Below are positions 1 to 50,127 of a stretch of 50,127 nt of DNA, one piece after another. Each line of letters opens with the position of its first letter. Within the stretch, counting starts at the first letter, position 1. This DNA is from Synechococcus sp. UW140 (GTDB taxonomy: Bacteria > Cyanobacteriota > Cyanobacteriia > PCC-6307 > Cyanobiaceae). The position numbers and the translations under genes were made by a program. The stretch covers positions 1-50,127 of the forward strand of contig CAMAVE010000006.1 in assembly GCA_945861595.1 (NCBI GenBank), given 5' to 3'. The notes under the pieces were generated by a model. The model was given only the letters and a program-made list of their open reading frames with translations, ran no database searches and had not been told where the DNA came from.

Positions 1-794
1 GTCTTCATGCATTCCTCCACCACCAGCACCTTGTGGGTCTTGCGGATTGAGCGGGCAACCGTCTCCATATCGAAGGGTTTGAGGCTGATCAGATCAATCA
101 GCTCCACATCCACGCCTTCCTTTTCGAGCTGCTCCACCGCCTTGAGGCAATGGTGGCGCATGCGCGAATAGGTCAGGATCGTCACGTCCTTGCCTTCCCG
201 CACCACATCGGCCTGGTCGAGGGCGCAGATGTAGTCGCCCGTGGGGATCTCTTCGCTGAGGTTGTAGAGCAGCACGTGCTCAAAAAACAGCACCGGATTG
301 TTATCCCGAATCGCCGCCTTCATCAGCCCCTTGGCGTTGGTGGGTGTGCTCACGGCCACGATCTTGATGCCGGGCACGGCGTGGAAATAGGCCTCGAGCC
401 GCTGGCTGTGTTCGGCGCCAAGCTGGCGGCCCACGCCACCGGGACCGCGGACCACGGTGGGAATCGTGTAGTTGCCGCCGCTGGTGTAGCGCAGCATCCC
501 CATGTTGTTGGATATCTGGTTGAAGGCGAGCAGCAGGAAGCCCATGTTCATGCCTTCCACGATCGGCCGCAAACCGGTCATGGCCGCACCCACCGCCATG
601 CCGGTGAAACCGTTTTCAGCGATCGGGGTATCCAGCACCCGCAGTTCGCCGTATTTCTCATAGAGATCCTTGGTGACCTTGTAGGAGCCGCCGTACTGGC
701 CGACGTCCTCACCCATCACGCAGACGTAGGGGTCGCGGGCCATCTCTTCGTCGATGGCGTCGCGCAAGGCGTTGAAGAGAAGCGTCTCTGCCAC
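1..794 (-). CDS. pdhB: Pyruvate dehydrogenase E1 component, beta subunit (partial, C-terminus off the left edge)
   Basis: This is the beta subunit of the thiamine-diphosphate E1 enzyme that decarboxylates pyruvate and feeds acetyl-CoA synthesis in the cytoplasm. The reading frame is open from a GTG at 794 to the edge, about 264 codons of an expected ~327, so roughly the last 60 residues lie outside. Visible family features are [10 protein letters not shown] near residue 27 (cofactor-binding glutamate region), [13 protein letters not shown], the glycine-rich stretch [16 protein letters not shown], and the transketolase C-terminal domain starting around residue 200. The start is placed at GTG because [18 protein letters not shown] matches the usual N-terminus and nothing in frame upstream fits. 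It is the last visible gene of the minus-strand group rsmA-ispE-DUF3082; I know this order from picocyanobacteria. Confidence 0.93.
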
Positions 795-885
795 GGCGGG
801 GTTGCGGTCCCGGCCGCTGCCGGGGGAGCGGCCAACCTATCTCAAGCCCCACCAGCGGGAGCGCGCGATTGGCGACGACCGAGCC

Positions 886-981
886 TTAGCCGCCTGCGGC
901 GAAGGTGGCCAGCAGCAGCACCGAAAGCAGCATCCCGGGGGAGAGCAGCAGCACCAGCAGCTCCAGGTCGTGGACGGTCAT
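886..981 (-). CDS. Possible 31-residue single-span membrane peptide
   Basis: An ATG-initiated frame of 31 codons plus TAA lies between the DUF3082 gene (33 nt upstream) and pdhB (91 nt downstream) on the same strand. The product starts MTVHDLELL, continues as an almost unbroken run of Leu, Val, Ala and Met broken by SPGM, and ends FAAGG. That is the build of the tiny single-helix subunits of cyanobacterial thylakoid complexes (PetN, PsaM, Psb30 type). I could not match it to any of them. There is no strong ribosome-binding site; only weak CTCCGG precedes the ATG. It could be a chance ORF in GC-rich spacer, so the call rests on length, hydrophobicity and operon position. Confidence 0.42.
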   Translation of the reverse strand: MTVHDLELLVLLLSPGMLLSVLLLATFAAGG

Positions 982-1014
982 GGCAGCCGGAGATTGGAAT
1001 CGCTTGATCCCAGG

Positions 1015-1602
1015 CTAGGAAGCCCCCGGGGTCTCGGCCCGGCTCAGACTGCGGATGAACACGAGAAACAGCCCCAGGGCCACGAAGGCGCTCGAGAACG
1101 TGGAGAGGAACCCCATGCCCACAATCAGGGTCTTGATGGCCGTGGCAATCGACTGGGCAATCCGGGCCGAGTAGTGGGGCGGATGCAAGCTGAAGTAGAG
1201 CACCACCCTCTGGGAAAAGAGCAGGCACAACCAGGCGATCAGGCCACTGGTGAGCGAACCCAAGAGATAGGACAAGGGGGTCTTGGGGCGCGGACCCGTG
1301 GGCTCGCCGCTGGGCGCGTCTGCCGAGGTGGACGCCAGGATTGCTGAGGGCTGGGCGCCCCGTGGGCCCTTCGGCCTGGTCATCGGCATCGGGACGCTGG
1401 CGCCTCGGGCCGTGGGCTCGTCGCTGAGCGCCTGGGCCGGTGAAGCTTGGCTGCCTTCATCGAGGCCTGCCCTTCCATCAAGATCAGGGGAGGCCTCGTT
1501 GCTGACCGCCGCCTCGACCTGAACGCTGGCGCTAGGGGGCATCGGTTTGTCCGTTGCCCCGCTCCCGGGCTCGGCCAGGGGGCTGGAGGGGGAGTCACTC
1601 AC
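1015..1602 (-). CDS. DUF3082 family membrane protein
   Basis: The 195-residue product has a disordered, Pro/Ser/Ala-rich N-terminal half (about residues 1-105). A hydrophobic C-terminal half follows, with segments around [19 protein letters not shown] and [24 protein letters not shown], probably two to three membrane spans. This matches the cyanobacterial DUF3082 family, which has no established function. The start is GTG at 1602: its GTGA overlaps the TGA stop of ispE, the classic arrangement for translational coupling, and longer in-frame versions would run deep into ispE. It sits between ispE and pdhB in one transcription direction. The long low-complexity N-terminus is probably variable between species. 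Confidence 0.75.
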
Positions 1603-2549
1603 AACGGGGCCGCAGCTGGATCCAGGGTGGCACCCGAGCCGGTGCAGCGGCAGCACCAGGACCCAAAGCCGGCGGCCTCCAGGGGGGCCGCCAGGGCCGC
1701 CTGGGCCGCTGAAGCGGCCGTCAGGTCTTCGAAGAGAGCAAACAAACTGGGGCCGGAGCCACTCATGGCCACGGCCAGGGCGCCCTCAAGCCCGCGCAGC
1801 AGGGCCAGGCCCTCGCCCACGCTCGCCACCGCCGGTTCCACCACCGCCTGCAGGTCGTTGCGCAGGCGCGGCAGGGGCCCCGCACCGGCCAGGGCTGCCA
1901 CCAGGGGCCCCTGGCGCAGGGCCTGGCGCCGCTGGTCGAAATCGGCCTCGTGCTCCAGATAGAAATCGCCGCGCAGCTCGCGGCACTGGCCGTAGGCCCA
2001 GGGGGTGGAGACACTCGCCTGGGGATGCTTGATCAGCAGCACCCCCAGGCTGGGCGGCTGGGCCAGCTCCAGGGGTTCGAGCCGTTCGCCGCGGCCGAAA
2101 CAGAGCTGGGTACCACCCTCGAGACAGAAGGGCATGTCGGAACCCAGGGCCGTGGCCATGGCCCGTAGGTCCTCGATGGCGAAGCCGCAGCCCCACAGGG
2201 CATTGAGCCCCACCAGGGCGGCGGCGCCATCGCTGGAGCCCCCCGCCAGGCCCGCCCCAATCGGAATGCGCTTCTCCAGGTCGATGCGGGCGCCCAGTTC
2301 CGGCAAGCCCGAGCGGGCCCGCAGCAACTCGGCGGCACGGACGATCAGGTTGGACCCGTCCGTGGGCAGGTCCGCCCTGTCACAGCGCAGGCTGATCTGG
2401 CCATCGGCGGTGGGGTTGAACACCAGCCGGTCGGTGAGATCGAGGCTCTGCATCACCATCGCCAGCTCGTGGAAGCCATCGGCGCGCAGGCCCAGCACCT
2501 CCAAATGCAGGTTGATCTTGGCCGGAGCCAAAACGGTGAGTTCGGGCAT
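1599..2549 (-). CDS. ispE: 4-diphosphocytidyl-2-C-methyl-D-erythritol kinase
   Basis: This enzyme phosphorylates CDP-methylerythritol with ATP in the MEP pathway, which supplies isoprenoids for carotenoids, phytol and quinones. The 316-residue protein has the N-terminal [12 protein letters not shown] (Lys11, Asn13), the GHMP-kinase ATP loop [15 protein letters not shown] at residues 96-110, and [11 protein letters not shown] with Asp138; Lys11 and Asp138 correspond to the expected catalytic pair. Length is normal for the family. It lies 3 nt downstream of the rsmA stop, and its own stop overlaps the GTG of the DUF3082 gene, so these genes are probably cotranscribed. The C-terminal [12 protein letters not shown] matches the second GHMP motif. 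Confidence 0.96.
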
Positions 2550-2552
2550 GGC

Positions 2553-3386
2553 TCAGCTCGGGGTCGGGGCTTCGGGTCCTAGGCGCTGATTCAAGCCGGC
2601 GGCCAGCTCCACCCACTGGGCCGGGGCGATCTCCTGGGGCCGCTGCTGTAGCTCCACCCCGGCGGAAGTGGCCAGGACCTGCAGCTCCGGCTCCGCCACC
2701 AGCCCCGCCAGCGTGTTGCGCAGCATCTTGCGGCGGGAAGCAAAGCAGCGGCGCAGCAACTGCTCCACCCGGCGGGCCAGCTCCGGGGCCAGCCGCTGCT
2801 CGTGGGGCAGGGGATCGAGGCGCACCACCTCGGATTGCACCTTCGGCGGCGGCTGAAAACAGCGGGGCGGCACCGGGCAAACCGTGGTGCAGCGGGCCAG
2901 CAGCTGCATGCGCACACTCAGGGCCGAAAAGGCGCTGCTGCCTGGTTTGGCACGGATGCGCTCGCCAACCTCGCGCTGCACCAGCAACACCAGCCGCCCG
3001 TAGCCTGGCTGCACCGGCCGATCCAGGCGCCCCACCAGGCGCTCCAGCAGAGGGCCGGTGATGTTGTAGGGGATGTTGGCGACCACCTTGTTGGCGGCGG
3101 GCAGGGGCACCTCGAGCACATCGCCCTGGAGCAGGCTGAAGCGTGGATCCGCTCCGAAACGCTCATGGAGGCCTGCCACCAGGTCCCGGTCCAGCTCCAC
3201 GGCGGCAACGGCGCCGGCCGCTGAGGCCAGCAGCCTCTCGGTGAGGGCGCCCCGGCCCGGTCCCACCTCCAGGACCTGGTCGAGGCCGGTGAGCTCAGCG
3301 GCGGCCACGATCCGATCCAGCACGTTGGCATCGGTCAGCCAGTGCTGGCCAAAGCGCTTGCGGGCGTGGTGGGCCGCGAAGGTCAT
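2553..3386 (-). CDS. rsmA: 16S rRNA (adenine1518-N6/adenine1519-N6)-dimethyltransferase
   Basis: RsmA (KsgA) dimethylates two adjacent adenines in the 3' helix of 16S rRNA during small-subunit assembly, using S-adenosylmethionine. The 277-residue product carries RKRFGQHWL at residues 9-17, SAM motif I VLEVGPGRGALT at 38-49, and the catalytic NIPYN motif (around residue 102). The open frame extends further upstream to 3629, but the family N-terminus begins at MTFAAHHARKRFGQ, so ATG at 3386 is chosen. The longer frame would also overlap the divergent secreted-protein gene. It is the first gene of the minus-strand run ending in pdhB. Pairing of rsmA with ispE is common in bacteria. Confidence 0.95.
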   Translation of the reverse strand: MTFAAHHARKRFGQHWLTDANVLDRIVAAAELTGLDQVLEVGPGRGALTERLLASAAGAVAAVELDRDLVAGLHERFGADPRFSLLQGDVLEVPLPAANKVVANIPYNITGPLLERLVGRLDRPVQPGYGRLVLLVQREVGERIRAKPGSSAFSALSVRMQLLARCTTVCPVPPRCFQPPPKVQSEVVRLDPLPHEQRLAPELARRVEQLLRRCFASRRKMLRNTLAGLVAEPELQVLATSAGVELQQRPQEIAPAQWVELAAGLNQRLGPEAPTPS

Positions 3387-3472
3387 GGCAGGGGGAGCTG
3401 GGGGTCGAACTGGTTCCCAGATTGCCCCGGCTGGGGTCCGGGCATAGACAAGGGGCAGTGATCCCAAGCGCC

Positions 3473-3922
3473 ATGGACCGCAATCAGCGCCAACCCAGGG
3501 CCCAGAGCCCCTTCCCTCATTCGAGCGGCCCGGCCCAGGAGCACCAGAGCCGCCAGGGCACCCAGCTGCCTGGCAGGTGGCCAGGGTTACTGCTGTTAGG
3601 GGCAGGGCTGCTGCTGGCTGGCCAGGCACCGGCCCTGGCTGGCTCGGTGACAGCCGAATCGATCTGGGACCGTAGCAATGCCATTGAACGGGCCACCAGC
3701 CAGATCCCCAGGGGGGCCACCGTCACGGGCAACAGCTGCCAGGAGGTGGATATGCGGGGTGGCAGTACCCGTTACATCTGCACCGTGACCTACAGCCCAG
3801 CCCCCCCCGCCCAGGCACCCAGCCCGGTTGCCGCACCAGCGGGTAGCCCCAGCGTGCCTGGCTCGAACGGACCTGGCTCCAGCGGGCCTAGCCCCAACGC
3901 ACCCAGCGCACCGGCCCCCTGA
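3473..3922 (+). CDS. Small secreted protein of unknown function
   Basis: I do not recognise a family. The 149-residue product has a charged N-terminus, a hydrophobic segment PGLLLLGAGLLLAGQAPALAG (about residues 37-57) ending in an Ala-x-Ala-type signal-peptidase site, then a small folded core with two cysteines (NSCQEV and RYICTV) about 20 residues apart that could form a disulfide outside the cytoplasm. From about residue 105 the tail is Pro/Ser/Ala/Gly-rich and probably disordered. ATG at 3473 is chosen over an upstream in-frame start because it lies closer to the signal sequence. It is divergent from rsmA, and its last 35 nt overlap the convergent yraN tail. Confidence 0.62.
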   Translation: MDRNQRQPRAQSPFPHSSGPAQEHQSRQGTQLPGRWPGLLLLGAGLLLAGQAPALAGSVTAESIWDRSNAIERATSQIPRGATVTGNSCQEVDMRGGSTRYICTVTYSPAPPAQAPSPVAAPAGSPSVPGSNGPGSSGPSPNAPSAPAP

Positions 3923-4250
3923 GCGGCGGCAGGGGCACCAGGGCGCAAACCAGTTCAACGCTGCTGTGCTGCCAATCGGGATGGTCGGCCAGCCAACAGC
4001 GCCAGGCGCGGCTGACCCGCCGCCGTTTGCGGCCATCGAGGGCCCCGATGCCCCCCTGGTCCGGACCGACCTGGGCGCGCCCCTTCACCTCCACCAGCAA
4101 CAGGCGGTTGCCCTTGGCCACCAGCAGATCCAGCTCGCCCCAACGGCAGGACCAGTTGCGCGCCACCAGGCTCCAGCCGCTGGAGCGCAGCAGTCGCAGG
4201 GCCCGCTGTTCGGCCCAGCCACCTTGGCGCTGCTGGTTTGTCCGTGCCAT
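3888..4250 (-). CDS. YraN/UPF0102 family endonuclease-like protein
   Basis: The 120-residue product has the compact nuclease-like core of the UPF0102 (YraN) family. Visible features are WAEQRALRLLRSSGW near the N-terminus, then GELDLLVAKGNRLLLVEVKGR, which supplies the Asp and Glu-x-Lys of a PD-(D/E)xK fold. The biological role of the family is not settled; a link to DNA repair or uptake is proposed by similarity. The C-terminus is Pro/Arg/Trp-rich and overlaps the last 35 nt of the convergent secreted-protein gene. Length is typical. It is divergently arranged with the pentapeptide-repeat gene, leaving about 105 nt for promoters. Confidence 0.85.
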   Translation of the reverse strand: MARTNQQRQGGWAEQRALRLLRSSGWSLVARNWSCRWGELDLLVAKGNRLLLVEVKGRAQVGPDQGGIGALDGRKRRRVSRAWRCWLADHPDWQHSSVELVCALVPLPPLRGPVRWVRWG

Positions 4251-4356
4251 CGCGCCTCCCCTGGTCCCAGGATTCCCCCCATCGGTTGCGGTAGGCCGCC
4301 GGCCCCGCAGGGGCGCTAGCGCCGATGCCTAGGCTTGGACCAGTCCTGGTGCCGCC

Positions 4357-4881
4357 ATGTTTCGCCACCTGCCGCAGCGCCTGAGCCTGGCCTGGAACCG
4401 CCGCGGCTGGAGAGCGGTTCTGGCTTTGCTGGGGGCCCTATCGCTGCTGCTCCTGCCCGGAGCACCAGCCCTGGCCGCCATGGACTACGCCAAGCAGTCC
4501 CTAATCGGCGCCGATTTCGCTGGGGCCGACCTGCGTGGGGTGACCTTCAACCTCACCAACCTGCGCGAAGCCAACTTCCAAGGCGCTGACCTGCGCGGCG
4601 CCAGCCTGTTTGGAGCCAAGTTGCAGGATGCCGACATGGCAAGCGCCGACCTACGGGACGCCACCCTCGATTCGGCCGTTTTTGAAGGCACCAACTTGAA
4701 CAATGCGGTGCTAGTCGATGCCTTCGCCTTCAACACCAAATTCCGCGGTGTCAGCATCGAAGGCGCCGATTTCAGCAACGTGCCCCTGAGGGCCGATGCC
4801 CTCAAGGCCCTTTGCGCCATCGCCAGCGGCACCAACCCGGTCACCGGGGTAGCCACCCGCACCAGCCTGGGCTGCAGCTGA
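4357..4881 (+). CDS. Exported pentapeptide-repeat protein, probably thylakoid lumenal or periplasmic
   Basis: The 174-residue protein has a signal sequence (roughly residues 20-45, hydrophobic core [20 protein letters not shown]). About 15 consecutive A(D/N)Lxx-type pentapeptide repeats follow from residue 50 to 140, which fold as a right-handed quadrilateral beta helix. The C-terminal block [15 protein letters not shown]...TSLGC carries two cysteines in a pattern I associate with lumenal cyanobacterial pentapeptide proteins, where they may form a disulfide. Family members often lack an assigned function. The next gene begins one nucleotide after this stop, so the two are very likely cotranscribed. 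Confidence 0.88.
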
Positions 4882-4882
4882 G

Positions 4883-5437
4883 ATGGCCTTTGATCCCCGC
4901 AGCCTGGAGCGTCTGAAGGAATTGGGCCGCACCTTGCCCAAGCCCCTGCCGGCGGTGGCGCCGCCGAGCCCAGAGCCGAAACGCGCTAGCGAGCAGCGCC
5001 ACCGAGTTGAAACCGAAACCGATCCCGAAGCCCTCTTCCGGGAGCTGATGACGGTGAGCACCGATGGCAGCGTGCCCCCCCATTTGCTCGACCGCCTGCG
5101 CCAGAGCGAACAGCAGAAACTGGCCAAGCCCCCTGTGCCCAGCCCATTGGGCCAGCCCCAACCCCGCCAGGCCCCCCTCCGCCAGGACCAAGCAGCAGAC
5201 CCACTCAAGGGCCGGCGCCGGCCCCAGGCCAACCAGATCCAATCGAAACGCGGCCTGGCCAGGGGCAAGGCCCTTCAGCCGACCAGCGACGGGGAACGGG
5301 AGCTCTACGCCGACTTCCAGGATCTTCTCCACCTCGATTCCCAGGAGGACCCGGCCCCTGGCCCCAAACCCCTGCCCCGCCCCGATCCCAGCGACCGTCT
5401 TAAACCCCGACCCACGGACCGGCGACGCCAGCCCTAA
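4883..5437 (+). CDS. Hypothetical protein, polar and proline-rich
   Basis: The product has 184 residues and no membrane span or signal peptide. The N-terminal part contains a helix-like stretch RSLERLKELGRTLPKPLP and, around residues 45-75, DPEALFRELMTVSTDGSVPPHLLDRL, which looks like the conserved core. The rest is Pro, Gln, Arg and Lys-rich, and probably disordered, with a short helical GERELYADFQDLLHLDSQED near residue 142. The ATG lies 1 nt after the upstream stop (TGAGATG), indicating an operon with the pentapeptide-repeat gene. I recognise no domain. Codon use matches the surrounding GC-rich genes, which supports real coding. Confidence 0.65.
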   Translation: MAFDPRSLERLKELGRTLPKPLPAVAPPSPEPKRASEQRHRVETETDPEALFRELMTVSTDGSVPPHLLDRLRQSEQQKLAKPPVPSPLGQPQPRQAPLRQDQAADPLKGRRRPQANQIQSKRGLARGKALQPTSDGERELYADFQDLLHLDSQEDPAPGPKPLPRPDPSDRLKPRPTDRRRQP

Positions 5438-5635
5438 CCCTTCCTGGGCAGGAGCCCCTCTCGGAGTGGGGGCCAGGACGGAATGGGGAAGCGCGATAAC
5501 CACAACCTCAATCAGTTCCGGCGGCGCCCATCAACAGGCATCAGATCCTGATCAGGGACGTGCCCAAGTCAGCCTGAAACAGCTGGGCTGCCCATCGGGC
5601 CCGCAACAAGCCCAACAGGGTGAATGGAGGAGGGT

Positions 5636-6928
5636 TTAACTGTCCGCCGCCAGCTCCCGATTGGCTTGCGGTTGGCTTCTAGCCAGCAGGTCTGCTGCCG
5701 CCGGTAAAAAGTAACCTTGAAACACCAGGCCATACATCACAACAGCCAAGGCGAAGGCGGGCATCAAGGCGCCCCAGGCCACCGGACTGGCGGCCGCCTG
5801 CAGGGCAATGGCAATCGGCACGGCACCGCGCAGGCCCGCGAAGGTGGAGAACAGCTTCTCCGGAGCGTTGAATGGAGAGCGATGCAGGGTGATAAACGTC
5901 ATCGCCAGGCGACCAACCATGGTGATTAAGAACACCATCAAGGCATAGCCCTTAACCAGCCAGACATTGGCGGGGAAGACCACCAACCCAAGGCAGATCA
6001 ACACAACAAACTCGCTGGCCCGGTTGAACACAGAAAAGTCGGTGGCAATCACCTCCACATCAACCTTGCTGGAATTACCCAAGACGCAGCCCATCACATA
6101 GGCACACAACAGGGGACTGCCGCCGAGATGGAAAGCCGTTGCCGTGGTGAGCATCAACAGGGCAATACTGACAGCCTCGCCGCCGGCTCCGTGCTTGGAG
6201 TAATTGTCGCGGCAAAGAATCCTGACGCCAAGGAAGGCCCCACCCCAGCCAATAGCGGCACCGACCAGAAATTCAAGGCCAACATCGCGCAACAACATCA
6301 GCGGATCTTCCAGCTGACCCTTAGCCAGGGCAAGGGCGAGGCCGGCAAGTATCACTGCCACCGGATCGTTGAAGCCCGATTCACATTCAATTAAATTAAG
6401 CAATCGCCCTGGAATTTTATCGGCAATAGGACGTAACAACGCCAAAACCGCCGTGGCATCCGTACTGCATAGCATCGCCCCAATAAAGAGCGAGAGGGAT
6501 AGATCGGCAACAATGCGCTGGCCCGTAATACCGACCAAGACAGGCTGAAGAAGGCTATTGAGGCTGAGGTGGGATAGGCCATAGATCAGGGCCGTGACCG
6601 TGCCAGCCGTGATCAAACAGCCCAAGGTAGCCATGCGTAGCCCAGACCAGATCACCTTGCGCATCACCTCCCACCGGCTGGTCATGCCGCCATAGAAGAG
6701 AATCACGACAAGGCCAAGGCTTGAAATTCCTTGGGCCTGATCAAGGCTGATTAGGGTTTGATTATCACCCAGGAAATCGGGAAACAATAGGCCCAGAATT
6801 AAAATCAGCAACATGCCTGGCAGCTTCAGCTTTTCGGCAACGCCCTCAAGCATCAGCGCAAGCAGCAGCAAGCCACCAAAAACGATCATATAATTATAAG
6901 TTTCCTGCTCCATCGACAATTTATTCAT
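5636..6928 (-). CDS. CPA1-family sodium(potassium)/proton antiporter
   Basis: This is an integral membrane antiporter exchanging protons for Na+ or K+. The 430-residue product is hydrophobic throughout, with about 12 predicted spans. It begins with a segment typical of CPA1/NhaP-like proteins (LEGVAEKLKLPGMLLILILG) and contains CSTDATAVLALLRP and ESGFNDPVAVILAG (about residues 155-195), whose Asp residues match the ion-binding NDP motif of the family. ATG at 6928 (MNKLSMEQ) is preferred to the slightly longer frame. Compared with flanking genes the DNA is visibly richer in A+T (runs such as the stretch around 6385-6420), which suggests later acquisition. No soluble regulatory domain follows the membrane part. 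Ion preference cannot be told from sequence. Confidence 0.88.
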   Translation of the reverse strand: MNKLSMEQETYNYMIVFGGLLLLALMLEGVAEKLKLPGMLLILILGLLFPDFLGDNQTLISLDQAQGISSLGLVVILFYGGMTSRWEVMRKVIWSGLRMATLGCLITAGTVTALIYGLSHLSLNSLLQPVLVGITGQRIVADLSLSLFIGAMLCSTDATAVLALLRPIADKIPGRLLNLIECESGFNDPVAVILAGLALALAKGQLEDPLMLLRDVGLEFLVGAAIGWGGAFLGVRILCRDNYSKHGAGGEAVSIALLMLTTATAFHLGGSPLLCAYVMGCVLGNSSKVDVEVIATDFSVFNRASEFVVLICLGLVVFPANVWLVKGYALMVFLITMVGRLAMTFITLHRSPFNAPEKLFSTFAGLRGAVPIAIALQAAASPVAWGALMPAFALAVVMYGLVFQGYFLPAAADLLARSQPQANRELAADS

Positions 6929-7176
6929 TGGGGGCCTACGAGTCAACCCTAATCGATTCGCCTCCCAACTTCAGTTTCCCCACAAAAAGCCACCTGCGAT
7001 CGCTTGAGAGTGGCCCTGCCCATGCTCAATTCCAACCAACCCCTAACCAGGCCCTAACCGATGCCGTTGGCAGAAGCGGGGTTGGCACCTGGCCGCAATC
7101 GCGGCCCGCTTCCGCCTGTTACCGGATCGACGAACGCCGAAGGCTTGCCAGCTGGGTCTCGCCAGCTGGCTCTCCA
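6929..7176. other. Intergenic region between antiporter and DUF305 genes
   Basis: This 248-nt spacer has no convincing gene. It contains one HIP1 octamer (GCGATCGC) at 6996-7003 and, next to the DUF305 stop, the hairpin listed separately. Promoter elements for the antiporter should lie at its left end, but none stand out. Confidence 0.5.
7147..7170 (-). terminator. Hairpin downstream of the DUF305 gene
   Basis: Two copies of GCCAGCTGG(C) separated by about 5 nt form a 9-bp GC-rich stem 7 nt beyond the DUF305 stop. There is no run of T after it on the transcribed strand, so it may be only a weak or factor-assisted terminator, or an mRNA-stabilising hairpin. Confidence 0.35.
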
Positions 7177-7878
7177 TCATGGGGCGCCAAACCATTGGCG
7201 GGCCCAGGCCTCCATCTGGTTGATTTCACTGCTCTGCACCCGCACCATCGCCTGCTCCAAGTCGAGCAGCTCAAGATGGCGGGTGTGGATCTGGGCCATG
7301 GCCGCCATGATCACGCCCATGCGGTGGTGGGCCACCATCGCGGAGAGAAAGGCCCGGTCGAAATCCTGAGCCCGGATGAGGGTGGCCAAGTCGGTGCCTG
7401 GCCTGGATGTACCACCAATTCCCATGCCCATGCCGTGGCCGCCCATGCCCATGCCGCCGTGGGCGTAGGCCTCAAGCACCGGCACCGGAGCGCCGTGCCA
7501 CTGCTGATACCACTGGCGCATTTGCCCAATCTCCTGGCTTTGGCTGGAGATGATGCGTTGCGCCAGGGCCCGGATCTCGGGACGACGGGCCTTTCGTAAG
7601 GCCAACTCGGCCATGGCGATGGCCCCCTGATGGTGGGGAATCATGGCCGCAATGAAACGCTGATCCGAGAACCCCATGCCGATGGCACAGGGTTTCCCCA
7701 GGGCCGAACCCAGGCCAGCGGCAGCCTGGACGCCTGGGACCTGGCCGGGTCGCCGCAGGCCCTTGGCCTGGACGCCTGGGATGGCCCAACCCAGCCCCAG
7801 CAGCCCCCCCGCCACCAGCAGCGCCAGGGGGGCTCGGCCGGTCCAGGTGCCCAGGCCCATGGGCCATCCAGCTGCCAT
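7177..7878 (-). CDS. DUF305 family protein with Met/Gly/His-rich linker
   Basis: The 233-residue product has an N-terminal hydrophobic anchor or signal segment (LALLVAGGLLGLGWAIPGVQA, about residues 17-37) and then two halves with the DUF305 signature: MIPHHQGAIAMAELAL and MVAHHRMGVIMAAMAQ, each with a His-His pair in a helix. DUF305 folds as a ferritin-like four-helix bundle; members are often found in metal, particularly copper, contexts. The linker GGMGMGGHGMGMGIGG between the halves is Met- and His-rich, consistent with Cu(I) binding, though this is inference. It lies downstream of por in the same direction with 165 nt between them. No copper ATPase or oxidase gene is present nearby. Confidence 0.85.
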   Translation of the reverse strand: MAAGWPMGLGTWTGRAPLALLVAGGLLGLGWAIPGVQAKGLRRPGQVPGVQAAAGLGSALGKPCAIGMGFSDQRFIAAMIPHHQGAIAMAELALRKARRPEIRALAQRIISSQSQEIGQMRQWYQQWHGAPVPVLEAYAHGGMGMGGHGMGMGIGGTSRPGTDLATLIRAQDFDRAFLSAMVAHHRMGVIMAAMAQIHTRHLELLDLEQAMVRVQSSEINQMEAWARQWFGAP

Positions 7879-8043
7879 GGCGATCTCTCAAGCAACGTTC
7901 CGCTGGTTCAAGCTTGGCAACGGCCAGAGGAACGGGAAGCCGCAACCTGGGGCCAATCAGAGGCAACCGCGTCGAAGGGCCCCTTGGGCACAATCAGCCA
8001 GCCCCTAGCTAGCGCAAGGGCCTTCAGCGTCTCAAAACAAGCC

Positions 8044-9114
<1,071 letters not shown>

Positions 9115-9741
9115 CTAGGGATGGACTAAGGCTTTGATGGCTTTAACAGCGGGGGGCTCAACAGTTGGCAATCCACTGGAGTGTTCCCAGACAATCCTCA
9201 GCCGATCGGGAGCAATCCATTGATCCTGCTCCCGGATCAAGCGCTGTTCACCGCCGGTGGCAAAAAGACGATCAAAACGGTCTTCGGCCTTGTTGAGCTT
9301 GGCCTGCTCAATCGCCAAGATGGCCGTAATTTCGCCGTTGCGATCGAGCCGTTCCTGGTAAGCCCCAGCCAGGCGCACCAAACTCACTGCCGCCACCAAG
9401 GACAAGCCCACCTTGAGGCTCAAGCCGATGGCACTGCAAATCTTTTCCTGCTGGTCGCTGGAGGGATAGACCAAGGGCAAAACGCCATTGGCTGGACCAG
9501 CCTGCCCAGAACCGGATGGGCTTAAGGGCTGTTGGCCGCCGCCCAGGCCGGGCAGGGCAAACAGCTTGGCAAAAGTTCCGCCTCGCTTAGGACGATCAGC
9601 GTCCCCTTCACCTGCCTGCTGGCTGCCGTCATGGCGTCGAGGCCGGGAGGGCTTGAGGCTGGAATCCAGGGAACCGGCCTGCGTCAGTCGACTGGGAGTG
9701 GAACGTCCCTGGGCTGATCGGGCGGGCCGGCGGTTGCTCAA
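9115..9741 (-). CDS. Hypothetical membrane-anchored protein between psaM and por
   Basis: I recognise no named family. The 208-residue product starts with about 85 residues of Arg/Ser/Pro/Gly-rich, probably disordered sequence, then PSSDQQEKICSAIGLSLKVGLSLVAAVSLVRLAGAY (residues ~94-130) containing one likely membrane span. A charged, probably coiled-coil segment NGEITAILAIEQAKLNKAEDRF follows, then a soluble end with DQWIAPDRLRIVWE. This single-span plus coiled-coil layout suggests a bitopic membrane protein with a cytoplasmic basic N-terminus. It lies 59 nt downstream of psaM and 30 nt upstream of por on the same strand. A role in photosystem or chlorophyll assembly is possible from position only. 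Confidence 0.65.
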   Translation of the reverse strand: MSNRRPARSAQGRSTPSRLTQAGSLDSSLKPSRPRRHDGSQQAGEGDADRPKRGGTFAKLFALPGLGGGQQPLSPSGSGQAGPANGVLPLVYPSSDQQEKICSAIGLSLKVGLSLVAAVSLVRLAGAYQERLDRNGEITAILAIEQAKLNKAEDRFDRLFATGGEQRLIREQDQWIAPDRLRIVWEHSSGLPTVEPPAVKAIKALVHP

Positions 9742-9800
9742 GATTCAAACGAATCAACGTGCCCCGCTTCTAGCAGGACAAGTAGATCCTGCCAAGGGGC

Positions 9801-9905
9801 TCAGGACTCATGCAGGGTCACCGCCAGGCGCACGGCCAGGACGCCAGCATGGGCGGCCACCACCAGGGCAATCGCCACTTCGGCCAGGGTGAGGGTGTGG
9901 GCCAT
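9801..9905 (-). CDS. psaM: Photosystem I reaction centre subunit XII
   Basis: PsaM is a single-helix subunit of the photosystem I core, found in cyanobacteria and some plastids, and helps form trimers and bind beta-carotene. The 34-residue product MAHTLTLAEVAIALVVAAH followed by AGVLAVRLAVTLHES has the family's features: a short polar N-terminus with Glu9, the hydrophobic helix ALVVAAHAGVLAVRL (the pattern ALVVALxxxxLAxRL), and a short polar tail. It is too short for ordinary gene finders, but the frame is in the same direction as the unknown gene and por, matching the known psaM-por neighbourhood of picocyanobacteria. ATG at 9905 and TGA at 9801 bound it. Confidence 0.88.
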   Translation of the reverse strand: MAHTLTLAEVAIALVVAAHAGVLAVRLAVTLHES

Positions 9906-10052
9906 GGTGGGCAGTCGGCAAGGTCTTCGGATCCATTGTTTGGCCTGGGGACGAATCCGGCCACCGCCCTGGCCCTGGCTGTCACAGCTCTTGACCCCCA
10001 GGGACCCGCCAGGCAACGCTGGCCCCACGCCCTTGGCCTGCTCGCCTTGATC

Positions 10053-10127
10053 CCAGAAGCAGTGTTCCCAGAACCAGTGTTCCCTGACCCAGTGTTCCCT
10101 GACCCAGTGCCTCCAGATCCCCTGCCC
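10053..10127 (+). repeat. 15-bp tandem repeat, about five units, in the 5' part of the CRR6 frame
   Basis: Five consecutive 15-bp units (ccagaagcagtgttc, ccagaaccagtgttc, cctgacccagtgttc, cctgacccagtgcct, ccagatcccctgccc) run without interruption. In the CRR6 reading frame they encode a PVFPD-like pentapeptide repeat, and each of the first four units contains an in-frame GTG that could serve as a start codon. The last units have diverged. The period is a multiple of three, so copy-number change would not shift frame. Confidence 0.9.
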
Positions 10128-10133
10128 CCGGTT

Positions 10134-10610
10134 TTGAGCACGCCCGAGCCGGTGGTGATCAGCGCTGAGCAGGTTCGCCAGCTTGATCTTTCCGTCTTGA
10201 AGCCGTGGCTGGAGCTCGCCCCGGCCGAACTGCTGGCCCGCAGCGATCAGCTCAGCCTCAGCTTTGACTGGCCCCAGGCCCCGGAGGATCCGCGCGAACT
10301 CTCCGAGATTGCCGAATTGCGGCTGTGGAGCCTGCGGGCCGACGCCCACTACCCCTGGATGCCCCTGCTGCTGGAGCGCAGCAGCGGCCAGCTCTGCCGC
10401 CATGTGGCCATGCAGCTGCCCCATAGCTTCAGCCGCAGCGAGGGGATCCGTTTTGCCCCCGCCAGCCTGGAGCTGTGGATCACCCATCGCCTGTTCGTGC
10501 TGGAGGCCTGGGGCCGCAGCCAGGGAATCGCCTGCCGGGGCCAGCTCACCGCCATGGCCACCGTTTTGGGCTACGAGCTCGATCCCCACTTCTGGACGGC
10601 CCTCGACTAG
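10134..10610 (+). CDS. CRR6 (DUF1817) family NDH-1 assembly factor
   Basis: CRR6 family proteins (chlororespiratory reduction 6, DUF1817) are needed for assembly of the photosynthetic NDH-1 complex, in particular the NdhI-containing arm. The C-terminal ~150 residues carry the family core: APEDPRELSEIAELRLW, RADAHYPWMPLLLE, PHSFSRSEGIRF, and LELWITHRLFVLEAW. The start is uncertain because no ATG lies near the core. In-frame TTG at 10134, GTG at 10152 or 10155, and several GTG codons within the upstream 15-bp repeats are all possible; TTG 10134 is given as a conservative choice. If a repeat GTG is used, the protein gains a PVFPD-type N-terminal extension. It is divergent from psaM, with about 230 nt between. 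Confidence 0.82.
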   Translation: MSTPEPVVISAEQVRQLDLSVLKPWLELAPAELLARSDQLSLSFDWPQAPEDPRELSEIAELRLWSLRADAHYPWMPLLLERSSGQLCRHVAMQLPHSFSRSEGIRFAPASLELWITHRLFVLEAWGRSQGIACRGQLTAMATVLGYELDPHFWTALD

Positions 10611-10679
10611 CGCCCCCCCTGCCTGGGACCCAAAGCAATGCCTCCAGCCCTCACCGGGAGGCGTCCTAAAGCTCCATGC

Positions 10680-11459
10680 CTAAGGACTGGACAGCAGCAG
10701 GCCAAGGGCGCGGCGCCCAGAATCGACTGCCAAAAGCAGGCAGAACAGGCGGAGCAGCCAAACCAGCTGGGCCTCGCTGACCCGTTGCAAGCGCTGGGAC
10801 GACCAGCGGGCCCCCAGGCCGGCGCTGAGCCCCAGGACCAGGGCCATGGCCAGGTTGCCGCGGCCATCGGCCAGGAACGTGGCCGACGAGACGGCCGCGG
10901 AGGCAAACACGGCCAGGGTGCTGAGCCGGATCGCCGTGTAAACCCGAAGTTCCAGGCCCCGCACCATCAGCGGCACCATCACAAGGCCGCCACCGACGCC
11001 CAGCATGCCGCTGGCGCAACCAGCCACCAGGCCCACCAGGGCTAGGGGACCCAGCCGCAGGGAGCTGGCCGTGCCGTCCTGGCCAGGCAGGGGGTTCCGG
11101 GGCTCGATCACCAGGCTTAAAAGCAAATACATCAGGGCCTGAAGACCCAGGAGCAGCCACCCCCGTAAACCACCGCCCAGGTGGCTGAACAGCAGGCCAC
11201 CGCCTAAGGCACCGAGACCGATCGCTGCCGCGCCACGGAGCGGCAAGGTGCCATTACGCCAATGGGTCCAGCTGCCGGCAAAGGTGGTCGGCAGGATCGC
11301 CAGGGTGCTGGTGGCCAGGGCCTGGTGCGGGGGCAAACCCAACCCCAGCAGCAGGGGGGAAAACACCAGCCCGCCGCCGATGCCGAGCAGGCCGGCCAGC
11401 AGCCCGGCGATGATGCCCATGGGGATGAGCAGGACCAGCTCCCAGGGCACCGCGGCCAT
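10680..11459 (-). CDS. TSUP family transporter (TauE/SafE type)
   Basis: The 259-residue integral membrane protein has about eight predicted spans, arranged as two halves, each with the TauE/SafE signature: IIAGLLAGLLGIGGGLVFSP near the N-terminus and LVAGCASGMLGVGGGLVMVP in the second half. Members export or import sulfite, sulfonates or related anions across the cytoplasmic membrane; the substrate here cannot be predicted. The open frame extends further upstream, but MAAVPWELVLLIPMG at 11459 is the first Met placed directly before the first span, and a longer protein would overlap the divergent transferase gene. That gene's ATG lies 62 nt away, so the two share a short promoter region. Confidence 0.9.
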   Translation of the reverse strand: MAAVPWELVLLIPMGIIAGLLAGLLGIGGGLVFSPLLLGLGLPPHQALATSTLAILPTTFAGSWTHWRNGTLPLRGAAAIGLGALGGGLLFSHLGGGLRGWLLLGLQALMYLLLSLVIEPRNPLPGQDGTASSLRLGPLALVGLVAGCASGMLGVGGGLVMVPLMVRGLELRVYTAIRLSTLAVFASAAVSSATFLADGRGNLAMALVLGLSAGLGARWSSQRLQRVSEAQLVWLLRLFCLLLAVDSGRRALGLLLSSP

Positions 11460-11521
11460 TCCCTGCAGCTGACACAGCACCCAGCATCCCCCATGCCCCA
11501 GCGGCCCCTGCCCCTCCAGCC

Positions 11522-12286
11522 GTGACCACCCCCTGGCGCTGGATACCGCCCCTGGCGGCCAGCGGGCCCTTCCAGATGGCCCTTGATGAACTGCTGCTCG
11601 ACCAGGCCGTAGCGGCAACGGTTCCCCAGGCCTGCCTCAGGCTCTACAGCTGGTCCGGGCCCTGGTTGTCGCTGGGCTATCACCAACGCCATCTGCCCGC
11701 CGCCTGGCTGGCCCTGGCCAAGCACGGTCAGATCGGCCTCGTGCGGCGTCCCAGCGGCGGCCGGGCCGTGCTCCATGGCGGCAGCCTCACCTACGCCCTG
11801 ATCCAGCCCCAACCCGGCGGGGATCGACCCGAGGCCTACCGCCACCATTGCCGCTGGCTGCAGCGGGCCTTCGCGGAGCTCGGCCAGCCCCTCGACTTCG
11901 GCAGCGGACGATCAACGGCTGAAAGCGGGAGCTGTTTTGCCCGGGCCAGCGCCGCCGACCTGGTCCATGGCAACGGCGCCAAACGGATTGGCAGTGCCCA
12001 GTTGTGGCGCCGGGGAGTGCTCTTGCAGCACGGCAGCCTGCTGCTCGATCCCCCCCAGGAGCTGTGGGGGCAGCTGTTCCAGGAAGCCCCGCCCGACCTA
12101 CCGGCCCTGAGCGAGGGAGGAGCGGAGCTGGTGGCGCGCCTGCACCGGGCGGCGGAAGCCGATCTTTGCGGCGGCCCCCTGCAGGAGCGTCCCCTCGATC
12201 AGCAGGAATGGGAAGACCTGCACCGGCGAATCGCCAGCCAACCCCCGGCTTTCCCAGACGGGATCTCCCCAGGCCGGCGGAAGTAA
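11522..12286 (+). CDS. Lipoate/octanoate transferase family protein (LipM/LplA-like)
   Basis: This belongs to the biotin/lipoate A/B protein ligase family, which attaches octanoyl or lipoyl groups to the lysine of E2 or GcvH domains. In the 254-residue product the acyl-binding loop RRPSGGRAVLHGG lies at residues 75-87. SCFARASAADLV contains Cys138 in the position of the catalytic cysteine of LipM-type octanoyltransferases. NGAKRIGSAQLWRRGVLLQHGSL carries the conserved Lys154. There is no C-terminal LplA accessory domain, which favours LipM-like acyl transfer over ATP-dependent ligation. The last 20 residues are poorly conserved. It is convergent with the site-2 protease gene, with 24 nt between stops. 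Confidence 0.85.
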   Translation: MTTPWRWIPPLAASGPFQMALDELLLDQAVAATVPQACLRLYSWSGPWLSLGYHQRHLPAAWLALAKHGQIGLVRRPSGGRAVLHGGSLTYALIQPQPGGDRPEAYRHHCRWLQRAFAELGQPLDFGSGRSTAESGSCFARASAADLVHGNGAKRIGSAQLWRRGVLLQHGSLLLDPPQELWGQLFQEAPPDLPALSEGGAELVARLHRAAEADLCGGPLQERPLDQQEWEDLHRRIASQPPAFPDGISPGRRK

Positions 12287-12310
12287 GCCAAGGCCAGGCC
12301 CGATTCGGGG

Positions 12311-13612
12311 CTAATCCAGCCCCTGACGGCGCCGAGCACCAAGGCCGCTGCCCTGGGGCATCGCATCGGAGTCGAATTGATTAGACGTGGCCACCATGCC
12401 CTCGGCCACGGCAGCGAGGGGCATGCCGATCGGATAGGAGCCCTGGCGCCGAGCTGCCTCCAGCAGGGGCTCCGGTAGGCGCACCCCCAATTTGGCCAGC
12501 ACGGCCTCCGCCAGTTCGGGCCGTTCGATCGTGCCGCAGGGCAGGCCAGCGGCACTGAGCACCAGCAAGCGGGGCGGACTAGCCGACTCGAGTTGCAAAA
12601 CGGCCTGCCAGAGGGGAGCGTCGTCCCGGATCGAAGGGATGTCGACCAGGGGCCGAAGGTGGTCGCCGATGCGCTCGTCGTCCCAGCGCTGCACCGGCAG
12701 GCTCTGCAGGGGGGCGTCATCGATCAGACCGCGCCAGCGGCCTGCCTCACAGACGAGCAACCAATCGGCCAACCCTTCGGGATCGGCAAGCCGGAGGCGA
12801 CTCAGTTGGCGCAAGCTCATGCTGGGCTCCAGCACCCGGTAGCGGCGGCGGGCCCCATCGCGAACCTTGAGATCTCGTAACACCCTCTGGAGAGCCTGGG
12901 ACTGGGTCTGGTTGCGGGCGGCGCCGACGCCAAACCAGCCGAGCAGGATCAACCAAAGGCCGCCGGCGCTGCCGCTGCGCAGCAGCACCACAGTCCCCAG
13001 GCCGATGGCCATCAGGGAGAGCATCAGGCCTGAGGCCGTGGCGACCTGAACGCCCCGGCGCTGGCTGCCGGTCCACTGCCAAACCAACGCCTTAAGGATC
13101 AAGCCCCCATCGAGCGGCAAGCCAGGCAAGAGGTTGAACAGGCCCAAGACGAGATTCAGTTGGCCCAGCTGGCTGACCATCGCGCCCAAGGGGGGCGAGA
13201 GGTGGGTAGCGCCATGGCTGGCTCCGATCAAGCCAGCCGCAAGCACCAAACTCACCAGCGGCCCCGCCGCAGCCACGATCAAGGCCCCCCGGGCGGTGGT
13301 CGATTCCCGCTCGATGCTGGCGACACCCCCCAACAGGAACAGGGTGATGCTGCGCACCTTGACCCCCTGGGAAAGGGCGGCAAAAGAATGGCCCAGCTCA
13401 TGCAGCAGGACGGACACAAACAGCAGCAGGGCCGTGGCCAGGGCCAGCAGCCAGCTGAGGGGTTCGGATCCGGGGACACCTGCCCCCCAAAGCGCCTGCT
13501 GGCCGTACTGCTGCTGGAAGCTCAAGGTGGCCAGGGCCAGGATCACAAACCAACTGGGATGGATGCGCAGGGGAATGCCCTGGATCCGCAAGAGCTGAAA
13601 GCCTTCACCCAC
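12311..13612 (-). CDS. Site-2 protease-like M50 zinc metalloprotease with C-terminal CBS region
   Basis: This is an intramembrane metalloprotease of the SpoIVFB/M50B group. The 433-residue protein has the zinc motif HELGH at 71-75 within a membrane helix and the third ligand in FNLLPGLPLDGG at 159-170. Several further spans lie before residue 230. The C-terminal ~200 residues look like a pair of diverged CBS domains (for example PSMSLRQLSRLRLADPEG and RLLVLSAAGLPCGTIERPEL), which in this subgroup may bind nucleotides and gate activity. The start is GTG at 13612, leading directly into GEGFQLLRIQGIPLRIHPSW, the usual beginning. It is divergent from trpF across 76 nt. Its target is unknown; anti-sigma factors are typical for the class. 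Confidence 0.9.
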   Translation of the reverse strand: MGEGFQLLRIQGIPLRIHPSWFVILALATLSFQQQYGQQALWGAGVPGSEPLSWLLALATALLLFVSVLLHELGHSFAALSQGVKVRSITLFLLGGVASIERESTTARGALIVAAAGPLVSLVLAAGLIGASHGATHLSPPLGAMVSQLGQLNLVLGLFNLLPGLPLDGGLILKALVWQWTGSQRRGVQVATASGLMLSLMAIGLGTVVLLRSGSAGGLWLILLGWFGVGAARNQTQSQALQRVLRDLKVRDGARRRYRVLEPSMSLRQLSRLRLADPEGLADWLLVCEAGRWRGLIDDAPLQSLPVQRWDDERIGDHLRPLVDIPSIRDDAPLWQAVLQLESASPPRLLVLSAAGLPCGTIERPELAEAVLAKLGVRLPEPLLEAARRQGSYPIGMPLAAVAEGMVATSNQFDSDAMPQGSGLGARRRQGLD

Positions 13613-13688
13613 ACCCGTAACCCCATTGCCCTAATCCTAGAAAGGCTTCCCTTCGAACCTGCCAGCCCGCCCTGGTGGAGCCACCCCC

Positions 13689-14423
13689 GTGTCCGAAGAC
13701 CATCCGGCCGCCGACCAGCCGGCCCGCCCCGCGCCAAACCCGGCCCTGATGCCGCCCCATCCGCCCCAGGAGCGCGGTCCCTGGCTCAAAATCTGCGGCC
13801 TGCGCCAGAACGCCCAGGCGGCCGCCGTGGCCGCCATGGGGGTCCAGGCCCTCGGCGTCATCGGCGTGGCCAGCTCGCCGCGCTGGCTGGCTCCAGCCCA
13901 GCGGCCGGCCCTGTTTGCCGCCATGGCCGCCGCCAATCCTGCCTGCCTGGGGGTGCTGGTGGTGGCCGACCCGTTGGATGGCGACCTAGACGCTCTGGAG
14001 GCCGGCCAGGGCCATCAGGTGCTGCAACTCCACGGCCAGGAATCGCCCCAGCGCTGCGCCGAGCTCAAGCGCCGCCTGGGGTTACCCCTTTGGAAGGCCC
14101 TGCGCATTCGTTCAGGCGCCGATCTGGAGCTGGCCCTCGCCTACGAGGGGGTGGTGGATGGCCTGGTGCTGGATGCCTGGGTCGCAGACCAGCTCGGCGG
14201 AACGGGGCAGGCGATCCCAATCGAGCTGTTGGCCGGTTTCAGGCCCGGCTTGCCCTGGTGGCTGGCCGGCGGCATCTCCCCGGAACGGGTGGCGCCGATT
14301 TTGGGGCAAATCCGGCCGGATGGTCTCGATGCCTCCAGTGCCCTAGAGCGCGCCCCTGGCGACAAGCTCCTCAGCCGCGTCACCGAGCTGGTGGCAGCCG
14401 TGGAGGCCTGGCGCCAGCCCTAG
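13689..14423 (+). CDS. trpF: Phosphoribosylanthranilate isomerase
   Basis: TrpF catalyses the Amadori rearrangement of phosphoribosylanthranilate in tryptophan synthesis. The TIM-barrel product contains the N-terminal LKICGLRQ with the catalytic Cys, the mid-barrel VDGLVLDAW with the catalytic Asp, and the C-terminal phosphate loop WWLAGGISPERV followed by LDASSALERAPGDK. From the GTG at 13689 it has 244 residues, longer than the usual ~210 because of a Pro-rich N-terminal extension of about 30 residues. GTG 13689 is preferred because GGTGGAG lies 8 nt upstream as a ribosome-binding site; ATG 13749 (225 residues) lacks one. No other trp gene is adjacent, as is common in cyanobacteria. Confidence 0.92.
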   Translation: MSEDHPAADQPARPAPNPALMPPHPPQERGPWLKICGLRQNAQAAAVAAMGVQALGVIGVASSPRWLAPAQRPALFAAMAAANPACLGVLVVADPLDGDLDALEAGQGHQVLQLHGQESPQRCAELKRRLGLPLWKALRIRSGADLELALAYEGVVDGLVLDAWVADQLGGTGQAIPIELLAGFRPGLPWWLAGGISPERVAPILGQIRPDGLDASSALERAPGDKLLSRVTELVAAVEAWRQP

Positions 14424-14569
14424 CCGCGTCCATGGATTCAGCGAAAGACCGCAGGGTGATGGATTGGGGAGAAGGGCGAAGGCCAAAGGGATCAAGGTCC
14501 TATCGAACACTCAGGGCTCGCTCTGCCGCAGCAAGCTGCCAAGATTCGGCGAGTTGTCTTGCCCTGCCG

Positions 14570-15088
14570 ATGGCCCGCTTGCGTACTTCAGCCCTTTGGG
14601 CGCTTCTGGTGGGAACGGGCCTGCTCGGGCCCGCCACGGCCGGCTGGAGCCAGGACCTGGTCGGTTGCCAACTGGTGGGGGCCAGCCTCCAGTGCGTGCC
14701 GGGGATCACCGCCGATCCCCAGCAACAGATCAAGATCATGCGCCAGGAGATCTCAAACGACATCCTGTTAGAGGGGGCGGTTCAACAACAGATCAACGGC
14801 CTGCAGCAGCTGGTGCTTAACGGCAAGGCGGAGGCGGGCCAACTGCTTGTGGCCACAGCCCAGTTCGATGCCGCCATCGCCGTGCCCCAGGCCAACTACC
14901 ACTGGTACCGGCTAGCCCCAGGCCAACGCAGCTGGGTTTTAATTGAAAGTGCCCAGGGCACAACGTACGTCCCCGCCGCCATTGATATCGGCCAGCAGGT
15001 GATGGTGGTCGCCGTGGTCAATCAGAACGGCACGGTGAAGCGCGTGTCGTCGACGCCGATCGGCCCCATTCTCGCCGCCGCCCAGTAG
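14570..15088 (+). CDS. Secreted hypothetical protein
   Basis: The 172-residue product starts MARLRTSALWALLVGTGLL and has a clear signal peptide ending near ATAGWSQ. Two cysteines (VGCQLVG and LQCVPG) occur just after the cleavage site. The next part, DPQQQIKIMRQEISNDILLEGAVQQQINGLQQL, is strongly helical. The C-terminal half (YHWYRLAPGQRSWVLIESAQG, DIGQQVMVVAVVNQNG) looks like a small beta domain. I do not recognise a family. Longer in-frame starts exist upstream but would place the signal peptide internally. The gene ends 10 nt before a strong bidirectional terminator. Confidence 0.68.
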   Translation: MARLRTSALWALLVGTGLLGPATAGWSQDLVGCQLVGASLQCVPGITADPQQQIKIMRQEISNDILLEGAVQQQINGLQQLVLNGKAEAGQLLVATAQFDAAIAVPQANYHWYRLAPGQRSWVLIESAQGTTYVPAAIDIGQQVMVVAVVNQNGTVKRVSSTPIGPILAAAQ

Positions 15089-15097
15089 CCAGCAATA

Positions 15098-15130
15098 AAA
15101 AGCCTGGGGCCCTAGGGGGCTCCAGGCTTT
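15098..15130. terminator. Bidirectional intrinsic terminator
   Basis: AAAGCCTGGGGCC and GGCTCCAGGCTTT form a 13-bp stem with one internal mismatch and a short CTAGG-type loop. It is flanked by A's on the left and T's on the right, so it can end transcription from both sides. It sits 10 nt after the secreted-protein stop and about 125 nt beyond the folE stop, marking the end of the long minus-strand alkane/accA/folE run. Confidence 0.85.
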
Positions 15131-15142
15131 GTCACAAACCAA

Positions 15143-15254
15143 TCAAACTCGATAGAAACATTTCATCTCGATAAACTGGTGCCGACGATAGGCAGAAGCC
15201 ACACTTTCAGCAGCAAACCGTAGGCTCTGAGCAAATATTTGCGCTATTCCAAGC
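15143..15254 (-). other. Short A+T-richer open frame downstream of folE
   Basis: Immediately after the folE stop, one frame stays open and ends in TGA at 15143; its C-terminal part reads SLRFAAESVASAYRRHQF and ends FYRV. The only plausible starts in the spacer are rare (ATA) or internal (GTG at about 15193). Base composition is lower in GC than the neighbours. It may be a very small gene or a remnant of one, or chance. Confidence 0.25.
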
Positions 15255-15998
15255 TCAATAGAGCATGGACTCCTGCTGCTTAACGAGCTCAAAGAACTCC
15301 GCCTTGAGGCTGGGATCATGGCGGAAATCACCGCGCACAACCGAATTCACCATGCTGGTTTGGGGCTCCTTGACACCGCGCCACTTCATGCAATAGTGCT
15401 GAGCCTTTACCAAAATCGCCAGACCTTCGGGCTCGCAGAGGCGCTCAATCTCATCGGCAAGGATCATCACTGCTTCTTCCTGAATATGGGGGCGGGAGAA
15501 GACCCAATCGGCAACCCTTGAAAATTTGGACAGGCCGATTACCCGATCACCGGGCTTAATGCCGATCCAGCAATTGCCAAGAATCGGAACGAGGTGATGG
15601 GAGCAGGCGGAACGCACCGTGATCGGACCAACCGTGTAAATCTCATCCAGCTTTTTGACGTTGGGGAAGCTGGCGATCTTGGGCTGATGATGATAACGAC
15701 CCTTGAAGACCTCATGGAGGTACATGCGGGCAACCCGTTCGGCTGTCTCCTCGGTGTTGTGGTCGTTATCAATATCAATCACGAGGCTGCGCAACAGCTC
15801 CCGCACCTTGCCAGCCACCTCCACTTCCAGCTGATCCAGCTCGCCATCCTGGAGATGGTTGGAGATGTTGTCGTTAGCCAGGTAGGCCACGCCTGCCGCA
15901 TCGAGGCGCTGGCGAATGCGCAGGCTGATCGGCAAGGGCACCGTCTCAGGGGAGCTGGGGGTGCGTGCCGTGATGCTGGTGGGCAGGGTGGACGTCAT
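15255..15998 (-). CDS. folE: GTP cyclohydrolase I (type IA)
   Basis: FolE converts GTP to 7,8-dihydroneopterin triphosphate, the first step of tetrahydrofolate (and pterin) synthesis. The 247-residue product has the zinc-site motif CSHHLVPILGNCWIGI near residue 130, the stretch KPGDRVIGLSKFSRV, and QHYCMKWRGVKEPQTSMVNS near residue 203, which provides the second zinc-binding Cys. Length is at the long end because of an N-terminal extension of about 25 residues rich in Ser/Thr/Pro. The gene begins 9 nt after the SDR stop on the same strand, so the two are probably cotranscribed. Sequence around it is slightly A+T-richer than the average of the window. Confidence 0.96.
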   Translation of the reverse strand: MTSTLPTSITARTPSSPETVPLPISLRIRQRLDAAGVAYLANDNISNHLQDGELDQLEVEVAGKVRELLRSLVIDIDNDHNTEETAERVARMYLHEVFKGRYHHQPKIASFPNVKKLDEIYTVGPITVRSACSHHLVPILGNCWIGIKPGDRVIGLSKFSRVADWVFSRPHIQEEAVMILADEIERLCEPEGLAILVKAQHYCMKWRGVKEPQTSMVNSVVRGDFRHDPSLKAEFFELVKQQESMLY

Positions 15999-16007
15999 GG
16001 ATGGGAC

Positions 16008-16718
16008 TCAAAGGGCGCCGGCGGACGGCATAAGGGTGAGATCCTCCACAACTTGGGAGGGGGGCTGCTGGGCCAGATAAAGGAGGGCTTCAGCGGCAGT
16101 ATCTACGCAAAGCATGGCACGGCGGTCGAAGGAACTGTGAACGGTCTCGCTGTCCCAAAGGGGCGTATTCACCGCACCCAGGGTGAGGGTGGTGACCCTG
16201 ATCCCATGGGGGCGTTCCTCTTCCGCCAGGCAACGACTGAAGGATGCCAGTGCCGCCTTGCTGACGCAGTAGGCCCCCCAGTCTGGGAAGGCCTGACGGG
16301 CCGCATGGCTACTGACATTAATGATCAAACCACCAGGCCCCTGGCGCAGGGCAGGTAGAACGGCCTGGCAGACCTGAAAGACACTGGTGAGGTTCAGTTG
16401 AACCAGCCATTGCCATTCGGCCAGGGGCATTTCTGCAAGGGAAGCCGTAGCGGCTACCCCGGCATTGTTGATCACCACGTTGGGCCGCAAGCCCCGATCC
16501 AGCAGCTCGGCCAGGGCCGGAGCGATCGCATCAGCAGCGCCAAAATCAATCCCGGCGGTTTCGACCCGGACCCCGAGGGGAGTCAGTTCGGCAGCCAATG
16601 CGGCTAGGGCACCGGTGTTGCGCGCCACCAGCACCAGGTCATACCCCGCTTGGGCAAACAGGCGGGCACTGGCGGCGCCGATGCCTTTCGACGCTCCGGT
16701 AATCAGGGCAACGGGCAA
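16008..16718 (-). CDS. Short-chain dehydrogenase/reductase
   Basis: The 236-residue product is a classical SDR with the cofactor loop GASKGIG at residues 8-14, NNAG at 84-87, and the catalytic Ser136, Tyr150 and Lys154 (AYCVSK). The residues after the second beta strand (VARN) suggest preference for NADP(H). The closest general relatives are FabG-like or sepiapterin-reductase-like SDRs. Its position directly before folE (9 nt) might hint at pterin metabolism, but substrate cannot be assigned. It follows accA across 184 nt of featureless spacer, so it may belong to a separate transcript with folE. Confidence 0.9.
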   Translation of the reverse strand: MPVALITGASKGIGAASARLFAQAGYDLVLVARNTGALAALAAELTPLGVRVETAGIDFGAADAIAPALAELLDRGLRPNVVINNAGVAATASLAEMPLAEWQWLVQLNLTSVFQVCQAVLPALRQGPGGLIINVSSHAARQAFPDWGAYCVSKAALASFSRCLAEEERPHGIRVTTLTLGAVNTPLWDSETVHSSFDRRAMLCVDTAAEALLYLAQQPPSQVVEDLTLMPSAGAL

Positions 16719-16902
16719 GACCGGTTACGACGCCGCTGCGGCGGTCGCCAAGGATTGGAAGACAATCTTAAGAGCCAGGGGTCGCAACTGGAGGGCCGGG
16801 CCCCGACCAGGCGGTCAATTGGCGGATCGGTCCCGCCCGGCGGCCCCTGAATTCAAGGGCCGCTGGGCTCTAAGCGCCAATCTCAGACCCACGCCCAGCC
16901 TC

Positions 16903-17895
16903 CTAGCCCTGGGCCGCAGCGCCCGTCAAAACGCCCCCGTCGAGGAACTGCCCCATGCGCCGGAACTTGGCATAGCGCTGGTCGATGAGCTCCACCTCAC
17001 TGCGCTGCTTGAGGTCGGCCAATTGCTCAAGCAGGGCGACGCGCAGGGTCTCGGCGGCCTGCAGCGGCGCCCAGTGGTTGCCGCCGGAGGGTTCGGGTAA
17101 CACCGCATCAATCAGGCCAAGGCGCAGCAGGTCAGCGGCGGTGATCTTGAGGGCCTCAGCGGCCACTGGCGCCTTGCTGGCATCGCGCCAGAGAATCGAA
17201 GCGCAGGCTTCGGGGCTGGCCACGGTGTAGACGCTGTGCTCAAACATCAGCAGACGATCCGCCACGCCAATGCCAAGGGCGCCGCCGGAGCCGCCTTCAC
17301 CGATCACGGTGGCAATAATCGGCACCCGCAGGCGAAACATCTCTCGCAGGTTGACGGCAATAGCCTCACCCTGGCCCAATTCTTCCGCCAGCACGCCGGC
17401 ATAGGCACCGGGGGTATCGATGAAACTGATGATCGGCAGCCGGAAGCGGTCGGCGTGGTCCATCAGCCGCATCGCCTTGCGGTAACCACCGGGAGAGGCC
17501 ATGCCGAAGTTGCGGGCGACGTTCTCCTTGGTGTCGCGACCCTTCTGCTGGCCGAGCAACACCACCGATTGGTCGCCGATGCGGCCGATGCCACCGACCA
17601 GGGCCTGGTCATCGGAGCCGCGGCGATCACCATGGAGTTCGTACCACTCATCGGTGAGCACCTGGATGTAATCGAGGGTGCTGGGGCGCTGGGGGTGGCG
17701 GGCCACCTGGATTTTCTGGGCCGGGGTGAGGCTGCTGAAGATCTCGACCCGTCGCCGGGCCGCCAGGGTTTCCAGTTGGTGCAACTGTTGGCTGACGTCC
17801 ACCTCGGAATCCTTGGCCAGCTGGCGGATCTGCTCGATCTGCTCCTCCAGTTCCACCAGGGGTTTTTCGAACTCCAACAGTGGACGGCGGGCCAT
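16903..17895 (-). CDS. accA: Acetyl-CoA carboxylase carboxyltransferase subunit alpha
   Basis: AccA with AccD forms the carboxyltransferase that makes malonyl-CoA for fatty-acid synthesis. The 330-residue protein starts [20 protein letters not shown] and contains the family blocks [53 protein letters not shown], and the oxyanion/CoA region [22 protein letters not shown] 17895 is chosen over an in-frame ATG 12 codons upstream because the family N-terminus begins at MARR. It lies about 86 nt downstream of the acyl-ACP reductase stop on the same strand, a known and conserved association in cyanobacteria that links fatty-acid supply to alkane synthesis. Confidence 0.97.
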
Positions 17896-17981
17896 AAACG
17901 GGAAGGAGGTGGGGGTGGACACCACTGGCATGGGAAACCAGGGGGGGGACTGCCAGGCGAGGCTGGTGCGGGGAGGGGTCC

Positions 17982-19037
17982 CTAGACGGCGGCGAGAACC
18001 GCCCCAGGGCTGGGGGGAGCAGCGAGCTCCAAGCCGAGGGCCCGGAAGCCATGGCGCAGGGAGGCTTCACCGACCCAATCCATGGCTTCCAGGCTGATGT
18101 TGTTGCGGCCCCAGCTGAAATTGGTGTGGCGCGCTTCGAAATCAAGAATCATCGCCTCGGCAAAGCAGGCAAACATCTGACGCTGGGGTTTGGCCATCTC
18201 GGCTACCTCCATCATCTGCCAGCCGATGTCCTGCCAGAACTCCACAATGCCGCCTTTAAGCACATGCACGTCATCACTGACGAATTTGCTATCAAGATTT
18301 TTAGGGTAGCCGCCATCCACCATCAGGCAGGGCTTGCGCAGGCTGCTGGCCTCGATACTCAGACCCTGGGGCAGGCTCGCCACCCAAACGACCACGTCGG
18401 CCTCGGCTAGGGCGTCTTCGAGGTCCAGGATTCGACCGCTGCCCAGGGAGGCCTGGAGGTCGATCAGGGGTTGGGGGCGGCGGGCCACCAGCAGCAGTTC
18501 CCCCACGCCGGAGCGTTGCAGCCAGCGGCAGCAGGCACTGCCAATGTCGCCGCTGGCGCCCACCACGGCCACCTTGGCGGTGGCCAGGTCGATCCCCAAC
18601 TTGGGGGCGTTCTCCTCGACCTGGCGGCAGATCACCCAGGCGGTGTGGGTATTGCCGGTGGTGAAGCGCTGCCAGTCCAGGGCGGTAGCGCTGACGCGCT
18701 CCTCCTTGAGCAGGTTGAAATCCTCAAAAATGATCGAGGTAAAGCCGCCCAGGGCCGTGATGTCGATGCCGCTCTTCTGGGCCAATTCCATGGCCTTGAT
18801 CACCTTGCGCTTGGCCGTTTTAAAGCGGCGCAACATCTCCGGCACAAATACCGAATCGATATAGGCACCCTCAATGGTCTGGCCCGTGGGACTGGTGACA
18901 GTCACCCGCTCCACCAGCTGGGGCGGAGCACTGCACCACATGTCCAGGTCGCCGTCGGCATACTCCTCGAAGCCCAAGCTGCGGGCCTTGCTGCGGGCCT
19001 CTTCAAAGCTGGTGGAATGACCGATCAGACCGAACAT
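17982..19037 (-). CDS. aar: Long-chain fatty acyl-[acyl carrier protein] reductase (AAR)
   Basis: AAR reduces acyl-ACP to fatty aldehyde with NADPH, the first committed step of cyanobacterial alkane synthesis. The 351-residue product begins [20 protein letters not shown], has [12 protein letters not shown], the Rossmann loop [17 protein letters not shown] at residues 156-172, GGYPKNL, and [14 protein letters not shown]; Cys291 in that last block aligns, by my reading, with the catalytic cysteine of the Synechococcus elongatus enzyme. Start is ATG 19037; the longer open frame has no family match before it. The C-terminal ~12 residues ([11 protein letters not shown]) are extra. It sits between ado and accA. 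Confidence 0.97.
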
Positions 19038-19154
19038 GAAGCCGTCAAGAAAGGGGCGTAATGGCTGCGGATCCGGGACAATCCCGGCAGGTCCTGCCAT
19101 CTTGCCACTGGCACCGGCCCGGGGAGCCCCGTTGGGGGGCTGGCGGCTGGGACC

Positions 19155-19892
19155 TCAGCCCACCAGGGCGGCGGCGGCCATCTTGGCGATTTCCCTGTTG
19201 GTGAAGCCCACTTCCACCAGGGCTTCCTGGTAGGAGGACAGGAAATCGGCCATCAGATCTTCCTGCTCCATCTGCAGCACGGCAGCATCAGCCGCCACCT
19301 GCTCCAGCATCTTGCGCACCAGGGGCAGGTTCTGGCGGTTGGCCTGCTCGAGCTCCTCGCGGGCCGTGTCCAGATTGGCCTTGAGCCATTCCTGGCCGTA
19401 GTTGAGGTGGGTGTATTCGTCCTTGACGACCCCTTCGGTGATCTTGCGGGCGAAGGGATCGGCCACAGGGATATAGATGTGATAAGCGGAGATCGCAAAG
19501 GCCTCGATCAAGATGGCCTGGATCAGCAAGCAGGTGACCACCTTGCCTTCGGCCAGAGCCGTCTGGAAGTTCTGGTGGAGGGGAGAGAAAAACTCCTTAG
19601 CGAAGGGCATGTCAGCGGTGACGCCCAGGTTGTTGGCACAGGCGGTGAAGCCGCGCATGTGCTTCAGCTCCATGCGGGCCAACCGGGTGAGCTCATCAGC
19701 CTGTTCAGGGATCAGCGTGCCGATCGAGATGTAGTTGTCGTGGGCTTCCTGCTCGCCCTCAATCACGATCGCGTTGATGCGGCTGTAGGCATCCTTATAG
19801 ATGTCGCTGCTGAAATCGGGCAGGCCCAGGGCTAGGGAGTCAACCGCTTCGGCGCCGCTGGGGCTGGCCACTGCGGTTTCAAGGGTTGCCAT
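19155..19892 (-). CDS. ado: Aldehyde-deformylating oxygenase (ADO)
   Basis: ADO converts the fatty aldehyde made by AAR into an alkane plus formate, using O2 and an external reductant at a non-haem di-iron centre in a ferritin-like bundle. The 245-residue product has all six expected iron ligands: Glu47, Glu75 and His78 (MELKH), Glu130, and Glu159 with His162 (DEYTH). [16 protein letters not shown] and other blocks match. Start is ATG 19892 ([10 protein letters not shown]); a longer in-frame extension has no family match. The 117-nt gap to aar holds a weak hairpin (AGCCCC/GGGGCT) near 19125, which could tune expression between the two genes. Confidence 0.97.
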
Positions 19893-20046
19893 GGCTAGCG
19901 GATTCGGGAAGGGAGTGCCATTGACTGTAACCATCCCCTGCGGAAACGGGCTGACTGGGGAGCCAGATCCCCTGACCGGCTGATCGCCGCCCGGCGTGGG
20001 GAAAGGGAGCCAGGCCTCCAAGGGCCAGGCCTTCAACAACGAGCGA

Positions 20047-20838
20047 CTAGGGCCCCGTGGGGGGCCAGTTGCTGCGCAGCAGAGTGCTGAGCAGCTCGCC
20101 CCATCCCGCCACCAGGCGGCCAAACAGGGCCTCGCCCAAGGCCCCATCGGCCCCGCTGACATCGCCGATCACGCCTGATTCGGACAGGTCCGCCGCACGC
20201 CAGGCCACGGGCACGGCCCCCTCCAGGCTCCAGCCCTCGGGAGGCTGGGGGCCGTCCAGACCATCACAGGGCCGCTGCGGTCCCACCAGGTCTGGCGCCA
20301 GGTGCAACATCAAGCTGGTTTCGGCCAGGCCGGCGTGCAAGCCCTGGCGCCGCTCCGGCTGGGGCAACAGGGCCGATAGGCCCGGCGGGCCGCTCCACAG
20401 GAAACAGGGCAGCACGGCCAGGGAGGGACGGCGGCAGCGCAGTTCCCGGGCCGCCACCTGCAGGAGGGCGATCTGGCCGCCATGGGCGTTGAACAACACC
20501 AGGCGCTGGAAGCCGGCGTCGGCTAGCTGACTGCCCACGCTCACCACCAGGGAGACCAGCAGCTCAGACGGCAGGCTGATGGTGCCGGCAAAGCCCTGGT
20601 GTTCGGGGGAGAACCCCAGGCTCTGGCAGGGCAGGCGCCAGATCGGCAGCGCGGGATCGAGTTGGGTCAACACCGCATCGGCCACCCGTTCGGCAAAGAT
20701 TGCGTCCGTGGCCAAGGGCAGCTGGGGCCCGTGTTGCTCAATCGCGCCAAAGGGCCAGAGCACGGTGCTGCCGCCCTGGCGGGCGGCCTCCGCCAGCTGG
20801 GGCCAGGCCAGCCGATCCAGACACCGTGGCGCGGACAT
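20047..20838 (-). CDS. Creatininase family amidohydrolase
   Basis: The 263-residue product has the creatininase-family metal-site blocks: [20 protein letters not shown] with Glu34, His36 and Asp45, the [13 protein letters not shown] block near residue 78, and LFNAHGGQ around 116-122. Family members hydrolyse cyclic or linear amides, including creatinine and formamide intermediates in cofactor pathways. Exact substrate is unknown. I recall a creatininase-family gene commonly lying upstream of the alkane pair in picocyanobacteria; here 154 nt separates it from ado in the same direction. It starts divergently from the S1-domain gene across 55 nt. Confidence 0.88.
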
Positions 20839-20893
20839 GGCTTAGCTCGATCGGGCGTCCCTACAGTGTGGGGCTAAGAGCATCCCCTTGGTC

Positions 20894-22282
20894 ATGGCCG
20901 GATCCGGCAACCCCCAGCCCCCCCAGCCACCGGCCAAGCCCGCCCAGTCGCTGGCCGCCAGGCCCCAGGGCCCCAACCGCACCCCGGCCCCAGCGCCGGT
21001 ACGCAAGCCCCCCCAGGTGCTGCACATCAGCAAAAAGGACGAACAACAGCGGCTTGAACTGGAGGCCAATGAGGCCCGTCAGGCCGCCGAAGCGGCCTTG
21101 CAACGGGCGGCCGATCTGGAGGCCGCCGCCCGGGCCGGCCGCGGTGAAGCGCCCCTAGCCCCCCAACGGCCCACCACGCCAGCCAGCCCGACCCCAGCCC
21201 CCGTCAGCGACGAGGAGCGCTTCGACATGGGCAGCATGGAGGGGCTGACCATGGCCGATCTGCTGGGACCCGATTCCAGCCGCCAGCGTCGCTCAGGTGG
21301 CGGCAGCAGCGGTTCGGCTCGAATGGTTGGCAACGCAGGCGCCAGCCCTGAACGGGGCCAGGAGCGGCCCTCGACGCCAGCGCGCACAGTCGACGATTTC
21401 GATTTTGATGAGGAGGCTTTCCTGGCCGCCCTCGATGAAAACGAGCCGATCGGCACCACCGGCGAGGTCGTCAGTGGCGTCGTCCTGAGCGTCGAAAGCG
21501 ATGGGGTGTATGTGGATGTGGGCGGCAAGGCCCCCGGCTTCATGCCCAAGGCCGAAGCCGGACTAGGGGTCATCACCAACCTCAAGGAGCGCTTCCCCAA
21601 GGGCACCGCCGTGCAGGTGCTCGTCACCCGCGAGCAGAACGCCGATGGCATGGTGACGATCAGCGCCCGGGCCCTGGCCCTACGCCAGAGCTGGGAGAAG
21701 GTGCGCCAACTCGAGAAGGAAGGCAAGGTCGTACAGGTCAAGGTGAGCGGCTTCAATCGGGGTGGCGTGACCGCCGACCTGGAGGGCCTGCGCGGCTTCA
21801 TCCCCCGCTCCCAGCTCCAGGACGGCGAAAACCATGAAGCCCTGGTGGGCAAAACCTTGGGTGTGGCCTTCCTGGAGGTGAACCCGGAAACCCGCAAACT
21901 GGTGCTCTCGGAGAAGAAGGCTGCCACCGCCGCCCTGTTCACCAACCTGGAGGTGGGCCAACTGGTCGAAGGTCAGGTGGTGGCGGTCAAGCCCTACGGC
22001 CTTTTTGTCGATCTCGGCGGGGTCAGCGGCCTGCTGCACCATTCGGCGATCACCGGCGGCACCATGCGCGACCTGCGCGAAATCTTTGACCAGGGCGACA
22101 GGCTCAAGGCCCTGATCACCGAACTGGATCCCGGCCGCGGACGGATCGCCCTCAACACGGCCCTGCTGGAGGGTCAACCGGGTGAATTGCTGATCGCCAA
22201 GGACACGGTGATGGCCGAAGCCGCCGACCGGGCCAACCGGGCGCGCAACATGCTCCGCCACCAGGAGCAGGCCGCAGGATGA
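20894..22282 (+). CDS. S1 RNA-binding domain protein (ribosomal protein S1-like)
   Basis: The 462-residue protein has about 185 N-terminal residues of low complexity, with Pro/Ala/Arg-rich and acidic patches, one coiled-coil-like stretch (KKDEQQRLELEANEARQAAE) and a short acidic block DDFDFDEEAFLAALDENEP. Three S1 OB-fold repeats follow: GEVVSGVVLSVESDGVYVDV, a diverged middle copy beginning GKVVQVKVSGFNRGGVTADL, and GQLVEGQVVAVKPYGLFVDL. Cyanobacteria carry more than one S1 homologue; this is the type with a variable head and may bind mRNA leaders or ribosomes. Start is ATG 20894 rather than TTG 20888. Its stop overlaps the ATG of the Tab2 gene (ATGA), implying coupled translation. Confidence 0.86.
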   Translation: MAGSGNPQPPQPPAKPAQSLAARPQGPNRTPAPAPVRKPPQVLHISKKDEQQRLELEANEARQAAEAALQRAADLEAAARAGRGEAPLAPQRPTTPASPTPAPVSDEERFDMGSMEGLTMADLLGPDSSRQRRSGGGSSGSARMVGNAGASPERGQERPSTPARTVDDFDFDEEAFLAALDENEPIGTTGEVVSGVVLSVESDGVYVDVGGKAPGFMPKAEAGLGVITNLKERFPKGTAVQVLVTREQNADGMVTISARALALRQSWEKVRQLEKEGKVVQVKVSGFNRGGVTADLEGLRGFIPRSQLQDGENHEALVGKTLGVAFLEVNPETRKLVLSEKKAATAALFTNLEVGQLVEGQVVAVKPYGLFVDLGGVSGLLHHSAITGGTMRDLREIFDQGDRLKALITELDPGRGRIALNTALLEGQPGELLIAKDTVMAEAADRANRARNMLRHQEQAAG

Positions 22283-23166
22283 GCCTGGTTGCCGCAGCCT
22301 TGATCGAAGCGGACTGGGAGCTGGACTATTACTCCCGCCCCGTACTTGAACCCGACGGCAAGAAGCGTTGGGAACTGCTGATTTGCTCCAGTCAGGGGCT
22401 AGACCCGAGCCAGGGCCGGTTCCGTTGGGTGCTGCGCTGCCCGGCGGCGAGCGTCAATTCCGTGTGGCTGCGCGACGCCCTTGGCGAGGCCCTCGCCGCC
22501 GCCGCCGACCAGGGCTTTGGCCCGCCCCGGCGCATCCGCTGCTGGCGACCCTCGATGCGCACCATGGTGCAACGGGCCGCCGAATCCCTGGCCCTCGAGG
22601 TGGTGGCCAGTCGCCGTTGCTATGGCCTCATTGAATGGCTGATCGAGCGCCAGCGAGATGTGTATCCGGCTGAAGAGGGTTACCTGGCCGGCCCCCTGGC
22701 CCCGCCCCCGTCACCGATCCAGCCCCTGGCCGTGCCCCTGCCAGAAGCGGCCCGGGGCGAACGCTGGAGCTGGGCCTCCCTGCCCTTGGCAGCCCTGCGC
22801 GAAGCGGACCAATGGCCGATTGATTTCCCAGCCCTGGTCCCCCTGCCCGCCGAGCTTGATGACGATTTAATGGTGACCGGCCTGCGCCTGTTCAGCAGCA
22901 ACCGCTCCCTGGCGATTGCCGGCTGGCTGGCCGGACTCGAGCCCGTGCGGCTGAGCGTGGCGGGCCAGCAGCTGGTGCTGGAGGCAGGCCTGGAGGACCG
23001 TTGGCTGCTGGGCAACCTGGCGGCGGAGGAAGCCGCCGCCGCCGCCGAGGCCCTGCAGCAAGCCCGCCTAGCCGCCGGCGGGGTGCAGTTTCTGGCCGTT
23101 CAGGCCAGCGAAGAGCAGCCTGGCTTCACCGGCTTCTGGCTCCTGCGGGACCTGCCGGACGCCTAA
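22279..23166 (+). CDS. Tab2/Atab2 family RNA-binding protein
   Basis: Tab2 family proteins in algae and plants bind photosystem mRNA leaders and are needed to translate PsaB and related subunits; cyanobacterial homologues are conserved but less studied. The 295-residue product has the characteristic start WELDYYSRPVLEPDGKKRWELLIC. It continues with FRWVLRCPAASVNSVWLRDAL, RRIRCWRPSMRTMVQRAAE and the C-terminal block FLAVQASEEQPGFTGFWLLRDLP, which fit the family across its length. The ATGA overlap with the S1-domain gene suggests that an RNA-binding translation factor pair is made from one mRNA. The middle, about residues 135-165, is Pro-rich and variable. Confidence 0.88.
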   Translation: MSLVAAALIEADWELDYYSRPVLEPDGKKRWELLICSSQGLDPSQGRFRWVLRCPAASVNSVWLRDALGEALAAAADQGFGPPRRIRCWRPSMRTMVQRAAESLALEVVASRRCYGLIEWLIERQRDVYPAEEGYLAGPLAPPPSPIQPLAVPLPEAARGERWSWASLPLAALREADQWPIDFPALVPLPAELDDDLMVTGLRLFSSNRSLAIAGWLAGLEPVRLSVAGQQLVLEAGLEDRWLLGNLAAEEAAAAAEALQQARLAAGGVQFLAVQASEEQPGFTGFWLLRDLPDA

Positions 23167-23184
23167 GGCCCACCCTCGCCCGCC

Positions 23185-24030
23185 ATGGCTGAAGCCGTTG
23201 ATGCCCCCTTCGATCGGCCCGATGCCGGCTTCAACACCCTGGTGGACTGGACCTGGGTTGGCAGCTACGGCGGCTACTACCTGCAATCCGATTTGCTGGC
23301 GGAATTTGAGCATGGGTTTTTCACACGCCAATGGCAGGGCCGGGGCCCCCAGCACTTAGCCGGTACCATCAGTGCGGGCATCAGTGTCCATCGCCTAACC
23401 CAGGTCCATGGCGCCGAGGTGCTGCCAGCTTCGGACTGCTTCGCTGAACCCTGGCCCGAAGCCGACGGACTGAGGAGCGATGCGGGGGGCCAGAGCCTCT
23501 GGGTGTGCGGCGCAGATTGCACCCCGGTGCTGCTGGCGGACCGACGCAGCGGCCGGGTGGCGGCCTGCCATGGGGGCTGGCGCGGGGTGGCTGGCCGCAT
23601 CCTGCCCAAGGCCATCGCCCAACTCGAAGCCGCCGGGTGCCGCCGGGAAGACCTTGTCGTTGCCCTGGGGCCGGCCATCTCAGGGGAGCGCTACCAGGTC
23701 CAGCGCAACGTCACTGACCAGGTGGCCCTGGGACTGGTCAATCGCCAAGCTATTGACCTGGGCGCCAGCCGCGAGCTGGAGTCATCCGAGCTGATGAAAC
23801 TTCGGCAGGAATTGATTCAGTGTGGCGCCCTGCTAGAAGATGACAAGCCAGGCCATGATCGTCTCGACCTGCGCGCTGCCAGCCGTCGCCAGCTTGAATT
23901 GTGTGGTCTGTCCGAGCGCCAGATCAGTACTTGCCAACTCTGCACGGCAAGCGAAGAGCTGCTGTTCCATTCTTGGCGCCGCGACCAGGTTCGCACCGTG
24001 CAGTGGAGCGGTATTGTGTCGCAGGCTTGA
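23185..24030 (+). CDS. pgeF: PgeF/YfiH family purine nucleosidase or multicopper-polyphenol-oxidase-like protein
   Basis: The 281-residue product belongs to the DUF152 family, whose members act as zinc-dependent purine nucleoside phosphorylase/deaminases and in some bacteria as peptidoglycan editing factor. Visible ligands are His in LTQVHGAEV, Cys in GADCTPVLLADR, and His in ACHGGWRGVAGRI, followed by LGPAISGERYQV. The C-terminal SERQISTCQLCTASEELLFHSWRRD also fits the family. The N-terminus is extended by about 25 residues. ATG 23185 follows the Tab2 stop by 18 nt, so the gene is likely part of the same transcript. Annotations as laccase are historical; exact activity here is not proven. 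Confidence 0.88.
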   Translation: MAEAVDAPFDRPDAGFNTLVDWTWVGSYGGYYLQSDLLAEFEHGFFTRQWQGRGPQHLAGTISAGISVHRLTQVHGAEVLPASDCFAEPWPEADGLRSDAGGQSLWVCGADCTPVLLADRRSGRVAACHGGWRGVAGRILPKAIAQLEAAGCRREDLVVALGPAISGERYQVQRNVTDQVALGLVNRQAIDLGASRELESSELMKLRQELIQCGALLEDDKPGHDRLDLRAASRRQLELCGLSERQISTCQLCTASEELLFHSWRRDQVRTVQWSGIVSQA

Positions 24031-24032
24031 CT

Positions 24033-24051
24033 GCAACCCGCCAGGGGTTGC
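24033..24051 (+). terminator. Short hairpin after pgeF
   Basis: GCAACCC and GGGTTGC form a perfect 7-bp stem around a 5-nt loop, 3 nt past the pgeF stop. No clear T-tract follows. It separates the S1-Tab2-pgeF transcript from the promoter ahead of abrB, so a terminating role is plausible. Confidence 0.4.
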
Positions 24052-24080
24052 GAATCAATTGCCGTAGATGTGCAGGGGGG

Positions 24081-24109
24081 TTGCAGATGGCCTCACACCC
24101 ATGTAAGAA
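24081..24109 (+). promoter_or_regulatory. Candidate sigma70-type promoter of abrB
   Basis: TTGCAG (24081-24086) and TAAGAA (24104-24109) are separated by exactly 17 nt, close to consensus -35 and -10 boxes. They lie 25 nt before the abrB ATG, in the only locally A+T-rich patch of the region, which would give a very short leader of about 20 nt. Confidence 0.5.
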
Positions 24110-24134
24110 TGCAGTTGCTACACATAACAATCCA

Positions 24135-24500
24135 ATGAAACTGCTGTCTGGTCCTGATTTGCTTGCCAAGGTTAAGGAGTTGGGTGATGCCAGCAAGTCC
24201 GATGTCGTCCGCGCCTGCGGCTATGTGACCACCAAAAAAGACGGCACCGAGCGCCTGAACTTCACAGCCTTCTACGAAGCCCTACTCAACGCCAAGGGGG
24301 TTGACTTCGGCACCAATTCCAAGGTCGGCAAAGGAGGTCGCAAGCTCAGCTTCACCACCAAGGTGCAGTTCAACGGCAACCTGATGGTGGGCAAGGCCTA
24401 TACCGCCATGCTCGACCTCAAGCCCGGCGACGAGTTTGAGATCAAGCTGGGCCGCAAGCAGATTCGCCTGGCGCCCCTGGGTGCTGAAGACGAAGAGTGA
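24135..24500 (+). CDS. AbrB family transcriptional regulator (cyanobacterial type)
   Basis: The 121-residue product starts MKLLSGPDLLAKVKEL and matches the cyanobacterial AbrB (cyAbrB) family, abundant regulators that help couple carbon/nitrogen status to gene expression. The N-terminal ~60 residues (SKSDVVRACGYVTTKKDG...LNFTAFYEALLNAKG) are the cyanobacteria-specific region. The C-terminal part ending KPGDEFEIKLGRKQIRLAPLG resembles the swapped-hairpin DNA-binding motif, which in this group lies at the C-terminus. ATG 24135 is preferred over the longer frame because of the promoter directly upstream. Its last 59 nt overlap the convergent flavoprotein gene. Confidence 0.9.
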   Translation: MKLLSGPDLLAKVKELGDASKSDVVRACGYVTTKKDGTERLNFTAFYEALLNAKGVDFGTNSKVGKGGRKLSFTTKVQFNGNLMVGKAYTAMLDLKPGDEFEIKLGRKQIRLAPLGAEDEE

Positions 24501-26166
24501 GGGCCACGGCTTCGGCCACCCGAATCCCATCAATGGCCGCCGAGAGGATGCCGCCGGCATAGCCGGCCCCCTCTCCGGCCGGATACAGCCCCCTGGTGTT
24601 GACACTCTCGAAATCGCCATTGCGCGGCAGCCGCAAAGGCGAAGATGTTCTCGTTTCCACCCCGGTCAACAGGGCATCGGCCATGGCGTAGCCCGGAATC
24701 GTGCGATTAAAGGCTGGTAGAGCCTCGCGCAGGGCCTCAATCACAAAGGACGGCAAGGCAGATTCCAGATTGGTCAGCCGTACCCCCGGCTCGTAGGAAG
24801 GGATGACAGTGCCCAGGTCCCCAGAGCTGCGATTGCCAAGAAAATCATCCAGCCGTTGACCGGGGGCCGCATAGCTGGCGCCACCGAGGGCAAAGGCCTT
24901 CTCCTCCCAATGGCGTTGGAAGGCAATCCCTGCTAGTGGATCCCCTGGACCATCGCCGTAGGGTTCCACATCGGCCGGTTCAATCGAGACGACAATGGCG
25001 CTATTGGCATTGCGCTCATTGCGCGAATGCTGGCTCATGCCATTGGTCACGACCCGGCCCACTTCCGAAGTGGCCCCCACCACCAGCCCCCCCGGACACA
25101 TGCAAAAGCTATAGGCGCAGCGTCCATTACTGGCATGGTGCACCAGTTTGTATTCGGCCGACCCCAGGCGCGGGTGGCCGGCGCAGGCGCCCCAGCGGGC
25201 CTGGTCAATCAGGGCCTGGGGATGTTCGATGCGCAGGCCCACGGAGAACGGCTTGAGCTCCATGGCCACCGCCTGCTGGTGCAGCATCGCGAAGGTGTCC
25301 CGGGCACTGTGGCCCACGGCCAGAACAACCTGATTAGCCGCGATAAAGCTGTTATCGACCAGGGTGACCCCCGTGACGCGCTGCTGGGGGGCGTCAGACC
25401 CACCCCCTACCGGATCGATCGCTTCCACCTCCAGGCGCTCCACCCGGCTGCCAAATCGGATTTCACCCCCTAGGGCCTCAATTTGGGCCCGCAGGCCCCG
25501 CACCACCGTGGCGAGCTTGTAGGTGCCGATGTGGGGCCGGTGCAACACCAGGATTTCCGGGTTGGCCCCAGCGGCCACCAGCTCCTCCAACACCTTGCGG
25601 CCCCGGTGGCCAGGATCGCGCACCTGGCTGTAGAGCTTGCCGTCGGAGAAGGTACCCGCACCGCCTTCGCCAAATTGGGCGTTGGATTCAGGCTGGAAAG
25701 GGCTGCGACCCTTCCAGAAGCCAAAGGTGTCGGCGCTGCGCTGCTTGATCGCCTGGCCCCGCTCGAGCAGCAGGGGTTTGAGACCCATCTGGGCCAGCAA
25801 CAGGGCGGCGAAATAACCACAGGGCCCGGCGCCAATCACCACCGGGCGGAGCAGGTCCTGGCCAAGGCGCTGCCGGAGATGGGGCGGCGCCTGCCAGGGC
25901 ACCACGTAACGGGTATCCGGACTGGGAGCGAGGTGGGAATCGCCGCGAAAGCGTTGCAGCAGTTTGGTCTCTAGATCTGGGGCCAGCTCCAGGTCCAGGC
26001 TGTAGGTCAGTTGGATCTGGCCCGCTTTCCGCGCATCGATGCTGCGTTTAACCAGGTGGTGGGCCCTGAGGGCATCGGCCGGTAGCCGCAGCCGTTTGCA
26101 GGCCGCCGCCACCAGATCCACCTCGTTGTGATCAAGCGGCAGCTTCAGTTCGGTCAGCCGCAACAC
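24442..26166 (-). CDS. FAD-dependent oxidoreductase, COG2509 type
   Basis: The 574-residue flavoprotein has an N-terminal ~100-residue domain (LRLTELKLPLDHNEVDLVAA...DARKAGQIQLTYSL) typical of the COG2509 group. A Rossmann FAD loop VVIGAGPCGYFAALLLAQMG follows around residue 112, then the signature ESNAQFGEGGAGTFSDGKLYSQVRD. CMCPGGLVVGATSE and the C-terminal RGLYPAGEGAGYAGGILSAA complete the FAD site. Substrate and role are unknown. The start is taken as GTG 26166, giving VLRLTELKLP; an ATG at 26250 would add 28 residues without resemblance to the family. It overlaps the abrB tail by 59 nt at the 3' end. Confidence 0.87.
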   Translation of the reverse strand: MLRLTELKLPLDHNEVDLVAAACKRLRLPADALRAHHLVKRSIDARKAGQIQLTYSLDLELAPDLETKLLQRFRGDSHLAPSPDTRYVVPWQAPPHLRQRLGQDLLRPVVIGAGPCGYFAALLLAQMGLKPLLLERGQAIKQRSADTFGFWKGRSPFQPESNAQFGEGGAGTFSDGKLYSQVRDPGHRGRKVLEELVAAGANPEILVLHRPHIGTYKLATVVRGLRAQIEALGGEIRFGSRVERLEVEAIDPVGGGSDAPQQRVTGVTLVDNSFIAANQVVLAVGHSARDTFAMLHQQAVAMELKPFSVGLRIEHPQALIDQARWGACAGHPRLGSAEYKLVHHASNGRCAYSFCMCPGGLVVGATSEVGRVVTNGMSQHSRNERNANSAIVVSIEPADVEPYGDGPGDPLAGIAFQRHWEEKAFALGGASYAAPGQRLDDFLGNRSSGDLGTVIPSYEPGVRLTNLESALPSFVIEALREALPAFNRTIPGYAMADALLTGVETRTSSPLRLPRNGDFESVNTRGLYPAGEGAGYAGGILSAAIDGIRVAEAVALTLRLQHPGAPGESACGPA

Positions 26167-26499
26167 GGGCCCGCTCCGGGGAGTTCCATTGCCAATAATC
26201 CTGGCTGGCCGACCCACCAGGGCGCCGCGGCCGTGGCGATGTCGAAGCATGGCGCGGGCGGGCTGGACGCGGGTGGCACTGCCAGACTTCGCGTCTCCGG
26301 GGTCGCTGCGCCGTGTCGATCACCCACTGCCCGCTCTGTGTGGCCCTGGCCGTGTTGTGTGTGGTGCGCAGCAGTGCCCATCTGCTGGCGCTCTGGCAAC
26401 TATGGGGTCGGCGCCCTGGCAGCACCCTGGTGCTACAGCCGGCCTGATCGGCCCGAGATGGGGGCCATGGTGCCCCTCTGGAGAACGGGGCTGGTGAAT
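26167..26499. other. Spacer between the COG2509 gene and ppsA, with one weak small ORF
   Basis: This 333-nt stretch contains no confident gene. On the plus strand a GTG at 26313 opens a 44-codon frame to TGA at 26447, coding VSITHCPLCVALAVLCVVRS and then a polar end; it has a hydrophobic core and a Cys-x2-Cys near the start, and could be a small membrane protein. It lacks a ribosome-binding site. Alternatively the flavoprotein gene starts at 26250 and takes up the left part. Confidence 0.3.
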
Positions 26500-29142
26500 T
26501 CAGCCCTGGGCAGCCAGGTCCGCTTCGATCGCAGCAATGGCCAGGCGGGTGGCGATAGCCACATCGGGGTTGAGGCTGATCGAATCGATGCCCTGCTCGA
26601 CCAGGAAGCGGGCGAATTCTGGATAGTCACTCGGGGCCTGACCACAGATCCCGATCGGACGGCCGCAGCGTTTGGCGGTCTGAATCGCCAGGCTCACCAT
26701 CGCCAGCACCGTGGGATGGCGCTCATCAAACAGGTCAGCCACTAGGGCCGAATCCCGATCCAGGCCCAAGGTGAGCTGGGTGAGGTCGTTGGAGCCGATC
26801 GAAAAGCCATCGAAGCGCTCGGCAAAGGCCGCCGCTCCGATCACATTGCTGGGCAATTCGCACATCACCAAAACCTCCAGACCGTTTTCGCCTCGCACCA
26901 GTCCCTGGCGGGCCATCTCAGCCAGCACCCGATCGCCCTCTTCTGGGGTGCGGCAAAAGGGCACCATCGCCTTGGCGTTGGTGAGCCCCATGGTTTCGCG
27001 CACCCGCTTGAAGGCCTGACATTCCAGGCCGAAGGCCTCCCGAAAGCCTGGGGCGGTGTAACGGGAGGCGCCGCGCCAGCCCAGCATCGGGTTCTCCTCC
27101 TGGGGTTCAAAGTCGCGGCCGCCCAGCAGCCGGGCGTATTCATTGCTTTTGAAATCGGAGAAGCGCAACACCACCGGCCGGGGAAAGAAGGCCGCCGCGA
27201 TCCGGCCCATGCCCTGGGCCAGCCGGTCAACGTAGTAGTCGGCTGGCCGCAGATAGGCGGCCGTGAGCGCGGCGATCGCCTGGCGCTCCGCCGGATCCCT
27301 GAGTTGATCGGGCGGGAGCAGGGCCATCGGATGGACCTTGATCTGGTTGGCGATGATGAATTCGAGCCGGGCCAGGCCGACGCCATCGCAGGGGATCGCC
27401 GCCAGGTTGAAGGCCTCATCGGGATTGCCCACGTTGATCAGGATCCGGGTGCGGGTGGCCGGCAGATCGCTGAGTTGCTGCTCCTCAAGCCGAAAGACCA
27501 GCTCCCCCCGGTAAACCAGCCCCTCATCGCCCTCGCAGCAGCTGGCGGTGATCGCTTCACCATCGGCAATCACGGCCGTGCCATCACCCGTGCCAACGAT
27601 GGCGGTGATACCCATCTCCCGGGCAATGATCGCCGCATGGCAGGTGCGCCCGCCCTGGTTAGTGATCACACCGCTGGCCAACTTGAGGATCGGCTCCCAA
27701 TCGGGATCGGTGCGATCGGTCACCAGCAGGTCGCCCTGCTGGAAGCTGGCAATCGCCGAGGGATCCTGGATGATCCGGGCCCGGCCCGTGCAGATCGAGG
27801 CCCCAATCGCCCGGCCCCGGGTAATCACGGGCGCCTGGTGGGGTTCCAGATGCCAGCTGCGCAACACCTGGGCGGAACGCCGCGATTCCACCGTTTCCGG
27901 TCGCGCCTGCAGGATGAAAAGCTCGCCAGTGAGGCCATCTTTGGCCCACTCGATATCCATGGGCGTGGCCTTGCCGCGGCGGGCGCTGTAGTGGGCCTCG
28001 ATGCGGCAGGCCCAACGGGCCAGCTGCAGGGCCTCGTCATCCGTGAGGGCAAAGCGGGCCCGATCGGCTGGATCGACCGCCAGGGTGCAGGTGTGGCTGA
28101 GGCCTAGCGCCTCGGCAGGGTCCTGTTGGCGTTGGGCAGTTTGGCGATGGGCGGTTTGGCGTTGGACAGTTTGGCCTAGGACTGTTTGGCCAGGGACGGC
28201 TTGGCCTGGGGCCGGCCCCACCAGGGGTTCGGGCCCTGGACCCGCCCCAGCTGGGTGGCTGTTGTCAACGGCGCCGGTGGCATAGACCATGCGGATCGCC
28301 TTACTGCCCAGCCGCCGGCTCAGAATCGGCGCAAAGCCCTGCTGCAGGGTGGGCTTGAAGATCAGGTATTCGTCCGGGTTGACCGAGCCCTGCACCACCG
28401 TTTCGCCCAGGCCGTAGGCGGCGGTCAATAACACCGCATCGCGGAAGCCGGTTTCGGTGTCGATGCTGAACATCACCCCGGCGGCGCCCAGATCGGAGCG
28501 CACCATGCGTTGCACCCCGATCGAGAGGGCCACCTCCAGGTGGTCGAAGCCGTGCAAAATCCGATAGGAGATGGCCCGATCGGTGAACAGGGAGGCGTAG
28601 CACCGCCGGCAGGCGGCCAACAATTCCGCCTCACCGGTGACGTTCAAAAAAGTTTCCTGCTGGCCGGCAAAGCTGGCCTCCGGCAGGTCTTCAGCGGTGG
28701 CACTGGAGCGCACCGCCACCGCAACGCCATTGGTTAGGACAACGCCAGCGCTGTCTTGCCCGAGCTGGCCGTAGGCGCTGAGGATGGCCCGCTCGAGGTC
28801 ATCCGGCAGGCGGGCCGCCAGCACCAGGGCCCGGGCTGCCCGTCCGGCCGCCTGCAGGGCCCCGAGATCGTTGCCATCGAGACCATCGAGCAAACGACCC
28901 AAGGGCTGCCGCAGCTGGTTAGCGTCCAGAAAGGCGCCATAGGCATGGGCCGTGGTGGCAAAGCCCCCCGGGACCCGCACCCCTTCGGAGCCCAGTTCCC
29001 GCAACAGTTCACCCAGGGAGGCGTTCTTGCCCCCCACGGCCGCGATCGCCTCCAGCCCAGCAGCCTCGAGGGCCAGGACCAAAGAGGGACTGGCCGAAGA
29101 GGGATCAGGATGGCGGGGTCGAGCGGGGCCGGTTCCTGCCAT
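26500..29142 (-). CDS. ppsA: Phosphoenolpyruvate synthase
   Basis: PpsA makes PEP from pyruvate and ATP via a phosphohistidine, serving gluconeogenesis. The 880-residue protein has the N-terminal ATP-grasp half (GGKNASLGELLRELG, VAVRSSATAEDLPEASFAGQ), the central swivelling domain with the phosphorylated His in GGRTCHAAIIAREMG near residue 500, and the C-terminal PEP-binding barrel (SIGSNDLTQLTLGLDRD, PIGICGQAPSDYPEF). It is longer than usual: an insertion of about 50 residues near 290-345 is Pro/Gly/Gln/Thr-rich and includes a pentapeptide repeat encoded by a 15-bp tandem repeat. The start is ATG 29142 (MAGTGPARPRHP), although GTG codons 5' of it are in frame. It is divergent from the Tic22-like gene. 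Confidence 0.95.
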   Translation of the reverse strand: MAGTGPARPRHPDPSSASPSLVLALEAAGLEAIAAVGGKNASLGELLRELGSEGVRVPGGFATTAHAYGAFLDANQLRQPLGRLLDGLDGNDLGALQAAGRAARALVLAARLPDDLERAILSAYGQLGQDSAGVVLTNGVAVAVRSSATAEDLPEASFAGQQETFLNVTGEAELLAACRRCYASLFTDRAISYRILHGFDHLEVALSIGVQRMVRSDLGAAGVMFSIDTETGFRDAVLLTAAYGLGETVVQGSVNPDEYLIFKPTLQQGFAPILSRRLGSKAIRMVYATGAVDNSHPAGAGPGPEPLVGPAPGQAVPGQTVLGQTVQRQTAHRQTAQRQQDPAEALGLSHTCTLAVDPADRARFALTDDEALQLARWACRIEAHYSARRGKATPMDIEWAKDGLTGELFILQARPETVESRRSAQVLRSWHLEPHQAPVITRGRAIGASICTGRARIIQDPSAIASFQQGDLLVTDRTDPDWEPILKLASGVITNQGGRTCHAAIIAREMGITAIVGTGDGTAVIADGEAITASCCEGDEGLVYRGELVFRLEEQQLSDLPATRTRILINVGNPDEAFNLAAIPCDGVGLARLEFIIANQIKVHPMALLPPDQLRDPAERQAIAALTAAYLRPADYYVDRLAQGMGRIAAAFFPRPVVLRFSDFKSNEYARLLGGRDFEPQEENPMLGWRGASRYTAPGFREAFGLECQAFKRVRETMGLTNAKAMVPFCRTPEEGDRVLAEMARQGLVRGENGLEVLVMCELPSNVIGAAAFAERFDGFSIGSNDLTQLTLGLDRDSALVADLFDERHPTVLAMVSLAIQTAKRCGRPIGICGQAPSDYPEFARFLVEQGIDSISLNPDVAIATRLAIAAIEADLAAQG
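28126..28215 (-). repeat. 15-bp tandem repeat (six units) inside ppsA
   Basis: Six contiguous 15-bp units, each beginning ttggc on the plus strand, run from 28126 to 28215. On the coding strand they give the degenerate pentapeptides GQTVL, GQTVQ, RQTAH, RQTAQ and relatives. The units have diverged at two to five positions each. They fall inside the region of ppsA that has no counterpart in usual PEP synthases, between the N-terminal ATP-grasp blocks and EALQLARWACRIEAHY. Confidence 0.92.
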
Positions 29143-29242
29143 GACCGTCACCGTGCACCGCAATCAGATTAGGGGCATTCCCTGGATGAAACCGGTGCTC
29201 ACATCTGCCGCATCAATGCAACCCTTGCCGCAATCTTGGCGC

Positions 29243-30082
29243 ATGTTTTTTAAACAATACCGGCCCAATCCGGTCGCGAAACTGCTTCTATTGACCGCCA
29301 GCTTCCAGCTAGCCATGGCGCCAGCCCAGGCCATTCCCGAGGCTGAAGCCCTCAAGAAACTGGCCGTTGTGCCAGTCTTCGTTCTCACCGATAGCAAGGG
29401 CGTACCCCTGCCCATTGCCAAGGACAAGACCCTGGTCTTACCCCTCTACCTGGAAAGGGCCAAGGCCGAGGCCGAACTGGCAATTCTGCAGAAGGCCAAT
29501 CCAAGCCTGCTGGCCAAGCTGGTCGCTATTCCGCTCAATGAGATGAGTGCCAAGGTCAAGCAATTGCAGTTGCAACTCAAAGACAAGAGCCGCACCCTGG
29601 TGGCACCGGTGATCAGCAGCCCGGCCGACCGCCAACAGGCTGCAATGCTGCTGAAACAGCAGGGCCTTAGCGACAAACAAATTCAAGAAGGCCTTGCTGT
29701 ACCGGTATTTTTCACCAAACCCTTCTTGAGCCTGACTGGGTCCCAACAGGCTGGTCAAGCAACGGCGCCAGCCGAGCCCAAGCTCGTGTTCTTCATGAGC
29801 TACACCTCCCTACAGGCGGCGATCGCCAAAGTCCCCCCCACTAAACGGGCCAGCCTCAAACCCCAGGTGGCCGATCTCTCCGCCGTGCTGCGCCAGATCA
29901 TCCAATCGCCCCAGGATCGCTACGTGATTTTCCCCACGGCGGATTACTTCCAATTGGTTCAAAGGCAGCAACAACAAAACCAGCAACGACCTGCCCCCAA
30001 GGTCCAACCCCAACCGCTCTCACCTAGCCCAATTCCCGCCAGTCAACCCCCTGGCCCGGCGGTCGCCTTGCCAACCAAGTAA
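29243..30082 (+). CDS. Tic22-like exported protein
   Basis: The 279-residue product has a signal peptide (MFFKQYRPNPVAKLLLLTAS...MAPAQA). The mature part begins PEAEALKKLAVVPVFVLTDSKGVPLP and contains LYLERAKAEAELAILQKANPSL, VIPL-type strands and AVPVFFTKPFLSL. Two similar halves (VPVFVLTDSKGVPLP and VPVFFTKPF) fit the duplicated fold of Tic22 family proteins, which in cyanobacteria are periplasmic and support outer-membrane biogenesis, probably as chaperones. The C-terminal 45 residues are Gln/Pro-rich and disordered. An in-frame ATG at 29216 would add 9 residues. The family assignment is from pattern only and is moderate. Confidence 0.68.
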   Translation: MFFKQYRPNPVAKLLLLTASFQLAMAPAQAIPEAEALKKLAVVPVFVLTDSKGVPLPIAKDKTLVLPLYLERAKAEAELAILQKANPSLLAKLVAIPLNEMSAKVKQLQLQLKDKSRTLVAPVISSPADRQQAAMLLKQQGLSDKQIQEGLAVPVFFTKPFLSLTGSQQAGQATAPAEPKLVFFMSYTSLQAAIAKVPPTKRASLKPQVADLSAVLRQIIQSPQDRYVIFPTADYFQLVQRQQQQNQQRPAPKVQPQPLSPSPIPASQPPGPAVALPTK

Positions 30083-30187
30083 GGCGCCGTTGGCATGGGT
30101 CGTCAGACGCCTGACTGACCTCATGGGACTCCCCATCAGGGATCTCACAAGTCCCCCCTCAAGCCATTCTGATTCCGGGCTGGGGCC

Positions 30188-30388
30188 TCAGTCAGGCTCT
30201 TCCTGGGGCGATTCCGGCAACAGCTGGGCCAGTAGTCCTGCACCGATTAAGACGGCACCGAGCCCAAGGGCCAGGGGCTTGTTGGCGGCGGCCTCCCCAT
30301 CCAGCCAGGCGGCTGCTGAGAGGAAGGCGGCTCCAAGCAACAGGGTCGGCACCAGCACGATGCCCTTGGCGGTGCGATTGATCCCCAT
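30188..30388 (-). CDS. Small membrane protein, conserved-looking
   Basis: The 66-residue product MGINRTAKGIVLVPTLLLGA... has two hydrophobic segments, GIVLVPTLLLGAAFLSAAAWL and LALGLGAVLIGAGLLAQLL, separated by a short polar loop DGEAAANK, and an acidic C-terminus ESPQEEPD: a hairpin of two membrane helices. The frame opens 7 codons earlier at ATG 30409, but MGINRT better fits the distance to the first span. It follows the SNase-like gene by 27 nt on the same strand, so it is probably at the end of the ilvB transcript. I recognise no named family. Confidence 0.6.
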   Translation of the reverse strand: MGINRTAKGIVLVPTLLLGAAFLSAAAWLDGEAAANKPLALGLGAVLIGAGLLAQLLPESPQEEPD

Positions 30389-30415
30389 GGGATGGCCTTC
30401 CTTGGCCAATAGCTC

Positions 30416-30988
30416 TTAGGAGCTGCAGTTTGGCAGCCAGCTGGCCAAACCGGCCGCCACCAGGCCCTGGCCCAGGTCTGGGCTGGGGAGCTGGCCGTTG
30501 GCAACGCTCTCGAGCCGGCTGACCCGCGCCACCAAGATGCCGTCCTGACTGCCCACCGGCCGCAGGTTGACCCGACTGCGGCGCGGCAGCTGTTGGCGCA
30601 ACCAGGCCACGGCCTCGGCGTTGGCCTCCGGGCTCACGCTCAGACAGGCCAGCCGCACGGTGTAGTTGCGATTGCCATCGCCGATCTGCAAAACGGTGCC
30701 ACTGCGCACCTGCAGCACCTCAGCCGCCCGTACGGCCAGGGGAGATGCCAGCAGCAGCGTGGCGCCCAGCACAATCCCTAGGGCCAGCAGGCCCAAACCA
30801 GACCACCTCGGGGCCCCCCAGGCAGAGGGCCACCAGCCCTTTGTCCCGCGCAGAATGGTCCCACAGGGTGCGATTCCACGGGGAGCGACGCGCTCGATTT
30901 CGGGCCAGGGCAGGGCGTTCAGAGCTTCGCCCCACAGCTGGGGCAGAAGTGGTGGGCGCTTTCGGTGGTGCTGCCGCAGGCGTTGCAC
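30416..30988 (-). CDS. SNase-like (thermonuclease fold) exported protein
   Basis: The C-terminal ~95 residues ([38 protein letters not shown] onward, shown here by its key points: IGDG, NYTVRL, Arg near 125, SPE, and [12 protein letters not shown]) follow the staphylococcal-nuclease OB-fold pattern. The active-site set looks incomplete, so it may bind rather than cut nucleic acid. A membrane or signal segment [23 protein letters not shown] lies before it. The listed start ATG 30988 gives 190 residues but overlaps the end of ilvB by 70 nt; TTG or GTG codons just ahead of the hydrophobic segment would give ~125 residues, and one of these is quite possible. Confidence 0.62.
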
Positions 30989-32772
30989 TGGCGGCTGGTA
31001 TCGATGGCCAATTCGGGATGGCTAGGCAGGCCCACCATCTGGGCGTTGCTGGCGCCGGGCGGCACCATCGGGTAGCAGTTTTCACCGCGCCGCACCACCA
31101 CATTCACGAAGGCGGGCCCTGGATGGGCCAGGGCCCGCCTCAGGCCAGCGTGCAGATCCTCGCGCTCGGTGATGGTGATTCCCTTGACGCCAAAGGCCTC
31201 GGCTAGGGCCTCGAAGTTGGGCATGCCGCCAGTCATTTCCGAGGCGGAATAGCGCTCGCCATAGAAACTTTCCTGCCATTGGCGAACCATGCCTTGCCAA
31301 CCGTTGTTGAGGATCACCACCTTCACCGGCAGCTGGTACTGGGACAGGGTGCCGAGTTCCTGGATGTTCATCAGGATGCTGGCATCGCCCGCCACACAGA
31401 TCACCTGCTCCTGGGGAAAGGCCGTCTGCACACCCAGGGCGGCGGGCATGCCAAAGCCCATGGTGCCTAGGCCGGCGCTGCTAATCCAACGGCGCGGACC
31501 GGTATGGAGAAATTGGGCGGCCCACATCTGGTGCTGGCCCACGTCGGTGGTGACATAGGCCCTGGGCGCCAGCTCCTGCAGGGCGATCACCACCTCCTGG
31601 GGGGCGATCTCCCCTTCCGGGGTGGGAACCACCAGGGGGTAGTGGTGTTTCCAGCTCGCAATGCGCTCGAGCCAGGCCTCGGTACGGCCGGAAGGGGCCT
31701 CCCCAGTGGAGGCTGTCAACAGGGCCCCAATCGCCTGATGCACATCGGCCACAATCGGCACGTCAGGCACCCGGTTTTTACCGACTTCGGCCGCATCGAT
31801 GTCGATGTGGATCACCCGGGCCCGGGGGGCAAAACTATCGAGCCGGCCCGTGACCCGATCGTCAAAACGGGCTCCAGCGGCGATGAGCAGGTCACACTCG
31901 GTGACGGCAAAGTTGGCGTAGGCGGTGCCATGCATGCCCAGCATGCCCACGGCCAGGGGATGGGTTTCATCAAAGGCTCCCTTGCCCATCAAGGTGGTCG
32001 TCACCGGCAGGCGGAAGCGCTCGGCCAGCTGGTGAATCACCCCATGGGCGCCGGAACTGATCGCACCGCCACCCACGTAGAGCAGGGGCCGATGGGACTG
32101 GCGAATCAGCTCTAGGGCCTGGCTGATCGATTCGGGGTGGGCCTGCGCCGGCAGGCGGTAGCCCGCGGGCATGGCCGAACCGGGCTCCACCGGCGTGTAA
32201 TCAAACTCTTCCAGGCCCACATCCTTGGGCACATCAATCAACACCGGGCCGGGCCGGCCGGTGGAAGCGATCAGGAACGCTTCGGCCACGATCCGGCCGA
32301 TGTCGGCAGGGTCCCGCACCACCCAGGAATGCTTCACGATCGGCAGGGTGATGCCAAAGATGTCCGTTTCCTGGAAGGCATCGGTGCCGATGGCGGCGCG
32401 CGGCACCTGGCCGGTGATCACCACCATCGGCACCGAATCCATCTGGGCCGTGGCGATGCCGGTGACCAGGTTGGTGGCACCCGGTCCGGAGGTGCCGAAA
32501 CAGACCCCCACCTTGCCGGTGGCCCGGGCGTAGGCATCGGCCGCATGGGTACCACCCTGTTCGTGGCGCACCAGGATGTGCTTCAGCCAGCCCCGGGACT
32601 CGGCCTTGTGCAGCTCGTCGTAGATCGGCAGGATCGCCCCGCCTGGGTAGCCGAAAATATGGTCAACCCCGTGGCGATGCAGGGCGTCCATCAGGGCGTA
32701 GCCGCCGTTGACCCGAACCGGGTAGGAGGCGATGGCGGCCTCAGCCGCCGCAGATACGGAGGTCAGGGTCAC
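30919..32772 (-). CDS. ilvB: Acetolactate synthase large subunit with C-terminal zinc ribbon
   Basis: This ThDP-dependent enzyme makes acetolactate or acetohydroxybutyrate, the first common step of branched-chain amino-acid synthesis. The 617-residue product has the catalytic Glu in [23 protein letters not shown]-domain blocks such as [10 protein letters not shown], and the ThDP/Mg site [15 protein letters not shown] with NNGW. Start is GTG 32772 ([11 protein letters not shown]), chosen by resemblance to picocyanobacterial IlvB; GTG 32787 or TTG 32793 would add a few residues. The C-terminus ends [19 protein letters not shown], a Cys-x2-Cys-x10-Cys-x2-Cys zinc ribbon (residues ~596-612) not found in standard IlvB. 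The small subunit ilvN is not in the window. Confidence 0.95.
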
Positions 32773-33007
32773 GACGACAGCCAGCACCGACAACAGCGAT
32801 GACCAACCCTAAGGGCTTGCCACCGCGATGGGGGCTGGAGCGACCAGCTGTTGCATGGCACCCCCTGCAGCCACCCACAGCAGAGGTCCTTTCCAGGCGC
32901 CCAATGAAGACCTTGACGGAACATCCCCCAAGGAAGGCGACCGATGACTGCCGGATCAAGGCCCAGGGCAGCCTTCCCATCCAGCAGGGAGTGGAACGAG
33001 CCTGGCC

Positions 33008-33625
33008 TCAACTGCCCCTGCGGGCCATCGCCATGGCCCGCAGGATCGCAGCCGGATCGAGCCACTGGCCCCGATAGCGGATGCCCCAGTGCAGGTGGGG
33101 GCCTGTGGTGCGGCCGGTGATGCCGACATGGCCGATCAGCTCGCCGGCCTGGAGCCGTTGGCCGCTAGCCACCAGCACCTCGCCACTGCGATAGAGCCCA
33201 CCGCTGACCTCACCAGCCAAGTGGCAATAGAGGTGTTCATAGGGACCGGAGCGGATCACCAGGCCATTGCCGCAGGCCCCCCCGGCCAGCACATCACTGA
33301 CGACGCCCCCCCACCAGTTACGGATCGGGGAGCCAAGCGGAGCCGCGATATCGAGCCCGTAGTGGGGCTCCTGTCCGCCGCTGGGACCAGCCCGCAGCCC
33401 GAAATGGCTGGTGTAGCCAAAAAAACTCACCACCGGGAAGACACCCCGGCGCCAGCGGGGCTCGGCCTGGGCTGGCACCGCCAACGATGGCGCCAGGGCC
33501 GCGGCCACGAGCAAGCCCCAAAGGAACAAGCGCTTCCAGGGGCTTAGCCGGCCAGACCCGTTGGAACGCAAGCCTGGGAGCGAATCAGCCCCAGGGCCGG
33601 CGGCCCTAAAGCAATCCCAAGGCAT
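33008..33625 (-). CDS. M23 family metallopeptidase, exported
   Basis: This is a LytM-type peptidase that cleaves or binds peptidoglycan cross-links in the periplasm. The 205-residue product has a signal segment [23 protein letters not shown], then [14 protein letters not shown] with the first zinc ligands (His-x3-Asp), and [15 protein letters not shown] with the final His-x-His. All metal ligands are present, so it should be active. Start is ATG 33625, which overlaps the end of hemH by 20 nt; the open frame also reaches an ATG 6 codons upstream. It follows hemH on the same strand. There is no SH3b, LysM or coiled-coil domain, unlike EnvC/NlpD. Confidence 0.88.
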
Positions 33626-34781
33626 GCAATGGCCCCTGGCCACTAATCAGCTCCAGCAGGAAAGCCGAAAAGCCCAACATGGCCAGGCGCCCATTCCAAA
33701 CTTCGGAACTGTTGTTCCAGCCCCAGGCCCACTTGTCCTGGGGATAGAGCTTGACCGTGCGCGACAGTTCGGCAGCCTGATCCAGGTTCACTTCCGGGCC
33801 TGCCAGGGAGCGCTGCACGAGATCGGCGAGCCCCATGATAAAGCTGGGGCTGATATCGAGGGCGGGCACCCGGCGGAAGTTAGTCACCCCCGCCTCGGTG
33901 GCGATTTCGCGGTACTCGATATCGATTTCTTCGAGGGTTTCGATGTGTTCGCTAACAAAACTGATCGGCACCACCACCAGATCCTTCACCCCATCGGCAC
34001 CCAGCTGGTGCAGGGCATCGTCGGTGTAGGGCCGCAGCCATTCGACCGGACCGACCCGGCTCTGGTAAGCCAGGGTGAAGGGGTTGGCGTGGCCGAGGTC
34101 GGCCTGGAGGCGCTCCATGATCAGGCCTGCGCAGGCTTCGATTTCGGCCTGGTAGGGATCGCCCGCCTCCTCCACATAGCTCTTCGGCACCCCATGGGCG
34201 CTGAAAAAGACATGGGCCGTGCTCGGCACCTCACAGCTCTGGATTTCCTTGGCGATCAGCTCGGCCATCGCCCCGACGTAGCCCGGGTCGTCGTAGTAGC
34301 TGCGGATGCAGCGGATCGGCAGGCGCTCGAAGCCCGGATCCCGCTGGCGCAGGCGCTGCAGTTCCCGGAAGCTGGAGCCGCTGGTGCTGATCGAGAAATG
34401 GGGATAGAGGGGAAGCACCACCACCTCCTCGATGCCATCGGCCTTGATGTCGGCCACCGCCGATTCGGTGAAGGGATGCCAGTAGCGCATCGCCACATAG
34501 GTGGTGGCTTCGATCTGGCGATGGCGCAGCTCGCTCTGGAGCTCCCGCGCCTGGTGCTCGGTGATGCGGCGCAGGGGGGAGCCCCCCCCGATCGAGCGGT
34601 AGGCCGCCTTCGATTTACCGCTGCGCAGGGTGCTGATCAACCAGGCCAGGGGCTTCTGCAGGGCAGGGATCGGCAGCCGGATGATTTCCGGATCGGCAAA
34701 CAGGTTGTAGAGAAACGGGCCCACATCCTCGATGCGTTCCGGGCCGCCGAGGTTCAGCAACAGCACGCCGACCTTGGTCAT
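33606..34781 (-). CDS. hemH: Ferrochelatase with C-terminal chlorophyll a/b-binding (HLIP-like) tail
   Basis: HemH inserts Fe2+ into protoporphyrin IX at the end of haem synthesis. The 391-residue protein begins [20 protein letters not shown], has the active-site His in [19 protein letters not shown] (near residue 196) and the conserved [17 protein letters not shown] block. After a linker with AWGWNNSSE it ends in a single helix with [15 protein letters not shown] (near residue 364), the LHC/HLIP chlorophyll-binding motif characteristic of cyanobacterial and plastid ferrochelatase II. The start is ATG 34781, 21 nt from the divergent recombinase gene, so control sites of the two genes overlap. 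Confidence 0.97.
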
Positions 34782-34802
34782 ACCCCAGGCTTTTAAACGA
34801 GA

Positions 34803-36383
34803 ATGCCCCTGAGCGTAACGCTGCAGGGCCGGAGCTGGGCCTGGCGCGACTGCGATGCCATCGATAAGGTCAGCCCTCCGTTGGGACCGGAAGCAGACGT
34901 GCCGAAGCCCCAGCCCCAGGCGGCCGATCCCCAGGCGCCCGCGGCGGCCAATCCCCTGCCGCCAGGCCATCCCGCCAACGATCGCGAGGCAACCATCCCC
35001 CTGGAGCCCACCCCAGGGCCCTCCCTGGATGCCGAGATCCAGCGCCAGAACGCCCTACTGGCCGCCACCGGCGTTGCCCTGCGCTTGGAGCGGCGCGGCA
35101 ACCGCTTGGGCCTGCGGGGACCCTTGCCCTGCCGCCGCGGTACCGGAGCCCATCCGGTGCAGCGCCTCAGCCTGGGCCTAACCGCCGACGCCCATGGCCT
35201 GGAGCAGGCGCGGCTGCAGCTGCGCCGGCTGCTGCAACAGCTGCAGCAGCAGCGCTTCCACTGGGAGGACTGGAGCCAGATCCACGCCAAACAACCGGGA
35301 TTAGCCCCCACTGCCGCGCCGCAGCCAACCGGGCCGGCCCCCCATCGTCAAAACCTGGGCGATCCCCGATCCCTGCCAAGGCGGCGCCAGGCCAGCGTTC
35401 CAAACCAGGCCCGGCGCCCAGGCCAACGACGACCAGCCCAGGCAGCCGGCCCCCAAGGGCCCCAATCCGGGCCCGTTGCCCTCTCGCCATGGGCCCGCGG
35501 TGAGCTCGCGCCAATCCTGGCAACGTTCGAGCACCAGTTCTTTGCCGATCCCCGCCGTCGCCGCTCTCCGGCCGGCAGCCGCACCACCTGGACCAGCGCC
35601 TACCTGCCCTACCTACGCCGGCTGCAGCAAGCCGCCGGCGAGCTGGGGCTACCACTCACCACGGCCCCGCCGCCTTGGCTGCTGGAGCAGGTGCTGGAGA
35701 GCTATCCCAGCGCCAGCCGGGGCCGCCAACAATGCGGCACCAGCCTGGCGGCCCTAGCCAGCCAGCTGGGGATCGCCCTGCCGGCGGACTGGAGCGAGCG
35801 GGCCGGGGGCTATGGCCTGCATGTGGCCCAATTCCGCCAACTGCCCAACGACCAGGAGATCCTGCGCTGGAGCGAGCGCATCCCCAACCCGGGCTGGCGT
35901 CTGGCCTATGGGCTGATGGCCACCTATGGCTTACGCAACCACGAAATCTTTTTCAGTGATCTCTCGGCCCTGGCCAGCCGCGGCGATCGGGTCATCCGGG
36001 TGTTGCCCACCAGCAAGACCGGCGAACACCAGATCTGGCCCTTCCAGCCGGAGTGGGTTGACGCTTTCGAGCTACCGCGACTGGCGGACAGCAAGGGCCT
36101 GCTGCCACCCGTACGCACGGACCTGGGCCAAACCACCCTGCAGCAGGTGGGCCGGCGGGTGGCCGAACAATTCCGCCGCTATGGCCTGCCCCTGACCCCT
36201 TATGACCTGCGCCACGCCTGGGCCGTGCGCACAATCCACCTCGGCCTACCCGACACGGTGGCGGCCCGGATGATGGGCCACTCGGTGGCGATCCACACCC
36301 GCACCTACCACCACTGGATCACCCGCCGCGACCAGCAACAGGCCGTCGATGCGGCCCTGGCCCGGCGACAGCCGCCTGCCTGA
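34803..36383 (+). CDS. Tyrosine recombinase/integrase family protein, chromosomal
   Basis: The 526-residue product has an N-terminal ~250 residues rich in Pro, Gln, Ala and Arg, mostly disordered but containing a conserved-looking patch ([27 protein letters not shown]). A SAM-like helical arm-type domain follows near residues 235-330. The catalytic domain comes last: Arg in TYGLRNHEI, Lys in [11 protein letters not shown], the box [13 protein letters not shown] (Tyr replaces the usual first His), [16 protein letters not shown] with His and the candidate nucleophile Tyr. No phage genes surround it. Relatives lie beside hemH in other picocyanobacteria as I recall. The start is uncertain because the 5' end is only 21 nt from hemH. 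Confidence 0.85.
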
Positions 36384-36410
36384 CATCAACAGCCGCAGAC
36401 CTAACAGCAT

Positions 36411-36469
36411 CAGCCAAGGGCCTGAGGGCAACAGCCAAGGGCCTGAGGGCAACAGCCAAGGGCCTGAAG
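36411..36469. repeat. 21-bp direct tandem repeat, 2.8 copies
   Basis: Two perfect copies of cagccaagggcctgagggca(a) at 36411-36431 and 36432-36452 are followed by 17 nt of a third at 36453-36469. A diverged partial copy may precede them around 36391. The array lies between the recombinase stop (36383) and cobO start (36503), outside any assigned gene. Confidence 0.92.
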
Positions 36470-36502
36470 ACGCCAGAGTGCCCAGCCTGATGAGGAACCC
36501 CC

Positions 36503-37222
36503 TTGAGCCAGAGCCCTAGCCCTGATCCCATGGGCCAGCGCTGCCCCGACCAAGACTCCCAAGGGCAAAACCTGGATCAGGCCGCCGCCGAGCTCGGACC
36601 GGGCGGCGACCTGGCCCCCGAGGGCGATGCCGAGGGCTACCGCAAGCGCATGGCCCGGCGCCGGGAGGTCCAACAACAACGGGTGGGGGAGCGCAACCTG
36701 GAAAAGGGCCTGGTGTTGGTGTTCACCGGCGATGGCAAGGGCAAAACCACCGCCGCTCTGGGCCTGGTGCTGCGCAGCCTGGGCCATGGCGACCACGTGG
36801 CGGTGGTGCAGTTCATCAAGGGGGGCTGGCAACCGGGCGAAGCCCGGGCCCTGCAGCTGTTCGGCGAGGCCCTGGCCTGGCATGCCCTCGGCGAGGGCTT
36901 CACCTGGGAAACCCAGGACCGGGAGCGGGACCGGCAGCTGGTGCAGCAGGCCTGGCAACGGTCCTGCGAGTACCTGGCCGATGGCAGCCGCAAATTGGTG
37001 GTGCTCGACGAGGTGAATGTCGCCCTCAAACTGGGCTACCTGGGCCTCGATCAGGTGCTGGAGGGCCTGACCCTGCGGCCGCCACTCACCCATGTGGCCC
37101 TCACCGGCCGCGGTGCGCCCCCAGGCCTGATCGAGCGCGCCGACCTGGTCACGGAGATGAAACTGGTGCGCCACCCCTTCCGCGAACAGGGGGTCAAGGC
37201 CCAGGCCGGCATCGAGTTCTGA
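36503..37222 (+). CDS. cobO: Cob(I)yrinic acid a,c-diamide adenosyltransferase
   Basis: CobO adenosylates the cobalt of the corrin intermediate in cobalamin synthesis. The 239-residue product has the Walker A loop [19 protein letters not shown] (about residues 74-92), [16 protein letters not shown], and [15 protein letters not shown] with the Walker B Asp-Glu. The N-terminal 55 residues are polar and variable. Start is TTG 36503 because GAGGA lies 6 nt upstream; an ATG at 36530 is the alternative. Picocyanobacteria make pseudocobalamin, and this gene belongs to that pathway. Downstream pyrH follows after 110 nt in the same direction. Confidence 0.93.
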
Positions 37223-37332
37223 AAGGGGAGCCCAGGCCCCTGACCCCCAGCGGCCCCAACGGGCCCCAGCCCAGATCGGGCAACTCCCCGCACGCTTGCT
37301 ACTGTTCGGCCGACTGCTTCCCCAGGAACCCG

Positions 37333-38046
<714 letters not shown>

Positions 38047-38147
38047 TCCCCTTGATGGCAGCGACGCCAGACCTTGCAGCTGGTTTGAACTGCTTGACCC
38101 CAGCTTAATGATCACGCCAACCCCTTCACCTAATTAACCTTTTCGCC

Positions 38148-38687
38148 ATGGACCTTGAAGCCAGCATGCGCAAGTCGGTGGAAGCCACCCAGCGCACCTT
38201 CAACACGATCCGCACCGGCCGGGCGAACCCTTCCCTGCTCGACAAGCTGAGCATTGATTACTACGGCGCCGACACGCCTCTCAAGGCCCTCGCCACCCTT
38301 TCCACCCCCGATTCCCAGACGATCCAGATCCAGCCCTTTGACCGGGGTTCGATGGCGCTGATTGAAAAGGCGATCGCCATGAGTGATCTGGGCCTGACCC
38401 CCAATAACGATGGCAAGGTGATCCGCATCAATATCCCGCCGCTGACGGCCGATCGCCGCAAGGATTTCGTCAAGCTGGCCTCCAAGTATGCCGAAGAAGG
38501 CAAAGTTGGCCTGCGCAACCTGCGACGCGACGCCATCGACAAGGTAAAAAAACTGGAGAAAGACGGCGACCTTTCTGAGGATCAAAGCCGCGACGAGCAG
38601 GACAACATTCAAAAACTCACCGATCGCTACATCGCCGAAGTCGAGAAGCATCTCGCCGATAAAGAGGCTGACATTCTCAAAGTGTGA
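38148..38687 (+). CDS. frr: Ribosome recycling factor
   Basis: RRF, with EF-G, splits post-termination ribosomes. The 179-residue product [18 protein letters not shown]... contains the family pattern [33 protein letters not shown], and the final long helix [20 protein letters not shown], all in order. It is a few residues shorter than average. No Shine-Dalgarno site precedes ATG 38148. A weak promoter-like pair, TTGAAC (38085) and TAATGA (38106), lies in the A+T-richer leader, so frr may have its own transcript besides reading from pyrH. A small hairpin GCTTGA/TCAAGC at 38709-38726 follows the stop and might end transcription. Confidence 0.97.
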
Positions 38688-38708
38688 GCGCCAAAGTCTT
38701 CAGACAAG

Positions 38709-38726
38709 GCTTGAGTGGGTTCAAGC
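38709..38726 (+). terminator. Small hairpin downstream of frr
   Basis: GCTTGA and TCAAGC pair into a 6-bp stem with a 6-nt loop 21 nt after the frr stop, followed by the moderately T-rich GTTTCGGTTGT. It is a weak candidate for an intrinsic terminator. Confidence 0.33.
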
Positions 38727-38819
38727 TGCCGTTTCGGTTGTCCTAGAGGATGGCCCAGGCCCAGCCGCTGGTTGCGGTCTACCTCAGTCCCTTCCCCCCC
38801 TGGGCCCTGCTGCCCTGCC

Positions 38820-39950
38820 ATGCCTGACCTAGCCGATGTGATCGTGGTGGGCAGTGGCGCCGCCGGAGCCTCGGCCGCCTTCCACCTGGCCGCCCGCGGC
38901 CGCAGCGTCATCCTCCTGGAGCGCCAGAGCCTGCCGCGGCCGAAACCCTGTGGCGGCGGCATGGCCGCCTCGGTGCAGCAATGGTTTCCCTTCGATCTGC
39001 GCCCAGCAGTGGACCAGGTGATCGACCAGGTTCGCTTCACCTGGTGCCTGCAGGATCCGGTCACGGCCGTGCTGCCGGGCGATTCCCCCTTCTGGATCGT
39101 GCGCCGCTCCAAGCTCGATGCCTACTTAGCCGAGCAGGCCAGCGCCGCCGGGGCCCAGGTGCTCAGCGGCGAAGCCGTGGAGCAGATCGAGCGCGATGGC
39201 GACCACTGGCGGGTGGTGCTGGCCGGCGGCCAAAGCCTGGCCAGCCGGGGCCTGGTGGTGGCCGACGGCTCCAGCTCCCGCTTTGCCCAGCCCCTGGGCC
39301 TGGGCCCGGCCCGGCCCCGCTATGCCTCCGCCGTGGCGGTGGAGGTGGAAGCCGAGGTGCGCGAGCCGGCCACGGCCCGCTTTGAATTTGGCCTGGTGCA
39401 ACACGGCTTTTGCTGGGCCTTTCCCCGCCAGGGCGGCTACAGCATTGGCGTGGGTACCTTCATCGGCCGCAACCCGGCTGACAGTGACGCCGTGTTGGCC
39501 CAGCTGCTGCCCAGCCTGGGCCTGGCGGCCGATGCCGGCGAGCGCTTCAGCTCGCCCTTGCGGGTGTGGGATGGTCACCACCCCCTGCACGGCCCTGGCG
39601 CCGTGGTGGTGGGCGATGCGGCCTCCCTCTGTGATCCCTTCCTGGCGGAAGGCCTGCGGCCGGCCCTGCTCAGCGGCGTGCGCGCCGCCGAGGCCCTGGA
39701 CCTCTGGCTGGGCGGAGAGAGCCAGGCCCTGGCGGGCTACAGCGCCACCATGCGCCGCCAATGGGGCGATTCAATGGCCTGGGGACGGCGTATTGCCCAG
39801 GTGTTCTACCGGGTGCCCAAGGTGGGCTACCAGTTAGGCATCAAACGCCCGACGGCCCCCCAACGGATCGCCCAGATCCTCTCTGGCGAATTGGGCTATG
39901 GCGATATCGCCCAACGGGTGATCCGCAGGCTCCTTTTTCAGGGCAATTAA
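38820..39950 (+). CDS. Geranylgeranyl-reductase-family FAD-dependent oxidoreductase
   Basis: The 376-residue flavoprotein has the N-terminal FAD loop DVIVVGSGAAGASAAFHLA, RPKPCGGGM at about residue 40 (the PxxxCGGG pattern of the geranylgeranyl reductase/ChlP-like family), and GDAASLCDPFLAEGLRPALLSG near 265-290. ChlP itself is larger (~450 residues) and this seems a paralogue, so reduction of an isoprenoid or another lipid is likely but the substrate is unknown. Start is ATG 38820; the open frame upstream has no similarity. A 25-codon ORF beginning at 38750 runs into its start (ATGCCTGA). Confidence 0.88.
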   Translation: MPDLADVIVVGSGAAGASAAFHLAARGRSVILLERQSLPRPKPCGGGMAASVQQWFPFDLRPAVDQVIDQVRFTWCLQDPVTAVLPGDSPFWIVRRSKLDAYLAEQASAAGAQVLSGEAVEQIERDGDHWRVVLAGGQSLASRGLVVADGSSSRFAQPLGLGPARPRYASAVAVEVEAEVREPATARFEFGLVQHGFCWAFPRQGGYSIGVGTFIGRNPADSDAVLAQLLPSLGLAADAGERFSSPLRVWDGHHPLHGPGAVVVGDAASLCDPFLAEGLRPALLSGVRAAEALDLWLGGESQALAGYSATMRRQWGDSMAWGRRIAQVFYRVPKVGYQLGIKRPTAPQRIAQILSGELGYGDIAQRVIRRLLFQGN

Positions 39951-40035
39951 TGAACTATTCCAGAGTTATTTTAAGCGTATTGTCTACAATCAAGGCTAAT
40001 CCGGCAGCTCCCCTCATACCCATTGAGCTTGCCGA

Positions 40036-40398
40036 TTAAGACGGGTTGACGCAGTCCTTGAGCTGGCGAAGGCGCTGGTCGATTGAGGCCAGTAACTCGA
40101 TCGCGAACATGGGCGATTCCTGGACGGCAAACAGGAATTTTTCCCGGTTCATCTCCAGCACCCGGCAGGTGGAGATCGCCGTGGCGTCGCCGTAGCGGCG
40201 GTGCTCTTGGGTGACCAGGGCCCCGGCGCCAAAGACATCACCGGCCTGGATCCGTTCCTGGCCGGCATTGCCATTCCAGGTCAACTCCACCGTGCCCTCA
40301 AGCAAGCCATACATGGATTCACCGGTCTCACCGGCCCGGAAGATCAGCTCCCCCGGCTCAAAGGTGTGGACCTCGCCCTGGATGGCCAGGGCACGCAT
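40036..40398 (-). CDS. Cyclic nucleotide-binding domain protein
   Basis: The product, about 120 residues, is a single Crp/cNMP-binding beta-roll: FEPGELIFRAGETGESMYGLLEGTVEL (split here: FEPGELIFRAGETGESMYGL), the DVFGAGALV segment at the phosphate-binding cassette position, and CRVLEMNREKFLFAVQ in the last strands. The usual PBC Arg is in EHRRYGD. No helix-turn-helix follows, so it is not a DNA-binding regulator; it may be a stand-alone sensor. ATG 40398 is chosen; TTG 40428 would add 10 residues (LALPLNALDT) that look family-like. It lies downstream of tal on the same strand with about 60 nt between. Confidence 0.82.
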   Translation of the reverse strand: MRALAIQGEVHTFEPGELIFRAGETGESMYGLLEGTVELTWNGNAGQERIQAGDVFGAGALVTQEHRRYGDATAISTCRVLEMNREKFLFAVQESPMFAIELLASIDQRLRQLKDCVNPS

Positions 40399-40457
40399 GG
40401 TGTCAAGGGCGTTCAACGGCAGGGCCAAGGCTGATTGTTGATTCTGATCTAAAGGGG

Positions 40458-41630
40458 TTAAGGGGCGGTAAGGGCCAGGGGCGCCCCAAGACCACCGCGC
40501 ACATCCGCTGGTACCAGGCGGCCATCGTGGTCCGTATCGAGGGCATCGAACACCGCATCGCTGCCAAGCCATTCCTCCCGGGTGATGCAGCCATCGCCAT
40601 CGAGATCGTTGAGCAGGAAGATCTCCTGGGCGGCGTGGGTGAAGGCCGCGGCCCCCTCCAGTTCACCGAGGCGATGGGCCAACTGGGATTCGAGGGTTTC
40701 AATTGCCTTGACGAAGCCCCGGATCCCCTCATCGAGCTTGTCGGTGGCCATGGCATCGGCGGCCATCATCGTGTCGAAACCGGAGCGGTCGAGGTGGATC
40801 TGGGCCCGGGTTGGGGCCGGAGCCGCCCCATCGAGCTTGCGGGGCAGGTCCGCTTCGCTGCTGCGCAGCTGGTCCAGCAGTTTCGGTGAAATCGTCAGCA
40901 GGTCGCAGCCCGCCAATTCGATGATTTCTTCGATGTTGCGGAAGCTGGCCCCCATCACCTCGGTGCGATAGCCGTAGGTCTTGTAGTAGTTGAAGATCTC
41001 GGTCACCGAGACCACGCCAGGATCTTCGGCTCCGGGGTAATGGTCACGGCCGGTGCTGGCCTTATACCAATCGAGGATGCGGCCAACAAAAGGAGAAATC
41101 AGGGTCACCCCCGCCTCGGCGCAGGCCACCGCCTGGGCAAAGCTGAACAGCAGGGTGAGGTTGCAGTGGATGCCTTCCTTCTCCAAGGCTTCCGCCGCCT
41201 TGATCCCTTCCCAGGTGGAGGCAACCTTGATCAGCACCCGGTCGGTGCCGATGCCAGCGGCCTGATAGAGGCCAATCAACTTGCGGGCCTTGGTGATCGT
41301 CGCTTCGGTGTCGAAGCTGAGGCGGGCATCCACTTCGGTGGACACCCGGCCGGGGACGAGCTTGAGGATTTCGCGGCCGAAGATCACGCAGATTTCATCA
41401 AGGGCCTCCAACACCACGTCTTCCGCCGGCGCATCGGGTCCGATCACGGCACGGGACTCGCGCAGGGCCGTGTCAATCAGGTTTTGGTAGGTGGGAATCT
41501 GGGCCGCAGCCAGGATCAACGACGGGTTCGTGGTGGCATCCCGCGGGGTGAATTGCTTGATGGCTTCAAGTTCGCCGGTGTCGGCGACGACCACCGTCAT
41601 GGCGGCGAGTTGGTCGAGCAGGTTGGCCAT
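40458..41630 (-). CDS. tal: Transaldolase with C-terminal EF-hand pair
   Basis: Transaldolase exchanges dihydroxyacetone units in the pentose phosphate pathway. The 390-residue product starts [20 protein letters not shown] and has the N-terminal [10 protein letters not shown] block and the Schiff-base Lys in [15 protein letters not shown] (near residue 132). After the barrel (to about residue 325), it has two calcium-binding EF loops: [14 protein letters not shown] near 343 and [13 protein letters not shown] near 368. Both loops retain Asp/Glu at liganding positions. This PRK12309-type fusion occurs in cyanobacteria and suggests calcium control of carbon flow. The longer upstream frame adds nine residues without support. 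Confidence 0.95.
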
Positions 41631-41813
41631 GGGGTGGGCTTGGGCGGACGCCGGCACAGGCCGGACGGTTCCGTCAAACTAGCCAGCTAGCCCGGCTGCG
41701 AAACCCAGAATGCTGGCCCTGTTTGAGGGAATCCCCATGCGGCTGGGTCCAAGTAGGGCAAAGGGCACGAGGCAAGACACTCCGCGAAGCAAAGACCGGC
41801 CCTTGCGGCCCAC
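41631..41813. other. Spacer between ftsI and tal
   Basis: This 183-nt stretch lies between two minus-strand genes. I see no gene, clear hairpin or repeat in it. It should contain the tal promoter if tal is not read from ftsI. Confidence 0.5.
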
Positions 41814-43739
41814 TCAATCCCTGCCACCACGGCCCGGGCCGCCGGCACTGGCCGTGGTGGCAGGGCGGCCGGGACTGGGCTGGCCGCCGAGCACGGGCTT
41901 CGCGCCCGATCGGGGCTGGGCGCCAGGCAAGGCTTGATTGCCTAACGACTGGGCCGCGGCCTGGGGCGGCAACTTCTCAAGGACCAGCAGGGCTTCGATG
42001 ATCTGCTTGGCGACCGGAACGGCCACGGTGGAGCCGTAGGCGTTGCCCCCCTGGGGTTCATCCACCACCACCAAGACCACATAGCGCGGGTTATCGGTGG
42101 TGAGGTTGGCGATGAAACTGCAAATGCGAGCGCCGGGGATATACACACCATTGAGGGCCTTCTGGGCCGTGCCGGTCTTGCCGCCGATGCGATAGCCGGG
42201 GATGCGGGCCCCCTTGCCACTGCCCTTTTGCACCACGGTTTCCATCCACTCGAGCACTTGGCGAGTCACCTCTGGTCGCAGCAGCTGCACTCCTGAAGAC
42301 TGGGGCGGAGCGGCCAGATCGTCGCCGGAACGCAGGCCCCGGGTGATGTGGGGACTGACTAGCCGGCCCCCGTTGGCGATCATGGCGTGGAGCTGCAGCA
42401 GCTTCAGCGGCGTGAGCGAAAAGCCCTGGCCGAAGGCGGCCGTGGCCGGTTCGATCGGCTGGGTCAGAAAATCGTTGCGGCTCTTGAGTTCACCGGCCAC
42501 GGCCCCAGGCAGGTCCGTGTCGGGGATGGTGTCGATGCCGATGGTGTGGAGCCAGCGCCAATAGAGGGCCGGCTTGAGCAGGTGCATGGCCTGCACCATG
42601 CCCACGTTGCTGGACACCTGCAGCACGGTCGGCAGATCCATCACGCCATTGCCCCGGCGGTCGTGGTTGAAGATCGGCCAGCCGCCAATGGTCACCGAGC
42701 CGGTGTCATTCACCGTGGTGCGGGGATTAATCGCATGCTCCTGCAGGGCCAGGGCCAGGTTGATCGGCTTGAAGGTGGATCCGGGTTCGTAGAGGTCCTG
42801 CACGGACCATTCGCGAAAGAGACCGGGCGAATACTTCCAGAATTGATTGGGGTCGTAGGAGGGACTGGAGGCGAGCGCGAGGATCTCGCCGTTGCGCACA
42901 TCCATCACCAGGGCCACCCCCCGCTTGGCGCGCCACTGCTTCACCTGCTTAGCCAGGGCCAACTGGGCCACCTGCTGCAGGCGGGAATCAAGGGTCAGCT
43001 GCAGGCGCAGGTCGTCGCCGTAGAGCACCCCCGCCCGCAGACCATCGGGCAAGGGGGTGCCATCGGCGCCGCGGCGCAGCTGGCGCGGCGTTTCATGGCG
43101 GCGCAGGTCCTGGTCGCGGCTCTGCTCCAGGCCCGCCTGGGGCACCCGCTCCAGGTTGAGGAAGCCGACCACATTGGCGAACAGGGGGCCCAGGGGGTAA
43201 ATCCGCTGGGGGTAGGACTCCAGATCCAGCCCACTGATGCCCAGCTGGCGAATGCGATGGGCCGTTTCGGGATCCAATTCGGTGGCCAACTTCACGCCGG
43301 TCTGGCGCGAGCCGATCGTGGCCATCAGGGCTTCCGCGGGCAGGCCCAGGATCGGAGCCAGCTTCTGGGCCACATCCAGGGGCGGGCGCTTGCTACTGGG
43401 CGCATCGCCCGGGAAGTTGAAGTAGCGCGGATGGGCCCAAACGGTGAAGCGCTCCTCATCGAGGGCCACCATGCGGCCGGTGCGGTCGACGATCGTGCGC
43501 CGTTTGCCGATCGGCGCAATCGTCTGGGTCTGCACGGCCCGGGCCTGGTTGAGCAGCTGGGGCCCCTGGACCACCTGAACCCAGGCCAGGCGAGCCGCCA
43601 GACCCACCAGGCCCGCGGAAAGGATCAGATAAACGGCCAGCAGCCGGGCTGAGGGCACGGGGCGAAAGTCGAGCACCCGGCCACTTCGGGATCCACTCGA
43701 GCGCTGGGGCGGCCGTTGCCGGGGCCTCGTTGTCGTCAT
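41814..43739 (-). CDS. ftsI: Peptidoglycan D,D-transpeptidase (penicillin-binding protein 3, FtsI)
   Basis: FtsI crosslinks septal peptidoglycan. The 641-residue protein has a short cytoplasmic head, a membrane span (about residues 33-52), the PBP dimer domain, and the transpeptidase domain with the nucleophile motif STFK at 321-324, SSN at 376-378 and KTGT at 521-524. The C-terminal ~45 residues are Pro/Gly/Ala-rich and variable. Start ATG 43739. It is preceded, 133 nt upstream on the same strand, by a bitopic coiled-coil protein that could be its FtsL partner. No mraW/mraY cluster is near, as is usual in cyanobacteria. Confidence 0.95.
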   Translation of the reverse strand: MTTTRPRQRPPQRSSGSRSGRVLDFRPVPSARLLAVYLILSAGLVGLAARLAWVQVVQGPQLLNQARAVQTQTIAPIGKRRTIVDRTGRMVALDEERFTVWAHPRYFNFPGDAPSSKRPPLDVAQKLAPILGLPAEALMATIGSRQTGVKLATELDPETAHRIRQLGISGLDLESYPQRIYPLGPLFANVVGFLNLERVPQAGLEQSRDQDLRRHETPRQLRRGADGTPLPDGLRAGVLYGDDLRLQLTLDSRLQQVAQLALAKQVKQWRAKRGVALVMDVRNGEILALASSPSYDPNQFWKYSPGLFREWSVQDLYEPGSTFKPINLALALQEHAINPRTTVNDTGSVTIGGWPIFNHDRRGNGVMDLPTVLQVSSNVGMVQAMHLLKPALYWRWLHTIGIDTIPDTDLPGAVAGELKSRNDFLTQPIEPATAAFGQGFSLTPLKLLQLHAMIANGGRLVSPHITRGLRSGDDLAAPPQSSGVQLLRPEVTRQVLEWMETVVQKGSGKGARIPGYRIGGKTGTAQKALNGVYIPGARICSFIANLTTDNPRYVVLVVVDEPQGGNAYGSTVAVPVAKQIIEALLVLEKLPPQAAAQSLGNQALPGAQPRSGAKPVLGGQPSPGRPATTASAGGPGRGGRD

Positions 43740-43871
43740 CTCAGCCCCCCGCCACTGGGCCCAGTGTGCCGAACCACCCCACCTGCACCATCGCTGGTGT
43801 CACCGCAAGGGATCAGGGGGCTGAAGTCCGGCCAGCCAGCGACCGGCGCAGCCCGGCGCCAGGGGCAACGC

Positions 43872-44393
43872 TCAATACCCAGCAAGGATCTGGCGAGGGC
43901 TGACGCCGGCAAGCAGGGTGATGATCGAGGCGGGCCGCTGGGCGGTGGGGGCAGGCACGTAAATCAGCTTTTCGCTGCTGGTGGGCACCAATCGGCCAGG
44001 CTTATGGGCCACACCGAGGTGATGCTGTTCCAGCACGGCGGTGGATTCCTGCAGGCGGTGCTCCAGGAGCTGGGAAGCCTCCAGGCTCTGGTAACTGCGG
44101 GTCCACTGGCTCTGCCAATGCAGGGTGAGGGCACTCAGGCCCACCACCGCTATCCCCAATCCCAACAGGCTCCCATCGGCGATCCGATGGAGGCTGGCCA
44201 GCCAGGGGGCCATGCGCTCAACCCGACGGGCGGAGAGGGATCCCTGGATGAGGGCAAGGGAGCGTTGGCGCTGGCCCCTGGCGCTGCGAGATGTCGTTGG
44301 GGCAGGGGCGGCAACCACGGAGCCAAGGAGCAACTTTTCAAGTGAACCATGGGTGGCAGGTGCCAGCAAGGCAGACCGTCTGACAATCCGCAC
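43872..44393 (-). CDS. FtsL-like bitopic coiled-coil protein (candidate)
   Basis: The 173-residue product has a basic N-terminal region (residues 1-72), one membrane helix GSLLGLGIAVVGLSALTLHW (about 74-93), then a predicted coiled-coil RSYQSLEASQLLEHRLQEST (about 99-120), and a C-terminal tail with conserved-looking KPGRLVPTSSEKLIYVPAP. Short cytoplasmic head, one span and an extracytoplasmic leucine-zipper-like segment is the FtsL/DivIC layout, and FtsL is classically encoded directly upstream of ftsI. FtsL is too diverged for sequence matching, so the suggestion rests on architecture and position. The long basic head is unlike E. coli FtsL. Confidence 0.62.
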   Translation of the reverse strand: MRIVRRSALLAPATHGSLEKLLLGSVVAAPAPTTSRSARGQRQRSLALIQGSLSARRVERMAPWLASLHRIADGSLLGLGIAVVGLSALTLHWQSQWTRSYQSLEASQLLEHRLQESTAVLEQHHLGVAHKPGRLVPTSSEKLIYVPAPTAQRPASIITLLAGVSPRQILAGY

Positions 44394-44527
44394 AGTTCAA
44401 AAATCGGCTCAAACCTGCGCCGCCATGGCCTGACCAAGCCCAGGCCCCTTCGGTGGATTAGAGGCCGCAAAATCGCTTCCAAGGCAGCCACGCTGAGAGC
44501 GACCAGGGGCCGCCCAGCCCGGTTGGC

Positions 44528-45913
44528 CTAGCTGCCAAGCAACACCAAGTTGGCGAAGGTCATGGCATTCCAAAGGCTGTGCATCAACACCGAGGCCCCC
44601 AGGCGACCGCTGCTGAGGCGCAGCCAGCCCAGGCCCAGGCCCAGCATCAGCAGGGCCGGCAATTCGCCCAGGCTGAGGTGGGCGATCGCGAAGACCAGGC
44701 CACTCACCAGCACCCCCAGCCAGGGCCCCCGCTGGCGCGCCACCACCGGCAGCAGCACTCCCCGAAAAATCGTCTCCTCAAACAGGGGCGCCAGCACGAT
44801 CGCCGTGAACGCGTAGCAACTCAATGGCGCCAGGGACCCGCCCTGCAACACCAACTCCAGCAGGGGGTTACTGCCGCCTGGATCGCTCCAGAGTTGCGAC
44901 TGAAGCCAGCTCACCAGGCTCACGAGCGGCAGCACGATCAAAAAGCCCTTCAAGGCCCGACCGGCGGGCAACCAAGGCGGCAGCCAGCCCAGCTGCAACC
45001 AGCCGCCTTGGGGCGCAGGCCCCAAGGCGCGCAGCATCCACCAAAGAATGAAGAGGGGGCCCGCCATCAGACCCAGGTAGAGCAGCAACACCGAAAGGGC
45101 GCTGTGCAGGGCTGCCGGCAGCTCGACCAGGGAAAGCAGGCTCTCCACCAAGGGCCCCAGCAGCAAGGGGGTGAGCAACTCCCCCACCACCACAAAGCCA
45201 CCGCCCACCAGCAGCACCGCATCGATTTCGGCCAGGGCCGGGCCCATCAGGGGCGGCAGGGGCAGGGCCCGGCCGCGCCAACGCAGCCAGAGTTCGCGAA
45301 CCAGCAGGCCCAGGCCCGCCAGCAGGGTCAGACCTGGCAGAAGGTTGACCAGCACGAGCCTCTGGGCTGAACGCTGGCCGACTTGGGGTTGGCCACAGGC
45401 CTGGGGATTGCCGGAGAGGGCCTCGCAGCTCCATTGGCGCAGCAGGGGCACCGGCGCCAGGCTGGCGCTGAGTCGTTGGGCCTCGGCCGGCGCCAGGGGT
45501 TGGTCCTGGAGCAGGGCGGTGGCCACGGCGGAATCACGGGCGCGGGCCTGCACCAGCAGGGGCAGGGCCCGCTGCCGTTGACCCTGATGAACCGCCACTA
45601 GGGCCTGCTCCAGCAGCAGGTCGGTGGAGGCGGGCTGGCCGGCCTCGGCCTGGCTGCGGCCCAGGTCGTCGAGGTGCTTCTGCAGCCGGCCAAGGGGGTC
45701 CTGCCCCGCAAAGGCCTGGCCCAGGGCTGGCGGCAGCTCGGGACTGGCCAGCACCGCCAATTCCAACTGGCGCCGTTCGAGGTCATTGGCCACTGAAGGC
45801 CGATTGAGGCTTTCGATCAGGCCGTTGGACCAGAGCATCAGGCTGATCACCACACAGAACAGGGCCAGCAGCACCTTCCAGCGCGCCGGGTCAGGCCGCT
45901 CCCCTGGGTTCAC
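44528..45913 (-). CDS. CPBP family intramembrane metalloprotease
   Basis: The 461-residue protein has an N-terminal span (residues 13-32), a soluble helical region (about 40-190), then 7-8 spans. The CPBP (CAAX protease and bacteriocin-processing) motifs are complete: EETIFRG near residue 380, FAIAHL near 408 and HSLWNAMTF near 444, which together form the metal site. Substrates are unknown. Several starts are open; GTG 45913 (MNPGERPDPARWKV) is chosen because it lies just before the first span, while ATG 45985 would overlap the divergent phosphatase gene by 22 nt at its own start. The soluble insert may be a TPR-like helical region. Confidence 0.86.
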   Translation of the reverse strand: MNPGERPDPARWKVLLALFCVVISLMLWSNGLIESLNRPSVANDLERRQLELAVLASPELPPALGQAFAGQDPLGRLQKHLDDLGRSQAEAGQPASTDLLLEQALVAVHQGQRQRALPLLVQARARDSAVATALLQDQPLAPAEAQRLSASLAPVPLLRQWSCEALSGNPQACGQPQVGQRSAQRLVLVNLLPGLTLLAGLGLLVRELWLRWRGRALPLPPLMGPALAEIDAVLLVGGGFVVVGELLTPLLLGPLVESLLSLVELPAALHSALSVLLLYLGLMAGPLFILWWMLRALGPAPQGGWLQLGWLPPWLPAGRALKGFLIVLPLVSLVSWLQSQLWSDPGGSNPLLELVLQGGSLAPLSCYAFTAIVLAPLFEETIFRGVLLPVVARQRGPWLGVLVSGLVFAIAHLSLGELPALLMLGLGLGWLRLSSGRLGASVLMHSLWNAMTFANLVLLGS

Positions 45914-45990
45914 CCGTTGACTCCAACTGACGACCCGATTCTCCCCCGTGGCGTTCCCATACGATGGAGATCTGCTGTGGCTCAACGCCT

Positions 45991-47343
45991 GTGTCCCTGA
46001 GGCTTCTGCTCGTCCGCCATGGCCTGAGCAGCTTCAATCTGGAGCAGCGAATCCAGGGCCGTGACGACCTCTCCGACCTGAGCGAGGAGGGCCACCGCCA
46101 GGCCCGAGCCGCGGGAGAAGCACTGCGGGGACTGGCGATTGACCAGGTCTATGCCTCGCCGCTGCGGCGGGCCAAGGACACGGCCCTGCAACTGCTCGCC
46201 GCCCATGGTGGTGGTCTGACACCCCAACTCGATGACGACCTGCTGGAGGTGGACCTGGCCCCCTGGTGTGGTCTTCGGGTACCGGACTTAAAGGAACGTT
46301 TCCCTGCCGAGTACCAGCTCTGGGCCACCCAGCCAGACAGCCTCCTACTGCAACGCCCGGATGGCAGCAGCTACGCCCCAATTGGCGAGCTGATGGACCA
46401 GGCCAGTCGGTTCAAGGACAAGCTTCTGGTTAATCACCCGCCCGGGGCAGCGGGCTCCCAAACCGTGCTGGTGGTGGCCCACAACGCCATCCTGCGCTGC
46501 CTGCTGCTGAGCCTGCTAGGTCTCGATGGCACTGGCTTTCGGCGCCTACGCATCGACAACGCCTCCCTGTCGGTGCTGAACCTGAGCACCGGCACCGATG
46601 GCGCGCTAGCCGTGCAGATCGAATCCCTCAATGGGACCAGCCATCTCCAGCAAGCCCCCCTGGGCTCGCCCCTGCCGCCCAAGGGAGCTGGCGCAAGACT
46701 GGTGCTGGTGCGCCATGGCGAAACGGACTGGAATCGCCAGGGCCGCTTCCAGGGCCAGATCGACATCCCCTTAAATGAGAACGGCCATAGCCAGGCCGCT
46801 GCCGCCGGTCGCTTCCTGGCCGATGTGAGCCTGCAACGCGCTTACACCAGTTCCATGGCCCGCCCACGTCAAACGGCGGAAGCAATCCTGCGCTCCCATC
46901 CGGGGGTGCCGCTCACCAGCGTCAGGGCCCTGGTGGAGATCGGCCATGGCGAATGGGAGGGACGGCTGGAGCAGGAGATTGCCGCGGGTTGGCCCGAGCT
47001 GCTGGCCGCCTGGAAGCTGGCGCCCGACACGGTGCAGATGCCCGGCGGCGAAACGATCGAGGACGTCTGGCAGCGGTCGCTGGCGGGCTGGCAGAGGATT
47101 GCCGCCAGCCTGGATCCCCAGGAAACGGCCCTGGTGGTGGCCCACGATGCGGTCAATAAAACGATTCTCTGCGCCCTGCTGGGCCTGGGTCCGGCCGACA
47201 TCTGGGCCGTCAAGCAGGGCAATGGCGGGGTCACGGTGATCGACTATCCCCAAGGGCCGGAGGGACCGCCCCTGGTGGCCTGCCTCAACCAGACCGCCCA
47301 CCTGGGCGGAGTGCTGGATCGCACCGCAGCGGGAGCCCTCTAG
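45991..47343 (+). CDS. Tandem histidine phosphatase (phosphoglycerate-mutase superfamily)
   Basis: The 450-residue product has two full histidine-phosphatase domains: LLLVRHGLSSFN at residues 5-16 with VLVVAHNAILRCLL, and LVLVRHGETDWN near 240 with ALVVAHDAVNKTILC. Both carry the RHG phospho-His and the later catalytic His. The first domain has a less typical second Arg/Glu region, and may be regulatory or have a different substrate. Cyanobacterial members are often labelled GpmB, and some act as metal-independent phosphoserine phosphatases; the exact substrate is unresolved. GTG 45991 is preferred since RLLLVRHG starts there; the longer frame overlaps the CPBP region. Confidence 0.88.
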   Translation: MSLRLLLVRHGLSSFNLEQRIQGRDDLSDLSEEGHRQARAAGEALRGLAIDQVYASPLRRAKDTALQLLAAHGGGLTPQLDDDLLEVDLAPWCGLRVPDLKERFPAEYQLWATQPDSLLLQRPDGSSYAPIGELMDQASRFKDKLLVNHPPGAAGSQTVLVVAHNAILRCLLLSLLGLDGTGFRRLRIDNASLSVLNLSTGTDGALAVQIESLNGTSHLQQAPLGSPLPPKGAGARLVLVRHGETDWNRQGRFQGQIDIPLNENGHSQAAAAGRFLADVSLQRAYTSSMARPRQTAEAILRSHPGVPLTSVRALVEIGHGEWEGRLEQEIAAGWPELLAAWKLAPDTVQMPGGETIEDVWQRSLAGWQRIAASLDPQETALVVAHDAVNKTILCALLGLGPADIWAVKQGNGGVTVIDYPQGPEGPPLVACLNQTAHLGGVLDRTAAGAL

Positions 47344-47390
47344 ATGGGGGGTCTTACCCACCGAACTGTGGTGACTGGGCGCTGGCCGTC

Positions 47391-48671
47391 ATGGTGTTAA
47401 GCGGCTCGAGCCATTTTCTGGAGCAGGTGCACCTGCTCGAAGCGCCAGGCCAGCCGCCGCGGCGCTGCGATGCCCTGATTGAGGCCGGTGTTTTAGCCAC
47501 CACCGGGGAGGACGCCCGCAAGCGAGCCGAGGTGCTGGGATTGCCAAGCCTCGATGCCAGAGGCTGGTGGCTGGGGCCCGCCTTGGTGGACCCCCATTCG
47601 GTGCTGGAGCAGCCCCAGGGCGGCCGGGCCGAAACCCTGCAAAGCCTGGCCCGTTCGGCCGCCGCTGCCGGCTACGGCACCGTGGCCGTACTGCCCCAGG
47701 CCCATCCCTGGCGGGACCGGGCCGAGGCCATGCAGCTGACCCGCCGGGCCGGGGACGAGGCCGAAGCGCAGATCCTGCCCTGGGGCAGCTTCAGCAGCGG
47801 CGGCAGCGGCCTGGAGCTGGCCCCCCATCGCGAACAGCTGGACTGCGGCGCGATTGGCCTGGCCGAAGCGGCAACGATGCCGCCCCTGGCCCTGCTGGAA
47901 CGGGGCCTGCGCCTAGCCGAAATGGGGGATCGGCCCGTGTTGATCGCCCCCCACAGCGAAGAGTTCAGCCAGGCGGGGTTCGTGCGCGAGGGGGTGGAGG
48001 CCCTGCGGCTGGGTTGGCCCCTCGATCCGGTGCTGAGCGAAACCATGCCCCTCGGCAGCCTGCTTGCCCTGGCCCAGGGCCAGTCCCAGGCCAACCTGCG
48101 CCTGATGAACCTCTCCACCGCCGCCGGGGTGGCCCTGCTGGCGGAGCGGCCCTGCCAGCACAGGCCCCTGGCCACGGTGAGCTGGTGGCATTTGGTAGCC
48201 GATTCCTCGGGCCTCGATCCGGTGGCGGAAGGCTGGCGGGTGCAGCCCTCCCTTGGCTGCCGGGGCGATCGGGAGGCCCTCATCGCTGGCCTGGCCAGCG
48301 GGGTGCTCACGGCTGTCGCCGTGCATCACCAGCCCCTCGATGCCGAAGAGCAGCTGCTGCCCCTGGATCAACGCAAACCGGGCGTGGCCGGTCACCGCTA
48401 CGTGCTGCCGGCGCTCTGGCAGGAGCTGGTGGTGCAGCGGGGCTGGGGGGCCGCCGATCTCTGGCGGGTGCTCTGCTGGGGACCGGCCCAAATATTGGGT
48501 CTAGCCGCGCCCCTGCTCACCACTGGCAGCCGGGACTGGATCCTGTTCGATCCGGCGCAACGTTGGCGGCCCTGGCAGCAGGCCGACGCCTCCCTAGCGG
48601 CCAACCAACCCTTACGGCACCAGGAGCTCACGGGCCAGGTGCTTGCTAGGGGACTGGCTGGTCGTTCCTGA
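47391..48671 (+). CDS. Dihydroorotase-like amidohydrolase, probably inactive
   Basis: The 426-residue product follows the dihydroorotase/allantoinase layout (LDARGWWLGPALVDPHSVL, then PAQILGL and the C-terminal WILFDPAQRW strand). The metal-binding motif Asp-x-His-x-His of true enzymes, followed by Arg-Glu-Pro, here reads DPHSVLEQP (residues 67-75): the second His is Val and the Arg is missing. Later metal ligands (Lys, the His in the GTDAHAPH block) are also not clear. It therefore looks like a non-catalytic paralogue, as the pseudo-DHOase that partners aspartate transcarbamoylase in some bacteria. pyrB is not in this window. Its last 26 nt overlap the convergent lepB gene. Confidence 0.82.
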   Translation: MVLSGSSHFLEQVHLLEAPGQPPRRCDALIEAGVLATTGEDARKRAEVLGLPSLDARGWWLGPALVDPHSVLEQPQGGRAETLQSLARSAAAAGYGTVAVLPQAHPWRDRAEAMQLTRRAGDEAEAQILPWGSFSSGGSGLELAPHREQLDCGAIGLAEAATMPPLALLERGLRLAEMGDRPVLIAPHSEEFSQAGFVREGVEALRLGWPLDPVLSETMPLGSLLALAQGQSQANLRLMNLSTAAGVALLAERPCQHRPLATVSWWHLVADSSGLDPVAEGWRVQPSLGCRGDREALIAGLASGVLTAVAVHHQPLDAEEQLLPLDQRKPGVAGHRYVLPALWQELVVQRGWGAADLWRVLCWGPAQILGLAAPLLTTGSRDWILFDPAQRWRPWQQADASLAANQPLRHQELTGQVLARGLAGRS

Positions 48672-49533
48672 GGGCCGCGCCGCTCCCTGGTTCAGCCGGG
48701 CCCAGGGAGCCGATGGCGTTGAAGGGATAGAAGCGCCAGAAGGCCCGGCCGATGATCTCGCTGCGGGGCAAGAAGGCACCGCCGGGCCAGAAGCGACCAT
48801 CCCAACTATTGGCGCGGTTGTCCCCCAGGGTGAGCACGTGGCCGGCTGGCACCACGCCATTGAGGGTGCGGCAGGGGCCCATGCCCTGGCTGTCAACCGG
48901 ACACCAACTTTTGACGTAAGGCTCCCGTTGCCGCTGGCCGTTGAGGGTGAGCTGGCCGCGGGGATTCACCACCACGTGATCCCCCTCCAGAGCCACGACC
49001 CGTTTGATGTAGGCATCGCAGGCGGGATTCTGCAGGCCAGGGATGGATCCCACCAGGGGCAGATTCACCAGCAGGCAGCCCAGGGCAGAGGGCCGGATGT
49101 TGGCCCGCAGCACCGGATCAAAGTGATGGGGCGCATGGAAGACAACAATCTCACCGCGCCGGGGCCCCCGGTTGCGGTAGGTGAGTTTTTCCACCAGCAG
49201 GCGGTCTTGGATCTGCAAACCGGGCAACATCGAGCCCGAAGGGATGTAGCGGGCTTCGAGCAGGTATTGGCGGATGCCGAGGGCCACCACCAGGGTGATC
49301 AGGACCCCCCGCCAGAACAGCCAGGGACTCTCCCTCTCAAGGGGCTGTTGCGCCCCCGCAGAGTGGGGAGCCAGATCAGGCGAAGACTGGGGACTGGGGG
49401 GATCCAGGGGCACAGAGGGTTGCGGCTCGGACGACGGGGGATCGGGGCTCCAGAACCGCGAAGGCGGGCCTGCTGGGCAAGTACGGCAGATTAGGCAGTC
49501 GCAGGCCCTACCTCGCCCCTGAGCGATCCCCAT
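48646..49533 (-). CDS. lepB: Signal peptidase I
   Basis: LepB cleaves signal peptides at the outer face of the cytoplasmic or thylakoid membrane. The 295-residue product has one span (WRGVLITLVVALGIRQYLL, near residues 74-92), the nucleophile Ser101 in YIPSGSMLPGL, the general base Lys177 in AYIKRVVALEGD, and GDNRANSWDGRFW. Between the RGEIVVFHAP block and Lys177 there is an extra loop of about 30 residues with two Cys (LGCLLVN and PACDAY); a third pair occurs near SWCPVD and GPCRTL. ATG 49533 has a GGGGA upstream; GTG 49413, which would drop a Cys-rich, unlikely head, is the alternative. Confidence 0.93.
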   Translation of the reverse strand: MGIAQGRGRACDCLICRTCPAGPPSRFWSPDPPSSEPQPSVPLDPPSPQSSPDLAPHSAGAQQPLERESPWLFWRGVLITLVVALGIRQYLLEARYIPSGSMLPGLQIQDRLLVEKLTYRNRGPRRGEIVVFHAPHHFDPVLRANIRPSALGCLLVNLPLVGSIPGLQNPACDAYIKRVVALEGDHVVVNPRGQLTLNGQRQREPYVKSWCPVDSQGMGPCRTLNGVVPAGHVLTLGDNRANSWDGRFWPGGAFLPRSEIIGRAFWRFYPFNAIGSLGPAEPGSGAALRNDQPVP

Positions 49534-50127
49534 GGTTCGTCCCCGCTGGCTCTCACCCCAACGGGTCCCCCCGGGCCGGGGCTGGCGCCATTGGGACCGT
49601 TTTGTGGCGCTCTGGGCGAGCGTCAACCTGCTTTGGGTGGGGTTTGATCTCACCTATGTGCCTCTGCGCACCTTCTGGTTGCAGCGCACCCTCTACCCGT
49701 TCCCTTCCCTACCCCTGGCGCTGCCGCTGACGCTGCTGCCGTCCATCACCCCCATTTACGACCCGATCAAGGGCATCGAGCCCCACCGCCAGACCCAGGC
49801 CTACCTGGCCGCCTTCCGCCAGCTGGATCAACAGCTGCTTCGCGATCCGGCTGCCCCGGCCGCCCAGGTCCTTCGCCGCAGGCAGCTGGCCCTCACCGAC
49901 CAGATCATCGATGAAAATCCGTTCCTGGTTTCGGGCCAGTCCGGCAGCCTGGAAACGGTGAAAAACAGGCTGCGCCAGCGGGCCGGGCTCGATTCAGCCA
50001 AGCGTTCCAACGCACGCCTCCTCAGCGTCGACTGGCTGAAGACCCATCCCTGGCAAGGGGAACGCCGCTTCTGGCAGCAGCAGGTGCTGCCCCTGATCGA
50101 ATCCTGCTATTGGCGGTCGATCGATGA
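49532..50127 (+). CDS. Hypothetical membrane-associated protein (partial, right edge)
   Basis: An open frame from ATG 49532 reaches the window edge without a stop (198 codons visible). The product starts MVRPRWLSPQRV, has a possible membrane segment WDRFVALWASVNLLWVGFDLTYVPLR (key part FVALWASVNLLWVGFDLTY) and another near LPLALPLTLLPSITP. A soluble part follows with YDPIKGIEPHRQTQAYL, DQIIDENPFLVSGQSGSLE and KNRLRQRAGLDSAK. I recall a conserved cyanobacterial family of this type with membrane spans further along, but its function is unknown. The ATG shares CATG with the opposite-strand lepB start, so one of the two starts may be misplaced. Confidence 0.68.
   Translation, partial: MVRPRWLSPQRVPPGRGWRHWDRFVALWASVNLLWVGFDLTYVPLRTFWLQRTLYPFPSLPLALPLTLLPSITPIYDPIKGIEPHRQTQAYLAAFRQLDQQLLRDPAAPAAQVLRRRQLALTDQIIDENPFLVSGQSGSLETVKNRLRQRAGLDSAKRSNARLLSVDWLKTHPWQGERRFWQQQVLPLIESCYWRSID

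Follow-up and report, generated by a model that had tools for sequence, protein, structure and literature searches.

Several arrangements of tyrosine recombinase and target site are known that resemble the locus studied here. In the XerCD-FtsK-dif arrangement, the two paralogues XerC and XerD, which carry a His in the HxxR box, act with FtsK at a single palindrome in the replication terminus. The archaeal XerA, a protein of about 290 aa, acts as a single enzyme; to our knowledge, it lacks a domain for arm binding, and no arms of the TGTCC type accompany its site. XerH and XerS are also single enzymes, and both act with FtsK. Integrases of the lambda and Tn916/Tn1549 type possess an additional N-terminal domain and use helically phased direct-repeat arms beside a core with a 7-bp overlap. 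Phages of the CTX-phi type, which have no integrase, exploit XerCD through a copy of the host terminus site.

In cyanobacteria, FtsK is described as essentially missing (PMC7766704) and xerC as rare (PMC5101192), and dif prediction succeeded in none of the cyanobacteria tried (0/5; PMC3025954). For the most abundant phototrophs of the ocean, both the enzyme and the dif site that would separate fused chromosomes are lacking in the open-licence literature. Here, we describe a tyrosine recombinase gene of Synechococcus sp. UW140 from the window (the whole stretch of DNA analyzed, 50,127 nucleotides of contig CAMAVE010000006.1). The enzyme, a precisely defined site, and the phages found to contain it constitute a testable candidate answer to the question of chromosome separation, and they point to a possible integration route for cyanophages without an integrase of their own.

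Results

The recombinase gene, 526 codons followed by a stop, forms an open frame at positions 34803-36383 of the plus strand. Its sole Pfam match is Phage_integrase (PF00589), at residues 367-504 and just over the cut-off. The preliminary description had recognized the box I Arg, the TSK Lys, and the LRH and GHS motifs, together with a Tyr in place of the first His of the HxxR box (YDLR). All of these are present: R378 (35934-35936), the β-hairpin K405 (TSKTG; 36015-36017), Y467, R470, and H471 (YDLRH, with YDLR at 36201-36212), H493 (GHS; 36279-36281), and the presumed nucleophile Y502 (TYHHW; 36306-36308). Across the aligned orthologues from 111 loci, some of which represent one genome reached via two collections, R378, K405, Y467, R470, H493, and Y502 are invariant (111/111). 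The exchange of His for Tyr is thus real and fixed, and no orthologue examined has lost a catalytic residue. Tyr at the first HxxR position is known in active members of the tyrosine recombinase superfamily.

The NCBIfam Xer models score 12-17 bits against the UW140 protein, and their cut-offs are 220-330. With every Xer model so far under its cut-off, the protein, judged by its sequence profile, is not XerC or XerD itself. An XerC/D-like role had been suggested earlier; the identity with XerC/D falls on these scores, and the Xer-like part of the suggestion is supported by the terminus palindrome described below.

The start codon at ATG 34803, 21 bp away from the divergent hemH start, is doubtful. 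In a close relative (L033), the first in-frame start aligns near residue 29 of the UW140 protein, and a GTG at 34899 offers an alternative start. About 30 residues of the head as read here may not belong to the protein.

We built an AlphaFold2 model of the recombinase with 55 orthologues. The preliminary description had assigned the protein a disordered head of 250 residues, and this applies to two segments only, residues 1-67 (34803-35003) and the linker of residues 162-231 (35286-35495), both of which are predicted to be disordered and are mostly missing in orthologues beyond the genus. Between them, residues 73-160 (35019-35282) form a confident helix-three-strand-helix domain (pLDDT mostly 84-97; mean 88.8 when modeled alone) with the conserved motif LRxERRGxRLxLRGPLP..QRxSLGL. 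From its topology, its position, and the arm repeats near the terminus core, we propose that the model depicts an arm-site-binding domain. A PDB fold search with this domain alone gave nothing significant. The core-binding and catalytic domains follow at residues 236-522 (35508-36368), whose nearest folds are XerA, XerH-difH, Tn1549 Int, Cre, and lambda Int. XerA 5hxy is the top fold match, and a sequence-profile comparison with the PDB gave a single relative, XerA 4a8e (E = 1.7e-4). The folded parts are under purifying selection, with dN/dS of 0.10-0.15 for residues 230-526 and 0.08-0.36 for residues 75-160; values are higher in the head and the linker (0.36-0.84), which evolve more rapidly.

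The gene is genuine and complete and has been passed on vertically. Exactly one copy of the orthologue is found in each of the 64 sampled Cyanobiaceae (64/64). At E ≤ 1e-60, 217 of 390 genomes of the class Cyanobacteriia contain an orthologue, and 173 (about 44%) have no match at this threshold. A smaller, earlier sample that included fragmentary genomes contained a few Cyanobiaceae without a match, most of them 62-77% complete; one (G029) has no match though it is listed as 95% complete. The recombinase therefore belongs to the core genome of a large lineage but is not universal in cyanobacteria, and its role is not phylum-wide. In the comparison of the recombinase tree with the neighbor tree (53 loci), two supported splits conflict, and the same congruence test gave two to seven supported conflicts for ilvB, hemH, tal, and pyrH, so the vertical inheritance proposed earlier agrees with the phylogeny.

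All readable Cyanobiaceae loci share the order hemH(−), int(+), cobO, pyrH, and no phage genes adjoin. In UW140, hemH lies at 33606-34781 on the minus strand and cobO at 36503-37222 on the plus strand. The setting between hemH and cobO and the lack of phage neighbors, first noted for UW140 alone, are thus general among these loci, and a patchy distribution with phage-like neighbors was not seen in the family. Because hemH is also the divergent neighbor outside the family, in at least 9 of the 20 genomes sampled there, the hemH-recombinase pair is ancient. With its single copy, fixed synteny, and congruent tree, the reading of the gene as a vertically inherited housekeeping gene is sustained. 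A tandem repeat of a unit of about 20 bp (ccaagggcctgagggcaaca) occupies positions 36405-36470, between the recombinase gene and cobO.

Synpcc7942_0136 is probably the S. elongatus orthologue that lies beside hemH (probably in L192). It has been described as a phage integrase and listed as foreign in a minimal-genome study (PMC3025956). If it is the orthologue, our data suggest an ancestral gene rather than a foreign one.

The terminus regions of four complete genomes were read. Comparison of intergenic sequences revealed a repeat array next to the gene of an RHH/J protein. Associated with this array is a palindrome, GCGTAMCTGY-N7-RCAGKTACGC, which is usually single-copy in a Cyanobiaceae genome. 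In a class-wide pattern search, it occurred in 40 Cyanobiaceae genomes, usually once, and the reversed control pattern gave zero matches in the family. Allowing three mismatches added five more members, so that all testable non-HL Cyanobiaceae have it (45/45); among the 64 sampled, only 18 HL Prochlorococcus and UW140 itself are without a match. The UW140 contig ends about 440 bp 3' of the RHH gene, ahead of the expected core. The HL Prochlorococcus cores have diverged and are only partly palindromic: in the five HL genomes that were read, the sequence is CTGY-N7-RCAGTAC, and TGTCC repeats stand exactly at −66 and −55.

Measured from dnaN, the core falls on the opposite side of the chromosome, at 0.466-0.524 of its length, in 12 of the 13 complete genomes whose record begins with this gene, the exception being G271 (0.333). 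TGTCC is present at −57 to −55 in 29 of the 45 distinct host cores; a second TGTCC is found at −66/−67 or about −78, one or two helical turns farther out. The leuS-dapF intergenic region at the T/A skew peak was also considered as a dif site and was rejected since it has no conserved palindrome. The MED4 core is at about 829.2 kb, within the terminus window of 826-832 kb at which the vesicle DNA of Prochlorococcus MED4 peaks (PMC10913375). The same study invokes XerCD for the MED4 terminus (PMC10913375); XerCD was not found in the MED4 genome.

Beyond Cyanobiaceae, the class-wide search found the core in 8 of 326 genomes, which is background level, and it was absent from 22 other-family genomes, most of which have the recombinase. 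In other families, the target of the recombinase may be different.

In the 22 loci read, AGACT/AGTCT half-sites, clustered about 12 bp apart, lie 3' of the RHH/J gene; in nearly all of these loci, UW140 with its contig end excepted, the half-sites are followed by the TGTCC repeats and then by the palindrome. The RHH/J protein has a weak N-terminal ribbon-helix-helix and a C-terminal J domain, and is encoded near the terminus in 22/22 Cyanobiaceae searched, for example, at L153:18898-19908 (MIT9301) and G000 contig 59:449-1450. Searches of 8 genomes from other families did not recover it. The protein may serve as an accessory factor or belong to a centromere-like system.

One genome, G075, contains a further complete core, accompanied by four phased GGACA repeats (contig 1:759807; L283:1501-1529); another tyrosine recombinase gene (766.7 kb) lies some 7 kb away. 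This second core probably serves as att site for an integrated element whose core is of a similar type.

The core also occurs in viruses. It was found in 83 IMG/VR stretches, of which 80 were read (L287-L366), and removal of near-duplicates left 68 distinct contexts. A control palindrome with altered arms gave 58 virus records, only 8 distinct contexts, and no TGTCCA arms. Because the control returned so many records, we do not rely on raw virus counts and use distinct contexts and arm enrichment instead. Within 110 bp, the 68 contexts contain 111 copies of TGTCCA/TGGACA, against 7.3 expected. The outermost spacer bases of the virus cores are Y and R in 134 of 136 cases; with the spacer edges thus fixed, the variable overlap is 7 bp. 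The overlap CTGTAGACA of many marine Synechococcus is identical in three virus contexts (0.25 expected, p = 0.0025). Taken alone, the inner seven spacer bases give the same three matches, which are then not significant (p = 0.07).

At least 33 of the 80 virus loci have T7-like terminase or RNA polymerase genes, and the T7-like loci are nearest to Prochlorococcus phage P-SCSP1 (MPP-C; 74%). No PF00589 tyrosine recombinase was found in 48 of the 50 core-bearing virus contigs searched whole, an absence that may in part reflect fragmentary contigs. Phage P-SCSP1h itself has a related site, CTGCGGAACTG-TCATAACGA-CAGTACTACAG, between the terminase gene and the genome end. In this MPP-C phage, whose host is MED4, the right arm of the related core (L430:37372-37402), CAGTACTAC, equals the right arm of the MED4/MIT9301 hosts. 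An exact search for the HL Prochlorococcus core found none in viruses. A looser HL pattern gave 114 matches, none of which, among those read, had three or more arm repeats, and we attribute these to chance.

No competing candidate for dimer resolution emerged from the genomes tested. FtsK/SpoIIIE (PF01580) was not found in six Cyanobiaceae genomes searched, UW140 included, in agreement with PMC7766704, and no XerC/D over the cut-off was found in 36 cyanobacteria. In the single-contig, Prochlorococcus-type genomes G123, G190, G015, G374, and G133, the first three of which we take to be Prochlorococcus MIT9301, MED4, and SS120, the recombinase orthologue is the sole PF00589 protein. An slr0733-type XerC was considered as a replacement where the recombinase is missing. 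It is present in only 34 of 390 genomes, often alongside the recombinase, and the two are therefore not complementary. Most other XerD-model matches in cyanobacteria look integron-integrase-like, and chromosomal recombinases of this kind are common in larger cyanobacteria (L119-L141).

Discussion

As read from its sequence, the terminus site combines inverted core arms, a free 7-bp overlap, and phased direct repeats, which is the form used by arm-plus-core tyrosine recombinases. The site is present at the terminus of genomes in which the recombinase is the sole PF00589 protein, and it is also found in phages that have no integrase. The simplest account of the terminus core, the sole recombinase, and the integrase-less phages would be a Xer-like resolution system with the UW140 enzyme. 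We infer that the protein binds and recombines the site, that TGTCC is recognized by its N-terminal domain, and that the system serves to resolve dimers; the proposed tie between protein and site rests on exclusion and geometry.

In the mechanism we propose, picocyanobacteria would have kept an active, single arm-plus-core (lambda/Tn916-like) tyrosine recombinase as a chromosomal housekeeping enzyme. Its target would be the compound site at the replication terminus, 3' of the conserved RHH/J-domain gene. There, the core-binding and catalytic domains would bind the core, two inverted arms of about 10 bp around the 7-bp overlap, and the N-terminal domain would bind the TGTCC direct repeats at −55/−56 and 11 or about 22 bp farther out. 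Strand exchange at two such sites would allow dimers to be resolved with neither FtsK nor XerC/D. Cyanophages that have the same core and arms and no integrase would probably borrow the host enzyme and integrate transiently. We regard the whole account, Xer-like chromosome resolution by a phage-type (arm plus core) recombinase without FtsK that is exploited by integrase-less phages, as reasonably probable. That dimer resolution in picocyanobacteria is organized unlike XerCD-FtsK-dif, relying on a single integrase of the heterobivalent type, on a compound site at the terminus whose arm repeats are phased, and probably on the neighboring RHH/J protein as an accessory, and that integrase-less T7-like phages hijack it via an attP copy, is in our judgment evenly balanced between right and wrong.

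Rather than being a recombination core, the palindrome could be bound by a different protein, be it RHH/J, a fork-trap protein, or a nucleoid protein, with the recombinase acting elsewhere or on another site, which we consider unlikely. In Cyanobiaceae, the RHH/J gene and the AGACT/AGTCT array do have the palindrome directly on their 3' side, the recombinase gene is far from it, and other families have the recombinase without the core. RHH proteins bind short repeats, but such repeats are already supplied by the AGACT/AGTCT array, and the virus copies have the core and TGTCCA arms without this array (0.8 AGACT/AGTCT per kb at virus cores versus 9.2 per kb at host cores). Moreover, a 7-bp spacer that varies freely between fixed Y/R edges, together with arms in 11- or 22-bp phase, fits a recombination site better than an operator.

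A domesticated integrase of a phage or island, devoted mainly to integrating or excising mobile DNA and with the terminus site as its attB, is quite improbable. Its single copy, purifying selection, and fixed synteny across the family and beyond argue against this, services to phages alone would not be selected in the host, and no inserted element was seen at the site in the loci read. These observations outweigh, in our view, the arm-plus-core design, the att-like sites of viruses without an integrase, and the second G075 core with its four arm repeats near another recombinase gene, all of which such an integrase would explain. A DNA-binding or regulatory relic without recombination activity, as the His-to-Tyr exchange and the divergent arrangement with hemH might suggest, is hardly credible, since all other catalytic residues, the nucleophile included, are invariant and active superfamily members with this Tyr occur.

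A Xer-like role of the UW140 recombinase remains our preferred reading, and it can be set against the known systems. From XerC and XerD the protein differs in its Xer model scores, in the HxxR His, in the lack of a second paralogue, and in the lack of FtsK in the genomes tested; what it would share with them, if our attribution is correct, is the single dif-like palindrome at the terminus. Lambda Int and the Tn916/Tn1549 integrases resemble it in the catalytic fold, the additional N-terminal domain, which is predicted to be folded and strand-rich and gave a nonsignificant PDB fold search, and, at the level of pattern, the helically phased arm-type repeats beside a core whose overlap measures 7 bp. 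Unlike these integrases, it is a single-copy host core gene with no mobile element around it, and the hemH-int-cobO synteny holds in all readable orthologous Cyanobiaceae loci.

The core-bearing viruses resemble the CTX-phi-type phages in having no integrase and in carrying a copy of the host terminus site. In contrast to these, they are T7-like tailed cyanophages (near P-SCSP1) that would use a different host enzyme, and their integration is a prediction. The T7-like cyanophages S-TIP37 and P-SSP7 integrate during lytic infection (PMC8776855). These two encode their own integrase and use tRNA-Leu, whereas the core-bearing contigs mostly have no integrase and have a different core.

Among single-recombinase Xer systems, XerH/difH and XerS offer one enzyme with one dif-like palindrome, and XerH-difH is among the best fold matches. 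Conversely, no FtsK was found in the Cyanobiaceae tested, the Xer models remain far under their cut-offs, and XerH and XerS lack the extra N-terminal domain with arm repeats. There is also a likeness in organization to the archaeal XerA/dif, with its single enzyme, absence of FtsK, and palindromic terminus site, from which the UW140 recombinase differs in its extra N-terminal domain and in the proposed TGTCC arms of its site. As in these single-recombinase systems, one vertically inherited enzyme would be paired with one terminus site.
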